Shown here one piece after another: positions 1-64,000 of a DNA stretch of 64,000 nt. Every line of letters begins with the position of its first letter. Positions within the stretch are counted from its first letter, which is position 1. The position numbers and the translations under genes were made by a program. Origin of the DNA: Paludisphaera borealis (GTDB lineage: Bacteria; Planctomycetota; Planctomycetia; Isosphaerales; Isosphaeraceae); NCBI RefSeq assembly GCF_001956985.1, contig NZ_CP019082.1, forward strand, positions 4,278,001 to 4,342,000, read 5' to 3'. Below the pieces are notes generated by a model. The model was not told where the DNA came from and made no database searches. It was given only the letters and a program-made list of their open reading frames with translations.

Positions 1-455
1 GCGAACTTCACGTTCTTGAGCGGGAGTTCCTGAGGCTCGCCCTTCGCGTTCACGCGGACGATCGCCGCGGGGGCGTCCGGGCCTCGGCCACGCGCGACGG
101 ACAGATAAACCTCTCCCGAGGACGGGTTGACGGCCAGGTCCCGGATCAAGATTTGATCCGGCGTGGTCCCGAGCATCCCGGCGATCTTGGCGTCGACCCC
201 CTCGACGTTGACCGGGGCAGGCGTCTGTGACCGGGACTGGCCACGGTCGCCGGTGTCGAGGGCGAACAGCGCCCCACCGGCCTGGTCCGCCACGAACAGG
301 ACGCCGTCGGGCCCGAACGCCAGCGCGCCGGCCGACTTCACCTCGGGCGTGCCCGCCTTGAGGCTCTCGGTCAGGTCGCCGGCCAGGGCGGTCCCGGCAC
401 CCAGCGCGAGCGCACAAGCCAGCGACGCCGTAGCAGAGCGGATTGCTCTCACCAT
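1..455 (-). CDS. Secreted beta-propeller-like protein (3' end outside window)
   Basis: The visible 151 residues begin MVRAIRSATASLACALALG, a typical Sec signal peptide with likely cleavage after ALAG. The mature part reads like one or two propeller blades: GALAFGPDGVLFVADQAGG and a later ILIRDLAVNPSSGEVYLSV have the FGPDG-LFVAD and VNPSSGEVYLSV patterns of SMP-30/NHL or WD40-like periplasmic propellers. The ATG at 455 is preceded by GGAGAGGAG at good spacing, which fixes the start. The C-terminus lies beyond position 1, so the substrate or function cannot be named. It diverges from nothing immediate: 375 bases separate it from the next gene, transcribed the same way. Confidence 0.75.
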   Translation of the reverse strand, partial: MVRAIRSATASLACALALGAGTALAGDLTESLKAGTPEVKSAGALAFGPDGVLFVADQAGGALFALDTGDRGQSRSQTPAPVNVEGVDAKIAGMLGTTPDQILIRDLAVNPSSGEVYLSVARGRGPDAPAAIVRVNAKGEPQELPLKNVKF

Positions 456-830
456 CTTCGTCTCCTCTCCCCAGGATCAAGGTAGTCCATGCCGAGCCTC
501 CAGATCCGATCCTCCCAAAGGCTATCGCGGCCGGAGGGCGTTGTCGACACCCTGAGCATCGGATCGGTAGGGAGGGCGCGGCGGCTCTCCACTTGCTTCT
601 TTAGCGACAAATCCGGAGACCCCGGTCCCAACATCGGGCTGAACGCCGAAACGCCTGGATCTCTTGCCGTTGGAGCGCGCGGTCTGGCTGCTTCGCCTTC
701 GCCGAAGGCTCAGCCAAGGAAACCGTTCCAGGCGTCTCGGGATGACGACCGTCGCCGGCTCCTTGGCGTCCTCGTCGATGTTTGGAGAGAAGAGGATCTC
801 GGCCGCGGCGCCGGTGGTCGCTCGACGTCG
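456..830. other. Intergenic stretch, no gene seen
   Basis: The 375 bases between two minus-strand genes hold only short open frames without ribosome sites or recognisable protein sequence. They should include the promoter of the beta-propeller gene and the end of the methyltransferase transcript, but I see no convincing promoter boxes or terminator hairpin. Confidence 0.5.
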
Positions 831-1847
831 TTACGGCTTCGTCGCGACGATGATCGGCGACGGGCATCGGAGGTCATCGATCAGCTTCGCGTCGACGAAG
901 CCGGCGGCGGCGAGCCACCCGGCGATCTCGGGGAAGCTGAAGGTGTCGCCCTCGGTCGTATTGACCAGCATGTTCACGGCGAAGATCAGCGAGGGGAGCG
1001 GGCCGGTCCGGCCTTCGTCGACGAGCCACTCGGTGATTACCACCTTGCCGCCGGGTGCAAGGGCGTCGAAGACCTTCTTGAGCAGCGCCTGGCTGCGGGT
1101 CGGGCCCTCGCTGTGGAGGATGTGTCCGATGGTCGCGTACTGGTGACCCGTCCCGAAGTCGGCGACCGAGAAGTCGCCGGGCGAGAACGTGAAACGGTCG
1201 GCCACGCCATGCCGCTCGGCGATCCGGCGGGTGACCTTCAGCACGGCCGGCCAGTCGACGGCCGTCGCCCGCACGCGCGGGGATTTCTCGGCCAGGGAGA
1301 CGCTCCACACCCCGGAGCCGGCCCCGACGTCGAGGACCGAGATCGGGCCGCCGGCCGCCGCCAGGCCCTCACGGTCCGCGAACGCCATCGCGGCGGGGCG
1401 GGACAACGGGAAGATGTCCTCGACGAACTGTTCGAAGAACGCCGCCCCGTCGGACTCCAGGTTCACCTCCTCGGGCGTCCGGCCGTCGCGCACCACGTCG
1501 GTCAGCCGCAGCCACTTGGGCATCAGCTGGGTGCTGGTATGGCGGAAGAACCCGCCCAGGAATGCGGGCCGCGAACTCACGAGGAAGGCGTCGGCCTCGG
1601 GCGTCAGGCCGTAGGAGTCGGCGGCCGGCTTGGTGACCAGTTCGAGCCCAGCCAGCCCGTTCAGCAAGATCCGCAGGCCTCGACGATCGGCGCCGACGGT
1701 CTTGGCGAGGTCGTCGAGGTTTCGAGGCCCGTCGGCCAGGGCGTCGAAGACGTTCAGCCGCACCGCCGCCTCGATCATCAGCGGAGGCGCGTAGGCGAAC
1801 GAGTAGCGGAGGATCTTCTCGGGGTCTGGGCCAAGCTTGTCGGACAA
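831..1847 (-). CDS. SAM-dependent O-methyltransferase (family 2, dimerisation plus catalytic domain)
   Basis: A class I SAM methyltransferase with the layout of plant-type/polyketide O-methyltransferases. It has an N-terminal winged-helix dimerisation region ([20 protein letters not shown]... through [10 protein letters not shown]) and a C-terminal Rossmann domain with motif [17 protein letters not shown], a later GDFSVADFG and the post-motif [14 protein letters not shown]. The frame is open upstream to a possible start at 2027, but the extra 60 residues are Arg-rich and unlike the family. I chose TTG at 1847 because GGAG lies 8 bases upstream, giving 338 residues, the usual size. The methyl acceptor cannot be inferred: neighbours are a catalase and a propeller protein, and there is no biosynthetic cluster. 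Confidence 0.8.
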
Positions 1848-2288
1848 GGCGACGTCTCCGTAACAGGGGATGCGAGGGCTCCGGCCGTCTCTCCACGAGC
1901 CCGCGACGAATCGAAAAAGGGCGGAACGCTCACGGCCGACGGCGCATCGACGCCGCCCGGGACACGGACTATGGCATTCCTCCACTCCGATAGTCAATAC
2001 GGCGAAACCCGTCCATTCGCGACGCAATTCGCTCGCGGCGGTCTCTTCCGAGCCGACGGCGCCGATTGCCTTACGATTGCGAAACGATCCTCACCAAGCC
2101 TCCGCCGCCGGATGAGTGAATGCCAAGGCCGTCTGGGAGACGCGGGTCATGCCAGATCGAGGTGCCAGGTTGGGACCGTGAATCGCTGTCGGCCGAAATG
2201 GTCGTTGGTACGTCGTTTGCCAATAACAACCGATGAACCTGATTTCGGAATCACGCCTTCCTCGATACCTCTAAACCAGGGAAGAACC
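1848..2288. other. Divergent intergenic region upstream of the methyltransferase and katE
   Basis: These 441 bases separate divergently transcribed genes and must carry both promoters. The region is slightly less GC-rich in its last 100 bases before katE. I find no confident -35/-10 pair, no OxyR-like or Fur-like palindrome and no plausible small gene. The long frame reading through here into katE is antisense to the methyltransferase and is not a gene. Confidence 0.45.
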
Positions 2289-4400
<2,112 letters not shown>

Positions 4401-4439
4401 CGACGAAGCCCGAACCCGCAATCAGAAGCCACGGCCCGC

Positions 4440-4466
4440 CCCTGGGTTAGGATACCGAACCCAGGG
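4440..4466 (+). terminator. Hairpin downstream of katE
   Basis: A perfect 9-bp stem (CCCTGGGTT / AACCCAGGG) with a 9-base loop begins 40 bases after the katE stop. There is no clear T-run after it, so it may be a Rho-independent terminator of weak form or an mRNA-stabilising hairpin. Confidence 0.5.
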
Positions 4467-4653
4467 ACGTTGCCGTAGGGCCGGATGTGCCCTATGATTG
4501 GGATGATGGCTCCATTCGCGTGAAAAAGCACGATTGCCCGTCACAAACGGGCGGCTCGCGCCGAATTGACTCATTGAGGCTTCTCAACTTCTCGCGCGCC
4601 TCGCGAAAAGGGACCACGAAGGGGCGTCGGTCCCGGTCCAAGCCGCCGCCGGG

Positions 4654-6621
4654 ATGAAAGGCGATGCGTGCATGGAGCGTGTGGGCATGGTCGACCGGAT
4701 CTTGCGAAAGCTTGAGGCTCTATCGACGTGGAGCGGCTTCGGGGCGACGGCCCGGGGTGGCGCGAGCGCCCCCGCGTTCATGGTCAGCCTCAGCCTGCAC
4801 GCGGTGCTGCTGGTGGGGTTGGCGTTCGCCGGGCACCACGTCAACGAGGCCGTTCAGCGCGAGTTCAGCAGCCGGGTCGGGGGGCTGGATGGGGCGCTCA
4901 GCGTCGATTCGACGCTTCAGGACCTCGATCAAAACGACGCGACGCCGGTGCTGGAAGCCGGCGGCTCGTTTGCGCCGACGTTGGCGACGACGGTGACCTC
5001 GGCGCCCAGCGCGTCGGGCCGTCCCACGGTGTCGGCGGCCGACGTCGAGGCGGGGGCGCCGGTCGAGTTCGCCAAGCTCGACGTCCAGCGCGTGACTCAG
5101 ATGGTGGTCCCCACGGCGTCGATGCTGGGCCGCACGGTCTCGATCGAGGGGAACGGCGCCGAGCACGTGCAGGGGGTCGAGGGGGCCGTCGACCGGATCG
5201 CCGTCGAGATCGTCCGCCGCCTCGAACAGGGCCGGACGCTGGTCGTCTGGGCGTTCGACGCCTCGTTGAGCCTGGAAGCGGAGCGGCAACGGCTGGTCAA
5301 GCATATCGAGACGGTCTACTCCCACATCGACCAGCTCGACGAGAGTCGGCTGTCGACCGCCGGCGGCCTGCTGACGATGGTCGTCTCGTTCGGCCAGGAC
5401 CGGAAGGCCGAGACCCCCAAGCCGACGGCCGACCTCTCGGCCGTGCGCGAGGCGATCAACGGGATCAAGGCCGACGAGTCGGGGGTCGAGACCACGTTCA
5501 CGACCGTCGGCGATATCGTCGGCCGCTGGGGGCTGTACAAGAACGAGGCGGGAGAGGCCTACCACCCGATGATCATCGTCGTCACCGACGAGGTGGGCGA
5601 CGACGAGCCCAAGCTCGAAGAGACCATCGCCCTGGCCCGGAAGCGGAAGGTCCCGGTCTACGTGCTGGGCTCGCAGGCCGTCTTCGGCCGGGTCGAGGGG
5701 TTCATGGACTTCTACGACCCCAAGACCAAGTACATGCACCGCAACCAGCCGGTGCGGCAGGGGCCGGAAAGCGCGATGCTCGAGCAGATCCACCTGCCGT
5801 TCTGGTACGACGGCCCACAGTACGACCTGCTGGAGGCGGGCTTCGGTCCGTACGCGCTGAGCCGGCTGTCGAGCGCCACCGGGGGGATTTACTTCGTCAC
5901 CCGGTTCAGCGGGCGGCGGATGGGCTTCGACCCTTCGCGGATGAAGGAGTACAAGCCCGACTGGGAGTCGCGCGACCGCTACGAGGCGGGCGTCGTCGGA
6001 TCGCCGTTGCGGAAGGCGGTCGTCAACGCGGCGATGCTCACCAACGAGCAAAAGATCCCCAACGCGCCCACGTTGCAGTTCCCGTCGCTGGAGGCGCCCC
6101 AGTTCAAGGAGGTCTTGCAGACCAACCAGGCGCTGGCCGCCCAGATCGCCCAGACCGTCGAGGAGGCGCTGGGGCCGATCACCGCCGCGGCCCGATATCG
6201 CGATCGGGAGGTCTCACGGCGCTGGCAGGCGCACTATGATCTCATCCGGGGGCGGTTGCTGGCGATGAAGGTGCGGGCCTACGAGTACAACTCGGCCGGC
6301 GCCCGGCTGGTCAAAGATCCCCCGAAATTCCAAAACTCCCGGTCGAATGCCTGGAGACTCGTACCCGACAAGGCGATCCTGTACAGTGAGAAGGCGGCGG
6401 CGGCAGGCCGGGAGGCGGAGGAATTGCTCCGAAAAGTCGTCGAGGAGCATCCCGACACCCCCTGGGCGCTGCTCGCGGGTCGCGAGTTGAAGGACCCGCT
6501 CGGTTTCAAATGGGTCGAAACCTACGTGCCCCCGCCTCCTCGTAGAGACGATGCGGCGGCGGCTCAGAAGAAAAATCGCAATACCCCCGCGGCCAAGCCT
6601 CCAACTCCTCCCAAGCTCTAA
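4654..6621 (+). CDS. Membrane-anchored von Willebrand factor A protein (copy 1)
   Basis: A 655-residue protein with a short cytoplasmic lead, one membrane segment at about residues 40-60 (FMVSLSLHAVLLVGLAFAG), a linker, and a vWA domain from about residue 185. The metal-ion-dependent adhesion site is intact in its first element, D202-A-S204-L-S206, and a later VTDEVGDD fits the other metal-binding loops. After the vWA domain come about 250 residues rich in helices and ending in a Pro/Lys tail. Start codons at 4654, 4672 and 4687 are all possible; GGAG lies 9 bases before the last. The next gene is a clear paralogue with the same layout, 182 bases downstream. Likely role: extracytoplasmic protein binding or complex scaffolding; partner unknown. 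Confidence 0.85.
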   Translation: MKGDACMERVGMVDRILRKLEALSTWSGFGATARGGASAPAFMVSLSLHAVLLVGLAFAGHHVNEAVQREFSSRVGGLDGALSVDSTLQDLDQNDATPVLEAGGSFAPTLATTVTSAPSASGRPTVSAADVEAGAPVEFAKLDVQRVTQMVVPTASMLGRTVSIEGNGAEHVQGVEGAVDRIAVEIVRRLEQGRTLVVWAFDASLSLEAERQRLVKHIETVYSHIDQLDESRLSTAGGLLTMVVSFGQDRKAETPKPTADLSAVREAINGIKADESGVETTFTTVGDIVGRWGLYKNEAGEAYHPMIIVVTDEVGDDEPKLEETIALARKRKVPVYVLGSQAVFGRVEGFMDFYDPKTKYMHRNQPVRQGPESAMLEQIHLPFWYDGPQYDLLEAGFGPYALSRLSSATGGIYFVTRFSGRRMGFDPSRMKEYKPDWESRDRYEAGVVGSPLRKAVVNAAMLTNEQKIPNAPTLQFPSLEAPQFKEVLQTNQALAAQIAQTVEEALGPITAAARYRDREVSRRWQAHYDLIRGRLLAMKVRAYEYNSAGARLVKDPPKFQNSRSNAWRLVPDKAILYSEKAAAAGREAEELLRKVVEEHPDTPWALLAGRELKDPLGFKWVETYVPPPPRRDDAAAAQKKNRNTPAAKPPTPPKL

Positions 6622-6803
6622 AGGATGTTCTAAACTCCAGAGCCGAGTGAGCGAGCGGACCAGGCCGGCGGATTGACGAAGAAGGTCGAGAACGCGGGCG
6701 AAGATCGAGATTCACGACGTCGGCCCTCGGCGGTTTGCTCCGGCCGCGCGGCGGCGAGTGGAATCGGTCGGCGGCCCTGGGTCGGAAGAGGGGACCTCGC
6801 ATC

Positions 6804-9236
6804 ATGGAACTGCGTTTGACCCCGACATCGTCCGACGACGCGATTCCGCCCGCCCCGCCGGCCGGCGCGGGAGGCGGCGGAAGCGCGGGCGCGCCCGCCA
6901 CCGGCGACCGCCGCAAGCCGGCGCCCCTCGAGCCGCCGCCGCCGGAGCGGGTCGTCGTCGTCAACAGCCAGACGACGACCGCCACCGTGCCGGCCTACGC
7001 GCTGCCCCCGTCCGACTCGGCGATCGGCCTCTCTTTGGGGCAACCGTTCGCGCCGTTCCCCTCCGACCTGCAAAAGACCCAGGTCGTGAACGCCCACAAC
7101 CCGCTCGCGCCCCCGGCACCGTCCGCCGCGGGCCCCGCCCCCTCGGCGGCGGCTCCCGCACCGGCTCCCACGCCCCCGGCTCCAGCTCCCGTTCCACCCC
7201 CCGCGCCCCCGGCCGCCGTCGCGCCGTCGTCGCCCGCGACTCCGGGGCAGGCGCAGGTTCCGGCCCCGGCCCCGGTCGAGGCCAAGGTCGGCGAAGCCCC
7301 GTCTCCCCGGGTGCGCAAGTTGGGGACTCGGCGGCGGCGACGGACCCGGCTCAAGCACCTGCTGCCGGCCTGGAGCGTGTCGCTGATCGTCCACCTCGTG
7401 ATCTTCTCGGCGCTCGCGGCGGCGACGTTCAACGCCACGGACGCGGAGAAGAAGCCGATCAACTTCGACACCGCGCTGGCCGGCCACCGGCAGGGCGAGC
7501 AAGAGCCGTTGCCGATCTACGCCGACCCCAAGAACATCCCCCGCGATCAGGCGGCCGGCGACGAGCGGACTGACGCCGCGAGCGCGCCGATGGAGGTCCT
7601 CGCCAGCGACGACGGCGGCGGCTCCGACGACGGCGGCGGCGGGATCGTGGCCGGCGCGGTCGCCACGTCGGCCACGCCGAGGGTCCGCGGCAAGGGTAAG
7701 AAGGGGGTCGAGGCTTCGGCCGTCGGCAAGCTTGAGGGGATGGAGAAGTCGTCGTTCAACATCATCCCCGCCGCCCCCGCGCTCGACCTGTTCGCCGGCG
7801 GCCGGATCGCCGGCGACCCGCTGTTCGACGTCAAGGAGCCCGGCGCGGCGCTCGACCAGATCGCCCGCGAGATCCTCCGTCACCTGATCGACCACAAGGT
7901 CACCGTGGTCTGGCTGTTCGACGAATCGGAAAGCATGCTGGACGACCACCGCGCGATCCTCGACAAGTTCAACCGCGTGTCGATCGAGTTGAACAAGAAC
8001 ATCGATCCCTCCAAGAAGGCCGCCGGGGCGCTCACGCACTCGATCGTCGGTTTCGGCGAGGGCATCAATTTCGTGACCAAGAAGCCGACCACCAACGCCG
8101 ACGACGTCAAGGCCGCCGTCAAGAAGCTGCCGATCGACAAGTCCGGCGCCGAGAACACCATGCACGCGATCCGCGAAGCCGTCGAGCAGCACGCCGGGCT
8201 GATCAACAAGGACCGCAAGGTGCTCTTGATCCTGGTCACCGACGAGTCGGGCGACGACGGCGTCGACGTCGAGGAGGCCCGCCAGTCGCTCAAGAAGCAC
8301 AACGTGCCGCTCTACGTGATCGGCCGCCAGTCGATGTTCGGCTACCCCTACGCCCACCACGAGTACACCGACCCCGTCACCAAGGACAAGTACCACCCGC
8401 TGATCCGCCGCGGTCCCGAGACCGCCGACGTCGAAATCTACCAGTGGGACGGCCTCTACGACCGCTGGGACGAACAGCCCTCGGGCTTCGCCCCCTGGGA
8501 GCTGGCGCGGCTCACCCGCGACTCGGGCGGCATCTACTTCCTCCTCCCCAGCGAGGAGTTCATGCGGGTCCGCCAGCGCGAGCAGGCGTACTCGATCGTC
8601 CAGCTCCGCGAGTACCTGCCCGAGTACGACAACCGCATCGCCTACGTCCAGAAGCGGACCCAGTCGGACCTGAGGCGCAACCTCTACCAGGTGATCACCG
8701 ACACCCGCGACTTCCGCTACCGCCGCGACTTCCCCATCGCGTCCAACGAGCTCGCCGAGGCGGCCGCGGCCGAGATCCCCAAGGCTTCCGAAAAACTCAC
8801 CTACATGCTCGACGTCCAGAAGCGCCTGGAGTCGCTCAAGAAGCACCGCGAGCGCGAGCCCGAGAAGCGCTGGCGGGCCCACTTCGACCTGATCCTCGCC
8901 CAGACCGTGGCGTTCCAGGTCAAGGCCTACGAATACCGCGCGCTCATGATGAAGCTTTCCCAGTACCCCCAGGCGCCGACCAAGCAGCCCACGCCCGACA
9001 TGGCGATCACGTTCGTCGTCGACCACTCCGGCAAGCCCCTGGCCCCGACCGCCGAGACCGCCAAGAAGTACGCCGAAGCCAAGCGCCTGCTCGACGACGT
9101 CATCGCCAACCACCCCAACACCCCCTGGGCCGACCTCGCCAAGGACACCCTCGCCCGCGGCTTCAGCGTCGTCCTCAACCAGTGGGAGCATAACCCCAAG
9201 TACGCCGAACGCGCCCAGTTCGTGCCGAAGTATTGA
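6804..9236 (+). CDS. Membrane-anchored von Willebrand factor A protein (copy 2, long Pro/Ala-rich N-terminus)
   Basis: An 810-residue paralogue of the preceding protein. Residues 1-175 are low-complexity Pro/Ala/Gly with no signal peptide. A basic patch (RRRRRTRLKHLLPAW) precedes a single membrane helix at about 190-208 (VSLIVHLVIFSALAAATF). The vWA domain starts near residue 360 with an intact D373-E-S375-E-S377 metal site and VTDESGDDG further on. Both copies share the sequence after the vWA domain (EKRWRAHFDLILAQTVAFQVKAYEYR here, SRRWQAHYDLIRGRLLAMKVRAYEYN in copy 1) and a terminal NTPWADLA/DTPWALLA motif. ATG 6804 has GAGGGGA upstream. The topology puts the Pro-rich arm in the cytoplasm and the vWA domain outside. 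Confidence 0.88.
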   Translation: MELRLTPTSSDDAIPPAPPAGAGGGGSAGAPATGDRRKPAPLEPPPPERVVVVNSQTTTATVPAYALPPSDSAIGLSLGQPFAPFPSDLQKTQVVNAHNPLAPPAPSAAGPAPSAAAPAPAPTPPAPAPVPPPAPPAAVAPSSPATPGQAQVPAPAPVEAKVGEAPSPRVRKLGTRRRRRTRLKHLLPAWSVSLIVHLVIFSALAAATFNATDAEKKPINFDTALAGHRQGEQEPLPIYADPKNIPRDQAAGDERTDAASAPMEVLASDDGGGSDDGGGGIVAGAVATSATPRVRGKGKKGVEASAVGKLEGMEKSSFNIIPAAPALDLFAGGRIAGDPLFDVKEPGAALDQIAREILRHLIDHKVTVVWLFDESESMLDDHRAILDKFNRVSIELNKNIDPSKKAAGALTHSIVGFGEGINFVTKKPTTNADDVKAAVKKLPIDKSGAENTMHAIREAVEQHAGLINKDRKVLLILVTDESGDDGVDVEEARQSLKKHNVPLYVIGRQSMFGYPYAHHEYTDPVTKDKYHPLIRRGPETADVEIYQWDGLYDRWDEQPSGFAPWELARLTRDSGGIYFLLPSEEFMRVRQREQAYSIVQLREYLPEYDNRIAYVQKRTQSDLRRNLYQVITDTRDFRYRRDFPIASNELAEAAAAEIPKASEKLTYMLDVQKRLESLKKHREREPEKRWRAHFDLILAQTVAFQVKAYEYRALMMKLSQYPQAPTKQPTPDMAITFVVDHSGKPLAPTAETAKKYAEAKRLLDDVIANHPNTPWADLAKDTLARGFSVVLNQWEHNPKYAERAQFVPKY

Positions 9237-9410
9237 GCGGAGGAGGGGCGTCGATCGCGGTCTGAGCGGTGGGCCGCGGGGGTGGACGCAAAGCCCGTGG
9301 GACCGCCGCTTTGAATCGGAACCCACCGGGTCGCACGCCCCCGCCGGGAACGCCGGCTCCTCAGGGAAGCCGTCTCGACTTCCGAACCGGATCGGCCATA
9401 ATTGGGAATC

Positions 9411-9704
9411 ATGGCAACCTCCGAAGAACGTCGATTGACTGACCGCCAATTCGAGCGAATCGCCCGCGCCCTGGCCGAGCCCCGCCGCTTCCAGATCCTC
9501 GAGCAGCTCGGGGCCGCCGACGAACCGGTTCCCTGCTGCGCCCTGCACCAGACCCACCACATCAGCGCCGCGACCCTCTCCCACCACGTCAAGGAGCTGG
9601 AGACCGCCGGCCTCATCGAAATCGTCCGCGAAGGCAAGTTCGCCAGCCTCATCCTCCAGCGCGACGTCCTTCGCGCCTACCTCGACCGCCTCTCGAAAAT
9701 CTGA
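9411..9704 (+). CDS. ArsR-family winged-helix transcriptional regulator
   Basis: A 97-residue DNA-binding protein with the compact winged-helix fold of ArsR/SmtB repressors: [17 protein letters not shown], then the recognition helix [20 protein letters not shown] and the wing [19 protein letters not shown] Cys pair ([12 protein letters not shown]) sits where some ArsR proteins sense metals or redox, but the classical ELCVCDL motif is absent. ATG 9411 is preferred over an in-frame TTG at 9402. It lies 136 bases upstream of a short-chain dehydrogenase gene on the same strand; this regulator/SDR pairing suggests it controls the two oxidoreductases downstream (inference). Confidence 0.85.
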
Positions 9705-9840
9705 CCCCGATCCGCCGCCCCCCGTTGACTTGTCGGACTTCAGTTCGATAATCATCAAAGCGTCGAACCAAGATCTCCGGTCCAGGCGTCTGGATTTCAG
9801 CGAGTCGAGGGGGAGGCGTTTGGTGAAGGGGCTTACGACC

Positions 9841-10572
9841 ATGCCGAAGCTTGAAGACAAGGTCGCGGTGATCACGGGGGGGACCTCGGGGATGGCGCTG
9901 GCCACGGCCAAGCTGTTCGTCGAGGAGGGGGCGTACGTTTTCATCACCGGCCGTCGTCAGAAGCAGCTCGACGACGCGGTGAAAGCGATCGGCCGGAACG
10001 TCACCGGCGTCCAAGGAGACGTCGCGAACCTCGGCGACCTCGATCGCCTGTACGAGACGGTTCGGCGCGAGAAGGGCAAGATCGACGTCCTCTTCGCCAG
10101 CGCGGGGACCGGGGATTTCGCCCCCATCGGCGAGGTGACGGAGGAGCAATTCGACAGGACCTTCGGGGTCAACGTCCGGGGGACGCTGTTCACCGTGCAG
10201 AAGGCCCTGCCGCTGTTCAACGACGGCGGATCGATCATCATGAACGGGTCGATCGCCGGCTCGAAGGGCTTTCCGGCCTTCGGCGTCTACAGCGCGAGCA
10301 AGGCGGCCGTCCGCTCGTTCGCGAGGACGTGGACGCTCGACCTGAAGCACCGCGGCATCCGCGTCAACGTGCTCAGCCCGGGGACCATCGACACCCCCAT
10401 CCTCGAAGGCGTGCCGAAGGAGGCCATCGACCAGTTCGTCGCGCTCATCCCGCGCGGCACGATGGGCCGGCCCGAGGAGATCGCGACCGCCGCCCTCTTC
10501 CTCGCGTCGAGCGACTCCAGCTTCGTCACCGGCAGCGAGCTGTTCGTCGACGGCGGCGTCGCCCAGATCTGA
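9841..10572 (+). CDS. SDR family NAD(P)-dependent oxidoreductase
   Basis: Classical short-chain dehydrogenase of 243 residues. The coenzyme motif is T12-G13-G-T-S-G17-M-A19, so the third glycine of TGxxxGxG is alanine. The active-site set is complete: N111, S137, Y150 and K154 (YSASK). The usual NNAG is FASAG. The C-terminus [18 protein letters not shown] is typical. ATG 9841 has GAAGGGG upstream; an in-frame TTG at 9730 would add 37 unrelated residues and was rejected. The second dehydrogenase follows after 27 bases, so the two are probably one operon under the ArsR regulator. Substrate unknown. Confidence 0.9.
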
Positions 10573-10599
10573 ACGCAACTCAAATCAAGGAGTATTCTC

Positions 10600-11349
10600 A
10601 TGGGCAAGTTGACGGGCAAGGTGGCGGTGGTGACGGGCGCCTCGAAGGGGATCGGCGCGGGGATCGCCAAGGGCCTCGCGGCCGAGGGCGCGGCGGTCGT
10701 GGTGAACTACGCGTCGAGCAAGGAGGGGGCCGACCGGGTGGTCTCGGAGATCGTCGGCAGTGGCGGCAAGGCGATCGCCGTGCAGGGCGACGTATCGAAG
10801 GCGGCCGACGTCCAGCGGCTGTTCGAGGCGACGAAGAAGGCGTTCCGGCGGCTGGACGTGTTGGTGAACAACGCGGGGGTCTACCAGTTCGCTCCGCTGG
10901 AGGAGGTGACGGAGGACGAGTTCCACCGCGAGTTCAACACCAACGTCCTCGGCCTGATCCTGGCGACGCGGGAGGCGGTGAAGCACTTCGGCCCCGAGGG
11001 GGGCAGCATCATCAACATCGGCTCGGTCGCGACGGTGACGACGCCCCCGACCTCGGTCGTCTACACCGCGACCAAGGGCGCCGTGGACATGGTCACGCGC
11101 GTCCTCGCGAAGGAGCTGGGCGCCAGGAAGATCCGGGTCAACTCGATCAATCCCGGCGGTGTGGAGACCGAGGGCGTCCATGCGGCCGGGATCATCGGCA
11201 GCGACTTCGAGAAACAGATGGTCGCCGCGACCCCGCTGGGCCGCCTCGGCCAACCCGACGACGTCGCGCCGGTCGCGGTGTTCCTGGCCTCCGAAGACTC
11301 CGCATGGATGACCGGCGAGTTCCTGCTGGTCTCCGGCGGCATGCGGTGA
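10600..11349 (+). CDS. SDR family oxidoreductase (FabG/glucose 1-dehydrogenase-like)
   Basis: A 249-residue classical SDR with the standard T12-G13-A-S-K-G17-I-G19 coenzyme motif, NNAG at 90-93, and catalytic N115, S142, Y155 and K159 (YTATK). SINPGGVETEG and a terminal TGEFLLVSGG follow the family pattern. The start has a strong AAGGAG site 8 bases upstream. It shares only fold-level similarity with the upstream SDR (for example PLEEVTEDEF versus [10 protein letters not shown]), so they look like diverged paralogues. It is likely co-transcribed with it. The sequence resembles acetoacetyl-CoA reductase/glucose dehydrogenase types, but the substrate is not determinable. Confidence 0.92.
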   Translation: MGKLTGKVAVVTGASKGIGAGIAKGLAAEGAAVVVNYASSKEGADRVVSEIVGSGGKAIAVQGDVSKAADVQRLFEATKKAFRRLDVLVNNAGVYQFAPLEEVTEDEFHREFNTNVLGLILATREAVKHFGPEGGSIINIGSVATVTTPPTSVVYTATKGAVDMVTRVLAKELGARKIRVNSINPGGVETEGVHAAGIIGSDFEKQMVAATPLGRLGQPDDVAPVAVFLASEDSAWMTGEFLLVSGGMR

Positions 11350-11432
11350 GACCCGGCCCCGGGTTCACCGCCGAGTCGTTTTCATGAGGATGCGCGTGGT
11401 CTTGCCGGACGCCGCGTCGATTCGATTGGTCG

Positions 11433-12134
11433 TCACGGCGCCTGGAACTCGCGCAGCAGCTTGCCGGGCAGGCCGATGTCGATGACGAAGACCGCGCCGG
11501 TGTAGGCGTCGGCGCCGGGGGCGTCGAAGCCGGTCTTGCGGGCGACGAACGTGGCGGTGGCGCGGGCGACGACGGCCAGGCCGAGGGGGCGGCCGGAGTC
11601 GGCGTCGAGGCCCGAGGGGAGGTCGAGGGCCAGGATCGGCCTGGCCGAACGGTTCATCGCCGCGACCACCTCGTGGAACATCCCCGCGACGGGCCGGGTC
11701 AGCCCGGTGCCGAGCAGGCCGTTGACGATCCAGTCGGCGTCGGCGAACAGGGCGTCGAGATCGGCCGGGGCAGGGGGCTCGGCGTGGGCTTCGAACCAGA
11801 CCGTCTGGGGGATCTCCGACCGCTCGACGATCCCGCGCTGGGTCTCGGCGTCCCCCTTGATCTGGTCTCGACGCGCGAACCAGACCACGCGGACCGGAAC
11901 GCTCCAGGCGTCGAGATGCCGCGCGACCACGCCGCCGTCGCCGCCGTTGTTCCCCGGCCCGCAGACGACCACCACGCGGGGGCGATCCACGTCCGCCAGT
12001 TCGACCAGCCGGGCGGCGGCCCCTCGGCCGGCGTTCTCCATCAGGATCAGGGTCGGAAGCCCCAACTCGTCGGCCGCCCGCGCGTCGAGCGCGCGGACCT
12101 CGTCGCGAGAGAGCGGGCGTAGGTCGCTGGTCAT
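11433..12134 (-). CDS. nnrE: NAD(P)H-hydrate epimerase (YjeF N-terminal domain)
   Basis: A 233-residue enzyme that interconverts R and S forms of hydrated NAD(P)H for repair. Family motifs are visible: the nucleotide loop GPGNNGGDGGVVARHL, the lead ALDARAADELGLPTLILMENAG with the conserved Asn of MENAG, and LDLPSGLDADSG. The ADP/ATP-dependent dehydratase domain that is fused to it in many bacteria is absent, so the partner enzyme must be encoded elsewhere. The ATG at 12134 is preceded by GGAGGAAA; the frame extends to 12185 but that part lacks similarity. It is divergent from the zinc-ribbon gene and convergent with the SDR operon. Confidence 0.93.
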   Translation of the reverse strand: MTSDLRPLSRDEVRALDARAADELGLPTLILMENAGRGAAARLVELADVDRPRVVVVCGPGNNGGDGGVVARHLDAWSVPVRVVWFARRDQIKGDAETQRGIVERSEIPQTVWFEAHAEPPAPADLDALFADADWIVNGLLGTGLTRPVAGMFHEVVAAMNRSARPILALDLPSGLDADSGRPLGLAVVARATATFVARKTGFDAPGADAYTGAVFVIDIGLPGKLLREFQAP

Positions 12135-12237
12135 CGGCGTTTCCTCCCAAGGTTGACAAGAATCGCGTCGGCCTCGAAAATACATGCATCACTCCCGATC
12201 TTGGAAGCCCAAGCCGCCCACGGAGCCCCGCGCGATC

Positions 12238-12471
12238 ATGCCGATCTACGAATACCATTGCGAACCCTGCGCCCACACGTTCGAGACCCTGATTCGAAGC
12301 TCCAGCGACGTCACCCGCTGCCCGCGCTGCGGGAATGTCGAGGTCGCCAAGCAGTTCAGCGTCCCGGCCTCCGCCCAGACCGGCCAGGCCGGCTCGTCCC
12401 TCCCCATCTCGGCCCCCTCCGGCGGCGGCTGCGGACTCCCCCAGTGCGGATCGGGCGGCTGCGCGTTTTAA
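12238..12471 (+). CDS. FmdB-family zinc-ribbon protein
   Basis: A 77-residue protein starting MPIYEYHCEPCAHTFETL and continuing with CPRCG about 18 residues later, the two Cys pairs (C8-C11 and CxxC near 27-30) of the FmdB/CxxC_CxxC_SSSS putative regulatory family. After about residue 37 comes a flexible Ser/Gly/Ala tail ending in a Cys-rich GGGCGLPQCGSGGCAF. The start was placed at ATG 12238 because the family always begins MPxYEY; the frame extends upstream to 12184. Function is unproven for the family; zinc binding is expected. Confidence 0.9.
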   Translation: MPIYEYHCEPCAHTFETLIRSSSDVTRCPRCGNVEVAKQFSVPASAQTGQAGSSLPISAPSGGGCGLPQCGSGGCAF

Positions 12472-12772
12472 AGGGCTTGGATGCGGGATTCAGTATCAAA
12501 ATTTGCCTGTGCAAATATCCTTCTCCCCTCGGGAGAAGCGGCTGTGTTTCCGCCCGGGGTTCTGCCGCGATCGATTTCAGCGGAAATCCCGGGCTTCAAC
12601 ACTTCCGCTCTGAGTCCTTCGGACATACAAGGTGGCCGGCACGGCCGGATGAGGGGCGCGCCGCTTCGAGGCGCGTGGGGAAATCATTGTTCGCCGGCCG
12701 AAATCCGTGGCGGGCGCGACGACCCTCACCCGGCCTTCGGCCACCCTCTCCCGGGGGGAGAGGGGAACATTA
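12472..12772. repeat. Decayed BIME/REP-like inverted element in a spacer
   Basis: The spacer between the zinc-ribbon gene and the end of the sigma-fusion gene carries pieces of one inverted element. CCTTCTCCCCTCGGGAGAAG lies at 12519-12538, CGGCCGGATGAGGGG near 12645, and the opposite-orientation arm at 12723-12765, which contains CCGGCCTTCGGCCACCCTCT. The same units form a neater pair at 61017-61148. No gene is visible here; the copy may act as a bidirectional transcript end for the two converging genes. Confidence 0.65.
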
Positions 12773-15700
12773 TTAATTATGATCCGATGAGAGCGGATTG
12801 ATGAGTTGGTCGACCTCGTCGGAAGAGATCTTCCGGACGGTCCCTTCGAGCATCCGCCGGAAGTGGCGGACCTCCTCCACGGATGAGGGGAAGCCGATGT
12901 TGCCGACCGGGCCTCGGCTGTGGGCCAGGACGGCGCCGTCGGGTTCGGTGATCGCGAACCAGGGGATTCCGTCGCCGGTCTCGATCGGGAGCCCGGCGAG
13001 CGCCTCGGTTACGCGGTCGTCGACGCCTTCCATCAGCTTGACGACGACGTAGTCCTTGTCGAGCGTCGCGTGGTGGTCCTCGATCCAGCGGGCCAGTTGA
13101 AAGCACGGGCCGCACCGAGGGCCTCCCTGGATGACCCAGACGCGCCGGCCGCTCCGTTTCGCTTCGGCGCGGGCCTCGGCCAGCAGGGCCGGCGCGTTGC
13201 GCGGGGGCGGTCTGTGTTGCTTCAGGAAGTCCGCGCCGGCGCGGATCGCGGCGTCCACGTCCTTCACGGCGATCCGCTCGGCCGCGATCGTCTTCTGGTC
13301 GCCGTCGAGCGCCACGAGCACGATTTCGCCCGCCGCCGGCTTCGGCCAGCCGCGCTCGGCGATGGCCGCGGCCTCCTTCGCGAGCTGTGCCGGGTCGACG
13401 CGCAACGTCAGGTAGCTCAATACGGCCTTCGTGCGCTCGTCGTCGTAGTTGAACAACGCATCGGTCACTCGGCCCGCATCCCCGGAGTCGTCGCTCATCA
13501 GTGCCACCAGGGCGCGCATGCCGCACGGCCCGACCTTCCGGCAAAGGCTCTCGACGCTCTTCGACAGCGGAATGGCGGGGGGCGGGGGCGTTGTTGCGGG
13601 GCGCGGGTTCCTTGATGAGAATGACGACCGTTGCAGCTTCAATTGAGCATTCTCTCTGACCTCGCCGGGGTTGAACATGCGGTCGCGGTCAAAGATGTAG
13701 TCCTCCGGATCGCCGGGATCGTGCCGGTTGCTGAACTGGAGCGGCGCGTTGGAAGGCACGACCGTGAATCGAAACCGCCCCGCCTCGTCGGTCTGCTGGC
13801 TTGCGATCGGTTTGCCGTCCGATCCCTTGACGTACATTTGAAGAGTCTGGCCGGCCGCGGGCTGACCGTCGACGCCGAGCAGCGTCCCGCTGTACGTCGC
13901 CGTCGGCGTCATGGACACGTCGACGTTTGCGTCGCCCTTGACCCCCTCGGCAAAGCCGCCGCGGCCTCGATCGCGATCGAGGAAGAACAGCGTCGCCGAC
14001 TCGGCGTCGAACGCGATCTCAAACGTCCCGTCGGGGTGAGTCTTGAGCTCAAGGGCCTCGGGGATTCGATGCGGCTCCGGCGGGGGCGCCCAGGCGTGGG
14101 TTGCAAGCGTCGGAGAGGGCTTATAGGGCGAGCCGTCGAGCATCAGTCGGCCGGTGATGCGTCGCTCGCCGTTCCAAGGCCGGTGGAACGTGAATTCCAA
14201 CGGTTTCTCCGTGGTCACGTCGATGGGCCGCGTTTCCTCCCAACCCCCCGAGCTCAACCGCAGCTCGTGCTTCCCCCTCCCTGCGCCAGCCTGGGCCACG
14301 CCGTTGGCGTCGGTCTTCAGCCAGGCATGAACACCACCGTTTCCCGAATGTTTCCTGCCAGCGCCGTCCGTCCAGTTCACCTGCCCCTTGCTGGAGAGAT
14401 CCACCCAGGCGTTGCGGACTGGTTCGTGCTCTGCCCCGCGCGTCACCTGGACTGTCACGGGGGTCGCGGGGTAGACCTTCATCGTGATCTCCGCGGGCTT
14501 GGCCGATTCCTTGCTCAGGATCAAACCCGTCCAGCGGTCGCTGGCCCACTTGAGATCCATGATTCCCAGAACGAAGCCGTGTTCCGAAGGAACGCGCAGG
14601 CTGAACGTACCATCGCGGCGAGCGCGGGCGTACGGCCCGGCTCCGTTGCTCCCCGGGCCGAAGCCGGAGCCGATGACCAGAATTCCCTCGGCGTCGGCCC
14701 CTTCGGGCATGATCAGGCGGCCCTGCACGGTTTGCTCGCGTCGGGCGTGGATCGTGGTCAGGCCGTCCCTGGTTTGCTTCAAGTCGGTCTCGTCGACCTT
14801 CCAGTCGGAGCCGGGAAAGTCCACCTCGACGTATTGTAATTTCGGGCGGGGCGCCCAAGACACGACCGCCGTCCCGTCGGCATCGGTGCGCACATGAGAT
14901 GCTCTGATGTATCGGGCGACGATCCAATCCGAATCTTCCGGATGGAAGCTGACGGCCAGCTCCAGCCCGCCGACGGGCTTACCGTCGACGTCGATCACGC
15001 GAATCCTGTGGGGAGCGGGCGGGAGGAGTGACAGCTCGGTCTTGTCCTCACGCGGGCGGTCATCGAGATCGCGCTTGCCGCCCGCGCCCAGCGTGGGGTG
15101 CCAGGCCACCAGCTCGCGGAGCCGCTCTTCGGCGGGGAGCCGAAGCCGCGCCTTGCCGTCCTGGCCCGTGACGCCTTGAACCTGGAAGCTCGTCCCCGAG
15201 GCGACGACCTGCGCCCCGGCCACGGGTCTCCCTTCCGACACCACGACGACTTCATGGTCGAGCGCCGGGAGGAGCGTCAACTCCACGGGGGACGCAAGCA
15301 CGGCGCGGGCGGCGATCGATGGTATCTTCCGCACCATCTGATGGCGGCCGTCGGCCGAACTCGCATGCAGATCGCAGCCGTTGCCGAACACCCCCGGAAG
15401 TTGGAACCGACCGGCCTCGTCCGTGCGGGCGATGGGCGGTGCGTCGAGCTGAAAACTGAATGACTGCACGGTCGCCCCCGCCGCCGGGGAGCCGTCGGCC
15501 ATGCGGACGACGCCCGTGACGGTCAGGAGGCCGTCTTGAGAGTCATCGGCCTTCGTCGCCGCTTCGGTTGGCGCCTCGGCCGGGGGCGACTTCGCGGTCT
15601 GGTAAGCGTAGGCGCCGGTTGCGATCGCCCCGGCCGTCAGCAGGGCGGCCACGCCCGTCGTCAGCACCTTGTTCACGAACATGGTCCTCACCCCCTTCCT

Positions 15701-16462
15701 CACGAGTTGCATGACGGCGACGGGGACGGTCCCGATCGCCATCGCCCGCGCCCCGCTGATCGTCACGGCGAGCCGCACCGTGGAATCCGCAAGCGCGGCC
15801 GGCACCGCCGCTTCCGAGGCGAGCGACGACGCCAGAACCGCCGCCGACGGGGCCAGGCCGCGACGGGCCAGGCGTGCGCCCAACCGCTCCCGACCGCGCG
15901 CCAGCCGGCTTTGCACCGTGCCGACGGGCCAGCCCAGTCGCTCGGCCGCCTGATGCTGCGTCAGCCCTTCAAGGAAGCAGAGCACCAGGACGGTCCGAAA
16001 CCGCTCGGGGATGCGGTCGAGCTCTTCATGGATCACCGGGCCGAGGTCGTCGCGGGGGTCGTCGGTGAAGGCGAGCGGTCTTGCCTGGCCCGCGTTCCGT
16101 TCGTGCGACCGACGCCGCGCGGCGGACGTCCGGGCCGTCGCCGCGACGTTGTACGCCACGCTGTAGAGCCATGATGTCAGCGAATCCCGCCCCCGGATCG
16201 ACCCGGCCTTGATCGCCAGGATGAGGAACGTCGCCTGAAAGGCGTCCTCGGCTTCGTGGGCGTCGTGGAGCACGCTCCGGCAGACGCGCAGGACCATCGG
16301 GCCGTGCCGCTCGACCAGGGCGGCGAAAGCCAGATCGGCACCCTCGCCGTCGCGGGCGGTGAATCGCTCCAGGAGTCGTCCATCGGTCAGCCCGCCGACC
16401 GTCCCCGCGTTGAACAACACGCGGATCGATCGGAGAGCCTCCCCGCTCGGTTTGCCAGCCAC
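12773..16462 (-). CDS. ECF sigma factor fused to a membrane-anchored repeat tail and a thioredoxin-like domain
   Basis: A 1229-residue protein. Residues about 40-110 are sigma-70 region 2 (AFAALVERHGPMVLRVCRSV, DAHEAEDAFQATFLILA) and about 150-205 region 4 (RFRTVLVLCFLEGLTQHQAA, GWPVGTVQSRLARGRERL). A single membrane helix lies at about 265-288. Then come several carboxypeptidase-regulatory/Cna-B-like beta-sandwich modules (for example VTGVVRMADGSPAAGATVQS and VDGQPAAGQTLQ), a helical segment near 1000-1090, and a C-terminal thioredoxin-like domain with C1117-G-P-C1120 and a following GIPWFAI (cis-Pro). The GTG start has GGAGG 8 bases upstream. This corresponds to planctomycete ECF sigma factors with long C-terminal extensions (ECF01-Gob type). 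No separate anti-sigma gene is adjacent; the tail may do the sensing (inference). Confidence 0.9.
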   Translation of the reverse strand: MAGKPSGEALRSIRVLFNAGTVGGLTDGRLLERFTARDGEGADLAFAALVERHGPMVLRVCRSVLHDAHEAEDAFQATFLILAIKAGSIRGRDSLTSWLYSVAYNVAATARTSAARRRSHERNAGQARPLAFTDDPRDDLGPVIHEELDRIPERFRTVLVLCFLEGLTQHQAAERLGWPVGTVQSRLARGRERLGARLARRGLAPSAAVLASSLASEAAVPAALADSTVRLAVTISGARAMAIGTVPVAVMQLVRKGVRTMFVNKVLTTGVAALLTAGAIATGAYAYQTAKSPPAEAPTEAATKADDSQDGLLTVTGVVRMADGSPAAGATVQSFSFQLDAPPIARTDEAGRFQLPGVFGNGCDLHASSADGRHQMVRKIPSIAARAVLASPVELTLLPALDHEVVVVSEGRPVAGAQVVASGTSFQVQGVTGQDGKARLRLPAEERLRELVAWHPTLGAGGKRDLDDRPREDKTELSLLPPAPHRIRVIDVDGKPVGGLELAVSFHPEDSDWIVARYIRASHVRTDADGTAVVSWAPRPKLQYVEVDFPGSDWKVDETDLKQTRDGLTTIHARREQTVQGRLIMPEGADAEGILVIGSGFGPGSNGAGPYARARRDGTFSLRVPSEHGFVLGIMDLKWASDRWTGLILSKESAKPAEITMKVYPATPVTVQVTRGAEHEPVRNAWVDLSSKGQVNWTDGAGRKHSGNGGVHAWLKTDANGVAQAGAGRGKHELRLSSGGWEETRPIDVTTEKPLEFTFHRPWNGERRITGRLMLDGSPYKPSPTLATHAWAPPPEPHRIPEALELKTHPDGTFEIAFDAESATLFFLDRDRGRGGFAEGVKGDANVDVSMTPTATYSGTLLGVDGQPAAGQTLQMYVKGSDGKPIASQQTDEAGRFRFTVVPSNAPLQFSNRHDPGDPEDYIFDRDRMFNPGEVRENAQLKLQRSSFSSRNPRPATTPPPPAIPLSKSVESLCRKVGPCGMRALVALMSDDSGDAGRVTDALFNYDDERTKAVLSYLTLRVDPAQLAKEAAAIAERGWPKPAAGEIVLVALDGDQKTIAAERIAVKDVDAAIRAGADFLKQHRPPPRNAPALLAEARAEAKRSGRRVWVIQGGPRCGPCFQLARWIEDHHATLDKDYVVVKLMEGVDDRVTEALAGLPIETGDGIPWFAITEPDGAVLAHSRGPVGNIGFPSSVEEVRHFRRMLEGTVRKISSDEVDQLINPLSSDHN

Positions 16463-16612
16463 GGGCCTTGCCTCCGCATGCCGATTGATCTCAATGTCCA
16501 GGTAGACTAACGGGCCCGGTCGACTATTCCGACTTTCTCCCGAAATCGCCGAATGCTAATGGCGGTTTGGTCGAGAAGCCCACGGCTGGGGGCGAGCCTG
16601 AGCGAGGGGTGT

Positions 16613-16691
16613 TACAAGCCCGAAGCGCAAGCGAGTGCATCCCTCTATGGCCCATCGGATGGGATGCACTCGCTTGCGCTTCGGGCTTGTA
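16613..16691. repeat. Palindromic repeat, family A (31-bp perfect arms)
   Basis: A perfect inverted repeat: 31-bp arms at 16613-16643 and 16661-16691 around a 17-base loop. The arm begins TACAAGCCCGAAGCGCAAGC. It sits in the divergent spacer between the sigma fusion and dnaA. The rest of this 569-base spacer (16463-17031) has no gene. Related copies are at 41820-41897, 56101-56178, 56224-56301 and 63646-63729. Confidence 0.95.
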
Positions 16692-16899
16692 GCGGCCGGC
16701 CTGTGTGTAAGTTCTCGGCTTGAGTCATTCTGGGAAATCCGTAGGTCGTTGTACGTCTAATCGCTTTCTCCGCGCGGCTTTGCGCAAAGCGCCGCCGGCT
16801 CGCCGGACGATTTTGCTTGCTCGTTACAGCTTCTGGCGGCGCAATCCGCATAGCTCTCCCTATGGTTCGTTCCTTCGCCAATTTGCCCCGTCTATGTCT

Positions 16900-16928
16900 T
16901 TGACAGGGTCCCATGCAGGGCGCATATC
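16900..16928 (+). promoter_or_regulatory. Candidate dnaA promoter
   Basis: A perfect -35 TTGACA at 16900-16905 is followed after 17 bases by CATATC at 16923-16928, which matches TATAAT at three positions. It lies about 100 bases upstream of the dnaA start. Planctomycete promoter consensus is poorly known, so this is only a sequence-based candidate. I found no clear DnaA boxes in the spacer. Confidence 0.3.
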
Positions 16929-17031
16929 TTCCTGGCTGATCGACGGAGCGTGTCGGCGGCCGAGGGATTGGGCTTCGGTCCGGAAGTCGGGTCGAGGTTG
17001 TCGGGAACGTCTTGCGGCAGGGGTGAGATCG

Positions 17032-18615
<1,584 letters not shown>

Positions 18616-18656
18616 ACGGAAAAATAAGCTGTTGATGATGCGTTGTCGCGGCCGTC

Positions 18657-19229
18657 TCATTCGGGCGGCTCGGCGATCTCGACGGCGACTTTTTCCACGG
18701 CTCTCTCGACTGCCTCGGCGATCGGTTTTTCGATCTCGTTCTCGATCTGCTCGATGATCCGATCGTGCCGGGTCTCCTCCTCGAAACACGCTCCGCCGCT
18801 CCCGTTGACGTCCATGCCCGACCGCTCGCAGAGCCGCCGCAGCAGGTGAAGGATCTCGGTCGTCTCCTGTTCGGCCAGCATGTTGATTTGCAGGTCGAGG
18901 TGGTTGCGGCGCTCGCTGAGCTTCGCCTGGCGGTTCTGGCTGATCATCAGGATCGGCGCCGCGTAGGCCGACTGGAACGACAGCGCCAGGTTCAGGAGAA
19001 TGAACGGATACGGATCCCAGTGCCTGGCCCAGGCCAGAATGTTGAGCACCACCCAGAGCCCGAGCAAGGCCGTCTGGATCAGGATGAAGGTCCAGCTCCC
19101 CACGGCCGCCGCGATCATGTCGGCCAGCCGCTCGCCCCGCGTCCGCACCTCGTGCGAAGCCCTTTCCATCTGAGCGACGACGGCCACGTTCTTCTGCGTC
19201 AGTTCCTCGATCGTGCGCGTCGGAATCAT
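18657..19229 (-). CDS. DUF1003 family membrane protein
   Basis: A 190-residue protein of the DUF1003 family: RLADMIAAAVGSWTFILIQT and ALLGLWVVLNILAW (first membrane segment, about 38-67), then the family signature WDPYPFILLNLALSFQSAYA with APILMIS (second segment, about 72-98), and SQNRQAKLSERRNHLDLQIN. The C-terminal half is acidic and helical (EETTEILHLLRRLCER..., IEKPIAEAVERAVEKV), probably coiled coil in the cytoplasm. ATG 19229 has GAGG 7 bases upstream; a TTG directly before it is unlikely. It converges with dnaA, whose stop is 41 bases away. Function of the family is unknown. Confidence 0.9.
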   Translation of the reverse strand: MIPTRTIEELTQKNVAVVAQMERASHEVRTRGERLADMIAAAVGSWTFILIQTALLGLWVVLNILAWARHWDPYPFILLNLALSFQSAYAAPILMISQNRQAKLSERRNHLDLQINMLAEQETTEILHLLRRLCERSGMDVNGSGGACFEEETRHDRIIEQIENEIEKPIAEAVERAVEKVAVEIAEPPE

Positions 19230-19468
19230 CAAACATCCTCAATATCAAAAACGGCCGAAGGATTCGGCTCGACTGGCGTTGGGGTTTCAAGATGAAGCAC
19301 CTTTAATGCAGCAACTCCGGCGCCGAGCCGTCCGTTCGATCCTCGGCCGCCTGGCCCGGGCCGTCGCGGCCGAGTACAATCCGCGGGTCGGCAGGCCCCC
19401 GCTCGCCTGACGCCGGGGGCCGCCCCGACGGACCGAGGATTCACGACGCACCTTTGAGAGGCGACCCC

Positions 19469-21670
19469 ATGACGATGCGCCCACGACGGCTCTCCGTCCC
19501 CTTGCTCCTCGCGCTGACGATGCTTGCGGCCTCGGGCGCGGGGACGGCCCTGGGCGACGACGTCCCCTGGTTCCGCCGGGCGCTGGTAGGGATGGAGGTC
19601 GGGCCGACGGGGGCTCAGTCCGGTTCCGACCCGTCGGACGTCGGCTACGCGGCCGACTTCCACGGCCGCGAGGTGGTCCGTCGCTGCGCCGAGGCCGGGT
19701 CCGAATACGTCGTGATCTGGGCTCGCGACGGCGAGTACGCCTACTACGACTCGAAGGTCGCGGCCAAGTGCCCCGGCCTCGGCGCCCGCGACGTCCTCCG
19801 CGAGGCGGTCGAGGAAGGGGCCGCGCGGAAGCTGCCGATCATCGCCTACTGCGTCGTCCAGCAGGGGGGCCAGTACCTGTCGAGCCATCCCGAGTTCGCC
19901 ATGCGCGGGGCGGACGGCGCGATTATACCCGGCCGGTTCTGCCTGAACTCGGGCTACCTTGAGACCCTCAAGGCGCTGACCGACGAGATGATCGCCTATG
20001 GAGTCGACGGCTTTCATGTTGATATGATCGACCAGGGCTTCGGCGCTCCCTACGGCTGCTGGTGCGAAACCTGTCGGAAGCTGTTCAAGGCCCAGTACGG
20101 GACCGAGCCCCCCGCCGGGGCGACCTGGGACGAGGGCTGGGGACGCATGCTGGAATTTCGATATGAATCGAGCCGTCGGTTCGAGCGGGCGCTTTACGAC
20201 CACGTCAAGAAGGTCAAGCCGGGCGTGACGGTCGACTTCAACTACCACGGCAATCCTCCCTTCTCGTTCGAGGTCGGCCAACGGCCGGTGCGGCACGGCG
20301 AGAACGGCGACTTCCTCACGGGCGAGACCGGGGTCTGGGGCTTCAGCGCCCTGGGCGTCGGCCTGAACGCCGAGTTCTACCGGGCCGCCACGCCCGGCCT
20401 GCCGTTCCAGGTCGCCATCCAGCGCGGGGTGCGGATGTACCACGACCAGACGACCCGGCCGCTCAACGACATCCGCTGGGAACTCGCGACGCTCCTGGCC
20501 CACGGGGCGTTCGTGACGATGGTCGACAAGACCGGCTACGACGGCCGGCTCGACCCGGTCGCCTACAAACGCATCGGCGAGGCCTTCCGCGACGCCAAGG
20601 CCGGCCGCGAGCACTTCGGCCACCGACCCGTCCAGGAGGTCGCCGTCTACTTCTCGTCGCGGAGCCGCGACTGGTACGGCCGCGAGCATCCCGACCGCTA
20701 CTTCCGGGCCTTCCAGGGGGCTCACCGGGCGCTCGTGCTGGAGCACGTCCCCTGGGGCGTCGCCCTCGACGAGAACGCCACCGACGCCTCGCTCGCCGCC
20801 TTCCCCGTCGTGATCCTGCCCGACGCCCCGGTGATCTCCGCCGAGGAAGTCGCGCGGTTCCGGAAGTACGTGGAGCAGGGGGGCTCGCTGATCGTCACCG
20901 GCTGGTCCGGCCTGTTCGGCGATCGCGGCGCGCCGGCCGACCGATCGACCCTCGAAGACCTCATCGGCGCGAAGCTCGTCCGCCGGCTCGACAGCCGCGA
21001 CAACCACGTCCGCCTGCCGGCCGCCATGGCCAGGTTCCCCTTCGAACCTCTGCTCGCCGGCATCGAGCACGACTGGTCGTTCCTGGTCGAAGGGCCCGCC
21101 GCGATCTACCTACCGACCACCGCGACCCCGCTCGGCGAGCTGCTCGAACCCCACCGGACGGTCCGCCAGAAGCAGGGGAAGGAAGGGACCGGCTGGCCGT
21201 TGAGCGCGGGGAAGGCCGTCGGGCCGGCGATCCTCGTCAACGCCGTGGGCAAGGGCCGCGTCCTGACCTTCGCCGCGTCGCCCGACGCCGCGACCGCGAG
21301 CGAGCACCCGATCGTCGAGGCCCGCAAGCTGCTGGTCAACGCCGTCCGGTTCCTGCACCCGTCCCCCCATTTCCGGGTCGAAGCCCCGGCGTTTGTCGAA
21401 TCGGTGTTGACCGACGACCCCGAGACCCGGACCCTCCGGGTCCACCTGATCGCCGGCGTATCCACCCCCACCACGACGCCCCCCACGAACCGCCCGTACG
21501 TCATCCCCGGATTGATCGAAGACGCCCCGACGTTCCGTGTTCGCGTTGTCTTGAGCATAATTCCGACAAGCGTGACCACCGCTGGTCCGAATACGACCGT
21601 AACCCTCGACGACAAGACGATCTCGGCCGTCGTGAACGACGTCCACGGCGTGATCGTCATCCGCTACTGA
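19469..21670 (+). CDS. Secreted TIM-barrel glycoside-hydrolase-like protein
   Basis: A 733-residue exported protein with a signal peptide (LSVPLLLALTMLAASGAGTALG). Residues about 40-370 look like a GH-type TIM barrel: YVVIWARDGEYAYYDSK, VDGFHVDMIDQGFGAPYGCW with a CWCETC cluster, and VKPGVTVDFNYHGNPPFSFE. Residues about 385-650 look like the Rossmann-like trimerisation domain seen in GH42 and related hypothetical glycosidases (VVILPDAPVISAEEVARFRK, VEQGGSLIVTGWSG). A beta-sandwich follows. Candidate acids are in the GFHVDM strand, but I cannot assign the catalytic pair or the sugar. ATG 19469 has GAGAGG upstream. It is monocistronic. Confidence 0.75.
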   Translation: MTMRPRRLSVPLLLALTMLAASGAGTALGDDVPWFRRALVGMEVGPTGAQSGSDPSDVGYAADFHGREVVRRCAEAGSEYVVIWARDGEYAYYDSKVAAKCPGLGARDVLREAVEEGAARKLPIIAYCVVQQGGQYLSSHPEFAMRGADGAIIPGRFCLNSGYLETLKALTDEMIAYGVDGFHVDMIDQGFGAPYGCWCETCRKLFKAQYGTEPPAGATWDEGWGRMLEFRYESSRRFERALYDHVKKVKPGVTVDFNYHGNPPFSFEVGQRPVRHGENGDFLTGETGVWGFSALGVGLNAEFYRAATPGLPFQVAIQRGVRMYHDQTTRPLNDIRWELATLLAHGAFVTMVDKTGYDGRLDPVAYKRIGEAFRDAKAGREHFGHRPVQEVAVYFSSRSRDWYGREHPDRYFRAFQGAHRALVLEHVPWGVALDENATDASLAAFPVVILPDAPVISAEEVARFRKYVEQGGSLIVTGWSGLFGDRGAPADRSTLEDLIGAKLVRRLDSRDNHVRLPAAMARFPFEPLLAGIEHDWSFLVEGPAAIYLPTTATPLGELLEPHRTVRQKQGKEGTGWPLSAGKAVGPAILVNAVGKGRVLTFAASPDAATASEHPIVEARKLLVNAVRFLHPSPHFRVEAPAFVESVLTDDPETRTLRVHLIAGVSTPTTTPPTNRPYVIPGLIEDAPTFRVRVVLSIIPTSVTTAGPNTTVTLDDKTISAVVNDVHGVIVIRY

Positions 21671-22614
21671 CCCCGGCGATTGGGTTCGTTCGCGCCAAAA
21701 TCCGACCGCCGAGCCGGGCCGGCGATTGGGTTCGTTCGCGCCGAAATCCAGTCTCCGACGCTCGATCTTCGGGCTTCCGCGCCTCGCCTGCGATTGGGTT
21801 CGTTCGCGCCGGCCCGGCGAGCGGCGTGTGCGTTCTAACTCGCGATGAAGTAAGTCTTTAGGATCGCCTCGGGAATTGGCTTCGCTCGCTCGTTTTCGGC
21901 GTCGATCCTCCCTTCTCCCCCGGGACAAAGTGTCCGGAGCGGCCGGATGAGGGTCCGCGCGCTTTGATGTGCAGGCGGAAACGTCACTCCCGAAATTGGC
22001 TTCGCTCGTCCGCCTTTCGTCCTGCTTTCGGCTTCGATCCCGCACTCGTCGGTCGCCGAAATTGGCTTCGTTCGGTCACTTTTCACCGACCTTCGCCGAA
22101 GCCCTCCGCGCTCGCCTCCCCGCCCGCGCGGCGCATCGCGCGCATTCCGATGAACGCGCGAAATCGTGTTGATCACCACGACCGACATGCCAAAGAGCCT
22201 CGTGCGCATCGCTCCAACTTAAGTGTTGATCACGCCGCCCGTTTTGTTCGACGCTTCGCCGATTTCGGCGAGGATTTCCGACGTCCGCCGTCGACTCGCG
22301 TCGCCCCATCGGCGACCACGGGGACGACCGAGGGAACCATCCGGAAGACCCTTACCACGGAGGACAGGAGGGTCACGGAGGTAAGAGGACGAAGAAGGTT
22401 CGGGCTGCTTCTCACTTGCAGTGCGGAGGGTCACGGAGCAGAAGACGAACTCGCCGGCCGCTTGACCGCGACGTCGTCCATTGCATCCGCTTGATTCCGA
22501 GATTGGCTCCCCCTCCGTGGTGAATCTTTCCGGATACCGGCGGGTGGGACGGGTACGGCCTCGAACCCGTGGGCGCTGGCCGCAACGGGTTGACGATCGG
22601 CTTCGGCAGGCCCG
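21671..22614. repeat. Repeat-filled 0.9-kb spacer with six copies of a 14-bp core
   Basis: No gene is visible. The core ATTGGSTTCGYTCG occurs six times on the plus strand at 21679, 21725, 21793, 21875, 21995 and 22061, at irregular spacing of 46-120 bases. The first three copies read ATTGGGTTCGTTCG and sit in an identical 20-mer CGATTGGGTTCGTTCGCGCC; the last three read ATTGGCTTCG. A BIME-like unit lies at 21909-21961, and pieces of the CACGGAGG inverted repeat at 22354-22381 and 22511-22523. Several short frames cross it, but none has a ribosome site or family similarity. Confidence 0.8.
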
Positions 22615-23871
22615 TCAGCTTTCGTCGAGGCCGTTCCGCTCCGCCTGGATCTCCGCGAGTCGTTCGGCGGCCTTCGCATGAGAGGGGGCGATCTTCAACG
22701 CTTGTTCCAATTGGGCGACGGCCCGCTCCTCCTCGCCGTCGACGCAGAGCAAGACGTCGCCGAGGCGATAATGGGACTCCGCATCATCAGGATCGATGGC
22801 CACGGCGCGGGCGAAGAGTTCGACGGCTCGTCCGATGTTCGCCTCGCCCTCGGGGTCGGGGCGCCTCACCAGGCAGCGCGCGTAGTCTCGGATGGTCATG
22901 ACGCATCGGTCGTTCTTTTTGAGGGCTTTCAGGAAGAGGGCTTCCGCCTCGTCGAAACAGCCCCAGTCCGCCAGGGAGTCCGCATACACCGCCATCGACA
23001 GCGGATGATACGAGTCGATGAGCATCGCCCGCTCGAAGCAGCGGCGGGCCTCGGCCTCGCGGCCTTCTCTCGCAAGGGCCATCGCGAGGAACAGGTTCGC
23101 GTCCTCCAGCGTCGGGTCGAGGCGGACCGCCTCGCTCAGGATCTCGATCGATCCGACCGTGGATTGAGCCGTCCCCTTGCCGGCGTAGGTGAGCGCGCCG
23201 AGGCGCTCAAGGGCCGGCGCGTGGCCCGGGTATCGTTCAACGGCCCGAGTAAAGAGCAGGGCGGCCTCCTCGTACTGCTCCGACTCCTCGCACAGCAGCC
23301 CCTTCTTGTAGTCGCCGTGCGAGGTCTTCCAGCCGTGATTCAGGGCTTCCAGCTCTTCGGGCGTGGGGGGACCGTGGACCGGGTCGGGATGGTCGAACGG
23401 CTGGGACCAGAGCGTCCGACACCAGTACTCGGCGAAATCCTGGGCGCGGGTTTCGTCGGCGAACTTCCGGCGAATGCTCTTCGCCTTCTCGTCGACGATC
23501 TGGAGGTGGCCTAGCTCGTGGAGGAAGACGTCGTAGAGCATGAACCGGCGCACGGCGAGGCTGGGCCACTGACAACCGCGGACCGCGCCGAACTGGGCGG
23601 GCGACTGGCTCCGCCGCAAGAAGGCCGCGAGACTGATTCGTTGAGGAAGCGAGCAGAGCGCGATCTCGTCTCTTCCCTGTCTCACGTAACCGAGGCAACG
23701 CCTGCCCCTGGCCCGGTCGTTGAAGTGAACCCCCTTGACTCGCTCCCACAACCGACCTGGAAGGCGGTCGAGGACGACCCGGACGTCGGCCTCCGTGACG
23801 AAGTGCCGCCGACGTCCTCGTAAGAATTGATGACGTGGCGACGGACGGCAAGTGAAGGTGAGCTGTCTCAT
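22615..23871 (-). CDS. Zinc-metallopeptidase-like domain fused to TPR repeats
   Basis: A 418-residue protein without a signal peptide. Residues about 1-160 contain H118-E-L-G-H122, a zincin HExxH motif inside a helix (FMLYDVFLHELGHLQIVD), followed 18 residues later by ADETRAQDFAEYW, which could supply the third Glu ligand. Residues about 185-418 are tandem TPR units (EQYEEAALLFTRAVERYPGH, EAEARRCFERAMLIDSYHP, DEAEALFLKALKKNDR, GRAVELFARAVAIDPDDA, RAVAQLEQALKIAPSHA). The combination suggests a cytoplasmic peptidase or minimal gluzincin with a protein-binding scaffold; activity is unproven. The start has only a weak AAGGG site. It is followed 118 bases away by an unrelated secreted protein on the same strand. 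Confidence 0.75.
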   Translation of the reverse strand: MRQLTFTCRPSPRHQFLRGRRRHFVTEADVRVVLDRLPGRLWERVKGVHFNDRARGRRCLGYVRQGRDEIALCSLPQRISLAAFLRRSQSPAQFGAVRGCQWPSLAVRRFMLYDVFLHELGHLQIVDEKAKSIRRKFADETRAQDFAEYWCRTLWSQPFDHPDPVHGPPTPEELEALNHGWKTSHGDYKKGLLCEESEQYEEAALLFTRAVERYPGHAPALERLGALTYAGKGTAQSTVGSIEILSEAVRLDPTLEDANLFLAMALAREGREAEARRCFERAMLIDSYHPLSMAVYADSLADWGCFDEAEALFLKALKKNDRCVMTIRDYARCLVRRPDPEGEANIGRAVELFARAVAIDPDDAESHYRLGDVLLCVDGEEERAVAQLEQALKIAPSHAKAAERLAEIQAERNGLDES

Positions 23872-23989
23872 GGGGTTGGTCTCGGCCCTTTCGATTGAGA
23901 GTGAGACAGTTCGATCGTCGCCGAGGTTCGGAGCCTCGGATGAATGACCAACCTCGGTGATGGTGAGCCCCCAGGAGCATCACCGGCCC

Positions 23990-24775
23990 CTACCTCCTCG
24001 ACTTGCCCTTCTTTCGGGACACGGTGGACGTGTTCTTACCCAGGATCATCCGTTCGGCTTTCTCCAGGGACTTCACCACGCTCGTGAACTCGGTTGAAGG
24101 GCCGAGCTTGAGGGTGCCCAGCTTGTCTTTCTCCAACGTCTGGAGCGCGGCTTTCACCGACGCGTCGGAGCCCAGCTCGGCGTACCGCTTCGAGACCGCG
24201 TCGACGGACTTCCTCAGTTCCGTCAGAACCGCCTTCGCCGCCTCAAGACTCTGTTTGCCCTGAGCATCCAGGGTCTTCTTGTCCGTTCCCGCGTCGGCTT
24301 TGAAGGCTTTTTGCGTCGAGGTGATCTCGGCCAGGTTCATGCGGATCATGTTGCGCTGCGAGATCAACTGAGAGACGAACGCCCCCTGGCCGAAGCCGCC
24401 TTGTCGATTGCCCCCCTGGCCGAAGCCGGCCGCGCCGCCGCCTTGCCGGATTCCTTGTTCGTTGATCTGCTGGTTCATCTCGTCGAGCTTTGCTTGCAAC
24501 TCGACGCGGCGCTCCTCCAGTTGCGCCAGATCCCGCGTGGACAGCTCGGCTTCCTTCATGCGGTCGGCGGTCGCGAGGTGATCGGTCAGCACGGCTCGGG
24601 CCTCCTTCCACTTCTCCAGGACGGGCTTCTCCGCGTCGATCACGAAGAAGCGTCCCGACCTGGCGAGACCCTTTTCCTTCAGGCCGGCGATGGCCGGCGA
24701 ATCGGCTGCCTGGGACGGCGCCGGCGAGAAGACGACGAGCGGCAGAGTCAACACGACGTGGCAAATGCGATGCAC
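23990..24775 (-). CDS. Secreted coiled-coil protein, function unknown
   Basis: A 261-residue protein with a signal peptide (MHRICHVVLTLPLVVFSPAP, cleavage near SQAA). The mature part is almost entirely charged helix: LAQLEERRVELQAKLDEMNQ and a later LGTLKLGPSTEFTSVVKSLE. A Gly/Gln/Phe-rich insert (residues about 112-135, GFGQGGNRQGGFGQG) sits in the middle. The C-terminus is basic (SRKKGKSRR). It is not assignable to a named family from sequence alone. The next gene upstream on this strand is a degraded remnant, so it is probably monocistronic. Confidence 0.75.
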   Translation of the reverse strand: MHRICHVVLTLPLVVFSPAPSQAADSPAIAGLKEKGLARSGRFFVIDAEKPVLEKWKEARAVLTDHLATADRMKEAELSTRDLAQLEERRVELQAKLDEMNQQINEQGIRQGGGAAGFGQGGNRQGGFGQGAFVSQLISQRNMIRMNLAEITSTQKAFKADAGTDKKTLDAQGKQSLEAAKAVLTELRKSVDAVSKRYAELGSDASVKAALQTLEKDKLGTLKLGPSTEFTSVVKSLEKAERMILGKNTSTVSRKKGKSRR

Positions 24776-24821
24776 CGCTGCCTCCTTGTCCGGGACGTGT
24801 GAGTAGGGCGAAGTGGTCGAT

Positions 24822-25021
24822 CTACTCTAGGCAACGTAAGAATTCAGAGATTGCGCGCCCGATTTTTCGAGATTCCTCCGCCGACATCCCCACATTCGCT
24901 CGGGTCAGATGGCGATGTGCCGCACCTTGATCCGATGCCTTGCGACGTGCGGCTTTCCACCGCGGCGCCCGGCCCGGATCGCAATCTGTTCGCCGATGAT
25001 GGGGATGGTCGTCGTTTCCAT
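24822..25021 (-). pseudogene. Degraded DUF433 gene
   Basis: From ATG 25021 the frame reads METTTIPIIGEQIAIRAGRR, then GGKPHVARHRIKVRHIAI, resembling the GGKP-x-IAGTRI-x-VxDI lead of DUF433 proteins (often antitoxins). It hits TGA at 24905-24907, where a Trp codon is expected (family pattern WHERMGMS). Continuing through the stop gives PERM, and a different frame then gives GMSAEE, and a third ISKNRARNL, so at least one nonsense change and two frameshifts are needed. No toxin partner is visible. I am confident that something DUF433-like is decaying here but not about its exact limits. The remaining 24776-25164 bases hold no other gene. Confidence 0.5.
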
Positions 25022-25164
25022 GGTCGGTTCTCAATGTTCGCGTCGTACAATTGTCGGTATGATTCCCTTCAAGGCGAATGGGATCAAGAGAACCGCCTGC
25101 ACGCGGCACCGGACTTCGGTCCTCGCGTTGACCCAATCCGGAGAGGGGCAGGGGAGCAACCGAG

Positions 25165-26514
25165 ATGACGCGTACCGCGGACCTTCGGCGCAGTTTTCCG
25201 ACGTTCTGGTTGATGACCGCGCCCTTCCGTTGGTTCTTGGGGAGCAAGTGGCGGGTTTTGGGCGCGGTCGTGGCGGTGCTGGCCATGGCGGCGGCCCCGC
25301 CGCTGTGGTGGGCGACGCAGCTCGTGGGTCTGCCCGACGTCGGCGACCCGTTCGACGTCGAGGCGTTCCAGACGGAGACGATCCCCGACGATCAGAACGC
25401 CTTCGTGCTCTACCGGCAGGCGGAGGCCCTGTTCAAGCTGCGGAAGTCGTCGCCCGACACGTCGACGAAGGTGCTGCTCGATCCTCTGTCGCGGTGGTCG
25501 ACGACCGTCCCCGAGAACCGCCGGTGGGCCGAAGTGAATCGTGACGCCCTGGCGCTGTATCGCCGGGGGGCCGATCGACCCGACGCGCTCGACTCGTCGC
25601 TCATGACCTCGGGCGGGGGCCCGGAACTCGACGCCTTCCGGGCGTTCCAACTTCTGGCCTTTCTGGAGGCGTCGCGGCTGGAAGAGCAGGGCGACATGGC
25701 CGGCGCCTGGGGCTGGTATCGCGCGAACCTCCGCATGGTCCACCACGTCGGTTCGCGCGGCACGCTTCTCCGGCGGAGCTACGCCCAGTCGTGGCACGTT
25801 AGTCTTCGCAAGCGGGCGGCCGCCTGGGCCGCTGACGCGCGCACGACCCCCGCGCAACTGCGCCAGGCGCTCGACGACGTGCGCGCATGCGAGGCGATCA
25901 CCCCGTCGGAGTCGTATACGCTCAAGGCGGAATATCTTAACGTCATCAAGGATCAGCCCGCATGGAGGCGACGGAGCTTTTGGAAGCCGCCCTGGTGGGA
26001 GAAAGCGTTCCCGATGCTCGCGTCCCACCTGATCCCGGAACAGAGAACGGCGATCGCCGACGCCTGGAGCCTCTGGCGGCGCGACTCCGAGCGGTGCCGG
26101 CGATTGGTCGGGCTGGTTACGGCGAACCGGTTGGCGTTCTACGACCTGCCGCCGGATCGACGGCCGATCCCCGATCCCGGCGTCTCGTTCTGCGATCTTT
26201 ATGCGTTCGGGCCCGAGGCCCCCGCCAAGGCGCGCGCCCTTGCGCCCGAGGCGATCGGCCATTGGCTCGATTCGACCGACCGTTCCCTTGGGGCGATCGA
26301 CTTCTTGGACTGGTCGCCCCAGCGAATCAAAGAGGTCGCGAGCCACCGCGAGTTGGTGCTCCTGCTGGCGACGCAGCTCTACCGTCGCGACCATGGGGCC
26401 GATCCGCCGAAGCCCGAGGCGCTCGTCGGTCCCTACCTCAATAGCCTGCCGCCGGCATACCCGGATGAGGGGAGGAACGAGTCGCTCCCCCTGGACGCGC
26501 CGGTGATCGATTGA
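25165..26514 (+). CDS. Membrane-anchored protein of unknown function
   Basis: A 449-residue protein with a short cytoplasmic lead, one membrane helix at about residues 30-48 (RVLGAVVAVLAMAAAPPLWW) and a large outer domain. The outer part is helical and Trp-rich, with QNAFVLYRQAEALFKL, LDAFRAFQLLAFLEASRLEE and AAAWAADARTTPAQLRQALD. The last 60 residues (LATQLYRRDHGADPPKPEALVGPYLNSLPPAYPD) resemble the C-terminal piece often seen in planctomycete membrane proteins that ends in a PEALVGxYL-x-LPxDP pattern. No enzymatic motif is recognisable. The start has GGGAG 10 bases upstream. It is monocistronic. Confidence 0.8.
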   Translation: MTRTADLRRSFPTFWLMTAPFRWFLGSKWRVLGAVVAVLAMAAAPPLWWATQLVGLPDVGDPFDVEAFQTETIPDDQNAFVLYRQAEALFKLRKSSPDTSTKVLLDPLSRWSTTVPENRRWAEVNRDALALYRRGADRPDALDSSLMTSGGGPELDAFRAFQLLAFLEASRLEEQGDMAGAWGWYRANLRMVHHVGSRGTLLRRSYAQSWHVSLRKRAAAWAADARTTPAQLRQALDDVRACEAITPSESYTLKAEYLNVIKDQPAWRRRSFWKPPWWEKAFPMLASHLIPEQRTAIADAWSLWRRDSERCRRLVGLVTANRLAFYDLPPDRRPIPDPGVSFCDLYAFGPEAPAKARALAPEAIGHWLDSTDRSLGAIDFLDWSPQRIKEVASHRELVLLLATQLYRRDHGADPPKPEALVGPYLNSLPPAYPDEGRNESLPLDAPVID

Positions 26515-26726
26515 GCGCCGCGCGAGGTCTCTGGTGGAGCGCGCTGGGCGAGGCCTGAAACCTTCGCTTTCCTGCATTTCTTCGCGCTTTTTCATTCACG
26601 TCCTATGCTCTATGTGAGAGTCGTGCCGCCAGGCGCGTCCCGGTCGGCCGGACGAGGCGATCCCAGGGTGATCGCTTGGGAGATTCCGGTGCGCGCAGAG
26701 TTTCGAAAACGAAGGAAAGGCGATCC

Positions 26727-29666
26727 ATGAAGGCACTCCGTTGTGCGATTCGGTTCCAGTCGGCGTTCGCGAAGAAGGTTGCGGGTTCCCGGCGTCGGGG
26801 TTCGGCTGGTTCGAGGCCCCGAATCGTGGAAGTCCTGGAAGACCGGCAGCTTATGGCGACCTTCACGGTGACGAACCTCGGCGACTCCGGAACGGGCTCG
26901 CTGAGGCAGGCGATCATCGCCGCCAATGCGCAGCCGGGCCCCGACACGATCGACTTCGGCGTCGCCGGCGTGATCCGGGTCGGTCGGACGTCCCTGCCTT
27001 CGATCACCGACAGCGTGGCGATCAACGGCGGCTCGGCCCCGACGTTCGCGGGGGCGCCGGTCGTGACCGTCGATTTCCACGGCACGAAGGGCTTCAACTT
27101 CGCGAACGGCGCCGACGGATCGAGCCTCAGCTCGCTCTCGTTGGTGAGCGCCGGGAACGCGGGCGTCACGCTGAACGCCTCGCACGTCACGGTGCAAGGG
27201 AACTATATCGGCCTTCGCGCCGACGGGTCGTCGGTGGCCGGCAACCGCGGCGACGGCATTCAGATCAACGCGTCGTCGCACGACAACCTGATCGGCCGCT
27301 CCGACCCGGTGTCGAGCATCAGCTATTACAACGCGAGCGCCGTGAGCATGCAGCCGGTCTCGGGCTGGCAGGGGCTCCGCGGTACCAGCGTGAGCGGCCA
27401 GTACCTCATCGCCGGCACGTCGTCCGCCAACGGCTTGCTGTACGTGGGGCCGATCACGGGCGTCGGGGGGGCGAGCTTCTCCGTCAACTACCCCGGCGCC
27501 ACCTCCACGAGCGTCTACGGCCCCGACGACCTCGGCAACGGCGTCGTCCGGCTGGTCGGCAGCTACAAGACCGGCGACGACATGGTCAACGGCTTCCTCT
27601 ACGAAGGGACGACCGCCGGCCTCTCGAACGCCGCCAATTACCGGACGATCGACTACCCCGGCGCGAAATTCAATTACGTCCACAGCACCATGGGCGGCCT
27701 CGCGGTCGGCAACGCCGACGGTCCCGAGGGGAACCTGCCCATCGGCACGGGCCACGCGTTCATGTACGACGTCGTTCATAACACCTTCCTGCCGGACATC
27801 GTTTATCCGGGATCGACGAGCACAACGGCTTACGGCATCTGGTACAACGGCGGCACGAGCTACACCATCGTCGGCGGCTACACCACACTCGCCCCGGGCG
27901 GCGGCGTTGGGCACGGCTACATCGTCGATTACGACTCCGCGACCGGTCAGTACACCAACTGGACGTCGCTCGACTACCCGAACGGGGCGGCTGGGAAAAC
28001 TTACGAGACCCACTTCGAGGGGATCAGCAGCGTCGAGAAGGGCGTTTACACGCTCGCCGCCGACTCGATCCAGACCGGATCGAGCAACACGACTCAAGGC
28101 TCGCTGGTGACGATCCGGCGCAACACCGACGGCAGCTTCGGCCCCAATTCCTGGGTCGACCTGAACTTCCCCGGCGTCAACGGGTGGACCAGCAACGACG
28201 CGGTGATGGGCAACCAGGCGGTCGGGATCGTGATCGGCGACACCGGCGAATTCTCGTACCAGGCGACGGTGAACACGGAATTCCAGCTCTCCAACGTGAT
28301 CAGCGGCAACTGCGGCAACGGCATCGGGATCTACGGGTCCAACGACAACCGGATCGCAATGAACAACATCGGGACCAACGCCGCCGGCACGCTCGCTCGG
28401 GCCAACGCGAAGAACGGGATCCTCGTCACCAACGGCGCGGCCCGTAATCTCATCGGGGGTCAGGCGACGAACGGCAACGATCCCACGGCGGGCGTGTTCT
28501 CCCGACCTCCCCAGGGGAACCTGATCTCGGGCAATCGCGGCAACGGCGTGCTCATCAACAAGGGCGCCACGCAGAATACGCTGAGCGGGAATTTCGTCGG
28601 CACCACGGCGTCGGGCAATTTGGCGCTGGGCAACGGTCAGGACGGCGTGGCGATCGACGGCGCCAACGGCAATCAACTGATCGGCTGCACGTTCCAGCAA
28701 GATCCGTTTGTGTTTTACAACGTGATCAGCGGAAATCGCGGCAACGGACTGCGGATCAACAACTCCAACGATACGACGGTGCAGGCCAATTTCCTGGGCG
28801 TGGGCGCGAACAACGCCTCGGTCGTGGCCAACGGCGGCGACGGTTTGCTGATTTCGGGGTCTTCCAGGAACACGCAGGTCGGCGGGGTGATCCCGCTGGG
28901 CAATGTGATTTCGGGGAACAACCGCAACGGCATCGAGGTGCGCGACAAGGCCAGCGGGTTCGTCTCGTTCAACACCTTCGCCGGCGTCTTCGCCTTCGGC
29001 TCGGCGGCGCCGAACCGGCAGGACGGCATCCTGATCACCTCGACCGGCGGGAACAACGTGATCCGCACCTGCATCGTCTCGGGCAACCTCGGCGACGGCA
29101 TCGAGATCGGCGGCAACGCCACCGGCGTGCAGGTGACCGAGACCGCGGTCGGCACCAACACCAAGATCCAGTACGCCATTCCGAACGGCGGAAGCGGGAT
29201 CAAGATCTCCGGCCGCGCCCACGGCAACTCGATCGGCGGCTTCCAGCCCTCCATCGAACCGCAGGTGACGATCTCGTCGAATCGCCGGTACGGCGTCGAG
29301 ATCGTCGGCTCGGCCTACGACAACGCCATCTTCCACACGTACATCGGAACGAATTCCAACGGCACGGCCGCCCTGGGCAACGACCTCGGCGGCATCCTGC
29401 TCGGCGCCGGCACGCGGTCTACGACCGTCGGCGGCTTTTCGGCCCCGTATCAGAACAAGATCCTCAACAGCGGCGGCAACGGCGTGACGATCCAGTCGTC
29501 CAAGAGCAACCTCGTCCAGGGGAACCAGATCTCCGGCAGCCAGGGTTGGGGCCTCTTCGCCCAAGGTGTGTGCACCGCAACCGTGGTGAACGGAAACGTG
29601 ATCCAGACCAACGCCCTGGGGAACGTCAACCTGACGAACTCCAAGGGCGTCGTGTACACGTCGTAG
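26727..29666 (+). CDS. Surface/secreted right-handed beta-helix protein with inserted repeat domain and LEDR signature
   Basis: A 979-residue exported protein. Residues 34-44 (VEVLEDRQLMA) are the planctomycete N-terminal LEPR-like signature after a basic lead. TFTVTNLGDSGTGSLRQAI (45-63) matches the segment that follows CSLREA-type leaders. Parallel beta-helix rungs (NVISGNCGNGIGIYGS, NLISGNRGNGVLINKG and many more Asn/Gly-rich turns) run from about 515 to the end. Between about 192 and 512 the helix is interrupted by five roughly 55-residue units, each with a YPG-like turn near residues 254, 308, 358, 415 and 478. ATG 26727 has GGAAAGG upstream. Beta-helix proteins of this type bind or cleave polysaccharide; no lyase residues are identifiable. 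Confidence 0.85.
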   Translation: MKALRCAIRFQSAFAKKVAGSRRRGSAGSRPRIVEVLEDRQLMATFTVTNLGDSGTGSLRQAIIAANAQPGPDTIDFGVAGVIRVGRTSLPSITDSVAINGGSAPTFAGAPVVTVDFHGTKGFNFANGADGSSLSSLSLVSAGNAGVTLNASHVTVQGNYIGLRADGSSVAGNRGDGIQINASSHDNLIGRSDPVSSISYYNASAVSMQPVSGWQGLRGTSVSGQYLIAGTSSANGLLYVGPITGVGGASFSVNYPGATSTSVYGPDDLGNGVVRLVGSYKTGDDMVNGFLYEGTTAGLSNAANYRTIDYPGAKFNYVHSTMGGLAVGNADGPEGNLPIGTGHAFMYDVVHNTFLPDIVYPGSTSTTAYGIWYNGGTSYTIVGGYTTLAPGGGVGHGYIVDYDSATGQYTNWTSLDYPNGAAGKTYETHFEGISSVEKGVYTLAADSIQTGSSNTTQGSLVTIRRNTDGSFGPNSWVDLNFPGVNGWTSNDAVMGNQAVGIVIGDTGEFSYQATVNTEFQLSNVISGNCGNGIGIYGSNDNRIAMNNIGTNAAGTLARANAKNGILVTNGAARNLIGGQATNGNDPTAGVFSRPPQGNLISGNRGNGVLINKGATQNTLSGNFVGTTASGNLALGNGQDGVAIDGANGNQLIGCTFQQDPFVFYNVISGNRGNGLRINNSNDTTVQANFLGVGANNASVVANGGDGLLISGSSRNTQVGGVIPLGNVISGNNRNGIEVRDKASGFVSFNTFAGVFAFGSAAPNRQDGILITSTGGNNVIRTCIVSGNLGDGIEIGGNATGVQVTETAVGTNTKIQYAIPNGGSGIKISGRAHGNSIGGFQPSIEPQVTISSNRRYGVEIVGSAYDNAIFHTYIGTNSNGTAALGNDLGGILLGAGTRSTTVGGFSAPYQNKILNSGGNGVTIQSSKSNLVQGNQISGSQGWGLFAQGVCTATVVNGNVIQTNALGNVNLTNSKGVVYTS

Positions 29667-29700
29667 TTTAGCGAGTCCGAACTTCGCGACGAAATTACCG

Positions 29701-29737
29701 GGCGGCGCGGGTTCGGCCTGAATCCGCGCCGCCTTTT
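29701..29737 (+). terminator. Rho-independent terminator of the beta-helix gene
   Basis: A perfect 10-bp GC stem (GGCGGCGCGG / CCGCGCCGCC) with a 13-base loop is followed directly by TTTTCGTTT, 35 bases after the stop at 29666. This is the clearest intrinsic terminator in the window. Confidence 0.9.
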
Positions 29738-29769
29738 CGTTTGTCATGCGGCCTCGCGGCGGGCGATGG

Positions 29770-30438
29770 TCACGATCGCGGACGCCGCCTCATGTAGCCT
29801 GCGATCCCGGCGACCCCGAGGGCGAGCATCGAGAGACTGGCCGGTTCGGGTACGACGTTCAGCGTCGTCACGACGCGGTTCGAACTCGTGCCGACCGGCG
29901 AGCCGACCGGGATGCCGAGCGACGCCAGCACGCCGTTCGGGTCCTCCTTGACGAAGATCGTGACCCCGTCGTTCGGACGGGCCGGATCGCCGAATACGGT
30001 GTTGCTCGGGAACGGGAGGCTCGCGACGGTCGTCTCGAAGATGGAGTTGGTTTTCGTCTCGAAGATGACGCCGTCCAGCGGGCCGCTGGTGATCTTCAGC
30101 TCGAACAGCAGCGAGAAATGGATCGTGTAGCTTCCGCCGTTGTCCGTGATCGTGCCGGTGGTCGCCGTGTTGTAGAGGTCGTAGGTCGCGGTCCCGAGCG
30201 GCGTCACGAAGTCGGAACCGTGGAAGGCGGAAACGACGTTCGCGAACCCGGTCGTCAGGTCGAGCGTGAACTGCTGGGGGCCCGCGGCGTTCAGGGTGAT
30301 CGACCCGTTGGGCACCAGGTCGGAGGTGATCGTCTGGACCGCCGTGCTCTGCGTTTCGAAGACGACGATGCTCGCGTCCGCGGCGGGCGCGAGCAAGAAC
30401 AAGCCGAGCAGCGTGAAGCATAACCGGTGTGGGCGCAT
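29770..30438 (-). CDS. PEP-CTERM sorting domain protein
   Basis: A 222-residue exported protein with a signal peptide (LCFTLLGLFLLAPAADAS) and a beta-rich middle. The C-terminus is a full PEP-CTERM tag: VPEP at about residue 195, a hydrophobic helix (LSMLALGVAGIAGYM) and RRRPRS. Such proteins are cut and anchored or released by an exosortase, which is not in this window. The middle contains repeated FETQSTAVQTI / FETKTNSIFETTV stretches that suggest an internal beta-sheet repeat. The start has GAGGAG 6 bases upstream. It converges with the beta-helix gene, whose terminator lies between them, and diverges from the molybdenum hydroxylase operon. Confidence 0.88.
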   Translation of the reverse strand: MRPHRLCFTLLGLFLLAPAADASIVVFETQSTAVQTITSDLVPNGSITLNAAGPQQFTLDLTTGFANVVSAFHGSDFVTPLGTATYDLYNTATTGTITDNGGSYTIHFSLLFELKITSGPLDGVIFETKTNSIFETTVASLPFPSNTVFGDPARPNDGVTIFVKEDPNGVLASLGIPVGSPVGTSSNRVVTTLNVVPEPASLSMLALGVAGIAGYMRRRPRS

Positions 30439-30802
30439 CGCATACTCCTCGATTCAGAAATGATCGATATCGTCTCACTAAGTCCTTGAGAGAGAATGAC
30501 GCATCCGGTCGGACGGCGCTCGTCGGGCACCGGAATGCGGACAAGCATAGAGGTTTGTGAGGAGTGAGTCAACAAACCATTCAAAACCGATGCAGGGGCG
30601 TCGGGTCGACATTGAAACCGTCATGACGCCCGGCCTCAAGTGGAAGCTGATGCGCATCGTCCCGCTCCCCACGTTCCGATCGACCGGAAGGCCGGCTTCG
30701 CGCCCCGATTTCGGATCAACGCGATGACGTCCTTGACCGCCCCGCGCGGGACGGTCAGAGTGAACGAAACGGCTGGCTCGAAGGGATCGGGAGGGCGATT
30801 CG
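30439..30802. other. Divergent spacer, no gene seen
   Basis: 364 bases lie between the PEP-CTERM gene and the molybdenum hydroxylase operon, which are transcribed apart. Promoters for both must be here. I see no strong consensus boxes, hairpins or small genes. Confidence 0.45.
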
Positions 30803-31285
30803 ATGGGCGTCGACGTCGCGATTCGGATTCGATTCAATGTGAATGGGCGGGAGCGAACGGCGACGACCGACCCGGAGCGGTCGTTGCTGGAGGTCCTGCG
30901 CGAAGACCTCGGGCTGCTGGGCACGAAATACGGCTGCGGCGAGGGGCAGTGCGGCGCGTGCTCGGTGCTGCTCGAAGGCAAGCGGGTCTTCTCCTGCCGC
31001 TTGCCGGCGGAGCGGGTCGAGGGGAAGTCGGTCGTCACGATCGAGGGGCTCGCGCAGGGCGATGCGCTCCATCCCGTTCAGCAGGCGTTCCTCGACGAAG
31101 GGGCGTTCCAGTGCGGGTTCTGCACGGCCGGCATGATCATCGCCGCCGTGGCGCTGCTGGCCGAGAAGCCGAAGCCGACGGACGCCCAGATCGTCGCGGG
31201 GATGAATCGGAATATCTGCCGATGTTGCAGCTATCCCAAGATCATTCAGGCCGTCCGCCGGGCCGACGACCGGAAGGGGGGATGA
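30803..31285 (+). CDS. (2Fe-2S)-binding small subunit of a xanthine dehydrogenase-family oxidoreductase
   Basis: A 160-residue electron-transfer subunit with two [2Fe-2S] clusters. The plant-type ferredoxin cluster ligands are C45, C50, C53 and C65 (YGCGEGQCGAC and FSC). The second cluster in the helical domain uses C104, C107, C139 and C141 (QCGFCTAGM, NICRCCSY). It matches the alpha subunit of isoquinoline 1-oxidoreductase/aldehyde-oxidase-type enzymes. No FAD subunit gene is present, as in the two-subunit IorAB type. The start has GGGAGGG upstream. The large-subunit gene starts 3 bases after the stop, so the two are translationally linked. Confidence 0.95.
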   Translation: MGVDVAIRIRFNVNGRERTATTDPERSLLEVLREDLGLLGTKYGCGEGQCGACSVLLEGKRVFSCRLPAERVEGKSVVTIEGLAQGDALHPVQQAFLDEGAFQCGFCTAGMIIAAVALLAEKPKPTDAQIVAGMNRNICRCCSYPKIIQAVRRADDRKGG

Positions 31286-31288
31286 GCC

Positions 31289-33520
31289 ATGATCCCGCGC
31301 CATGACTGGCAGGCCGAATCCCTCAAAGCCGTCGGGCTGAGCGACGATTATGAGGAACTCGTCGATCGCGTCGACTACCATTTCGTTGACGTCCCGACCG
31401 CCGACCCGAATCGCCGCGAGGTCCTGAAAACGCTCGGCGCCGGGCTGTTGATCGCGGTCGCCGCCGACTCCGCCCACGGGCAGCAGCCGGGCCGGGGGCT
31501 GCGGCCCGGAGGAGGCCGCCGAGGCGGCGGGGGGAGCGGGGCGACGTCCGTGGCCGCCCGGGTCCACATCGGCAAGGACGGCGGGTTGACGGTGATGACG
31601 GGCAAGGTCGAGTGCGGCCAGGGCGCCCGCGCCGAGCTGTCGCAGGCCGCCGCCGAGGAGCTGCGCGTGCCGATCGAGCGAGTCGACCTGGTGATGGCCG
31701 ACACCGCGCTCGTCCCCGACGACGGCGGCACCTACGGCAGCCGGTCGACCCCTTCGACCATCCCCGCCATCCGCGCGGGATGCGCCTCGGCTCGGTCGCT
31801 GCTCGTCGCTCTCGCGGCCAAACGCTGGGGCGTCGAGGCCGCCGCGATCGACGTTCGCGAAGGGCAAGCCCGTGAGGCGAAGGGAGATCGGACGCTGACC
31901 TACGCCGACCTGGCGACCGACGCCGAGGCTGCGCAAGGGCTCGCGCGGAGCGTCTCGCCCGAGGTCGCGCTCACGCCCGTCGCGTCGTGGCGGACGATGG
32001 GAACCTCGGTCCCTCGACCGAACGGCCGCGATATCGTCACCGGCTCGCATCACTATCCGTCCGACGTCGTCCGCCCCGGCATGCTGTACGGCAAGGTGCT
32101 CCGCGCGCCGAGCTTCGGGGCGACGCTGGAATCGGTCGACCTGGCTCCGGCGCGCGCGATGGAAGGGGTGGTCGCGGTTCGCGACGGCGGGTTCGTCGGC
32201 GTGGCGGCGCCGACGACGGCCCGGGCGCAGAAGGCGCTCGACGCGATCGCCGCGACGGCGAAGTGGAAGACGGCCCCGCACCCGTCGAGCGCCGAGCTTC
32301 CGGCTTACCTCCGCGCGCACGCCGAGGGGGGGATTCCGGCGAACCCATTCGCCGACGAGGTCGCCAAGGGGGCGAAGTCGCTCAAGCGGTCGTACGACGT
32401 CGCGTACATCCAGCACGCCCCGATGGAGCCGCGCGCGGCGGTCGCGGAATGGGAGGACGGCCGGGTGACGGCCTGGGTCGGCACGCAAGTCCCGTTCGGC
32501 GTCCGGAGCGAGCTGGCCCGGGCTTTCGGGTTGCCGGAAGACCGCGCCCGGGTGGTCGTCCCCGACTTCGGCGGCGGGTTCGGCGGCAAGCACTCGGGCG
32601 AGTACGCCGTCGAGGCGGCGCGGCTCGCGAAAGAGGCCGGCAAGCCCGTCCGGATCGTCTGGACCCGGCCCGAGGAGTTCACCTGGGCGCAGTTCCGACC
32701 CGCCGCGGCGATCGAGGCCGAGGCGTCGCTCGACGCGCAAGGCAAGATCACGACCTGGCGGTTCCTCAACATCAACTCCGGCGCCGGGCAGGTTCAGACG
32801 CCGTACCGCGTGGGGCGGAGCGACGCCCGGTTCATCCCGTCGGCCGCGCCCTTGCGGCATGGGTCGTACCGGGCGCTCGCCTCGACGGCGAACAACTTCG
32901 CCCGCGAGAGCTTCATGGATGAACTGGCCGTGTTGGCCGGGCAAGACCCGCTCGCGTTCCGGCTCGCCCACCTCGACGAGTCCCGTCTCCGCGCGGTCCT
33001 CGTCGAAGCCGCGTCGAGGTTCGACTGGCCGGGCCGGTCGAAATCGAAGACGCCGGGGCAGGGCGTCGGCCTCGCCTGCGGCATGGACAAAGGTGGATTC
33101 GTCGCCGCGTGCGCGTCGGTCTCGGTCGATCGCGACAAGGGGACGATCCGCGTCGACCACGTCTGCCAGGTCTACGAGTGCGGCAAGATCATCAACCCCG
33201 CCAACCTGCTCAACCAGGTCAAGGGGGCGGTCGTCATGGGCCTCGGCCCGGCGCTTCGCGAGGCGTCGGAGTTCTCCGAGGGGGTAATCCGAAATGCTTC
33301 GTTCGGCGCCTACCGCGTCCCCCGGTTCGCCGACCTCCCCACGCTCGACGTCCATCTCCTGGACCGTCCCGACCTCGCCTCCGCCGGCGCGGGTGAGACC
33401 CCGATCATCGCCGTCGCCCCGGCCGTCGCCAACGCCGTCTTCAATGCGATCGGCCTTCGCATCCGTCGCATGCCGATCCGCCTTCCAAACGCCAAGGACG
33501 AACCGATCGCCGAGGCGTGA
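31289..33520 (+). CDS. Molybdopterin-binding large subunit of xanthine dehydrogenase family (isoquinoline 1-oxidoreductase beta type)
   Basis: The 743-residue catalytic subunit of a molybdenum hydroxylase. It contains the molybdopterin loop GGGFGGK (about 428-434), the upstream APMEPRAAVA motif, and the catalytic Glu703 in GAGETPIIAVAPAVANA. A twin-arginine-like motif N-R42-R43-E-V-L-K-T-L followed by a hydrophobic stretch begins only at residue 41; about 40 residues precede it, which is unusual for a Tat signal but the ATG at 31289 is 3 bases after the small-subunit stop. A Gly/Arg-rich linker (74-86) follows. Together with the small subunit it should hydroxylate an N-heterocycle or aldehyde in the periplasm; the substrate is unknown. 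Confidence 0.93.
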   Translation: MIPRHDWQAESLKAVGLSDDYEELVDRVDYHFVDVPTADPNRREVLKTLGAGLLIAVAADSAHGQQPGRGLRPGGGRRGGGGSGATSVAARVHIGKDGGLTVMTGKVECGQGARAELSQAAAEELRVPIERVDLVMADTALVPDDGGTYGSRSTPSTIPAIRAGCASARSLLVALAAKRWGVEAAAIDVREGQAREAKGDRTLTYADLATDAEAAQGLARSVSPEVALTPVASWRTMGTSVPRPNGRDIVTGSHHYPSDVVRPGMLYGKVLRAPSFGATLESVDLAPARAMEGVVAVRDGGFVGVAAPTTARAQKALDAIAATAKWKTAPHPSSAELPAYLRAHAEGGIPANPFADEVAKGAKSLKRSYDVAYIQHAPMEPRAAVAEWEDGRVTAWVGTQVPFGVRSELARAFGLPEDRARVVVPDFGGGFGGKHSGEYAVEAARLAKEAGKPVRIVWTRPEEFTWAQFRPAAAIEAEASLDAQGKITTWRFLNINSGAGQVQTPYRVGRSDARFIPSAAPLRHGSYRALASTANNFARESFMDELAVLAGQDPLAFRLAHLDESRLRAVLVEAASRFDWPGRSKSKTPGQGVGLACGMDKGGFVAACASVSVDRDKGTIRVDHVCQVYECGKIINPANLLNQVKGAVVMGLGPALREASEFSEGVIRNASFGAYRVPRFADLPTLDVHLLDRPDLASAGAGETPIIAVAPAVANAVFNAIGLRIRRMPIRLPNAKDEPIAEA

Positions 33521-33927
33521 GCGAGACAGGCTCGGCGACCCCTCGGAGACCGTCGAATCGACGACGATTCACGGCTCGCGGCCTCATTTCGCACGCCGTC
33601 GACAATTGTTGAATCAGCGAAGAGGAATTCTGTTGATATCGTATCCGATGCGGATATACTGCCGGTTCAACGCGAATCAATGGCATCCGCGACGTTGATG
33701 TCAAGCCGAACAGCTCGCGGTTGCACCCCTCATCTTCATCGCCGAATGAATTTCGATTAACAATCTCATCTATGAATTCTTTCATAGATGGTTCTTGATC
33801 GCCTTGCGTCGTTCTGGATGGTCGAGTCGGACGGGCTCCGTCCGGGCGGCGCCGCGCGCCTCCCGTTGCGGCGATCGTCCGACGGGTCCGCCTTCATCGT
33901 TTTCATTCGTGACATCGGAGGTTCGCT
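33521..33927. other. Spacer upstream of the prepilin operon
   Basis: 407 bases hold no gene. Their middle is locally AT-richer (33595-33665 and 33740-33790) than the surroundings and contains the promoter candidate listed separately. The last 40 bases carry the GGAGG ribosome site of the prepilin gene. Confidence 0.5.
33633..33660 (+). promoter_or_regulatory. Sigma-70-like promoter candidate for the prepilin operon
   Basis: TTGATA at 33633-33638 (5/6 to TTGACA) and TATACT at 33655-33660 (5/6 to TATAAT) are separated by 16 bases. This is the best match to the standard housekeeping consensus in the window and sits in an AT-rich patch. It would give a leader of about 260 bases before the ATG at 33928. 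Confidence 0.45.
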
Positions 33928-35004
33928 ATGAGAGGACGTCTCCGGCGGGGATTCACGCTGATCGAGCTCTTGGTCGTCATTGCGATCATCGCCGTGTTGA
34001 TCGCGCTGTTGTTGCCGGCGGTGCAGTCGGCGCGTGAGGCGGCGCGGCGGTCGCAGTGCGTCAACAACCTCAAGCAGATCGGGCTGGCGGTCCACAACTA
34101 CGTTTCGCAGCAGAACGTGTTGCCGCCGTTCGCGCAGAATTACACGAACGTCGGGCCCTGGCAGGCGTGGCCGATGGGCTGGTCGGCCTCGCTGCTTCCC
34201 GGTCTCGAGCAGACGAACATGTACAACGCCACGAACTGGGTCTGGGGCGCGTGGGAGCAGATGAATTACACGGTCACCAAGTCGCAGCTCAACGTGCTCG
34301 TCTGCCCGTCGGAGAACATGCCCCCGCCCGCCTGGCCGAACACGAAGCTCAACTACATGGCCAATCTCGGGGGGCCGGCGTCGCTCGGGGTCTGGAGCGG
34401 CCCGATCGCACCGATGAAGCACGACCCCAACGGCAGCGACAGCGGCGGCCCGACGAACAGCAATTGCGCGTCGTTCGGGTTCGAGTCGGTCATCGACGGC
34501 ACCTCGAACACGGTGATGTTCTCCGAGAAGCTCGTCGGCGGCGGCCTCCGGACGGCGCCCGTCACTTCGGGGTCCAACTTGGCCAAGCGGTACTTCTTCA
34601 ATACGTCCTTCACGGTCAACGGCGACTCGGGCAACGCGGCGCAGGCTCTGCAATTCGTGCAGACGTGCAAGTCCATCCCGGCGACGCTGACGGCGAACCT
34701 GAACAGTGGACAGTATTTCGGCTTCCTCTGGAATTCGGCCGCTTGCAACACCAACGAGAATAACAGCGGCTACAACCATACCAATACGCCCAACGGGCTT
34801 TCCTGCACGGCGGCGAACACCCAGAACGCCGATCTCGGCGGCTATATGGACGCCCTCACCGCCACCAGCAACCACCCGGGCGGGGTCAACGCCTGCATGA
34901 CCGACGGTTCGGTCCGGTTCATCAAGGACACGATCAGCATTCCCACCTGGTGGGCGATCGGCACGAGGAATCAGGGCGAGGTCGTGAGCGCGGACAGCTA
35001 CTAA
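33928..35004 (+). CDS. DUF1559 domain prepilin-like protein (type II secretion G-like)
   Basis: A 358-residue planctomycete pseudopilin-like protein. The class III leader is [20 protein letters not shown], with prepilin peptidase cleavage between G and F, followed by the N-terminal helix [20 protein letters not shown]. The rest is the DUF1559 domain with the terminal H[15 protein letters not shown] motif and the closing [18 protein letters not shown]. Genomes of this group carry dozens of copies, and their role is thought to be in periplasmic fibre or secretion structures. GGAGG stands 8 bases before the ATG. It is first in a run with a lipoprotein, a TPR protein and a membrane protein. Confidence 0.96.
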
Positions 35005-35128
35005 GCGGCCGCGAAGTCGTATCGAATCGTTTCGAGGCGCTGACGGCGCCCTTACCTTATCCATGTTGATTGTTCGATGGTTCGTCCGGTCGCGCCGGGC
35101 GAGCCATCGACGTGGGAGCGAGGCTTTA

Positions 35129-35338
35129 ATGAGACGTCTGGGAACTCTGCTGATGACCGCTTCCGTCCTCTTGGCCCTCTCGGGCTGCGACGATGCGGTC
35201 GCCCCCCCCTCGAACGCGACCGCCCCTCCCAAGCCGCCGGAGGAGCTTGAAAAACTGTTCAAGAAGCCGGAGAAAGGCGCGGCCTCCAAAAAGGCGTCTC
35301 TTGAGGATCGGACGCCGCACGCCTTTGTGCTAACATGA
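35129..35338 (+). CDS. Small lipoprotein
   Basis: A 69-residue protein with a lipobox: MRRLGTLLMTASVLLALSGC, lipidated Cys at residue 20. The mature part is Pro/Lys-rich (PPKPPEELEKLFKKPEKG) and disordered. Genes of this type are found directly after DUF1559 prepilin genes in planctomycetes. ATG 35129 is preceded by GGGAGCGAGG; the frame is open further upstream to 35063 but only this start places the signal at the N-terminus. Its stop overlaps an ATG of the next gene frame at 35335 (ATGA). Confidence 0.8.
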   Translation: MRRLGTLLMTASVLLALSGCDDAVAPPSNATAPPKPPEELEKLFKKPEKGAASKKASLEDRTPHAFVLT

Positions 35339-35382
35339 TTGACTGCCCTCGGCGGTTGTCGAGTCGGCGTGTGGAGCGGGCG

Positions 35383-36630
35383 ATGAAGCACGACCCATGG
35401 CGAAGAACACCCAAGGCGGTCAGGCCGCTCTGGCTCGTCGCCTCCATCCTGCTGATGTGCGGGCTGGGGGCGGCCTGGGCCGGGTTCGCCCGTTTCCGTC
35501 CATCCGCCGAGCGGATCCGCGCGACGCTTTACGACGACGTCGATCACGGTCGGCTCGATCGCTGCGAACACTCGCTCGCGTGGCTTGCGAAGCACGACCG
35601 TTTGAAGTCGCAAGATCTCCTGGCGCGCGCCCGGATGTGCCATGCGCAAGGGCGGCTCGACGAGGCGCTCGGATCGCTGAAGGCGATCCAGGACGGCGAC
35701 GGCCTCGCCGCGCCCGCGCGTCTTCAAGCCGCGCGGATCGAGCTGTCCGAGTATCGAATCCGCGACGCCGAAGCCTCGCTGATCGCCGGGCTGGCGCGCG
35801 ACCCTCGGCTGGCGTCCGCGCGACTTGAGTTGATCCGCCTCTACGCCAGGCAGCAGCGGCTTGAGGAACTCGATTCGCAGTTTCAAGCGCTGGCGTCGCA
35901 GGGGGTGCTGGACCTCACCTATCTCAGTTTCTGGGGGATGACGCGCAACCTTCACTGGGAGCCCGAATCCGACGTCGAGGCGCTTCGTCGAGCGGTGGAG
36001 GCCGATCCCGAAGATCGCGCGTCGCGGCTCGCCCTGGCGGAAGGGCTCAGGCGGCTGGGGAGGGGGGCCGAGGCGGCTCCGCTGCTCGTCCCGCTACCGG
36101 CCGACGACGCCGACGCCCGCGCGATCCGCGCGGCGCTGGCACTGGATCGCTCCGATCTCGACGAGGCGTCCGCCCTCATCGCCGAGGGGCCCGAGATGCA
36201 CGCCGAGACGGCCCGGCTGCGCGGCCTGCTCGCGCTCTCGCGTCACGACCACGCGACGGCGGCCGCCCATTTTCGGACCGCGCTCGCCATCAAGCCGGAC
36301 GATCGCCGGACGCTGAGCAGCCTGGGCACGGCCTTGAAGCTGACCGGTCAGGACGCCGAAGCGGCCCGCTACTTTGCGGAGGTCCGCCGGTTCGACCTGC
36401 TTTCGGCCTTGACGGCGCGGCTGACCGAAACGGCGGCCTTGTCCGACGCCAACCTCCTCCGCTGCCTGGGGACCGCGAACGAGGAGGTCGGCCGCCTCAT
36501 CGAGGCCCGCGAGTGGTATCGGCTGGCCATCGCCCAGAACCCGCTCGACTCCGAATCGCAACGCGCCTTGTTCCGGCTCGAAGCCCGCGCCCCTCGCGCG
36601 GGGCCGGGCGGGACCGGCCAGGAGCCCTGA
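35383..36630 (+). CDS. TPR-repeat membrane-anchored protein
   Basis: A 415-residue protein: short basic lead, one membrane helix at about 16-35 (RPLWLVASILLMCGLGAAWA) and then tetratricopeptide units through to the end (EALGSLKAIQDGDGLAAPAR, DAEASLIAGLARDPRLASAR, ALRRAVEADPEDRASRLALA, TAAAHFRTALAIKPDDRRTL, EAREWYRLAIAQNPLDSESQ). ATG 35383 has GGAG 5 bases upstream. An alternative ATG at 35335 overlaps the lipoprotein stop as ATGA and would add 16 Arg-rich residues; coupling through either is plausible. It probably acts as an outer-face scaffold for the prepilin system (inference from gene order). Confidence 0.85.
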   Translation: MKHDPWRRTPKAVRPLWLVASILLMCGLGAAWAGFARFRPSAERIRATLYDDVDHGRLDRCEHSLAWLAKHDRLKSQDLLARARMCHAQGRLDEALGSLKAIQDGDGLAAPARLQAARIELSEYRIRDAEASLIAGLARDPRLASARLELIRLYARQQRLEELDSQFQALASQGVLDLTYLSFWGMTRNLHWEPESDVEALRRAVEADPEDRASRLALAEGLRRLGRGAEAAPLLVPLPADDADARAIRAALALDRSDLDEASALIAEGPEMHAETARLRGLLALSRHDHATAAAHFRTALAIKPDDRRTLSSLGTALKLTGQDAEAARYFAEVRRFDLLSALTARLTETAALSDANLLRCLGTANEEVGRLIEAREWYRLAIAQNPLDSESQRALFRLEARAPRAGPGGTGQEP

Positions 36631-36631
36631 C

Positions 36632-37345
36632 ATGTCGCCGTCGTCGCCGCCTCGCCGAGTCGGTCGCTGGGTGCTGGCCGCGGGCCTCGTCGCGGGGCTC
36701 GCGAGCTGGCTCGTGGGAGAGACGCCCCTGGTGCGCCCCCCCGCGCCCGAGATGGAGATGACCGTGATGGGCCGCACGTTCCAGTCGTCCACGCCGCAGG
36801 GCCGGATGGACGCCGCTGACGCCGACGCCGCCCGGTTCCAAGGCGTCTTCGGCGCGACGCTCGGCCTCATGCTCGGCCTGGCCGGCGGCCTCTCCCGCCG
36901 TTCCCCGCGCGCGGCGGCGGTTTCGGCCCTTGTGGGAGCGGCGGTCGGCGCGTCGTGCGGGCTCGCGGCCGCGCGGGGGTCGCTGCCACTCTATCGCCGA
37001 CTCCAGTACACGGTCTCCAACGACCTGATCGCCTCGCTGGCGATGCACGGCCCCCCCTTCGCCCTGGCCGGCGCGGCGGGAGGGCTCGCCCTCGGGATCG
37101 CCCTGGGAGGGCGGTCGCTGCTCGTTCGCTCGACCCTCGGCGGCGCGCTGGGCGCCCTGATCGGCGCCGTCGTCTTCGAGTTCCTCGGCGCGCTCGTGTT
37201 CCCCACGTCCGAGACCGGCCAGCCCCTCGCCGCCTCCGCCCCGGCGCGGCTCCTCGCCCCGTTGATCGTCGCGGCCTTCGCATCCCTGGGCGCGCTAGGG
37301 GCCGTCACGCCTCCGCAATCGCGGCAGCCGATCGCGGAGACGTGA
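36632..37345 (+). CDS. Multi-pass integral membrane protein, unknown function
   Basis: A 237-residue protein with five to six hydrophobic segments rich in Gly and Ala: about 12-30 (WVLAAGLVAGLASWLV), 70-88, 95-112, 142-160, 165-185 and 205-225. No motif links it to a transporter family; the Gly-zipper-like GAAVGASCGLAA and GGALGALIGAVV suggest packed helices. It starts one base after the TPR gene stop, so it is co-translated with it. Its 3' end overlaps the 3' end of the convergent gene by 51 bases. Confidence 0.8.
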   Translation: MSPSSPPRRVGRWVLAAGLVAGLASWLVGETPLVRPPAPEMEMTVMGRTFQSSTPQGRMDAADADAARFQGVFGATLGLMLGLAGGLSRRSPRAAAVSALVGAAVGASCGLAAARGSLPLYRRLQYTVSNDLIASLAMHGPPFALAGAAGGLALGIALGGRSLLVRSTLGGALGALIGAVVFEFLGALVFPTSETGQPLAASAPARLLAPLIVAAFASLGALGAVTPPQSRQPIAET

Positions 37346-37777
37346 GAGCATCGAACGCCGTTCCTCGACTTGCGGCTCGATCCATCCCACGCCCCTGCAG
37401 GAGCAGCCGACGCCATCGGCGATGTTCTCGGGGACGCCGTGGATGCGGCCGGTTCCGTGACAATCGGGACACGTGTGGGCGGTCGGGGGGCGAGGCGGAA
37501 TCAACGCAGTCAGGGCCGGCCACTTCTTCGATCCTTGAACCAGGGCGGAGATGACCCAGCTCGGGTCTGCGGGACGGAGGCCTTCGTAGTCGCCCTCGGT
37601 GCTCCACTCGACGATCTTGCCCTTCGGCGTGATGCCGATGGTCGCGCCCCAGCTGACGTAAAGTGGCAGCGCGCCGTGCTGGGCCACATACGCCGAGTGC
37701 GGCGATTCGCTCGGGAAGGCCGCGATCAGGTCCCGGATAGTTCGCATCTGGGATTTCGAAACGGCGACGCGGCTCAT
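37295..37777 (-). CDS. Small protein with a DnaJ-type CxxCxGxG zinc motif
   Basis: A 160-residue protein. Residues about 1-105 include the segment DPSWVISALVQGSKKWPALT and an aromatic-rich part (YVSWGATIGITPKGKIVEWS) that may be a small beta domain. About residues 110-140 contain CPDCHGTGRIHG, a CxxCxGxG half-site, then CSCRGVGW, so one zinc could be bound. The C-terminus is Arg-rich. ATG 37777 has GAGAGG upstream; the frame continues up to 38080 through the cytochrome gene in another reading and is not used. It starts 14 bases after the cytochrome stop, so the two form an operon. Function unknown. Confidence 0.7.
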   Translation of the reverse strand: MSRVAVSKSQMRTIRDLIAAFPSESPHSAYVAQHGALPLYVSWGATIGITPKGKIVEWSTEGDYEGLRPADPSWVISALVQGSKKWPALTALIPPRPPTAHTCPDCHGTGRIHGVPENIADGVGCSCRGVGWIEPQVEERRSMLSRLRDRLPRLRRRDGP

Positions 37778-37791
37778 CGACGGCTTGCCTC

Positions 37792-38619
37792 TCAGGGCTT
37801 GGGTGATCCGGCCTCTGAGTTGTATTCGCCGAGTTTCGAGGAGGGGGGCAGATGGTCTTCCAGTTTGAACGCGGGGCGGTTGTGACTGTTGACGAAGGCG
37901 GCGACGTCGAGCGCGTCGTGGTCGGTCAGGTCGGGTTCGTCGAGCGGCATCGCGACCTTCAGCCAGGCGCCGAGCTGGGGCGTCTGCGCCAGGCCGGCGC
38001 CCTGGTTGTACGATCGAGGGCCCCAGACGGGCGGGTTCTCCTTCCGCCCCGCGCCGTTCTTGGCGTGGCATGACGCGCACTTCTCGGCGTAGATCACCTC
38101 ACCGCGCGACGGGTCGGCCTGGTCGGTCGAGATCTCCAGAGTAGGGACCGCGTTCGGGCCGTTCGGTTTGGACGGATTCATGCGCAAGGGCATGTCGGCG
38201 GACAGCCAGGTGATGTAGGCCGTGACGGCCACCGACGCCCGGCTCCCGAGCGGCGGTCGGACGCCGTTGCAGCTTCGCATGAAGCAGTTCAGCACGCGAT
38301 CTTCCAGCGTGACGACCCGGCCCTCGCGCGGCGACCACGCCGGGTAGGCCGACGCGACCCCGATGAACGTCGCGGCGTTCAGGTTCTTGCCGTTGTCCAG
38401 GTGGCACGAGGTGCAATTCAGCGCGTTGCCGACGTACGGCTTCGTCAGCGGATGGGTCGTCGTCTGCTCCACCAGCATCTCCCCCAACCGGATCGCGTCG
38501 CCCAGCGGACCGTCCGGAATCGCCCGCGCCGGCGCGGCCGGCTTCTCACCGCCCGACGCCGCGACCAGGCCCAGCGCCGCGATCACAACCACCGCCGTCG
38601 CCCATCTGTAAACCTTCAT
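37792..38619 (-). CDS. Periplasmic diheme cytochrome c, thiosulfate dehydrogenase (TsdA)-like
   Basis: A 275-residue exported protein: signal peptide (MKVYRWATAVVVIAALGLVA), first haem site C69-T-S-C72-H73, second C181-A-S-C184-H185. Between them lies LNCFMRSCNGVRPP, which resembles the TsdA segment that carries the unusual axial Cys ligand; M224 in AMPLDEPD could be the distal ligand of the second haem. TsdA oxidises thiosulfate to tetrathionate, but many relatives have other electron-transfer roles, so this is a family-level guess. The ATG is at the signal peptide. It is followed 14 bases later by the small zinc-motif protein gene. Confidence 0.8.
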   Translation of the reverse strand: MKVYRWATAVVVIAALGLVAASGGEKPAAPARAIPDGPLGDAIRLGEMLVEQTTTHPLTKPYVGNALNCTSCHLDNGKNLNAATFIGVASAYPAWSPREGRVVTLEDRVLNCFMRSCNGVRPPLGSRASVAVTAYITWLSADMPLRMNPSKPNGPNAVPTLEISTDQADPSRGEVIYAEKCASCHAKNGAGRKENPPVWGPRSYNQGAGLAQTPQLGAWLKVAMPLDEPDLTDHDALDVAAFVNSHNRPAFKLEDHLPPSSKLGEYNSEAGSPKP

Positions 38620-38810
38620 CCGTTCGCTCTCCTGGTCGATCGTCGCTCGCCCGCCCGGCGACGCCGGGGACTCTCCATTCTAGGGCGATCTCGCGTTCCG
38701 ACAACCGCGGGACCGCCAGGGGTTGCGAAAGCGGCCGCCGTCGGCGTTTGATCGTTGATGAGAATTCCTCCGGCATGCGCGCTCATTTTCGGCGAATCGG
38801 GGGCACTAAC

Positions 38811-39383
38811 ATGTCGGCGTCGGTGACATCGTCCCACCCTCTGGAGAGAGGCTTTGCCTTGGATCGTTCCGACGCGGAGCTTGTGACGGCGGCTTGTCAG
38901 GGCGACCTGTCGAGCTTCGGCCGGTTGTACGAGCGGCATTATCGGATGGCGGTGGGGATCGCCCGCGGCCGGTTGGCGGATCGCCACCTGGCGGAAGACG
39001 CGGCACAGGAGGCGTTCGCGATCGCCTGCCGCACACTGCGCACCTTGCGCGACCGCGACCGGTTCCCCGAGTGGCTGGGGACGATCTGTCGCCGGACGGC
39101 CTCGCGGCTGGACGCCGACCGGCCGGCGCACGAGCCGTTGCCCGAAGACCGCGAGCGCGCCGGCGATTCCGAGCGCCGGGCGCTCCGCGACCAGGTCCAG
39201 GACGCCCTCGGCCTCCTGGACGAGAACTCGCGCGAGATCGTCGTGCTCCATTACTTCAGCGGGCTGTCGTACGACGAGATCTCCCGGGCGCTCGGCCTGT
39301 CGGTCGCGAGCATCCACGGCCGCCTGCAACGAGCTCGCGGCAAGCTGGCCAAGGCCCTCGACTCATCAGGAGCCAAGACATGA
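38811..39383 (+). CDS. RNA polymerase ECF sigma factor
   Basis: A 190-residue sigma-70 family factor. Region 2 is at about 30-95 (FGRLYERHYRMAVGIARGRL, HLAEDAAQEAFAIACRTLRT, FPEWLGTICRRTAS) and region 4 at about 125-180 (LDENSREIVVLHYFSGLSYD, EISRALGLSVASIHGRLQRA). It has no C-terminal extension, unlike the fusion at 12.8-16.5 kb. ATG 38811 has GGGGGC upstream; the frame is open to 38748. Its stop overlaps the start of the next gene (ATGA), so the partner is translated with it and is probably the regulator of this sigma factor. Confidence 0.95.
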   Translation: MSASVTSSHPLERGFALDRSDAELVTAACQGDLSSFGRLYERHYRMAVGIARGRLADRHLAEDAAQEAFAIACRTLRTLRDRDRFPEWLGTICRRTASRLDADRPAHEPLPEDRERAGDSERRALRDQVQDALGLLDENSREIVVLHYFSGLSYDEISRALGLSVASIHGRLQRARGKLAKALDSSGAKT

Positions 39384-40723
39384 ACACGGCGTTGAATGAA
39401 AATGCCTGGGAAGACCGGCTCCGGGCCGGCCTGGGCGAGGCCCCCGCGCCCGACTTCGAGGCCTGGCGCATCCGCCGCGCCGAAGCCCTCGACGCGCTCA
39501 AGCCCGCGATCGTCCCGCAAACACATCGATACAGGAGAATTCTCGTGACCAGTTCCAAATGGGTCGCCGCGGCGGCGATCATCCTCGCGTCAGGCCTGTT
39601 CCTGCTCCGCCCCGGGAATTCGATCGGCCGCACCGCCTTCGCGGCGGCCATCCCCGGGGTCGACGACCCCCTGACGATGACCTGGACCACCACGTATTAC
39701 GCCCGCGCCACGAGCGTCGACGGCAAGCGGACCTGGCTCCAGGAGGAACGCCGCCTCCACGCCTACCGACACCCGGGCCGGTACCGCGAGACCTTCCTGG
39801 ACAAGGAGGGGCAGCCGAGGATGATCGAGATCACCGACGCCCGGACGGGCCGGATGCTCGTGCTGGACCTGAAGGGCAAGAAGGCCGTCCTGAAGGCGGC
39901 CATCGGCCAACCGGACGTCCGGGGGCCGTTCGCCTGGGTCGGCGAGGCGCTCCGCGATCGCATGGTCGCCAAGGTCTTGCCCGTGAAGTCGGTCTCGCTC
40001 CAGGGGACCCGGGAGATCGATGGGCTTCAGGCCAACGTCGTCCGGGCCATGATCGTGGAGAACGAAGACCAGGGGCCGGCCCGTCGCGACTTCCTCTTCG
40101 ACCGGAAGTCGAAACGGTTGGCCGCGATCTATGTCACCAATGAGAACGACTTCGATCCCGAGACCGCGCCGGAACGGAAGCAGACCGTCGAGGAGAAGTC
40201 CTCGATGTGGATGCCCGTCGCGCGCTGGGAGCATGAGATCGTCGTCGACCCCAAGCTCGACGCGGCGGATTTCCGCCTCGATCCCCCGGCCGGCTATGCC
40301 TACGAGGCCCAGGCCAAGCCCACGATCACCGAGGACGAGATGGCCGGCTTCCTCGGCGCCGCCGCCCGGTTCAACGGCGACGTCTTCCCCGATTCCCCGT
40401 TCGCGGCCTTTGACCAGGTGAAGTTCAACGCGGCCAGCCTGAAACAACCCGCCGCTCAGACGGCCGCCGAGAAGGAGCTGATCCAGCTCCACGACAAGTA
40501 CCTGACGAGGGAAGTCTACCAGCCCCCGGCGCGTCGGTTCGTCGACGACCAGACCGAGCCCGACACCTTCCACTACGTCGGCGCCGGCGCCAAGGTCGGC
40601 CAGGCCGATCGGATCGTCGCCTGGTACACGCTCAAAAACGGCTTGAAGCTCCGCGCCCTCTACGCCGACCTCTCCGTCAAGGACGTCAGCCCCGCCGATC
40701 TCCCCCTCAGCCTCCCCGAATGA
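39380..40723 (+). CDS. Membrane-anchored sigma-factor partner with LolA/RseB-like outer domain
   Basis: A 447-residue protein translated by a 4-base overlap with the sigma gene. Residues 1-58 are cytoplasmic and could hold the sigma factor (WEDRLRAGLGEAPAPDFEAW); the zinc-finger HxxxCxxC of many anti-sigma factors is absent. One membrane helix spans about 60-76 (KWVAAAAIILASGLFLL). The outer part, about residues 95-320, has a beta pattern like LolA/RseB lipid-binding proteins (ERRLHAYRHPGRYRETFLDK, MIEITDARTGRMLVLDLKGK). I infer an anti-sigma factor sensing an envelope signal; the lipid-fold assignment is from pattern only. Confidence 0.75.
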   Translation: MNTALNENAWEDRLRAGLGEAPAPDFEAWRIRRAEALDALKPAIVPQTHRYRRILVTSSKWVAAAAIILASGLFLLRPGNSIGRTAFAAAIPGVDDPLTMTWTTTYYARATSVDGKRTWLQEERRLHAYRHPGRYRETFLDKEGQPRMIEITDARTGRMLVLDLKGKKAVLKAAIGQPDVRGPFAWVGEALRDRMVAKVLPVKSVSLQGTREIDGLQANVVRAMIVENEDQGPARRDFLFDRKSKRLAAIYVTNENDFDPETAPERKQTVEEKSSMWMPVARWEHEIVVDPKLDAADFRLDPPAGYAYEAQAKPTITEDEMAGFLGAAARFNGDVFPDSPFAAFDQVKFNAASLKQPAAQTAAEKELIQLHDKYLTREVYQPPARRFVDDQTEPDTFHYVGAGAKVGQADRIVAWYTLKNGLKLRALYADLSVKDVSPADLPLSLPE

Positions 40724-40760
40724 GCCGAGCGGATTCGAGGGGAGTCATTCCACAATCGCC

Positions 40761-40791
40761 GACGCCGACCGAGACCGCCTCGGCCGGCGTC
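40761..40791 (+). terminator. Terminator hairpin after the sigma/partner operon
   Basis: A 13-bp stem with one mismatch (GACGCCGACCGAG / CTCGGCCGGCGTC) and a 5-base loop is followed by TTGCTGTT. It lies 38 bases after the stop at 40723. The run of T is imperfect. Confidence 0.6.
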
Positions 40792-40962
40792 TTGCTGTTC
40801 AGAGATCGAACCGCCCCGACATGCATCATGGCTGGATGAGTCGAGCCAAAACCCAACGGACGCATTGACGCGCATGATGGATTTCGTTCAACTCTTGCTC
40901 GCCCAGCCCGTCCGCTTCTGGATCCAGGGCCGAGAGACGAGTGATCCAGGGAGGGAATCACC

Positions 40963-41802
40963 ATGTTCATGACATCGTTGCAGGAAACCCGCGGACATCA
41001 TCTCGGACGATGCGGATCGCTCGCTGCGCGGCTGGTACTGGTCGGCGCGATCGGCCTCTTCGCGGCGGTGCGAGCGGGGGCGTCGCCCTACATCGCGATG
41101 GATCTCGGCCGCGTTTCCGATATGCAGCAGAATGGGCAGAGCTACGACAACACGAAGACAGGCGTCTCCTACGCCTTCCCCAATACGCTGAGGAACTTGA
41201 CCGACGCGGAGATGGCGAATCTGCCGACGTATACGGCGGCCATGCAACAGCCTCCCCCTCCCAATCGGAATGACTCCCCAAGTACAAAGATCGTCACGAT
41301 GAACGCGATGAGGATCAACGACTCGGGGACGGTTATCGGCACCCTCGATAGGATAGTTGATCGCTTCGGCCACACGGTCTATACCGACGTCGGGTATACC
41401 GTGAGGTCGCCTGACGGCACCTATTCGCCGTTCGTGACGCTGTCCGCCTACCCCACTTCCGCGTCCGCCCACTACTACCTGAGCCAGGCGAATCAGATCC
41501 TCATCACCGACCCAACAGCGACTCGCCTTGTGGACCTGAACACCGGCAAATCGACTTCGATCGATCAACTGATTCCACAACAGCTCCTCCAGAACTATCC
41601 AGGCATTCCTTTCGTCCAGGGCATTGACGACCGGGGAGACATCGTTATTTATGCCGACAACCAATTTACTGGGTCGGAAGCTTTCATGCTGACGCCGCCG
41701 GGCCTGGACCCGCCCGCGGTGCCCGAGCCGTCGACCCTGCTGATCTTCGCCGCGGCGGGCGCGCTGGCCGTCCGGACCGTAGGCCGTCGCAAGAAAGGCT
41801 GA
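40963..41802 (+). CDS. PEP-CTERM sorting domain protein
   Basis: A 279-residue exported protein. The signal peptide is at about 17-39 (LAARLVLVGAIGLFAAVRAG). The middle has MRINDSGTVIGTLDRI and IDDRGDIVIYAD, like the INDxGxVVG units of HAF-type extracellular repeats, so it may be a small beta-propeller. The C-terminus is a PEP-CTERM tag: VPEPSTLLIFAAAGALAVRT then RRKKG. The ATG has GGAGGG upstream. It converges on the ABC permease gene with the family A palindrome between the two stop codons. Exosortase is not in the window. Confidence 0.87.
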   Translation: MFMTSLQETRGHHLGRCGSLAARLVLVGAIGLFAAVRAGASPYIAMDLGRVSDMQQNGQSYDNTKTGVSYAFPNTLRNLTDAEMANLPTYTAAMQQPPPPNRNDSPSTKIVTMNAMRINDSGTVIGTLDRIVDRFGHTVYTDVGYTVRSPDGTYSPFVTLSAYPTSASAHYYLSQANQILITDPTATRLVDLNTGKSTSIDQLIPQQLLQNYPGIPFVQGIDDRGDIVIYADNQFTGSEAFMLTPPGLDPPAVPEPSTLLIFAAAGALAVRTVGRRKKG

Positions 41803-41819
41803 GAGCGGGTCGATCCGAG

Positions 41820-41897
41820 TACGAGCCGGAAGCGCCAGCGAGTGAATTTCCGGTCGGCCGTTCGAATCGATTCACTCGCTGGCGCTTCGGGCTCGTA
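41820..41897. repeat. Palindromic repeat, family A, overlapping a coding end
   Basis: Arms TACGAGCCGGAAGCGCCAGC... and its near-complement ending at 41897 make a stem of about 27 bp with one mismatch, around a loop of about 20 bases. It lies between converging genes and the minus-strand permease reading frame ends inside it (last residues RARSASE and the TGA at 41872-41874). It probably also serves as a two-way transcript end. Confidence 0.9.
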
Positions 41898-43692
41898 ACG
41901 GGACCGTCGGCCGGGCCTCGTCATCAACCGACGGTGCCGCGCCCGGCGCGGCTTCCTTGCGGTGCGGGCGGCCGACCCATTCGTCGAACCGCGCGAAGCT
42001 GCGGCGGATGAGCCAATGGGCGATCGTCAGGCTTGCGGCGATCGTGAGCAGCACGGCGGCGATCACGACGATCGCCGCTCTGGGGTGCCAGGGCGACCAG
42101 GTCCAGAGCATGGCGACGTGGTGCGCGGAGCAGAGCGGGGCGAGGATCGTCATCGCGCCGAGGCCCATCAGGGCGACCATCCAGAGCGCGGCCTGGCTGT
42201 TGACGGTCTGCGACGTCGCGCCCGGCTTGAGGGCCGCCGCGCCTCCCAGCGCCAGGCCCAGAGCGGCGACGGCGCAGAGGCCGGCCGCGGCGGTGAGGAA
42301 GCCGAGCGGATGGAGCGCGTCGCAGACGACTCCCAGCAGCCACAGAGGGACCAGCCAGCGCATCGCCTGCCAGAGGCTCCGCGTGATCCCCCGCATCTTC
42401 GACCCCAGGATCTCGGGCCCGGTCAGCGGCGTGGCCAGGAGCGAATCCCAGGTCTTCTTGTCGCGCTCGGCCACAATCTGCGCCGCCAGCGTCGCGGCGG
42501 TCGCCGCCGCCGGCGACAGGCCCACGAAGAACGTCACGCAACGGATGAAGAAGTTGAAGGCGTCGCGCGCCTCATACGGGCCGGACGGGAACGCGCGGCC
42601 CCACCACGCCTCTTGAAAAGCGCGGTAGCCGAAATATCCCGCGCCGATCATCGTGCCGATCATCGCCGTCAGCAACAGCCCGATGACGACGGCCTGGAGC
42701 GCCATGAGCAGGATCGCGCGGAACAGGATGAAGAGCTGGCGGAGATAGATCCAGATCACCAGCCGCCGGGCGCCGCGCAAGGGAAGCAGGTATTCGCGCC
42801 AGTAGATGGGATCGTCGTCGACGGGGGGGCGGTAGCCGCCGAAGGCGTCCCACGCCTTGGGATGCGGCTCGCGGAGCCGGAGGCTGGCGACGACGCCGGC
42901 CAGGATCACCCCGATCACGACCAGTTGCAAGGCCGCCATCAGGTGCAGCCGGCCGGCGAGGGCGTCGGCCATCCCCGGCCCGCGCGTGAGCCACCCGATG
43001 TCGGTCACGAGCGACAGCGGGCTCGACGGCGCCAGCCACGAGCAGAACCGCCTGACTTCGACCAGGAGATCGCCCCAGAGGCTCCCCGCGACGACCGGCA
43101 GGCGCGAAACCACGGGTAAGCCGACCAGCCACATCGTCGTCCAGGCGGAGGACTCCACGATCGCGATGGTGGAGCGGTCCCGCCGCGCCGACGCCAGAAT
43201 CCCGAAGCTCCCCGCGACGGCCACGGTGCTGATCAGCACCGCGAACGCCTCGATCGCCAGCAAGGGGGGCAGCCCCGCCCAACGGCCGCCGACGATGAGG
43301 AATGGCAAGCCGACGAGCGTCAGCAAGAGCGACGGCAGCACCCGGCCCGCCAGCTTCGTCACGGCCAGCTCAAGCCGCGTCAGCCGCGTCAGCAGCAACA
43401 GCGAGAGCGTGTCCTTCTCTCGCTCCTCGGCGATGCTGACGGCGGCCGACATCGCGGCATGCATGCCGAGGACCAGAATCTCGAACCCGATCGCCACGGC
43501 GAAGACATAGGCCGCATAAGCATGCACGGCTCCGGAGTTGTAAGCGTCGTCCTCGTCCGCCGGATCGAAGCCCAGCGCGGGCGCGACGACGCATGCGCCG
43601 ATCAGCAGCCCCAGCAGGGCGCGGACGACGAACCAGCCCCGGCCGCGGGTCGCGGCCTTCATCTCGCGGCGGACGATCGGACCTGGAAGCAC
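41872..43692 (-). CDS. ABC-2-type transporter permease-like membrane protein
   Basis: A 606-residue protein with about twelve membrane segments in two halves. Each half has the ABC-2 export permease pattern: MPGPIVRREMKAATRG-like lead and AMSAAVSIAEEREKDTLSLL in the first, and AATLAAQIVAERDKKTWDSL followed by LLATPLTGPEILGSKM in the second. This looks like an internal duplication of a single permease domain. No ATPase gene is next to it. GTG 43692 has GGAAGGCGG upstream; an internal ATG at residue 11 is possible. The final eight residues (LRARSASE) and the stop come from the palindromic repeat, suggesting that the repeat inserted at, and replaced, the original end. Confidence 0.8.
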   Translation of the reverse strand: MLPGPIVRREMKAATRGRGWFVVRALLGLLIGACVVAPALGFDPADEDDAYNSGAVHAYAAYVFAVAIGFEILVLGMHAAMSAAVSIAEEREKDTLSLLLLTRLTRLELAVTKLAGRVLPSLLLTLVGLPFLIVGGRWAGLPPLLAIEAFAVLISTVAVAGSFGILASARRDRSTIAIVESSAWTTMWLVGLPVVSRLPVVAGSLWGDLLVEVRRFCSWLAPSSPLSLVTDIGWLTRGPGMADALAGRLHLMAALQLVVIGVILAGVVASLRLREPHPKAWDAFGGYRPPVDDDPIYWREYLLPLRGARRLVIWIYLRQLFILFRAILLMALQAVVIGLLLTAMIGTMIGAGYFGYRAFQEAWWGRAFPSGPYEARDAFNFFIRCVTFFVGLSPAAATAATLAAQIVAERDKKTWDSLLATPLTGPEILGSKMRGITRSLWQAMRWLVPLWLLGVVCDALHPLGFLTAAAGLCAVAALGLALGGAAALKPGATSQTVNSQAALWMVALMGLGAMTILAPLCSAHHVAMLWTWSPWHPRAAIVVIAAVLLTIAASLTIAHWLIRRSFARFDEWVGRPHRKEAAPGAAPSVDDEARPTVPLRARSASE

Positions 43693-43865
43693 GTGCCGCC
43701 TTCCATTCGAGTTGCATTTCCATGCCAGTCGAGCCTCGACCGATCAGCAAGATTAACCGCTCGTCGAAGGGGGTTCCATAACGCTGTCGACGCTGCTCGT
43801 ACTTGACCCGTCCGCCGCGACGGACGATGATGCGCGCCGATCATCTCAACTCAAGGAGATCGGCG

Positions 43866-44636
43866 ATGACGACGGGCATGCGCAAGACGGGCGAATTCTG
43901 CTGGTTCAACATGCTGACCCCGCGGCCGGCGGAGGCGCGGGCGTTCTTCGACGCGCTGCTCGGATGGACGTACGAGGAGATCCCCGGCGTCGGCCACATC
44001 GTGCAGGTCGGCGGTCGCAACGCGGGGGGGCTGTTCGACCTCGAAGGCCCCCAGACGCCCGAGGGGACGCCGCCGCTGATCGGCGTGATGGTCAAGGTCG
44101 AGAGCGCCGACGCGACGGGCGACAAGGTGACGTCGCTCGGGGGCAAGGCGAGGCCGGCGTTCGACGTGATGGACCAGGGGCGCATGGCCGTCTGCACCGA
44201 CCCCAACGGCGCCGAGTTCGACGTGTGGGAGCCGAAGAAGTCGCAAGGGACCGACGTCGACCCCCGCCGCCACGGCGCGCCGAGCTGGTTCGAGAACATG
44301 ACGACCGACGTCGACCGCGCCTCGACGTTCTACTCCGCGCTGTTCGGCTGGACCCCCGAAGTCACGAAGATGCCGCACGGCCCGGATTACACGACCTTCA
44401 AGCTCGACGGCGCGGAGGTCGCGGGCATGCGGGCGATCACGCCTCAGATGGAAGGATCGCGGCCGCGCTGGGCGACGTACTTCGCGGTGGACGACGCCGA
44501 CGCGACCGCGCGCGAGGCGGTCGAGCTGGGCGCGATGATCGTCTTCGCGCTGCGCGAGGTGCCGGGCGTCGGCCGGTTCTGCGGCATCGCCTCGCCCCAG
44601 GGCGTGCCGTTCTTCGTGATCGAATACGCGCGCTGA
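43866..44636 (+). CDS. VOC-superfamily (glyoxalase/bleomycin-resistance-like) protein with two domains
   Basis: A 256-residue protein with two VOC domains, about 5-125 and 140-256. Each begins with the same pattern: FCWFNMLTPRPAEARAFFDA, then LLGWTYEE, in the first, and SWFENMTTDVDRASTFYSAL with FGWTPEV in the second. The domains end in the typical FDVWEP and FFVIEYAR. Such CFP32/27 kDa antigen-type proteins bind metal or a small ligand; the metal ligands are not clearly conserved in every half-site. ATG 43866 is preceded by AAGGAG at good spacing, with the frame open upstream only to 43803. It stands alone in its operon. Confidence 0.9.
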   Translation: MTTGMRKTGEFCWFNMLTPRPAEARAFFDALLGWTYEEIPGVGHIVQVGGRNAGGLFDLEGPQTPEGTPPLIGVMVKVESADATGDKVTSLGGKARPAFDVMDQGRMAVCTDPNGAEFDVWEPKKSQGTDVDPRRHGAPSWFENMTTDVDRASTFYSALFGWTPEVTKMPHGPDYTTFKLDGAEVAGMRAITPQMEGSRPRWATYFAVDDADATAREAVELGAMIVFALREVPGVGRFCGIASPQGVPFFVIEYAR

Positions 44637-44747
44637 CCCCGCGCCTGGCGGCCCGCCGGGGCGAGGGCATAAGATGGACCCGACGCCGAGTTTCGCCCGG
44701 CCGACGAGGTCGCCTCGGCCCTTTCCCGCGTACCGACGGAGGAGCCG

Positions 44748-45896
44748 ATGAGAAACGCGATGATCGTCCTGCTGGCCCTGGCGATGCTCGGCGGCGCGGC
44801 GAGGGCCGACGAACCGAGGTTCACACGGGGGCTGCCGACGTCGGCCGACTTTTTCCCGGTCGCCGTCTGGCTCCAGAGTCCGTCAAACGCGCGGAAATAT
44901 AAGGATGTCGGGATTAATGTCTACGTCGGCCTGTATCGAGGTCCGACGGCCGAGCAGCTCGACGCGCTCGACGCGGCGGGGATTCGGGTGTTCGCCGGGC
45001 AGAACCGGGCGGCGCTCGGGTTCAAGGATCGGCCGACGATCGTCGGCTGGCTGCAAGACGACGAGCCCGACAACGCCCAGGAGCTGCGCGGAGGCAAGGG
45101 CTACGGCCCGCCCGTCACCCCCGAGGCCGTCGTCAAGCGGTATCACGAAATCCAGAAGGCCGACCCGACGCGCCCGGTGATGCTCAACCTGGGGCAGGGG
45201 GTGGCGTGGGACGGCTGGTACGGCCGAGGGGTGCGGACGAACCATCCCGAGGACTACCCGGAATACATCAAGGGTTGCGATATCGCCTCGTTCGACATCT
45301 ACCCCGCCTGCTCGACCGACAAGGCGATCGCCGGCAAGCTCGAGTACGTCCCCCAGGGCGTCGACCGGCTCAAGAAGTGGACCGCCGGCCGCAAGCCCGT
45401 CTGGTGCTGCATCGAAACCACCGGCATCAACAACGTGAACCGCAAGCCGACCCCCGCCGAGGTACGCTCCGAAGTCTGGATGGCGCTCATCCACGGCGCG
45501 AACGGCATCCTCTACTTCGCCCACCAGTTCAAGCCCAAGTTCATCGAAGCCGGCCTGCTCGCCGACGAATCGATCGCGCGCGAGGTCGCCGCCGTGAACC
45601 GACGCATCAAGAGCCTCGCCCCGGTCCTGAACTCTCCCGACGTCCCCGACGCCGCGACCATCGCCTCCTCGAACAAGGACGTCCCGATCGCGTTCTCCGT
45701 CAAGCGCCACGACGGCGCCACGTACCTGTTCGCGGTCTCGATGCGCGACGGCGAGACGACCGCGACCATCCAGCTTTCCGACAAGCCCGACGCCAAGGTC
45801 GAAGTCCTCGACGAAGACCGCGCCCTCGACGCCAGGTCCGGCGCCTGGGCCGACAAATTCATCGGCTACCAGGCGCACCTGTATCGGATCAAGTGA
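44748..45896 (+). CDS. Secreted TIM-barrel protein, putative glycoside hydrolase
   Basis: A 382-residue exported protein with a signal peptide (MIVLLALAMLGGAARA). The body looks like a GH barrel: VAVWLQSPSNARKYKDVGIN, RPTIVGWLQDDEPDNAQELR with a D-D-E-P motif, DIASFDIYPACS, PVWCCIETTGINNVNRKPTP with a candidate catalytic Glu in CIET, and GANGILYFAHQFKP. The last 100 residues form a beta sandwich. ATG 44748 has GGAGGAG 5 bases upstream. It converges on the giant surface-protein gene with 7 bases between stops. A near-copy of its last 31 bases lies at 53180. Confidence 0.75.
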   Translation: MRNAMIVLLALAMLGGAARADEPRFTRGLPTSADFFPVAVWLQSPSNARKYKDVGINVYVGLYRGPTAEQLDALDAAGIRVFAGQNRAALGFKDRPTIVGWLQDDEPDNAQELRGGKGYGPPVTPEAVVKRYHEIQKADPTRPVMLNLGQGVAWDGWYGRGVRTNHPEDYPEYIKGCDIASFDIYPACSTDKAIAGKLEYVPQGVDRLKKWTAGRKPVWCCIETTGINNVNRKPTPAEVRSEVWMALIHGANGILYFAHQFKPKFIEAGLLADESIAREVAAVNRRIKSLAPVLNSPDVPDAATIASSNKDVPIAFSVKRHDGATYLFAVSMRDGETTATIQLSDKPDAKVEVLDEDRALDARSGAWADKFIGYQAHLYRIK

Positions 45897-45903
45897 CGGA
45901 TCG

Positions 45904-48900
45904 TCACGCTCGCCAGGAGTGAGCCAGCGGCCCGCGGTGAACGGCCGCCCGACGCGCCGGCGCCTGGAGAGAGAGACGCTTCGCCGGGCCGTGGGCCGAG
46001 GTCGTCGGTCGGACGGGAGCCGGACGGACGGCGGGCCGCTTCGCGACGAACGGACGACGCGCGGCGAGGCGTTGAACGATTGCGCGGCCTCGGATCGGCG
46101 GCGCCTGGTTGGTGACGACCTCCGCGACGCTGGAAGCCGGAACGCTCTCCGCCGGAATCGCGGCCGTGAGAGCGGGAACGGAAACCGTGGCGGCGCTCGG
46201 AGGAGCGGCTTCGACGGCCAGGGGCGTCGGCGCGACGGCCGAAGCGATCGGCAAGATCAGCGGCAGGCTCTCGACGAGGGGGAGGGGCCTGACCACCTGG
46301 CCGCCGGGCAAGAGGACCGATGGGGACGTCTTGTTGGCGAAGGTGATCGCGGCGGACGGACTGCCGCCGGCCGTCAGATGCAACAGTCCCGCCGTCAGGT
46401 CGGCGGCCGAGGCCCCGGCGATCGGGGCCGCTTCCGACGCGCCCAGGACGTTGAGCTTGTCGGCCGTGATGGAATCGAAGATCGCCGCCAGGCCGGTGTA
46501 CCGGATGAACTGCGAGATCGTCAGGCCCGTGGGATTGTTGTTGCTGCTGGTGACGATCGCCCCCTGACCGGGCGCCGGGCCGATCAGGTAGGTTTGATTG
46601 TAGGACGGTCCACCGCCGCCGACGAGGATCAGCGTGTCGCCGGCCTGGCCGCCGCCGTCGATGGTGATGCCGCCGACCGGGGCGGTCACGGCGCCCGTCG
46701 GATTGGTGATGATGAAGGTGTCGTCGCCGTCGCCGCCGATCAAGGTCGCGGTGCCGTTCAGGCCGACATGGAAGGTGTTTCGGCCTGTCCCCCCGCCGCG
46801 AAGCACGTTGGTCCCGCCCCCCCCCAGCACGACGTGGTTCTGGCTTCCCAGGCCGGGCGTGGCGAACAGATCGCCTCCGGCGTAGAGGTCGTTGTCGCCG
46901 TCGCCGCCGTCCAGCTCGTTGTCGCCCCATCCGCCGATCAGCGTGTCGTTCCCGCCCATGCCCTCGAGCACGAGATTCCCCGAGAATCCCGAGCCGTCCA
47001 TGCGGTTCGCGGATGCGCCGCCGATCAAGTGGGCGGATTCGATGCTGATCAGGCGGATGTCGGGCACGACGATCCCCCGGTTCCCCGCGAGAGTCACCGA
47101 GAGCACGGCCTCCGAGGCCGTCCGGTCGGGCGTCGGCGAGCCGTCGGCGAGCCTGTTCAGCGTGTCGGACAAGGTGAAGTCCGCATCCCCTTCGACGATG
47201 ATCGTGTCGCGCGAATACAGGCCCCGGAGGTTGGACTCGGCCGTCCCGTCAAGGTAGTGGCCGTAGCCGCCGTCGATCGTCAAAACACCCTGGATTCCGG
47301 CGAGATCGCCGGATTGTCCGGGGGCGTTGGAAGAGATGTAGAAGACGTCGTCGCCGCCGAGTCCCAGGATCAGCGTTCGGGATCCGGCGAGCGTGGACCG
47401 GATGTTGAACTGATCCGCCCAGGCGAACGAGCCGACCAGGACGATCCCGTCGACGTCGTTGGCGAAAGACCCGCCGGTGGCGCGGTACGTGATGGTCCCT
47501 GGGGCGAGCCCTGTAATCGTCGAATCGGTCACGACGACGTTCGGGTTCCCGGCGGCCGAGCTGTAGTCGACGACGTACAGGAGGTTCGCGTTGCCGGTCC
47601 CCGCGTCGATCGTCACATTGCCGCGAATCCCGTCCAGGTTTCCTCGGTCGTTGATCCCCGCCGTCGAGGAGATGTTGAAGACGTCGTCGCCGCCGCCGCC
47701 GAGGGCTTCGACGTCCACCCCGATCGCACGGATGTAGAAGACGTCGGCGGCCCCGTCGTCGGGCAGGTCGTTCCCCTGGGCGTCCTGCGCGGGGACCCCA
47801 TAGCCGTCGAGCACCAGCTTGGTCAACCCGGCGGCGGGATTCGGGTTGTCGACGATGAACGTGTCGGCCCCCGCGCCGCCGGCGACGATCACCAGGGGCT
47901 TGTTCGCGAAGGTGAGGCTGCCTCGTTCGCCGGCCGGCCCGTCGAGGATCTCGGTGGTCGCGGTGGTCCCGACCGTGACGCCGTCCCGGATGGTGAACTG
48001 GTCGGCGTCGGGGTTGCCGGCCAGCAGCAGTTGTTTGGCCCCGCTCAGCTCGTAGATGGACTGGACGTGGAGGAAGTTCACCAGTATCCCCGGCGAGTCG
48101 GGCGTCGGCAGGTAGTTGACGAAACCGTTCTGGTACATGCCGTTGGCGTCGGGCAGGAACGCCGCCTCGACGGAGTCGAAGTCGCCGCCGATCGCCTGGT
48201 ATCGGTTGTTGCCGGCCCCGCCGTCGATGATCGCCCCGCCCGAGTCGATGTAGGTGATCGTCGTGAACGTGACGCCGTCGCTTCCCAGTTGCTGGTCGGT
48301 CCGCTCATAAGGGCCGGGAACGAAGTTGCCGTTCGAGAAGTCGAAGAGGATGACGTCGTCGCCCCCCTGGCCGTTGACGTAGATGTGGGCGACGTTCGTG
48401 GGATCGAACTCGCCGCTGAAGTCCGGCATGGAGACGGTGATCTTCTTCGTGACCGGGTTGTAACCCAGGATGATCGTCTCCGACTGGTTGCTTCCGCCCA
48501 CGTAGAGCGCGAGCTTGCTCGCGTCGGCCTGGTCGGGCAGCACGGCCGCCGCCACGATGCTGATCGTCGAGGTCGCGAGCGTCGTCCCCCTCGTCTTCGA
48601 GATCGAATTCTCCGTGAAGCCGTCGCGAACGGTGAGGCCGACGGTGTACGTTCCGGAGTTCGAGAACTGATGGATCGCCCCGACGTTGCCGGGACGGATG
48701 CCGTTCGGACCGCCGCCGGTAGGCAAGCCGATCACGTTGTTGACGCCGGTGGGATCGCCGAAATTCCAGGTGGCGTCAAACCGCTCTTGAGTGCCGGGAT
48801 CAGTGAAGTTGGAGCCGAACCCCAGGTCGAAGCCCCGAACCCCGACCCCAATTGTGGAGACTCCATTGATCTGGGTCTTGGGGGCGGCCACGGTGGGACT

Positions 48901-51537
48901 CACGTCCTGGGCGACCACGTAGACGATCCTCTTGGACGACAGCCCGGTGTCCTGGTCGGTCACCGTGACCTCGAAAATGTAACGGTCATCCCAGCCGACC
49001 AAGCTGAAGCCCGGATCCTGAACGACGTCGGGGTTGTCCTTGAGGCTGTACTTGTTGGGTTTGAAGGTGGGGGACTGCGCCTGGGCGTCGGAGAGCTTGA
49101 CCGACGGAGTCGAGAAGACGATCCCCCCCATGTCGGCGGCCGTGAGCTGCTTCCAATTGTAGGTGAAGCGGCTGTCATTGGTCGGGGTCGACGCGGTCGC
49201 GTTGAGCGAGGCGGTCGCTCCTTCGTTGATGATCCAGGCGTCGGGCGCGCCCAGCTTCGCCGCTCCTCCGACCGTGATCGCGACGACCGGCGGCGTTGGC
49301 GCCGCATCCTTGAGATTCGACAGGTTCGACGTCGTGGGGAAGATCTGCGTCGCCAGGTGGATCGACGGGTTGATCAAGGGGATCGATCCGCCGACGTTGA
49401 AGGAAGCTCCGCCGACGACCTTGCCGAGCCCCAACTTGTTGAAGACCTTTCGGCCCGGCAGCTCCGCGTGGATGCCGTAGTTGAAGTCGGCGCTCGCATC
49501 GAGAGTCAGCGTGCCCGTGGTGGTCAGGGCGGAGGCCACGTTCCCGCCGGGGAACTGGTCGACGTGGACGACGCTGTTCGGCCCCGAGGCCCCGGCCACC
49601 GCGAACGTGACGTCGACCCCGACTTTCACCCGGCCAGCCACGGTGAGTTCGGGCTTGAAGCCCGAGAGGTCCACAACCCAACCCGGAACGCTCACCCCCG
49701 TGTACGAGCGGATGAGTCCGAGGATCGTGCTGTCGTCGAACCCCCCCTTGATCTCGAAGGTCACGCTGGGGGTGAAGCTGAGATGGGTGTCCGCGCCGAC
49801 GTACAGGCCCTTCACCAGATCGGCGCCGTTCTTCGACTTGGCGTACTTGACCAACCCGGTGGCGTCGTAACCGAGATCAAAGAATGCGGAGACGTCGAGC
49901 CGGCCCGTCAAATTGAATTGAACGGGCACGATCCCGACGAGGGTCGTGAACGAGTATCCCCCGCTCAAGCCGGCCGACACGCCGAGATCGAAGCTGACGA
50001 GCTTGGCCGTGGGGTCTCCCAGCAGCAGCTTGGCCACGTTGGACGTGTCTTCGAGGAGATTCACGTGGACGGCGGCCTGGAACGTCCCCTTGCTCACGCT
50101 GAACTGGTTGAGGGTGGTTTGAATGCCCTTGAAGGCCTGGGCGCTCGACGCGTTCTTCGGCAGGGAGTTCGCCAGGTCCGACGGCAGGGAGAACGCCGAC
50201 TGGCGAACGTCGACGTCCGCCTTGAAGCTCCCGATCGGGAACAGGATTCCGTTGGAGTTCTGGAGCTGGGTGAGAAGGGCGCCGACCGCCTTGGCTTTTT
50301 CGAGGAACAGCCGCAGATCGCTGGGCGAGCTTTGGAAGGCGTTGAGCAGGCCGGTGAGCGTCGTGTCGCTCGTGTCGCTCGTGTCGAGCCGGGTGACGAA
50401 CTCGATCATGTCGAGGTAGTCGATCGGAATCTGAGGGATCGGCCGATCGAGGAGGACGTCGGACAGCTTCTGGATCGGCTGGAGCACCTTCTCGACTTCG
50501 TTGAGGTAGGGGGCGATCAAGCTCCGGGCGACCGAGCCGGCGTCCACGTTGATGTTGGCGAACTCAACGGTCGGCACGCCGCCGAGCAGCGTGCCGTTGA
50601 CGTTCGAGTCGGCGAGGGACCAGTCGACGTTGAGCTGGGTCGTGATCCTCGGGGCGAGCGCCGTCCCGCCCCCCGCCGTGATCGCGAGGCGGAGGTGGAA
50701 TGCAGCGTCCGCCGGCAGCGAGGCGGTGGCGTTGATCGAGCTGAAATCGGTCCCGAGTCTGGTCCCGGCGATGTCCACATTGAACGGGGCGGTCAGGCTG
50801 CTGCCGGCGTTCGTGGCGGTGATCCCCAGCGCCCCCAGGGTCCCGGTCAGGCTCAGGCTGCCGAAGCCCACGGTGGGCGTCACCGTGAGGTCGCTGGTCC
50901 CGGACACGTCGACGAAGAAGTTGGACCCGGTCATTCCGCCGTCGATCCCGAATCGGAGCGGGAGCGTGTAGTCCAGTCCGACGTTCACCGCTCCGCTGGT
51001 CGCTCCGAGGTTGAGGTTCTTGAGCGAGGTCCCGAGGTCGAACGGGACCGCAACGGGGCCGAGGCTCCCGGTTTTCGTGACGAAAAACTCAACCTTCGAC
51101 GCCGCCGCGACCTGGGCGTCGGTGGTGATGTCGTCGTCATCCGGATTTCCCGTGTCATTGACGTGGATGGCCGACTTGGGCACGCCGAACGCCGTCGCCA
51201 ATCCGACCTTCACTTGATCCAGCGTGCCGGCGGCCGCCAGATTGTTCTGCACGCTCGTCGCGAACGCCCCGGCGAACTGGAACGCCGGCCTTGAGCTGAG
51301 CGCCGTCCCGATCGCCGGCAAGCTCACCGCGTACACTTCCGACTTGAGAATCTGGTTCTGGTAGGCGTTGAGCAACGCCGTCAGATTATCTCGGATTGGA
51401 CCAAGACCGACGACCGGAGTAATCCGGGTCTCCAGGGTCTCGACACAGACCGAAAACCGTAGTCGGTGGTCGCGTCCAAACTTAGTCGTCACGCCTCGGC
51501 GAGCGGTGCGAACCCGGTTATGTCGAAAGCGACTCAT
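45904..51537 (-). CDS. Giant (1877-residue) surface protein with LEDR-like signature, PKD-like and calcium-binding repeats
   Basis: An exported or surface protein. Residues 32-42 (VETLETRITPV) are the planctomycete N-terminal signature after an Arg-rich lead. Residues about 45-760 are long beta-rich repeats (FDLGTSLKNLNLGATSGAVN, FNVDIAGTRLGTDFSSINA). A PKD-like domain lies near 890-1000 (NFTDPGTQERFDATWNFGDP, NSGTYTVGLTVRDG). From about 1090 to 1700 come beta units with VYVNGQGGDD-like and RTX-like loops (GNDTLIGGWGDNELDGGDGD near 1540), which bind calcium. From about 1745 the tail is Pro/Ala/Val-rich and basic. ATG 51537 has AGGAGCAGC upstream. It is divergent from a second LEDR-signature gene. 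Confidence 0.85.
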   Translation of the reverse strand: MSRFRHNRVRTARRGVTTKFGRDHRLRFSVCVETLETRITPVVGLGPIRDNLTALLNAYQNQILKSEVYAVSLPAIGTALSSRPAFQFAGAFATSVQNNLAAAGTLDQVKVGLATAFGVPKSAIHVNDTGNPDDDDITTDAQVAAASKVEFFVTKTGSLGPVAVPFDLGTSLKNLNLGATSGAVNVGLDYTLPLRFGIDGGMTGSNFFVDVSGTSDLTVTPTVGFGSLSLTGTLGALGITATNAGSSLTAPFNVDIAGTRLGTDFSSINATASLPADAAFHLRLAITAGGGTALAPRITTQLNVDWSLADSNVNGTLLGGVPTVEFANINVDAGSVARSLIAPYLNEVEKVLQPIQKLSDVLLDRPIPQIPIDYLDMIEFVTRLDTSDTSDTTLTGLLNAFQSSPSDLRLFLEKAKAVGALLTQLQNSNGILFPIGSFKADVDVRQSAFSLPSDLANSLPKNASSAQAFKGIQTTLNQFSVSKGTFQAAVHVNLLEDTSNVAKLLLGDPTAKLVSFDLGVSAGLSGGYSFTTLVGIVPVQFNLTGRLDVSAFFDLGYDATGLVKYAKSKNGADLVKGLYVGADTHLSFTPSVTFEIKGGFDDSTILGLIRSYTGVSVPGWVVDLSGFKPELTVAGRVKVGVDVTFAVAGASGPNSVVHVDQFPGGNVASALTTTGTLTLDASADFNYGIHAELPGRKVFNKLGLGKVVGGASFNVGGSIPLINPSIHLATQIFPTTSNLSNLKDAAPTPPVVAITVGGAAKLGAPDAWIINEGATASLNATASTPTNDSRFTYNWKQLTAADMGGIVFSTPSVKLSDAQAQSPTFKPNKYSLKDNPDVVQDPGFSLVGWDDRYIFEVTVTDQDTGLSSKRIVYVVAQDVSPTVAAPKTQINGVSTIGVGVRGFDLGFGSNFTDPGTQERFDATWNFGDPTGVNNVIGLPTGGGPNGIRPGNVGAIHQFSNSGTYTVGLTVRDGFTENSISKTRGTTLATSTISIVAAAVLPDQADASKLALYVGGSNQSETIILGYNPVTKKITVSMPDFSGEFDPTNVAHIYVNGQGGDDVILFDFSNGNFVPGPYERTDQQLGSDGVTFTTITYIDSGGAIIDGGAGNNRYQAIGGDFDSVEAAFLPDANGMYQNGFVNYLPTPDSPGILVNFLHVQSIYELSGAKQLLLAGNPDADQFTIRDGVTVGTTATTEILDGPAGERGSLTFANKPLVIVAGGAGADTFIVDNPNPAAGLTKLVLDGYGVPAQDAQGNDLPDDGAADVFYIRAIGVDVEALGGGGDDVFNISSTAGINDRGNLDGIRGNVTIDAGTGNANLLYVVDYSSAAGNPNVVVTDSTITGLAPGTITYRATGGSFANDVDGIVLVGSFAWADQFNIRSTLAGSRTLILGLGGDDVFYISSNAPGQSGDLAGIQGVLTIDGGYGHYLDGTAESNLRGLYSRDTIIVEGDADFTLSDTLNRLADGSPTPDRTASEAVLSVTLAGNRGIVVPDIRLISIESAHLIGGASANRMDGSGFSGNLVLEGMGGNDTLIGGWGDNELDGGDGDNDLYAGGDLFATPGLGSQNHVVLGGGGTNVLRGGGTGRNTFHVGLNGTATLIGGDGDDTFIITNPTGAVTAPVGGITIDGGGQAGDTLILVGGGGPSYNQTYLIGPAPGQGAIVTSSNNNPTGLTISQFIRYTGLAAIFDSITADKLNVLGASEAAPIAGASAADLTAGLLHLTAGGSPSAAITFANKTSPSVLLPGGQVVRPLPLVESLPLILPIASAVAPTPLAVEAAPPSAATVSVPALTAAIPAESVPASSVAEVVTNQAPPIRGRAIVQRLAARRPFVAKRPAVRPAPVRPTTSAHGPAKRLSLQAPARRAAVHRGPLAHSWRA

Positions 51538-51983
51538 GGTGCTGCTCCTGGTGAGGCATCAATGTGGACTTAGGTCGGACTTCGGATTACCGGATCGCGA
51601 GGAGGGCGAGATTGCGTGACGATAGCAAGCGTGCGTGGCTGCCTGGGTGCGGCTCGGCAAAAGCGAAAGCCAGATGGCAAGCGTGATAGTTTAGGAAAGC
51701 TTGCAAGCGAGTCGGCGGATTGTCAAGAAGGCGTCCTTGCGAATCTATCAACTGTTTTTTAATCAGGACGCGCAGATTCAAGAGACTTAATGTGATTTAC
51801 TTAATGTAAAATAATTAATGTTGTGATTTGTCAAGAACGTCGGGCGTCGACGACGATGACTTGGCTTGAACGCCGATCGACGGCGGGGCCGCGGGATGAG
51901 TATCGAGGCGGTCGGCCGGGTCCGTTCAGGATTAACCCCAAGGATGGGAAGCGAAAGCGAGATGATGCGAAAGATCCTTAGCC
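51538..51983. promoter_or_regulatory. AT-rich divergent control region with three phased TTAATGT sites
   Basis: Between the divergent giant surface-protein gene and the 338-residue LEDR-signature gene lie 446 bases, of which about 51740-51835 are far richer in A and T than any neighbouring DNA. TTAATGT occurs at 51787, 51801 and 51815, exactly 14 bases apart. A perfect TTGACA lies on the minus strand at 51829-51834, with TATTTT 15 bases on at 51808-51813, overlapping the array. I read this as promoter plus operator for the giant gene; the plus-strand promoter is not clear. No gene is present. Confidence 0.55.
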
Positions 51984-53000
51984 ATGCTCAAGACGGACCG
52001 CTCTGCTAAGCGTCGTAATCTGCTCCGCCTCGAGTCGCTTGAGGACCGGAGCCTCATGAGCGTCTTGATCAACGCCAAGCCGACGCTTGAGGTGCTTCCT
52101 CAAGGAAACCGGGTCCGCGAGGTTCAGGGGGCGATCTACATCACGCAGCCGACCGCCATCACGGTGACCGGCACGGCCCAGCCGCCGGCCTCGAATGTGC
52201 AGGTGGTGGTTCAGATCTTCGCCAAGGACGCCAACGGCAACCTGGTCAACGGCGGCGCGCCCCTGGCGAGCGCCACGCCGGACTTCTCGGGCCAGTATCG
52301 GGCCACCTTCAGCCTGCCCAGCCTGCTCCGCAAGGACGTCAACGTCCTGTTCGCCCGCGAAGTCGCGGTCGGCTCGATCGGCTCGACCGTGCAGATCAAT
52401 CCGACGACCCTGTCCGGGCTCAACGGCAACCTGGCGATCAACGAGACGACGCTTCGGAACCTTGCCGCCACGATCAACAACCCGGCGACGACCAGCGCGC
52501 TGAACGGCGGCGTTGTAACGCCCTCGACTCCGATCACCGGCATCAGCGGCACGATCACCACGCCCGTCTTCCCGATCACGACTCCGGGCGGCCCCGGCGC
52601 GGCCGGCCCGGCGGTGAGCACGCTGCTCGGCGGCACGGGGACGCTCGATCCTCAGGTCGGCACGATCGTCGGCGGCTCGGTGTCGAACCCGGCCTCGACC
52701 AGCACCTTGACCGACGGAACCGGCACCATCGACCCGACCACAGGGACGCTGACGCAGAACGGAACCGCCGCCATCGCCGGCACGACCGGGACCGCGACCC
52801 TCCTGGTCAATGAGGTCGCCGTTTCCGAGCCCATCACGGTGGTCATCCACCAGTCCCAAGGCATCCCCGGCGCGACTCTCAACACGAAGTCCAAGCTTCT
52901 CACCGCCCGCGACGCCGGAACGCGGGTTCACGGCGTCGCCCACGCGGGGCCTCGCGCCCTCGCCGCCCGAGCCCTGAGCGGCCGTCGGGGCGGACGTTGA
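51984..53000 (+). CDS. LEDR-signature secreted protein, beta-rich, function unknown
   Basis: A 338-residue protein. Residues 16-26 (LESLEDRSLMS) are the planctomycete signature after a basic lead (MLKTDRSAKRRNLL). Residues about 50-130 look like a fibronectin/Ig-like domain (ITVTGTAQPPASNVQVVVQI). The rest is Thr/Gly/Pro-rich low complexity (ITGISGTITTPVFPITTPGG, TGTIDPTTGTLTQNGTAAIA) with a basic C-terminus. The start lacks a strong ribosome site (GAAAG about 11 bases upstream). It is divergent from the giant surface protein and shares its control region, so the pair may be co-regulated surface components. Confidence 0.75.
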   Translation: MLKTDRSAKRRNLLRLESLEDRSLMSVLINAKPTLEVLPQGNRVREVQGAIYITQPTAITVTGTAQPPASNVQVVVQIFAKDANGNLVNGGAPLASATPDFSGQYRATFSLPSLLRKDVNVLFAREVAVGSIGSTVQINPTTLSGLNGNLAINETTLRNLAATINNPATTSALNGGVVTPSTPITGISGTITTPVFPITTPGGPGAAGPAVSTLLGGTGTLDPQVGTIVGGSVSNPASTSTLTDGTGTIDPTTGTLTQNGTAAIAGTTGTATLLVNEVAVSEPITVVIHQSQGIPGATLNTKSKLLTARDAGTRVHGVAHAGPRALAARALSGRRGGR

Positions 53001-53062
53001 CGCCGACCGTCGCCGTTCCCTGAAGCGGTGATGATTGCGACGCCATGTTTTGATGAATCAGC

Positions 53063-53098
53063 AAGCCGCGCCAGAGTCGAGGGACTCCGGCGCGGCTT
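53063..53098 (+). terminator. Strong hairpin after the LEDR-signature gene
   Basis: A 16-bp stem with one mismatch (AAGCCGCGCCAGAGTC / GACTCCGGCGCGGCTT) and a GAGG tetraloop, 62 bases after the stop at 53000. There is no T-run behind it, so it may end transcription weakly or protect the mRNA end. The rest of the 53001-53340 spacer has no gene except the gene-end relic at 53180-53210. Confidence 0.55.
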
Positions 53099-53179
53099 GT
53101 CGTCGTCTCGCCGCTCTGAGTCCGTCTCGTAAGGGGAGGGCGAGGATCCCATAATACGCGTTTGTGGGACAGACTCCAA

Positions 53180-53210
53180 CAGGCGCACCAGTATCGGGTC
53201 AAGTGACGGA
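53180..53210 (+). pseudogene. Relic of the 3' end of a TIM-barrel protein gene
   Basis: These 31 bases match 45870-45900, the last codons and stop of the glycoside-hydrolase-like gene, with only two differences. They read QAHQYRVK and TGA, against QAHLYRIK and TGA in the real gene. Nothing similar remains upstream of it. It looks like the tail of a lost paralogue or a short duplicated segment. Confidence 0.45.
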
Positions 53211-53340
53211 CGTTCGAGGCGGCGCACTGAATCTTAATATGTACATGTGTATGGTTCATGTGTCGCCGGCTTGTCTGGTCAGGGCCGCTCGCTTATAACG
53301 ATGGTTCTGGCGCGGTTTGATCCTTTCCTGGAGCATCCTG

Positions 53341-53937
53341 ATGAGTTGGCATAGTCGACATTGGACGGTTCGATCGAGCGCCCTCGCGCTCTTGATCTCG
53401 ACGTTGCTGCTCCCCGCCGCGCAGGCCGACGAGCCGGGCTTCAAGCCCCTTTTCAACGGGAAGGATCTGAGCGGCTGGCGATTGGGCAAGACCGACCTGG
53501 CCGGCAAGACGGCTTCCGAGGACGGCCGATTCGCGGTCAAGGACGGGATTCTCGTGATCACCGGCTCGAAGGACGCGCCGCCCAAGATGACCGAGATCGA
53601 CACGTTGGAATCGTATGACGGCGACTTCACCCTCCGCCTGGAATTCCGCGCCTCCCGGAACGCCAACAGCGGCCTGCACCTGCGCGACAAGGCGTTCGCG
53701 CATCAGTTCCAGATCCGCGACTACCCTCGGGTCGGCCCGTACAAGGAAGTGAAGAATTTCAAGGACGACGACTGGAACGCGATCGAAGTGGTCGTCACCG
53801 GCGCCAAGGCCCGCTGCGCCTGCAACGGCGAGATCCTCGAAGCCGCCCTTGCGATCCCCGACAAGGGCCCCCTCGCCTTGCAGTCCGAGACCAACGTGAT
53901 CGAATATCGGAATATTCGCATCAAAACGGCGGATTAG
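53341..53937 (+). CDS. DUF1080 (3-keto-disaccharide hydrolase-like) secreted protein
   Basis: A 198-residue protein with a signal peptide (SSALALLISTLLLPAAQA, cleavage before DEPGFKP) and a single DUF1080 domain: FKPLFNGKDLSGWRLGKTDL at the start and FTLRLEFRASRNANSGLHLR in the middle. It ends WNAIEVVVTGAKARCACNGE through GPLALQSETNVIEYRNIRIK. The fold is a concanavalin-like jelly roll; the domain is very common in planctomycetes and related to 3-keto-glycoside hydrolases. ATG 53341 has GGAG 6 bases upstream. It converges on the Tat TIM-barrel gene; the two may act on the same sugar pathway but nothing beyond proximity shows it. Confidence 0.92.
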   Translation: MSWHSRHWTVRSSALALLISTLLLPAAQADEPGFKPLFNGKDLSGWRLGKTDLAGKTASEDGRFAVKDGILVITGSKDAPPKMTEIDTLESYDGDFTLRLEFRASRNANSGLHLRDKAFAHQFQIRDYPRVGPYKEVKNFKDDDWNAIEVVVTGAKARCACNGEILEAALAIPDKGPLALQSETNVIEYRNIRIKTAD

Positions 53938-53955
53938 CGGCGGGTTGCCCGGCAC

Positions 53956-54897
53956 TCAGCCGATCAGTGCGAACGCCTGCTTCATGGACCTCGCCGCCGT
54001 CGCGACCGCCACGTCGGCGGGGAGGGTCCGCAGCGTGGCGTTGAACGGCTCGGCGCGCGCCGGGCCGTCGTAGCCCATCGCCGCGAGCGCCTTCAGGAAC
54101 GCCCGCAGGTCGATCACCCCGGTCGCGCACGGCAGCTCGCGCACCCCATCCCGCTGCTGATCGACCGGGACGGACGCGGGGGCGTCGTTCAAGTCGCAGG
54201 CGACCACGTCGCGGTTGGTCAGGCCGCGGAGGTCGTCGGCGGTCTCGCCCGCGGTGTACCAGTGCCAGGAGTCGAGCACCAGGCCCACGTCGTCGCGGCC
54301 GATCTCGGCGATCAGGTCGCGGGTCTCCGCCAGCGTGTGGATGAACGGATGCCGCATCGACGACCAGGCCGTCTTCGGCCCGACGTATTCCAGCCCCAGC
54401 CGGACGCCGTGTCCGCCCAGCACGGCGGCGACTTCGCGCAGGCGTCGCGCATGCTGTCGGAAGTTGGCGACGTACGTCAGCCGCTCGTCCCCTGGTCGGA
54501 TCCACGTCCCGACCCGGGTCGCCCCGGCGCGCTGCAACGCGGAGGCGAACGCGGGCAGATCGGCCATCCCCGCCCGGAAGGCCGCGTCGTCGCCGCGGAA
54601 GTCGACGAGGAGCGCGGCGGCGCCCCAGGCCAGGCCCTTCGTCTTCTTGTCGCCGAGCAATTCGCCGAGCTGGCCGTCCGAAAGCCGTCCGAGTTCTCCG
54701 GCGTCGGGGGCCAACGACGTGAAGCCGTGCTTGTGCGCCAGGGCGACGGCCGTCGGTAGATCGGCCTTCACGCCGAGGTTCCCGCAGACGAGGTCCATCG
54801 TCATCGCCGGGCCGCCCGCCGCGCCGCGCGCGACGCCTGCAACGCTCGCAAGTCCGGCCGCGCCGGCGATCCTCAAGAAGTCACGTCGCGTCGTCAT
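53956..54897 (-). CDS. Tat-exported sugar phosphate isomerase/epimerase-like protein
   Basis: A 313-residue xylose-isomerase-like TIM-barrel protein. The Tat signal is MTTRRDFLRIAGAAGLASVA. The barrel includes LVCGNLGVKADLPTAVALAH, LGLEYVGPKTAWSSMRHPFI (Glu metal ligand in GLEYVG), VGLVLDSWHWYTAGETADDL (Asp/His metal ligands) and DVVACDLNDAPASVP; ARAEPFN near the end gives a fourth acidic ligand. Such proteins isomerise or epimerise sugars; with DUF1080 next door a keto-sugar role is possible. ATG 54897 has GGGGAGG upstream. It is transcribed toward the convergent DUF1080 gene. Confidence 0.9.
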   Translation of the reverse strand: MTTRRDFLRIAGAAGLASVAGVARGAAGGPAMTMDLVCGNLGVKADLPTAVALAHKHGFTSLAPDAGELGRLSDGQLGELLGDKKTKGLAWGAAALLVDFRGDDAAFRAGMADLPAFASALQRAGATRVGTWIRPGDERLTYVANFRQHARRLREVAAVLGGHGVRLGLEYVGPKTAWSSMRHPFIHTLAETRDLIAEIGRDDVGLVLDSWHWYTAGETADDLRGLTNRDVVACDLNDAPASVPVDQQRDGVRELPCATGVIDLRAFLKALAAMGYDGPARAEPFNATLRTLPADVAVATAARSMKQAFALIG

Positions 54898-55034
54898 CTC
54901 CACCTCCCCTGAGCAAGGCGTCCCCGGTCGTCCCGTCGTCACTGACGACGCCCATGGTAATCCACCCGTCGTGTGCGCCGGAAGGACGGCCCGACGCCCG
55001 ACGCGGGTGTGTGAGAGCGGCGACCGGTCGGCGA

Positions 55035-55919
55035 TCACTTGCGAGTTCGAGGGTCGCCCTGAAACCGAAAGCTCGCTTCCCCCGTGATATCCGAGCTGGT
55101 GAACGTCGGGCACCAGTACCGTTCGACGTGCTCGACCACCAGGTCCGTGCCGGCGAAATGATTGACGCCCGGCGGCCGATCGGGGTTGTACATCGTATCG
55201 GTCATGTCGCGCATCAGGGCGACCTTCTTGCCGAGGACGGTCATCTGGCGGATGGCGAAGGGGCGTCCCAGAACGCACATGTTCAGATGAACGCCGCAGA
55301 GGATGACGTTGTCGATTCCCCTGCTGGCGAGCAGGTTCCAGGTCTCCTGGCCGTCGTCCGTGATCGCGTCGGCCTCGGCGATCTCGATCGCGGCGGTCTG
55401 CCTCGTCCAGGGGGCGACGATCTCGCACTTCTTGATGCAATCGCATCCCATGTCGGAGTCGTCGATCGGGAGGACGCCCTCGCGTTTCGCGTCGGGCCAG
55501 TTCCAGGCGGTCCCCCACCGCGGCGACGTGACGAGCGGAACCGGCGTGGGGGAGTAAGGAGCCTGTTGAGCCCGCTTCCGCTGCGGGGAGCCCTTGTAGA
55601 AGGCGGTCGTGGTGCTTGGCGCGTGGATGATGAAGGCCCCGCGGTCCCGGGCCTTCTTGACGGTCTCGTTCAACGGACCCGCCATCTCCGCCACGCGGCG
55701 AGCGGCCGACTTGCACCAGTGGTCGTCCCACATGTCGCAGATGATGACCGCCGTCTTCCGCGGCTCCCAGGAGGTCGGCTGTTCCACCACCGAGAGCTTG
55801 CCTTCGCTCTTGCTCCGCGACCGGAGGTTCAGCTTGAAAACCGCATCGTCAGCCGCCGCGCCTGGCAGGAAGGCGAGGACGACGAACGCCGCGAGATAGT
55901 TCGATGCGTGTCGGTCCAC
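55035..55919 (-). CDS. Secreted isochorismatase-like cysteine hydrolase
   Basis: A 294-residue protein with a probable signal peptide (YLAAFVVLAFLPGAAA) and an isochorismatase-superfamily fold. The catalytic Asp62 is in TAVIICDMWDDHWC, where it is followed by metal-binding-like Trp/Asp/His. The nucleophile Cys215 is in GVHLNMCVLGRPFAIRQM. A cis-peptide-type GVHLNM precedes it. A long insert (PYSPTPVPLVTSPRWGTAWN and a DSDMGCDCIKKCEI cluster of three Cys) separates the halves. GTG 55919 has AGGA upstream. The reaction is likely amide or ester hydrolysis outside the cytoplasm; the substrate is unknown. The Tat TIM-barrel gene follows 137 bases downstream on the same strand. Confidence 0.85.
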   Translation of the reverse strand: MDRHASNYLAAFVVLAFLPGAAADDAVFKLNLRSRSKSEGKLSVVEQPTSWEPRKTAVIICDMWDDHWCKSAARRVAEMAGPLNETVKKARDRGAFIIHAPSTTTAFYKGSPQRKRAQQAPYSPTPVPLVTSPRWGTAWNWPDAKREGVLPIDDSDMGCDCIKKCEIVAPWTRQTAAIEIAEADAITDDGQETWNLLASRGIDNVILCGVHLNMCVLGRPFAIRQMTVLGKKVALMRDMTDTMYNPDRPPGVNHFAGTDLVVEHVERYWCPTFTSSDITGEASFRFQGDPRTRK

Positions 55920-55984
55920 TGGATGGTCCTGATTAGGAATTGAGGGAAGGCGCCGCCGCTTTCAGAGCAGCCCGCCAAGAAGAA

Positions 55985-56310
55985 TATGGGCTCGCGGTCG
56001 GCGCGGTCCGAGTACAAGCCCGAAGCGCCAGCGAGTGAGTTTCCGATCCGCAGTTCGAAGCCATGCGCTGAAAACGGGCTCGGGGTCGGCGCGGTCCGAA
56101 TACAAGCCCGAAGCGCCAGCGAGTGAGTTTCCGATCGGCCGTTGGAATCGATTCACTCGCTGGCGCTTCGGGCTTGTACCTGGGCATGCACTAAAAACGG
56201 GCTCGCGTTCGGCGCGGTCCGAGTACAAGCCCGAAGCGCCAGCGAGTGCATATCCGGTCGGCCGTTGGAATCGATTCACTCGCTTGCGCTTCGGGCTTGT
56301 ATCGGGGCAT
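55985..56310. repeat. Tandem array of three palindromic-repeat units (family A)
   Basis: Three units of about 87, 123 and 110 bases. Each begins with a linker ending in CGGCGCGGTCCGA and then the palindrome TACAAGCCCGAAGCGCCAGC... Unit 1 (from about 55989) has only the left arm. Units 2 (palindrome 56101-56178) and 3 (palindrome 56224-56301) are complete. Linkers between them include AAAACGGGCTCG. The array fills the spacer between the isochorismatase-like gene start and the AhpD-like gene end; no gene is present in 55920-56360. Confidence 0.9.
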
Positions 56311-56360
56311 GCACGGGCTCGTCTCAAGGCTATTCTCAAGATCGGCTTTCGCGTCGGTGG

Positions 56361-56663
56361 TCACTCCAGGCAGTGGGTTCCGTGGGTGATCGCGCCGCCG
56401 GCTCGCAACGCGGCGGCCACCATCGTCGTCTCGGCGAGTTCGGCCTCGGTGCAGCCGGCCGCTTTGGCTTTCTTGGTGTGGATCTCGATGCAGTAGGGGC
56501 ACTGGGTCGTCAGCGCCACGGCGACGGCCATCAGCTCTTTCGTCCGGGCGGGGATCGCTCCGTCCGCCATCGCCGCCTTGTCGAAAGCGATGAAGCCTTC
56601 CCACGCGGCGGGGGCCAGCTCGCCGAACTTCTTGAGCTTCTTGATGTTGCTCATGTCGTACAT
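56361..56663 (-). CDS. Carboxymuconolactone decarboxylase/AhpD-like protein
   Basis: A 100-residue protein of the CMD/AhpD family, which forms hexamers of an all-helical fold. The redox motif is C55-P-Y-C58-I-E-I-H62 in ALTTQCPYCIEIHTKKAKAA, the AhpD alkylhydroperoxidase type. GFIAFDKAAMADGAIPARTK precedes it and ELAETTMVAAALRAGGAITH follows. The activity is probably disulfide/peroxide reduction. Starts at 56663 (GGAGAA upstream) or 56654 (internal Met4) are both possible. No AhpC gene is adjacent. The palindromic array lies just after its stop. Confidence 0.92.
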   Translation of the reverse strand: MYDMSNIKKLKKFGELAPAAWEGFIAFDKAAMADGAIPARTKELMAVAVALTTQCPYCIEIHTKKAKAAGCTEAELAETTMVAAALRAGGAITHGTHCLE

Positions 56664-56867
56664 GGGTGATTCTCCGGGGAGGTGGACGCGATACGAACCA
56701 GCACGAAGCCATCAGCTTAGCACGCCTGCCCGGTCTACACAGCGCGTGGGGCGGGCCGTCCGTTCCTCTCCTCCGACAGACCCTTGATCGGCCCGGCCGG
56801 GCAGCGTTCAATGGGCGGAGCGAAGCGATGGGTCCGGTCGAACACTTGTCCTCGGTGGAGTGAAATC

Positions 56868-58370
56868 ATGAAGCTGCTTCACGGCGTTGTCGTGGCGGTC
56901 GTCGTTGGGTCGGGGGCGCTGGCGACGGGCCAGGAGCCGGGGGGCGCCGGGCTGTCGCGGAGCGTTCCGGAGGAGCAGGGGGTGTCGTCGTCGGCGGTCC
57001 TCGGGTTCGTCGAGAAGGCGGACGCGACGATCGAGGGGATGCACAGCTTCATCCTGGTGCGGCACGGGCGGGTGGTGGCCGAGGGCTGGTGGTCGCCTTA
57101 CGACGCCGAGACGCGGCACCAGATGTTCTCACTGAGCAAGAGCTTCACGTCGACGGCCGTGGGGCTGGCGGTCGCGGAAGGGAAGCTGAGCGTCGACGAC
57201 CCGGTGCTCAAGTTCTTCCCCGACGACGTCCCCGAGAACCCCAGCGACAACCTCAAGGCGATGCGCGTGAGCGACCTGCTGCGGATGTCGACCGGCCACC
57301 AGATCGAGCCGAACCGGCCCGACGACAAGGTCTGGACGAAGCTCTTTCTGAGCCAGAAGGTGCCGTTCAAGCCGGGGACGCACTTCCTCTACAACACGTC
57401 GGCGACTTACATGCTCTCGGCGATCGTCCAGAAGACCGTCGGCAAGACGGTCCTCGACTACCTCGGGCCGAAGCTGTTCGAGCCGCTGGGGATCGACGAC
57501 CCGACCTGGGGGACGAGCCCGCAAGGGGTCTCGCTCGGCGGCTACGGGCTGAGCGTCCGCACCGAGGACATCGCCAAGTTCGGTCAGCTCTACTTGCAGA
57601 AGGGGAAGTGGAACGGCCAGCAGCTCGTGCCCGAAAGCTGGGTCGCCGCCGCCACCGCCCGCCAGACCTCCAACGGCAGCAACCCCAAGAGCGATTGGGA
57701 CCAGGGCTACGGCTACCAGTTCTGGCGATCCCGCCACGGCGCGTATCGCGGCGACGGGGCTTTCGGCCAGTACTGCATCGTCCTCCCCGAGCAAGACGCC
57801 GTGATCGCGATCACCAGCGGCGTGAAGAACATGCAGGCCGTGCTCGACCTCGTCTGGGACGAACTCCTCCCGGCCCTCAAATCGGAGACCCTCCCGGCCG
57901 ACGCCGCCGCCAGCCAGAAGCTCGAACAGAGGCTCAAAAGCCTGACCCTCAAACCCCAGGCCGGCGCGCCGGCCCCCGGCTCGACCGTCAAAGTCCTGGG
58001 CAAGATCTACAAGTTCCCCGCCAACGACCGGAAGCTTGAATCGATCACCCTGGAACGAGCCGGCGACGGCCCGACCACGCTGGTGATCCGTAACAACGGC
58101 GTCGACCGGCACGTCGCCTGCGCGCCCGGCGGCTGGACGAAGGGCCGACTCGTCCTCGACGGCTTGAGCGGCCCCGCCGAGCACGCCGCCGCCGTGAGCG
58201 CCGCCTGGTCGGCCGACGACGTCTACACCGCCAAGATCGCCTTCGTCGAGACCCCGTTCCTCGTCACCCTTCAACTCAAGTTCGACGGCGACCAGGTCCA
58301 CCTGACCACCGAATCGAACGTCGGCTTCGGCCCGACCAAGCGGCCGGAACTGGTCGGCAAGGCGGAGTGA
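56868..58370 (+). CDS. Secreted serine hydrolase (beta-lactamase/PBP class C fold)
   Basis: A 500-residue protein with a signal peptide (MKLLHGVVVAVVVGSGALAT). The serine hydrolase domain spans about 25-340. Its active-site motif S88-L-S-K91 is in HQMFSLSKSFTSTAVG, the second motif is FLYNTSATYMLSAIV (Tyr-Asn), and the third-motif region is near DQGYGYQFWRSRHGAYRGDG. Residues about 380-500 are a beta domain (FKFPANDRKLESITLE-like). Members of this family are esterases, D-aminopeptidases or lactamases; nothing here separates them. ATG 56868 has GGAG upstream. It has no operon partner. Confidence 0.9.
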   Translation: MKLLHGVVVAVVVGSGALATGQEPGGAGLSRSVPEEQGVSSSAVLGFVEKADATIEGMHSFILVRHGRVVAEGWWSPYDAETRHQMFSLSKSFTSTAVGLAVAEGKLSVDDPVLKFFPDDVPENPSDNLKAMRVSDLLRMSTGHQIEPNRPDDKVWTKLFLSQKVPFKPGTHFLYNTSATYMLSAIVQKTVGKTVLDYLGPKLFEPLGIDDPTWGTSPQGVSLGGYGLSVRTEDIAKFGQLYLQKGKWNGQQLVPESWVAAATARQTSNGSNPKSDWDQGYGYQFWRSRHGAYRGDGAFGQYCIVLPEQDAVIAITSGVKNMQAVLDLVWDELLPALKSETLPADAAASQKLEQRLKSLTLKPQAGAPAPGSTVKVLGKIYKFPANDRKLESITLERAGDGPTTLVIRNNGVDRHVACAPGGWTKGRLVLDGLSGPAEHAAAVSAAWSADDVYTAKIAFVETPFLVTLQLKFDGDQVHLTTESNVGFGPTKRPELVGKAE

Positions 58371-58405
58371 GGCACTGGCAACGAAGAACGTCCAATTCGG
58401 GAAAT

Positions 58406-58500
58406 TCACCACGGAGGACTCGGGGGGACTCGGAGGGTATGTGGTTGGTAGCAGAGCATGCTTATTTTCCCCTCCGTGTTCTCCGAGCCCTCCGTGGTGA
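58406..58500. repeat. Inverted repeat of the CACGGAGG family
   Basis: Left arm TCACCACGGAGGACTCGG... starting at 58406 and right arm ending CCCTCCGTGGTGA at 58500 pair over about 30 bp with mismatches, around a loop of about 30 bases. Pieces of the same family are at 22354-22381 and 22511-22523. It lies between the serine hydrolase stop and the NagA-like gene and could act as a terminator. Confidence 0.75.
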
Positions 58501-58539
58501 GTTGTTTGAGCGGCGCGGTCGCGCAAGTGGAGCATTCTG

Positions 58540-59739
58540 ATGACGCCGGATCTGTTTCTTCGCGGCCGGATCGTGTTCCCTGACCGGATCGAGCGCGGCG
58601 CGCTCGTCGTCCGGGACGGGTGGATCGTCGACGTACGGGAGGAGGGGGCGACGGCCCCGGCGGGGGCGGTCGTGGTCGACGCGGGCGACGGTCTGATCGC
58701 GCCGGGGTTCATCGATTTACATGTTCACGGAGGAGCGGGCGGCGACTTCATGGACGGGACGGTCGACGCGTTCCAGAAGGCGCTTCGGTGTCACGCGAGG
58801 CATGGCACGACGCGGCTCGCCGCGACGACGACGGTCGCCCGCCACGAGCCGATCATCGAGACGTTGAAGCTGACGCGCCGGTTCCGGCTGTCGCCCGAGC
58901 CGAACGGCTCGCGCGTGCTGGGGGCGCATTTCTACGGGCCCTATTTCCGCTATGAAGCTCGGGGGGCTCATCCCGGGGGCCCGGTCCGGCCTCCGGTCGA
59001 GGCCGAGTTCGCGCAGTATCTCGACTTCGCCGACGACCTCGTGACGGCGACGATCGCCCCCGAGATCGAAGGCGCGAAGGAGTTCGCGCTCGCCTGTCGG
59101 GCGAAGGGGGTTCGCACCAACGTCGGGCACTCGTGGGCGACGTTCGACCAGATGACCGAGGCCGTGGAATGGGGAGTGCGGCACGTCGACCACCTGTTCT
59201 GCGCGATGTCCGACAAGGCCAGGCTGCGGCAATCGCAGTCGTATCCGATGCGCGGTGGCGTCCTGGAGGCGACGCTTTACTACGACGAGCTGACGACCGA
59301 GGTGATCGCCGACGGCATGCACCTCGACGCCGGCCTGCTGTTGCTGGCGTGGAAGCTGAAAGGCCCGGACCGGCTCGCGCTCGTGACCGATTCCAGCCGT
59401 GCGCTCGACATGCCGGACGGCGTCTACCTGATCGGCCCGCTCGACGGCGGCGAGCCGCTCCTCAAGCGCGGCGGGGCCGGCCTCACGCCCGACGGCGCCG
59501 GCCTGGCGTCGAGCGTGATGGGCATGGATCACATGGTCCGCACGTTCGCGAACCTCACCGGCCGCCCCCTCTGGGAGACGATCCGGATGGCGTCGCTCAC
59601 CCCCGCCCGGATCGCCGGCCGCGACCACGACCTCGGCAGCCTCGAACAAGGCAAACGCGCCGACGTCCTCGTGCTGAACCGCGACCTCGCGGTACAGCGC
59701 GTTTTTATCGACGGGATCGAGATCCAACCAAGCGAGTGA
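58540..59739 (+). CDS. nagA: N-acetylglucosamine-6-phosphate deacetylase-like amidohydrolase
   Basis: A 399-residue amidohydrolase-superfamily enzyme with NagA features. H61-V-H63 is in IDLHVHGGAGGDFMDG. The GHS metal histidine is in TNVGHSWATFDQM, and the motif HLFCAMSDKA corresponds to HLFNAM. IADGMHLDAG and the catalytic-Asp motif LALVTDSSRALDMPDG follow. The canonical HLEGPF, whose Glu131 in E. coli binds the metal, is HFYGPYF here with Tyr132. The subfamily is therefore divergent, and activity on GlcNAc-6-P is not assured. The upstream spacer has a CACGGAGG hairpin. No nagB lies nearby. Confidence 0.8.
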   Translation: MTPDLFLRGRIVFPDRIERGALVVRDGWIVDVREEGATAPAGAVVVDAGDGLIAPGFIDLHVHGGAGGDFMDGTVDAFQKALRCHARHGTTRLAATTTVARHEPIIETLKLTRRFRLSPEPNGSRVLGAHFYGPYFRYEARGAHPGGPVRPPVEAEFAQYLDFADDLVTATIAPEIEGAKEFALACRAKGVRTNVGHSWATFDQMTEAVEWGVRHVDHLFCAMSDKARLRQSQSYPMRGGVLEATLYYDELTTEVIADGMHLDAGLLLLAWKLKGPDRLALVTDSSRALDMPDGVYLIGPLDGGEPLLKRGGAGLTPDGAGLASSVMGMDHMVRTFANLTGRPLWETIRMASLTPARIAGRDHDLGSLEQGKRADVLVLNRDLAVQRVFIDGIEIQPSE

Positions 59740-59774
59740 GGTTTGATGCGAGACCCCGCCCTCCGTTCGGCGGG

Positions 59775-60935
59775 TTATTTCGCCCGCCGCTTGACGGCGT
59801 AGCCGTACTGGGTCGGCCAGGTCGGCTCCTTGCCGAGATCGTGCTGGGCCTTGATCGCCCAGTAGGGGTCGCGGAGGAGTTCGCGGCCGATGAAGGCGAG
59901 ATCGCCGTCGCCGCCGGTGATGACCTCGTCGGCCTGGCGCGGGTCGGTGATCAGGCCGACGGCGCCGGTTAGGATTCCCGTCTCGTCGCGGATGCGGCGG
60001 GCCAGCGGAATCTGGTAGCCGCGTCCCACGGGGATCTGCGCCTTGGGGACCAGGGCGCCCGAGGAGACGTCGATCAGGTCGACGCCCAGGGCTTTGAGCC
60101 GCCCCGCCAGGACGACCGATTGGTCGAGGTCCCAGCCCCCTTCGGCCCAGTCGGTCGCCGAGATCCGCACGAACAGCGGCAGTGAATCGGGCACGATCGC
60201 CCGCATCCGTTCGGCCACGCGCAGCACCAGCCGCATCCGGTTCTCCAGGCTGCCGCCGTACTGGTCGGTCCGGTGGTTGCTCAGGGGCGAGAGGAACTCG
60301 TGCAGCAGGTAACCGTGGGCCGCGTGGATCTCGATCACCCGGAACCCGGCCTTCAGCGCCCGACGCGTGGCGGCATCGAACGCGGCGACGACCTCCTCGA
60401 TGCCGGCCTCGTCGAGGGCTTTCGGGGTCGGATCGCTTTCGTGGAACGGGATCGGGCTGGGGGCGACGACGGTCCAGGCGCCGTCCTCGGGCGTCCTGAG
60501 GCGGGCGCCCCCCTTCCAGGGCAAGTCGCAACTGGCCTTGCGGCCGGCGTGCGCGAGCTGGATGCCAGGGACCGCGCCTTGCGATTCGACGAACCGGGCG
60601 ATCCGGGCCAAGGGCTCGACGTGGTCGTCGGTCCAGATTCCCATGTCACCGGGCGAGATCCGGCCGTCGCGCGTCACGGCGGTCGCCTCGACGATCACCA
60701 GCGCGACCCCGCCCGCCGCCCGGCTCCCCAGGTGGACCAGGTGCCAGTCGTTCGCCATCCCCTCGACGGCGCTATACTGGCACATCGGCGACATCACGAT
60801 GCGGTTGCGCAAGGTGACGCCCCGGATCGTCAACGGACTGAGCAAGTCGATCTCGGGCACCTCCTGGTCGTGCTCGGTCCCGGACGTGCATCCGTGCTGC
60901 TGGTGAGCGGCGATCTGTTCGGACGATTCGGACAT
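59775..60935 (-). CDS. NADH:flavin oxidoreductase of the Old Yellow Enzyme family (YqjM/NamA-like)
   Basis: A 386-residue FMN TIM-barrel protein. Motifs: IVMSPMCQYSA (the Cys that tunes FMN in YqjM-like enzymes), GIQLAHAGRKAS (active-site His), IEIHAAHGYLLHEFLSPLSN, HRTDQYGGSLENRMRLVLRV and FVRISATDWAEGGWDL. The phosphate-binding end is GAVGLITDPRQADEVI plus DLAFIGRELLRDPYW. These enzymes reduce activated C=C bonds with NADPH. ATG 60935 has AGGAGG upstream; the frame is open to 60995 but with a weaker site. The N-terminal 30 residues (MSESSEQIAAHQQHGCTSGT) are an unusual extension. It converges on the NagA-like gene. Confidence 0.95.
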   Translation of the reverse strand: MSESSEQIAAHQQHGCTSGTEHDQEVPEIDLLSPLTIRGVTLRNRIVMSPMCQYSAVEGMANDWHLVHLGSRAAGGVALVIVEATAVTRDGRISPGDMGIWTDDHVEPLARIARFVESQGAVPGIQLAHAGRKASCDLPWKGGARLRTPEDGAWTVVAPSPIPFHESDPTPKALDEAGIEEVVAAFDAATRRALKAGFRVIEIHAAHGYLLHEFLSPLSNHRTDQYGGSLENRMRLVLRVAERMRAIVPDSLPLFVRISATDWAEGGWDLDQSVVLAGRLKALGVDLIDVSSGALVPKAQIPVGRGYQIPLARRIRDETGILTGAVGLITDPRQADEVITGGDGDLAFIGRELLRDPYWAIKAQHDLGKEPTWPTQYGYAVKRRAK

Positions 60936-61335
60936 GGCGGCCTCCTGGTGGATTGCGACGGCTTGGTATTGGCGCGACGTGGATTCAGAAATCAAAATAG
61001 GGTGGCGCGAGCATGCTTTCTCCCGTCGGGAGAAGGTGGCCGAAGGCCGGATGAGGGGGAGACGTCATCGGACTGCCTCGAAGGCCGAGGCGATCGAACA
61101 CCCCTCATCCGCCCCTGCAGGGCACCTTCTCCCGCAAGGGGAGAAGGGACTTCGGCTCCGACTCGTCTGCAACTCAAATGAAATGCAGATCACGCTCATG
61201 GCGGGATTTTACGGCCCCGGCCCCGAACTTCAAGTCGATGGGGGCTTGACCGCGATCCCGACCTCGAATAGCCTTCCTGGTTAGTTAGTAAGCATTCCTA
61301 AGTAATGGGCGGCGTGATTCCGTGGGAGGGCGGCC
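60936..61335. repeat. Inverted BIME/REP-like element in a divergent spacer
   Basis: Two copies of one unit face each other: TTTCTCCCGTCGGGAGAAGG... at 61017-61060 and its inverted partner at 61100-61148, which contains CCCCTCATCCGCCCCTGCAG. The core is a CTCCCG-GGGAGAAGGTG hairpin followed by GGCCGGATGAGGGG. The other 250 bases of this spacer hold no gene but must carry the promoters of the divergent OYE and cytochrome genes. The same family occurs at 12519-12765 and 21909-21961. Confidence 0.8.
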
Positions 61336-63600
61336 ATGAGGCGGACGGACGGGGGAATCGGCCACGGGCCGGGCTGCTGGCGAGCGCTGGGACGGGCCGT
61401 CGTCGCGTTGCTGGCGTTTGCGGTTTCGCCCCTGGCCGTGGGCGGCGACGAGGTCGATTTCGATCGGCGGGTGTCGCCGGTCCTGGCGATGCGGTGCCTG
61501 GAATGTCACGGCGTCAACACGGCGTCGGGCGGCCTCGTGCTGACGAGTGGCGAGTCGCTGGCGAAAGGCGGGGACTCAGGCGAGGTCGTCATCGCGGGGA
61601 AGCCGGAGGAGAGCGCGCTCCTGGAACGGGTGATCGCCGACGAGATGCCGCCGAAGCGCCAGGGGCAGTCGCAGAAGCTCTCCGAGCCGGAGATCCAGGC
61701 GTTGCGAGCGTGGATCGCCGCCGGCGCGAAGTGGCCCAAGGGGCGGGTGATCGACCGCGACGAGCGGACGACCTCGGTGCGCGGCGGTCGCGATTGGTGG
61801 TCGCTCCAGCCCATCGCCCGGCCGACGCCGCCGACGCCGCGACGGACCGACTGGGTCAAAAATCCGATCGACGCCTTCGTCCTCGCGAAGCTGGAATCGG
61901 CGGGGATCGACCCCGCGCCGCAATCCGATCGTCGCGTTTTGATCCGTCGCGCCTACTTCGATCTCGTCGGCCTGCCTCCCACCATCGAGGAGGTGGATGC
62001 GTTCGTGAAAGACTCTCGGCCCGACGCATATGAGCGATTGATCGCGCGGCTGCTCGAATCGCCGCACTACGGCGAGCGCTGGGGGCGGTTCTGGCTCGAC
62101 CTGGCCCGGTTCGCCGAGACCAGCGGCTACGAGCGCGATCAGGAGAAGCCCGGCGCGTGGAAGTATCGCGACTGGGTGGTGAAGTCGCTCAACGACGACA
62201 AGCCGTACGACCGCTTCGTGCTCGAACAGCTCGCCGGCGACGAGCTTCCCGACCGCGATGAGCAGACCGTGGTCGCCACCGGATTCTTGCGGCTGGGGAC
62301 CTGGAACGACGAGCCGAACGACCCGCAGGACTACAAGTACGAGCGGCTCGAAGACATGGTCCACGCGACCACGACGGCGTTCCTGGGCATGACCGTGAAG
62401 TGCGCCCGCTGTCATGATCATAAGTTCGACCCGATCCCGCAGACCGATTACTACCGGATCGCCGCGACGTTCTGGTCCGGTCCGATCGAGCCGCGCGAGC
62501 GCGAACTGCTGGGGGGACCGTCGAGCAAGGAACTGGGCTATGACGTGCTCGGGTGGACCGACGTGACGCGCGCCCCCAGCGACCTGCACCTGTTGAAGAA
62601 GGGCGAACACACGCGTCCCGGGCAGGTCGTGGCGCCGGGCGTGCTGTCGATGATCCCCGACCTCGATCGGCCGATCCCGCCGCCGCCGGCCGACGCCAAG
62701 ACGACGCGTCGCCGGCTCACGCTGGCCGAGTGGATCAACGACCCGCGCCATCCGCTGGCCGCTCGCGTCTACGTGAATCGGATCTGGCAGCACCACTTCG
62801 GCCGAGGGCTCGTGAGCACGTCCGACAACTTCGGGTTCACCGGCCAGAAGCCGTCGCATCCCGAGCTGCTCGACTGGCTGGCCGCCGAGTTCCTGCAAGG
62901 CGGTCGGAAAAGCAAACGTATGCACTATCTGATGATGACGTCGTCCGCATATCAGCAGGCGTCGTCGCATCCCGAACAGGAGTCGAACGCGCAGAAGGAC
63001 GCCGACAATCGGCTGATCTGGCACGGGACGAGGCAGAGGCAAGACGCCGAGGCGCTCCGGGACGCCATCCTCGCCGTCAGCGGCCGTCTCGACCTCCGCG
63101 TCGGCGGACCGAGCTTCAAGCCGGTGGTCAGCGCCGAAGCCCTCGAAGGCCTGTCGATGAAAGGGGGGGGCATCGTCCCGTCGCCCCCGGAGGAGCAAAA
63201 CCGGCGCAGCCTCTACATGTACTCGCGGCGCGGTCTGCTTGCTCCCTTGATGACGACGTTCGACTTCTGCGACACGACCCTCCCGTGCGGTCAGCGCGAC
63301 GTCAGCGTGGTCGCGCCCCAGGCGCTCGCCCTGCTGAACGGCGACTTCGCCCACGAGCAGAGCGACGCGACGGCGCGCCGCGTGGGCGCGATCGCCGGCC
63401 GCGACGCCTCCGCCCGGGTCCGAACGGCCTGGCGGATCGTCCTGGCGCGCGATCCCAGCGCTGCCGAGGCGACGGCGGCGCTCCGGCATCTCGATCAACA
63501 AAAACGTCAGTTCCCCGACGCATCCAAGGCGGACGACCTCGCCCTGGCGTCGCTCTGCCACGTTCTGATCAACAGCAACGAGTTCGTGTTCGTGGATTAG
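61336..63600 (+). CDS. PSCyt1/DUF1549/DUF1553 (PSD1) cytochrome c protein
   Basis: A 754-residue secreted planctomycete protein. A signal segment is at about 16-36. The N-terminal cytochrome-c-like domain has C54-L-E-C57-H58. DUF1549 follows ([40 protein letters not shown]), with a second CxxCH at C356-A-R-C359-H360 ([18 protein letters not shown]) at its end. DUF1553 closes the protein ([55 protein letters not shown]). It is probably a periplasmic redox enzyme or carrier acting on sugars. GGAGGGCGG precedes the ATG. A DUF1501 gene follows it, the usual pairing, here split by a palindrome. Confidence 0.95.
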
Positions 63601-63645
63601 TAGGTGGGGAGTGCGCGCGGCCGTGGCGTGAGGGTGAGACGAGTC

Positions 63646-63729
63646 TACAAGCCCGAAGCGCCAGCGAGTGAATTGCGTCGTGTAGTGAAGCGGTGTTGAG
63701 TATTCACTCGCTGGCGCTTCGGGCTTGTA
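63646..63729. repeat. Palindromic repeat, family A (28-bp arms)
   Basis: Arms of 28 bp (TACAAGCCCGAAGCGCCAGC... and complement) are perfect, around a 28-base loop. It sits between the cytochrome gene and its DUF1501 partner, 46 bases after the stop and 29 bases before the next ATG, so any co-transcript must run through the hairpin. Confidence 0.95.
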
Positions 63730-63757
63730 TTCCAAGGATTCTGCCGGGAGCACGATC

Positions 63758-64000
63758 ATGAGCGAGAAGCGGCTTTTCCCCTGCGGCAATTCGCGCCGGG
63801 AGTTTTTGTGGGAGATGGGGGGCGGCTTCGCGGGGACGGCTCTCGCGGGCATGCTGGGGCTCGACGGCTTTTTCAACCGCCCGGCCTCGGCGGCCGAACC
63901 GGTCGCGAACGCGATGGCGGCGCGTCCGGGGCATTTTCCGAGCAAGGCGAAGAACGTCATCTTCTTGATGATGAACGGCGGCCCGAGCCAGGTCGACACG
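63758..64000 (+). CDS. DUF1501 family Tat-exported protein (3' end outside window)
   Basis: The first 81 residues are visible. The Tat signal is MSEKRLFPCGNSRREFLWEM with a hydrophobic part GGGFAGTALAGMLGLDGFFN. The mature protein begins near ASAAEP and reads FPSKAKNVIFLMMNGGPSQV, which is the DUF1501 (sulfatase-like, NGGPSQVDT-type) opening. Family members normally follow PSD1 cytochromes and are expected to act in the periplasm on the same substrate. GGGAG stands upstream of ATG 63758. The rest, normally to about 480 residues, is past the window end. Confidence 0.93.
   Translation, partial: MSEKRLFPCGNSRREFLWEMGGGFAGTALAGMLGLDGFFNRPASAAEPVANAMAARPGHFPSKAKNVIFLMMNGGPSQVDT

Follow-up and report, generated by a model that had tools for sequence, protein, structure and literature searches.

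Does a long-tailed sigma factor gene of Paludisphaera borealis encode one protein or two? The open reading frame 12773-16462 (-) lies in the window, by which we mean the whole analysed stretch of 64,000 nucleotides from P. borealis PX4, and runs through 1229 codons without an internal stop. The P. borealis PX4 genome comprises 7.498 Mb and, in addition, two plasmids of 111.8 and 42.5 kb (PMC5352709). The sequence-only reading took the product to be simply one polypeptide; that view is not supported, because a conserved ribosome-binding site and ATG between the sigma part and the membrane helix suggest a separately translated tail. This second start at the sigma/helix junction is the stronger finding of the analysis. 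Membrane-tethered ECF sigma factors are already known as a kind, and the P. borealis protein is a variant of them.

By its domain content, the protein is an ECF sigma factor. Pfam matched both sigma regions 2 and 4 (residues 49-116 and 144-194), as had been read from the letters beforehand, and gave no match to region 3, in keeping with ECF (group 4) membership; the sigma part also matches the folds of SigW, sigma E and CnrH in structure comparison. Carboxypeptidase-regulatory-like repeats had been read correctly as well (CarboxypepD_reg, E 3e-17, best stretch 314-374), and all four domain matches, including that of Thioredoxin_7 at 1094-1173 (E 5e-8), exceeded the curated Pfam cut-offs. The complete set of cysteines in the ORF is 61, 162, 363, 974, 980, 1117 and 1120. 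A frameshift or an assembly join of two genes was ruled out by an intact orthologue (L030).

Table 1. Positions of the features of the sigma-tail ORF in the window
Feature	Coordinates	Strand	Basis or remark
Whole ORF	12773..16462	(-)	1229 aa, GTG start: ECF sigma, linker, helix, beta-sandwich repeats, two thioredoxin folds
Shine-Dalgarno GGAGG of the first start (GTG 16462)	16471..16475	(-)	sequence; duplex -9.5
Sigma-70 region 2, residues 49-116	16115..16318	(-)	Pfam Sigma70_r2 E 4e-12; fold match
Sigma-70 region 4, residues 144-194	15881..16033	(-)	Pfam Sigma70_r4_2 E 1e-12; fold match
Linker, residues 203-260, predicted helical	15683..15856	(-)	L224, T228, A232, L253 kept across different-tailed paralogues
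Internal Shine-Dalgarno-like AGGAAGGGGG	15691..15700	(-)	conservation, duplex energy
Conserved internal ATG, codon 261	15680..15682	(-)	predicted start of 969-aa tail-only product
Hydrophobic helix 265-288, end A-Y-A↓YQ	15599..15670	(-)	predicted membrane anchor, or short product's signal peptide
CarboxypepD_reg-like beta-sandwich repeats, residues 306-955	13598..15547	(-)	Pfam
First thioredoxin-like fold, residues 964-1084, without CxxC	13211..13573	(-)	Z about 10.7, 2.6 A over 109 residues
Second thioredoxin-like fold, active-site type, residues 1088-1211	12830..13201	(-)	Pfam, predicted structure, fold match
C1117-G-P-C1120	13103..13114	(-)	both cysteines invariant in 44 homologues

Just before the helix, the window reads AGGAAGGGGG TGAGGACC ATG, the ATG being the codon of Met261. 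When the ATG was allowed to shift by three codons, an in-frame Shine-Dalgarno (SD) sequence followed by ATG was found at residues 258-265 in 52/58 members of the family, as against at most about 11% (mean 2%) at other positions; six of the 58 members are without it. Met occupies column 261 in 44/58 members, and the mean SD duplex energy is -7.3 versus -3.3 at other internal ATGs. The duplex energy at the internal site resembles that of genuine starts in the window and in the genus, and the spacing from SD to ATG is commonly 11 nt, which is on the long side. Under a tighter definition, 47 members had both elements, 4 had neither, 1 had the SD only and 6 had the ATG only, the two being associated (Fisher p 0.002). 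In six members (L042, L043, L054, L057, L058, L083) the ATG lies one codon upstream with the SD kept. The arrangement reaches beyond the family, as 13 of 20 relatives from other planctomycete families have an SD and ATG ahead of the helix, several of them with AAGGAG.

Codon choice points to the nucleotides themselves. The conserved Gly256 is encoded by GGA in 33/37 cases versus 13% elsewhere, in genes with 84% GC3 (Fisher p 2e-24), and the preference holds in 29 of 33 representatives less than 60% identical, while GGA makes up 5-19% at 17 other conserved Gly columns. At codon 255, GAA is favoured (16/18 versus 30%). The two codons that follow vary freely at their third positions, so what is constrained is A-AGGAG, which is complementary to the 16S end. 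The anti-SD is carried by the 16S ends and was found three times in the genome, the shorter search pattern giving these three matches and the longer pattern none. Taken together, this conservation pattern indicates that the internal SD and ATG is under selection at synonymous sites. A literature search for internal starts in ECF genes found nothing relevant among the papers listed.

The linker between sigma part and helix appears to be structured. In a model of residues 1-310 (61 members; pLDDT 86.9, pTM 0.81), helices were placed at 206-213, 222-237 and 248-290, and four linker positions (Table 1) are conserved among members despite unrelated tails. The single membrane helix read earlier at 265-288 agrees with a hydrophobic stretch at 266-287 and with the last predicted helix. 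Pfam matched no anti-sigma family in the linker and no zinc-finger anti-sigma domain between sigma part and helix, and residues 163-362 contain no cysteine. The modelled sigma domains are 6-8 A from anti-sigma-bound structures versus 27-29 A from RNAP-bound structures, which is suggestive of the anti-sigma-bound shape, although an isolated sigma factor may model compact anyway. The helix lies C-terminal to the sigma part, and from the signal-peptide-like starts of sigma-less homologues we infer that the tail is outside. Haem attachment at CxxCH motifs is extracytoplasmic, and the CxxCH motifs found in one tail of the family therefore support an outside location. The helix ends in signal peptidase I-like motifs, A-Y-A↓YQ in the window and L030 and A-H-A↓YQ in the sigma-less L031. 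A family-wide motif of this type was rejected, because AxA stands at the helix end in only 26/60, and it is claimed for the window's clade only.

We propose, with a probability of roughly 0.6 and on the basis of the sequence, that the gene makes a membrane-tethered sigma-tail fusion as well as a free secreted tail, that the tail is most likely an outside thiol-disulfide protein, and that the tethered fraction couples the state or the export of the tail to the sigma factor. Translation from GTG 16462 would produce a membrane-tethered ECF sigma factor whose sigma part and structured linker lie in the cytoplasm and whose single helix leads to an outside tail made of beta-sandwich repeats and a PDI-like thioredoxin pair. 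Translation from the codon 261 ATG with its own SD would produce the tail alone (969 aa), in which the helix would serve as an anchor or a signal peptide, just as in relatives that lack the sigma part. The sigma factor would have to leave the membrane to act; tethering would be its inhibition and proteolysis its release. That a tethered sigma factor is inactive until released is suggested by analogy with IutY (PMC8999054) and SCO4117 (PMC5826349). More tentatively, a large planctomycete sigma-factor family may encode two proteins per gene, with sigma activity set by how much of the tail is tethered relative to free, or by successful tail export, and each sigma factor monitoring its own exported partner.

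The C-terminus of the tail has a recognizable fold. In an AlphaFold model (pLDDT 94.8), residues 956-1229 form two thioredoxin folds, and the second superimposes best on the solved structure 3fk8 (Z 12.0, 3.2 A, 125 residues); this structure comparison, together with the exact motif and the Pfam match, agrees with the thioredoxin-like domain with C1117-G-P-C1120 of the sequence-only reading. By sequence and predicted structure, the last domain is thus a thioredoxin-fold protein. The top Foldseek matches of the pair were QSOX and PDI fragments, and as modelled the C-terminus is a PDI-like pair with CxxC confined to the second fold. The pair resembles the tandem folds of PDI and QSOX in that an inactive fold is followed by an active CxxC fold; it differs in being bacterial, in ending a long repeat protein, in sharing 10-20% identity and in that its activity is predicted. 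Invariant throughout 44 homologues are the two cysteines of the active site, a proline and, in a GNIGFP-like motif, the N and the first G; the closing G-x-x-P part of that motif is less strictly kept.

The whole tail also occurs without a sigma factor, in proteins of roughly 900-1050 residues with signal-peptide-like N-termini from the same genus and other families. Stand-alone CarboxypepD_reg plus thioredoxin proteins of planctomycetes (L172, L149-L164) match it over its whole length at about 20-40% identity and have a signal-peptide-like start, but lack the sigma domain. One of these loci (L158:1124-5344) encodes a 1407-aa protein in which this CarboxypepD_reg plus thioredoxin tail is joined instead to a BlaR1-type M56 peptidase; it is a further membrane signalling module with this tail. 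As the tail is conserved without sigma, its active site has a function of its own, and the tail is most likely an outside thiol-disulfide protein in its own right.

These observations bear on the idea of a one-protein thiol or oxidative-envelope sensor, in which C1117 and C1120 would change state outside, a protease would cut the tether and the sigma factor would reach its promoters. The architecture and the conserved CGPC with its invariant proline are consistent with this, the fused sigma factor IutY is activated by Prc and RseP cleavage (PMC8999054), and two more paralogues of the same genome carry CxxC thioredoxin-fold tails, namely L074 (DsbH/Thioredoxin_7, CGWC) and L080 (AhpC/TSA, CGPC). 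However, conservation of the tail without sigma argues that the active site is kept for another job, most paralogue tails have no recognized redox domain, and a sensor of this kind leaves the internal start unexplained. We consider it unlikely as the full account: redox sensing by the tail is possible, but redox sensing with proteolytic release of sigma is no more likely than a secreted thioredoxin function of the tail on its own.

The long tail is not special to this sigma factor: the P. borealis genome contains about 35 sigma-linker-helix paralogues with unrelated, diverse tails of exported type, including DUF1559, trypsin-like, HlyD, polysaccharide export with SLBB, CarboxypepD_reg, and a di-haem oxidoreductase with two CxxCH motifs. 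The sigma halves of L074 and L080 fall outside the window's clade in the tree, so that sigma modules probably acquired thioredoxin-fold tails three or more times. L080 (1496-3934) has several extra hydrophobic segments before its TlpA/AhpC-TSA domain (WCGPC) and no internal SD and ATG. In L082 (1073-3484), whose tail is the di-haem oxidoreductase with its two CxxCH motifs, the sigma factor is thereby joined to a putative c-type haem peroxidase. Elsewhere (L088, L165, L168, also L142 and L147), a sigma-helix paralogue is divergent to a secreted tandem CGWC thioredoxin of about 330 aa. Besides P. borealis, at least two and probably four further genomes of the genus have this pair, which is a natural two-gene counterpart of the fusion in the window. 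The window itself has another sigma-70 ECF-like match at 38901-39371 (+), in an open frame of 338 aa that is 32% identical to the sigma part.

Searching 45 genomes of the family turned up three further ones with the window's tail. One of them, L030 (Planctomycetales bacterium 71-10), has the same domain order in one open frame and is 55-57% identical. L029 (Singulisphaera sp. GP187) has the same order with an in-frame TGA right after region 4 (GCC TGA CTG), which could be a sequencing error, and in L031 (a MAG) the sigma part is absent, homology beginning just upstream of the ATG that precedes the helix. The tail frame remains open in both. In the tail tree, the branching order is (L172 sigma-less, (L029, (L031 sigma-less, (window, L030)))), all starred, and the window's sigma half groups with those of L030 and L029 in a single clade (100/90) of matching inner order. 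The simplest history is a single sigma fusion in Isosphaeraceae followed by one loss and one interruption; independent sigma gains were ruled out by the single clade and its matching order. When 16-17 kb around the three orthologues was searched for conserved neighbours as possible targets, only the ORF itself matched the window's flanks. A truncated copy elsewhere (L091:1981-2379; chromosome 144061-144333), 66% identical to residues 2-92 of the window protein, is apparently a dead relative.

The loss in L031, the interruption in L029 and the wide occurrence of the tail without sigma would also fit a chance fusion without signal flow, in which a secreted redox protein carries a sigma factor along for the ride that is now being shed. 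We find this improbable, because the sigma halves are 65-66% identical to that of the window, above the 53-59% of the tails, and because the tethered layout, with its conserved linker, is retained in about 35 paralogues, which argues that the layout itself is selected. An SD-like programmed translational pause before the helix, aiding sigma folding or recruitment of the targeting machinery with the full-length protein as the only product, would suit a site lying directly ahead of the helix in nearly all members, but is very unlikely. A pause does not require an ATG, yet this one is conserved, is associated with the SD and, where it has moved, is still accompanied by it; and the sigma-less L031 retains an SD-like stretch and the same ATG.

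The proposed two-product gene can be compared with known tethered sigma factors. IutY of Pseudomonas putida (ECF243) is a sigma factor fused to its own membrane anti-sigma (PMC8999054); like the P. borealis protein, it combines sigma, membrane segment and outside C-terminus in one polypeptide, with no separate anti-sigma gene. Unlike IutY, the P. borealis protein has a linker without a Pfam anti-sigma match, a beta-sandwich and thioredoxin tail, and an internal start. SCO4117 of Streptomyces coelicolor (ECF52) likewise has a sigma part, a membrane segment and a long outside tail, in its case with a ligand-type domain, and its S. clavuligerus orthologue has a stop codon that splits off the outside module (PMC5826349). 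ECF52 proteins have a zinc finger between sigma and helix, whereas the P. borealis protein has no cysteine between 162 and 363; without this marker, we do not file it under ECF52, and by analogy it may work like tethered ECFs of the IutY/ECF52 type. Long-tailed planctomycete ECFs, for example of the WD40 type, share the phylum, the large expansion and the long tails, and some were found in detergent fractions of Tuwongella (PMC8567305), in passages that make no mention of an internal start. The P. borealis subfamily differs from the WD40 type in its conserved linker, single helix and exported-type tails.

Long-tailed sigma factors number in the dozens per planctomycete genome, and the reviews consulted describe no experimentally worked-out example from this phylum. 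If the second start is true, annotations miss one protein per gene in the sigma-helix family. A conserved second start would explain why the tails look like complete exported proteins, and it suggests that such sensor fusions may have originated when a sigma module was set in frame before an existing signal peptide. A perfect 31-nt inverted repeat with a 17-nt loop (16613-16691) lies in the window between the sigma ORF and the DnaA-like ORF (16720-18615) that diverges from it; the 24-nt core of the repeat is present 16 times in the chromosome, in two cases as a closely spaced inverted pair.
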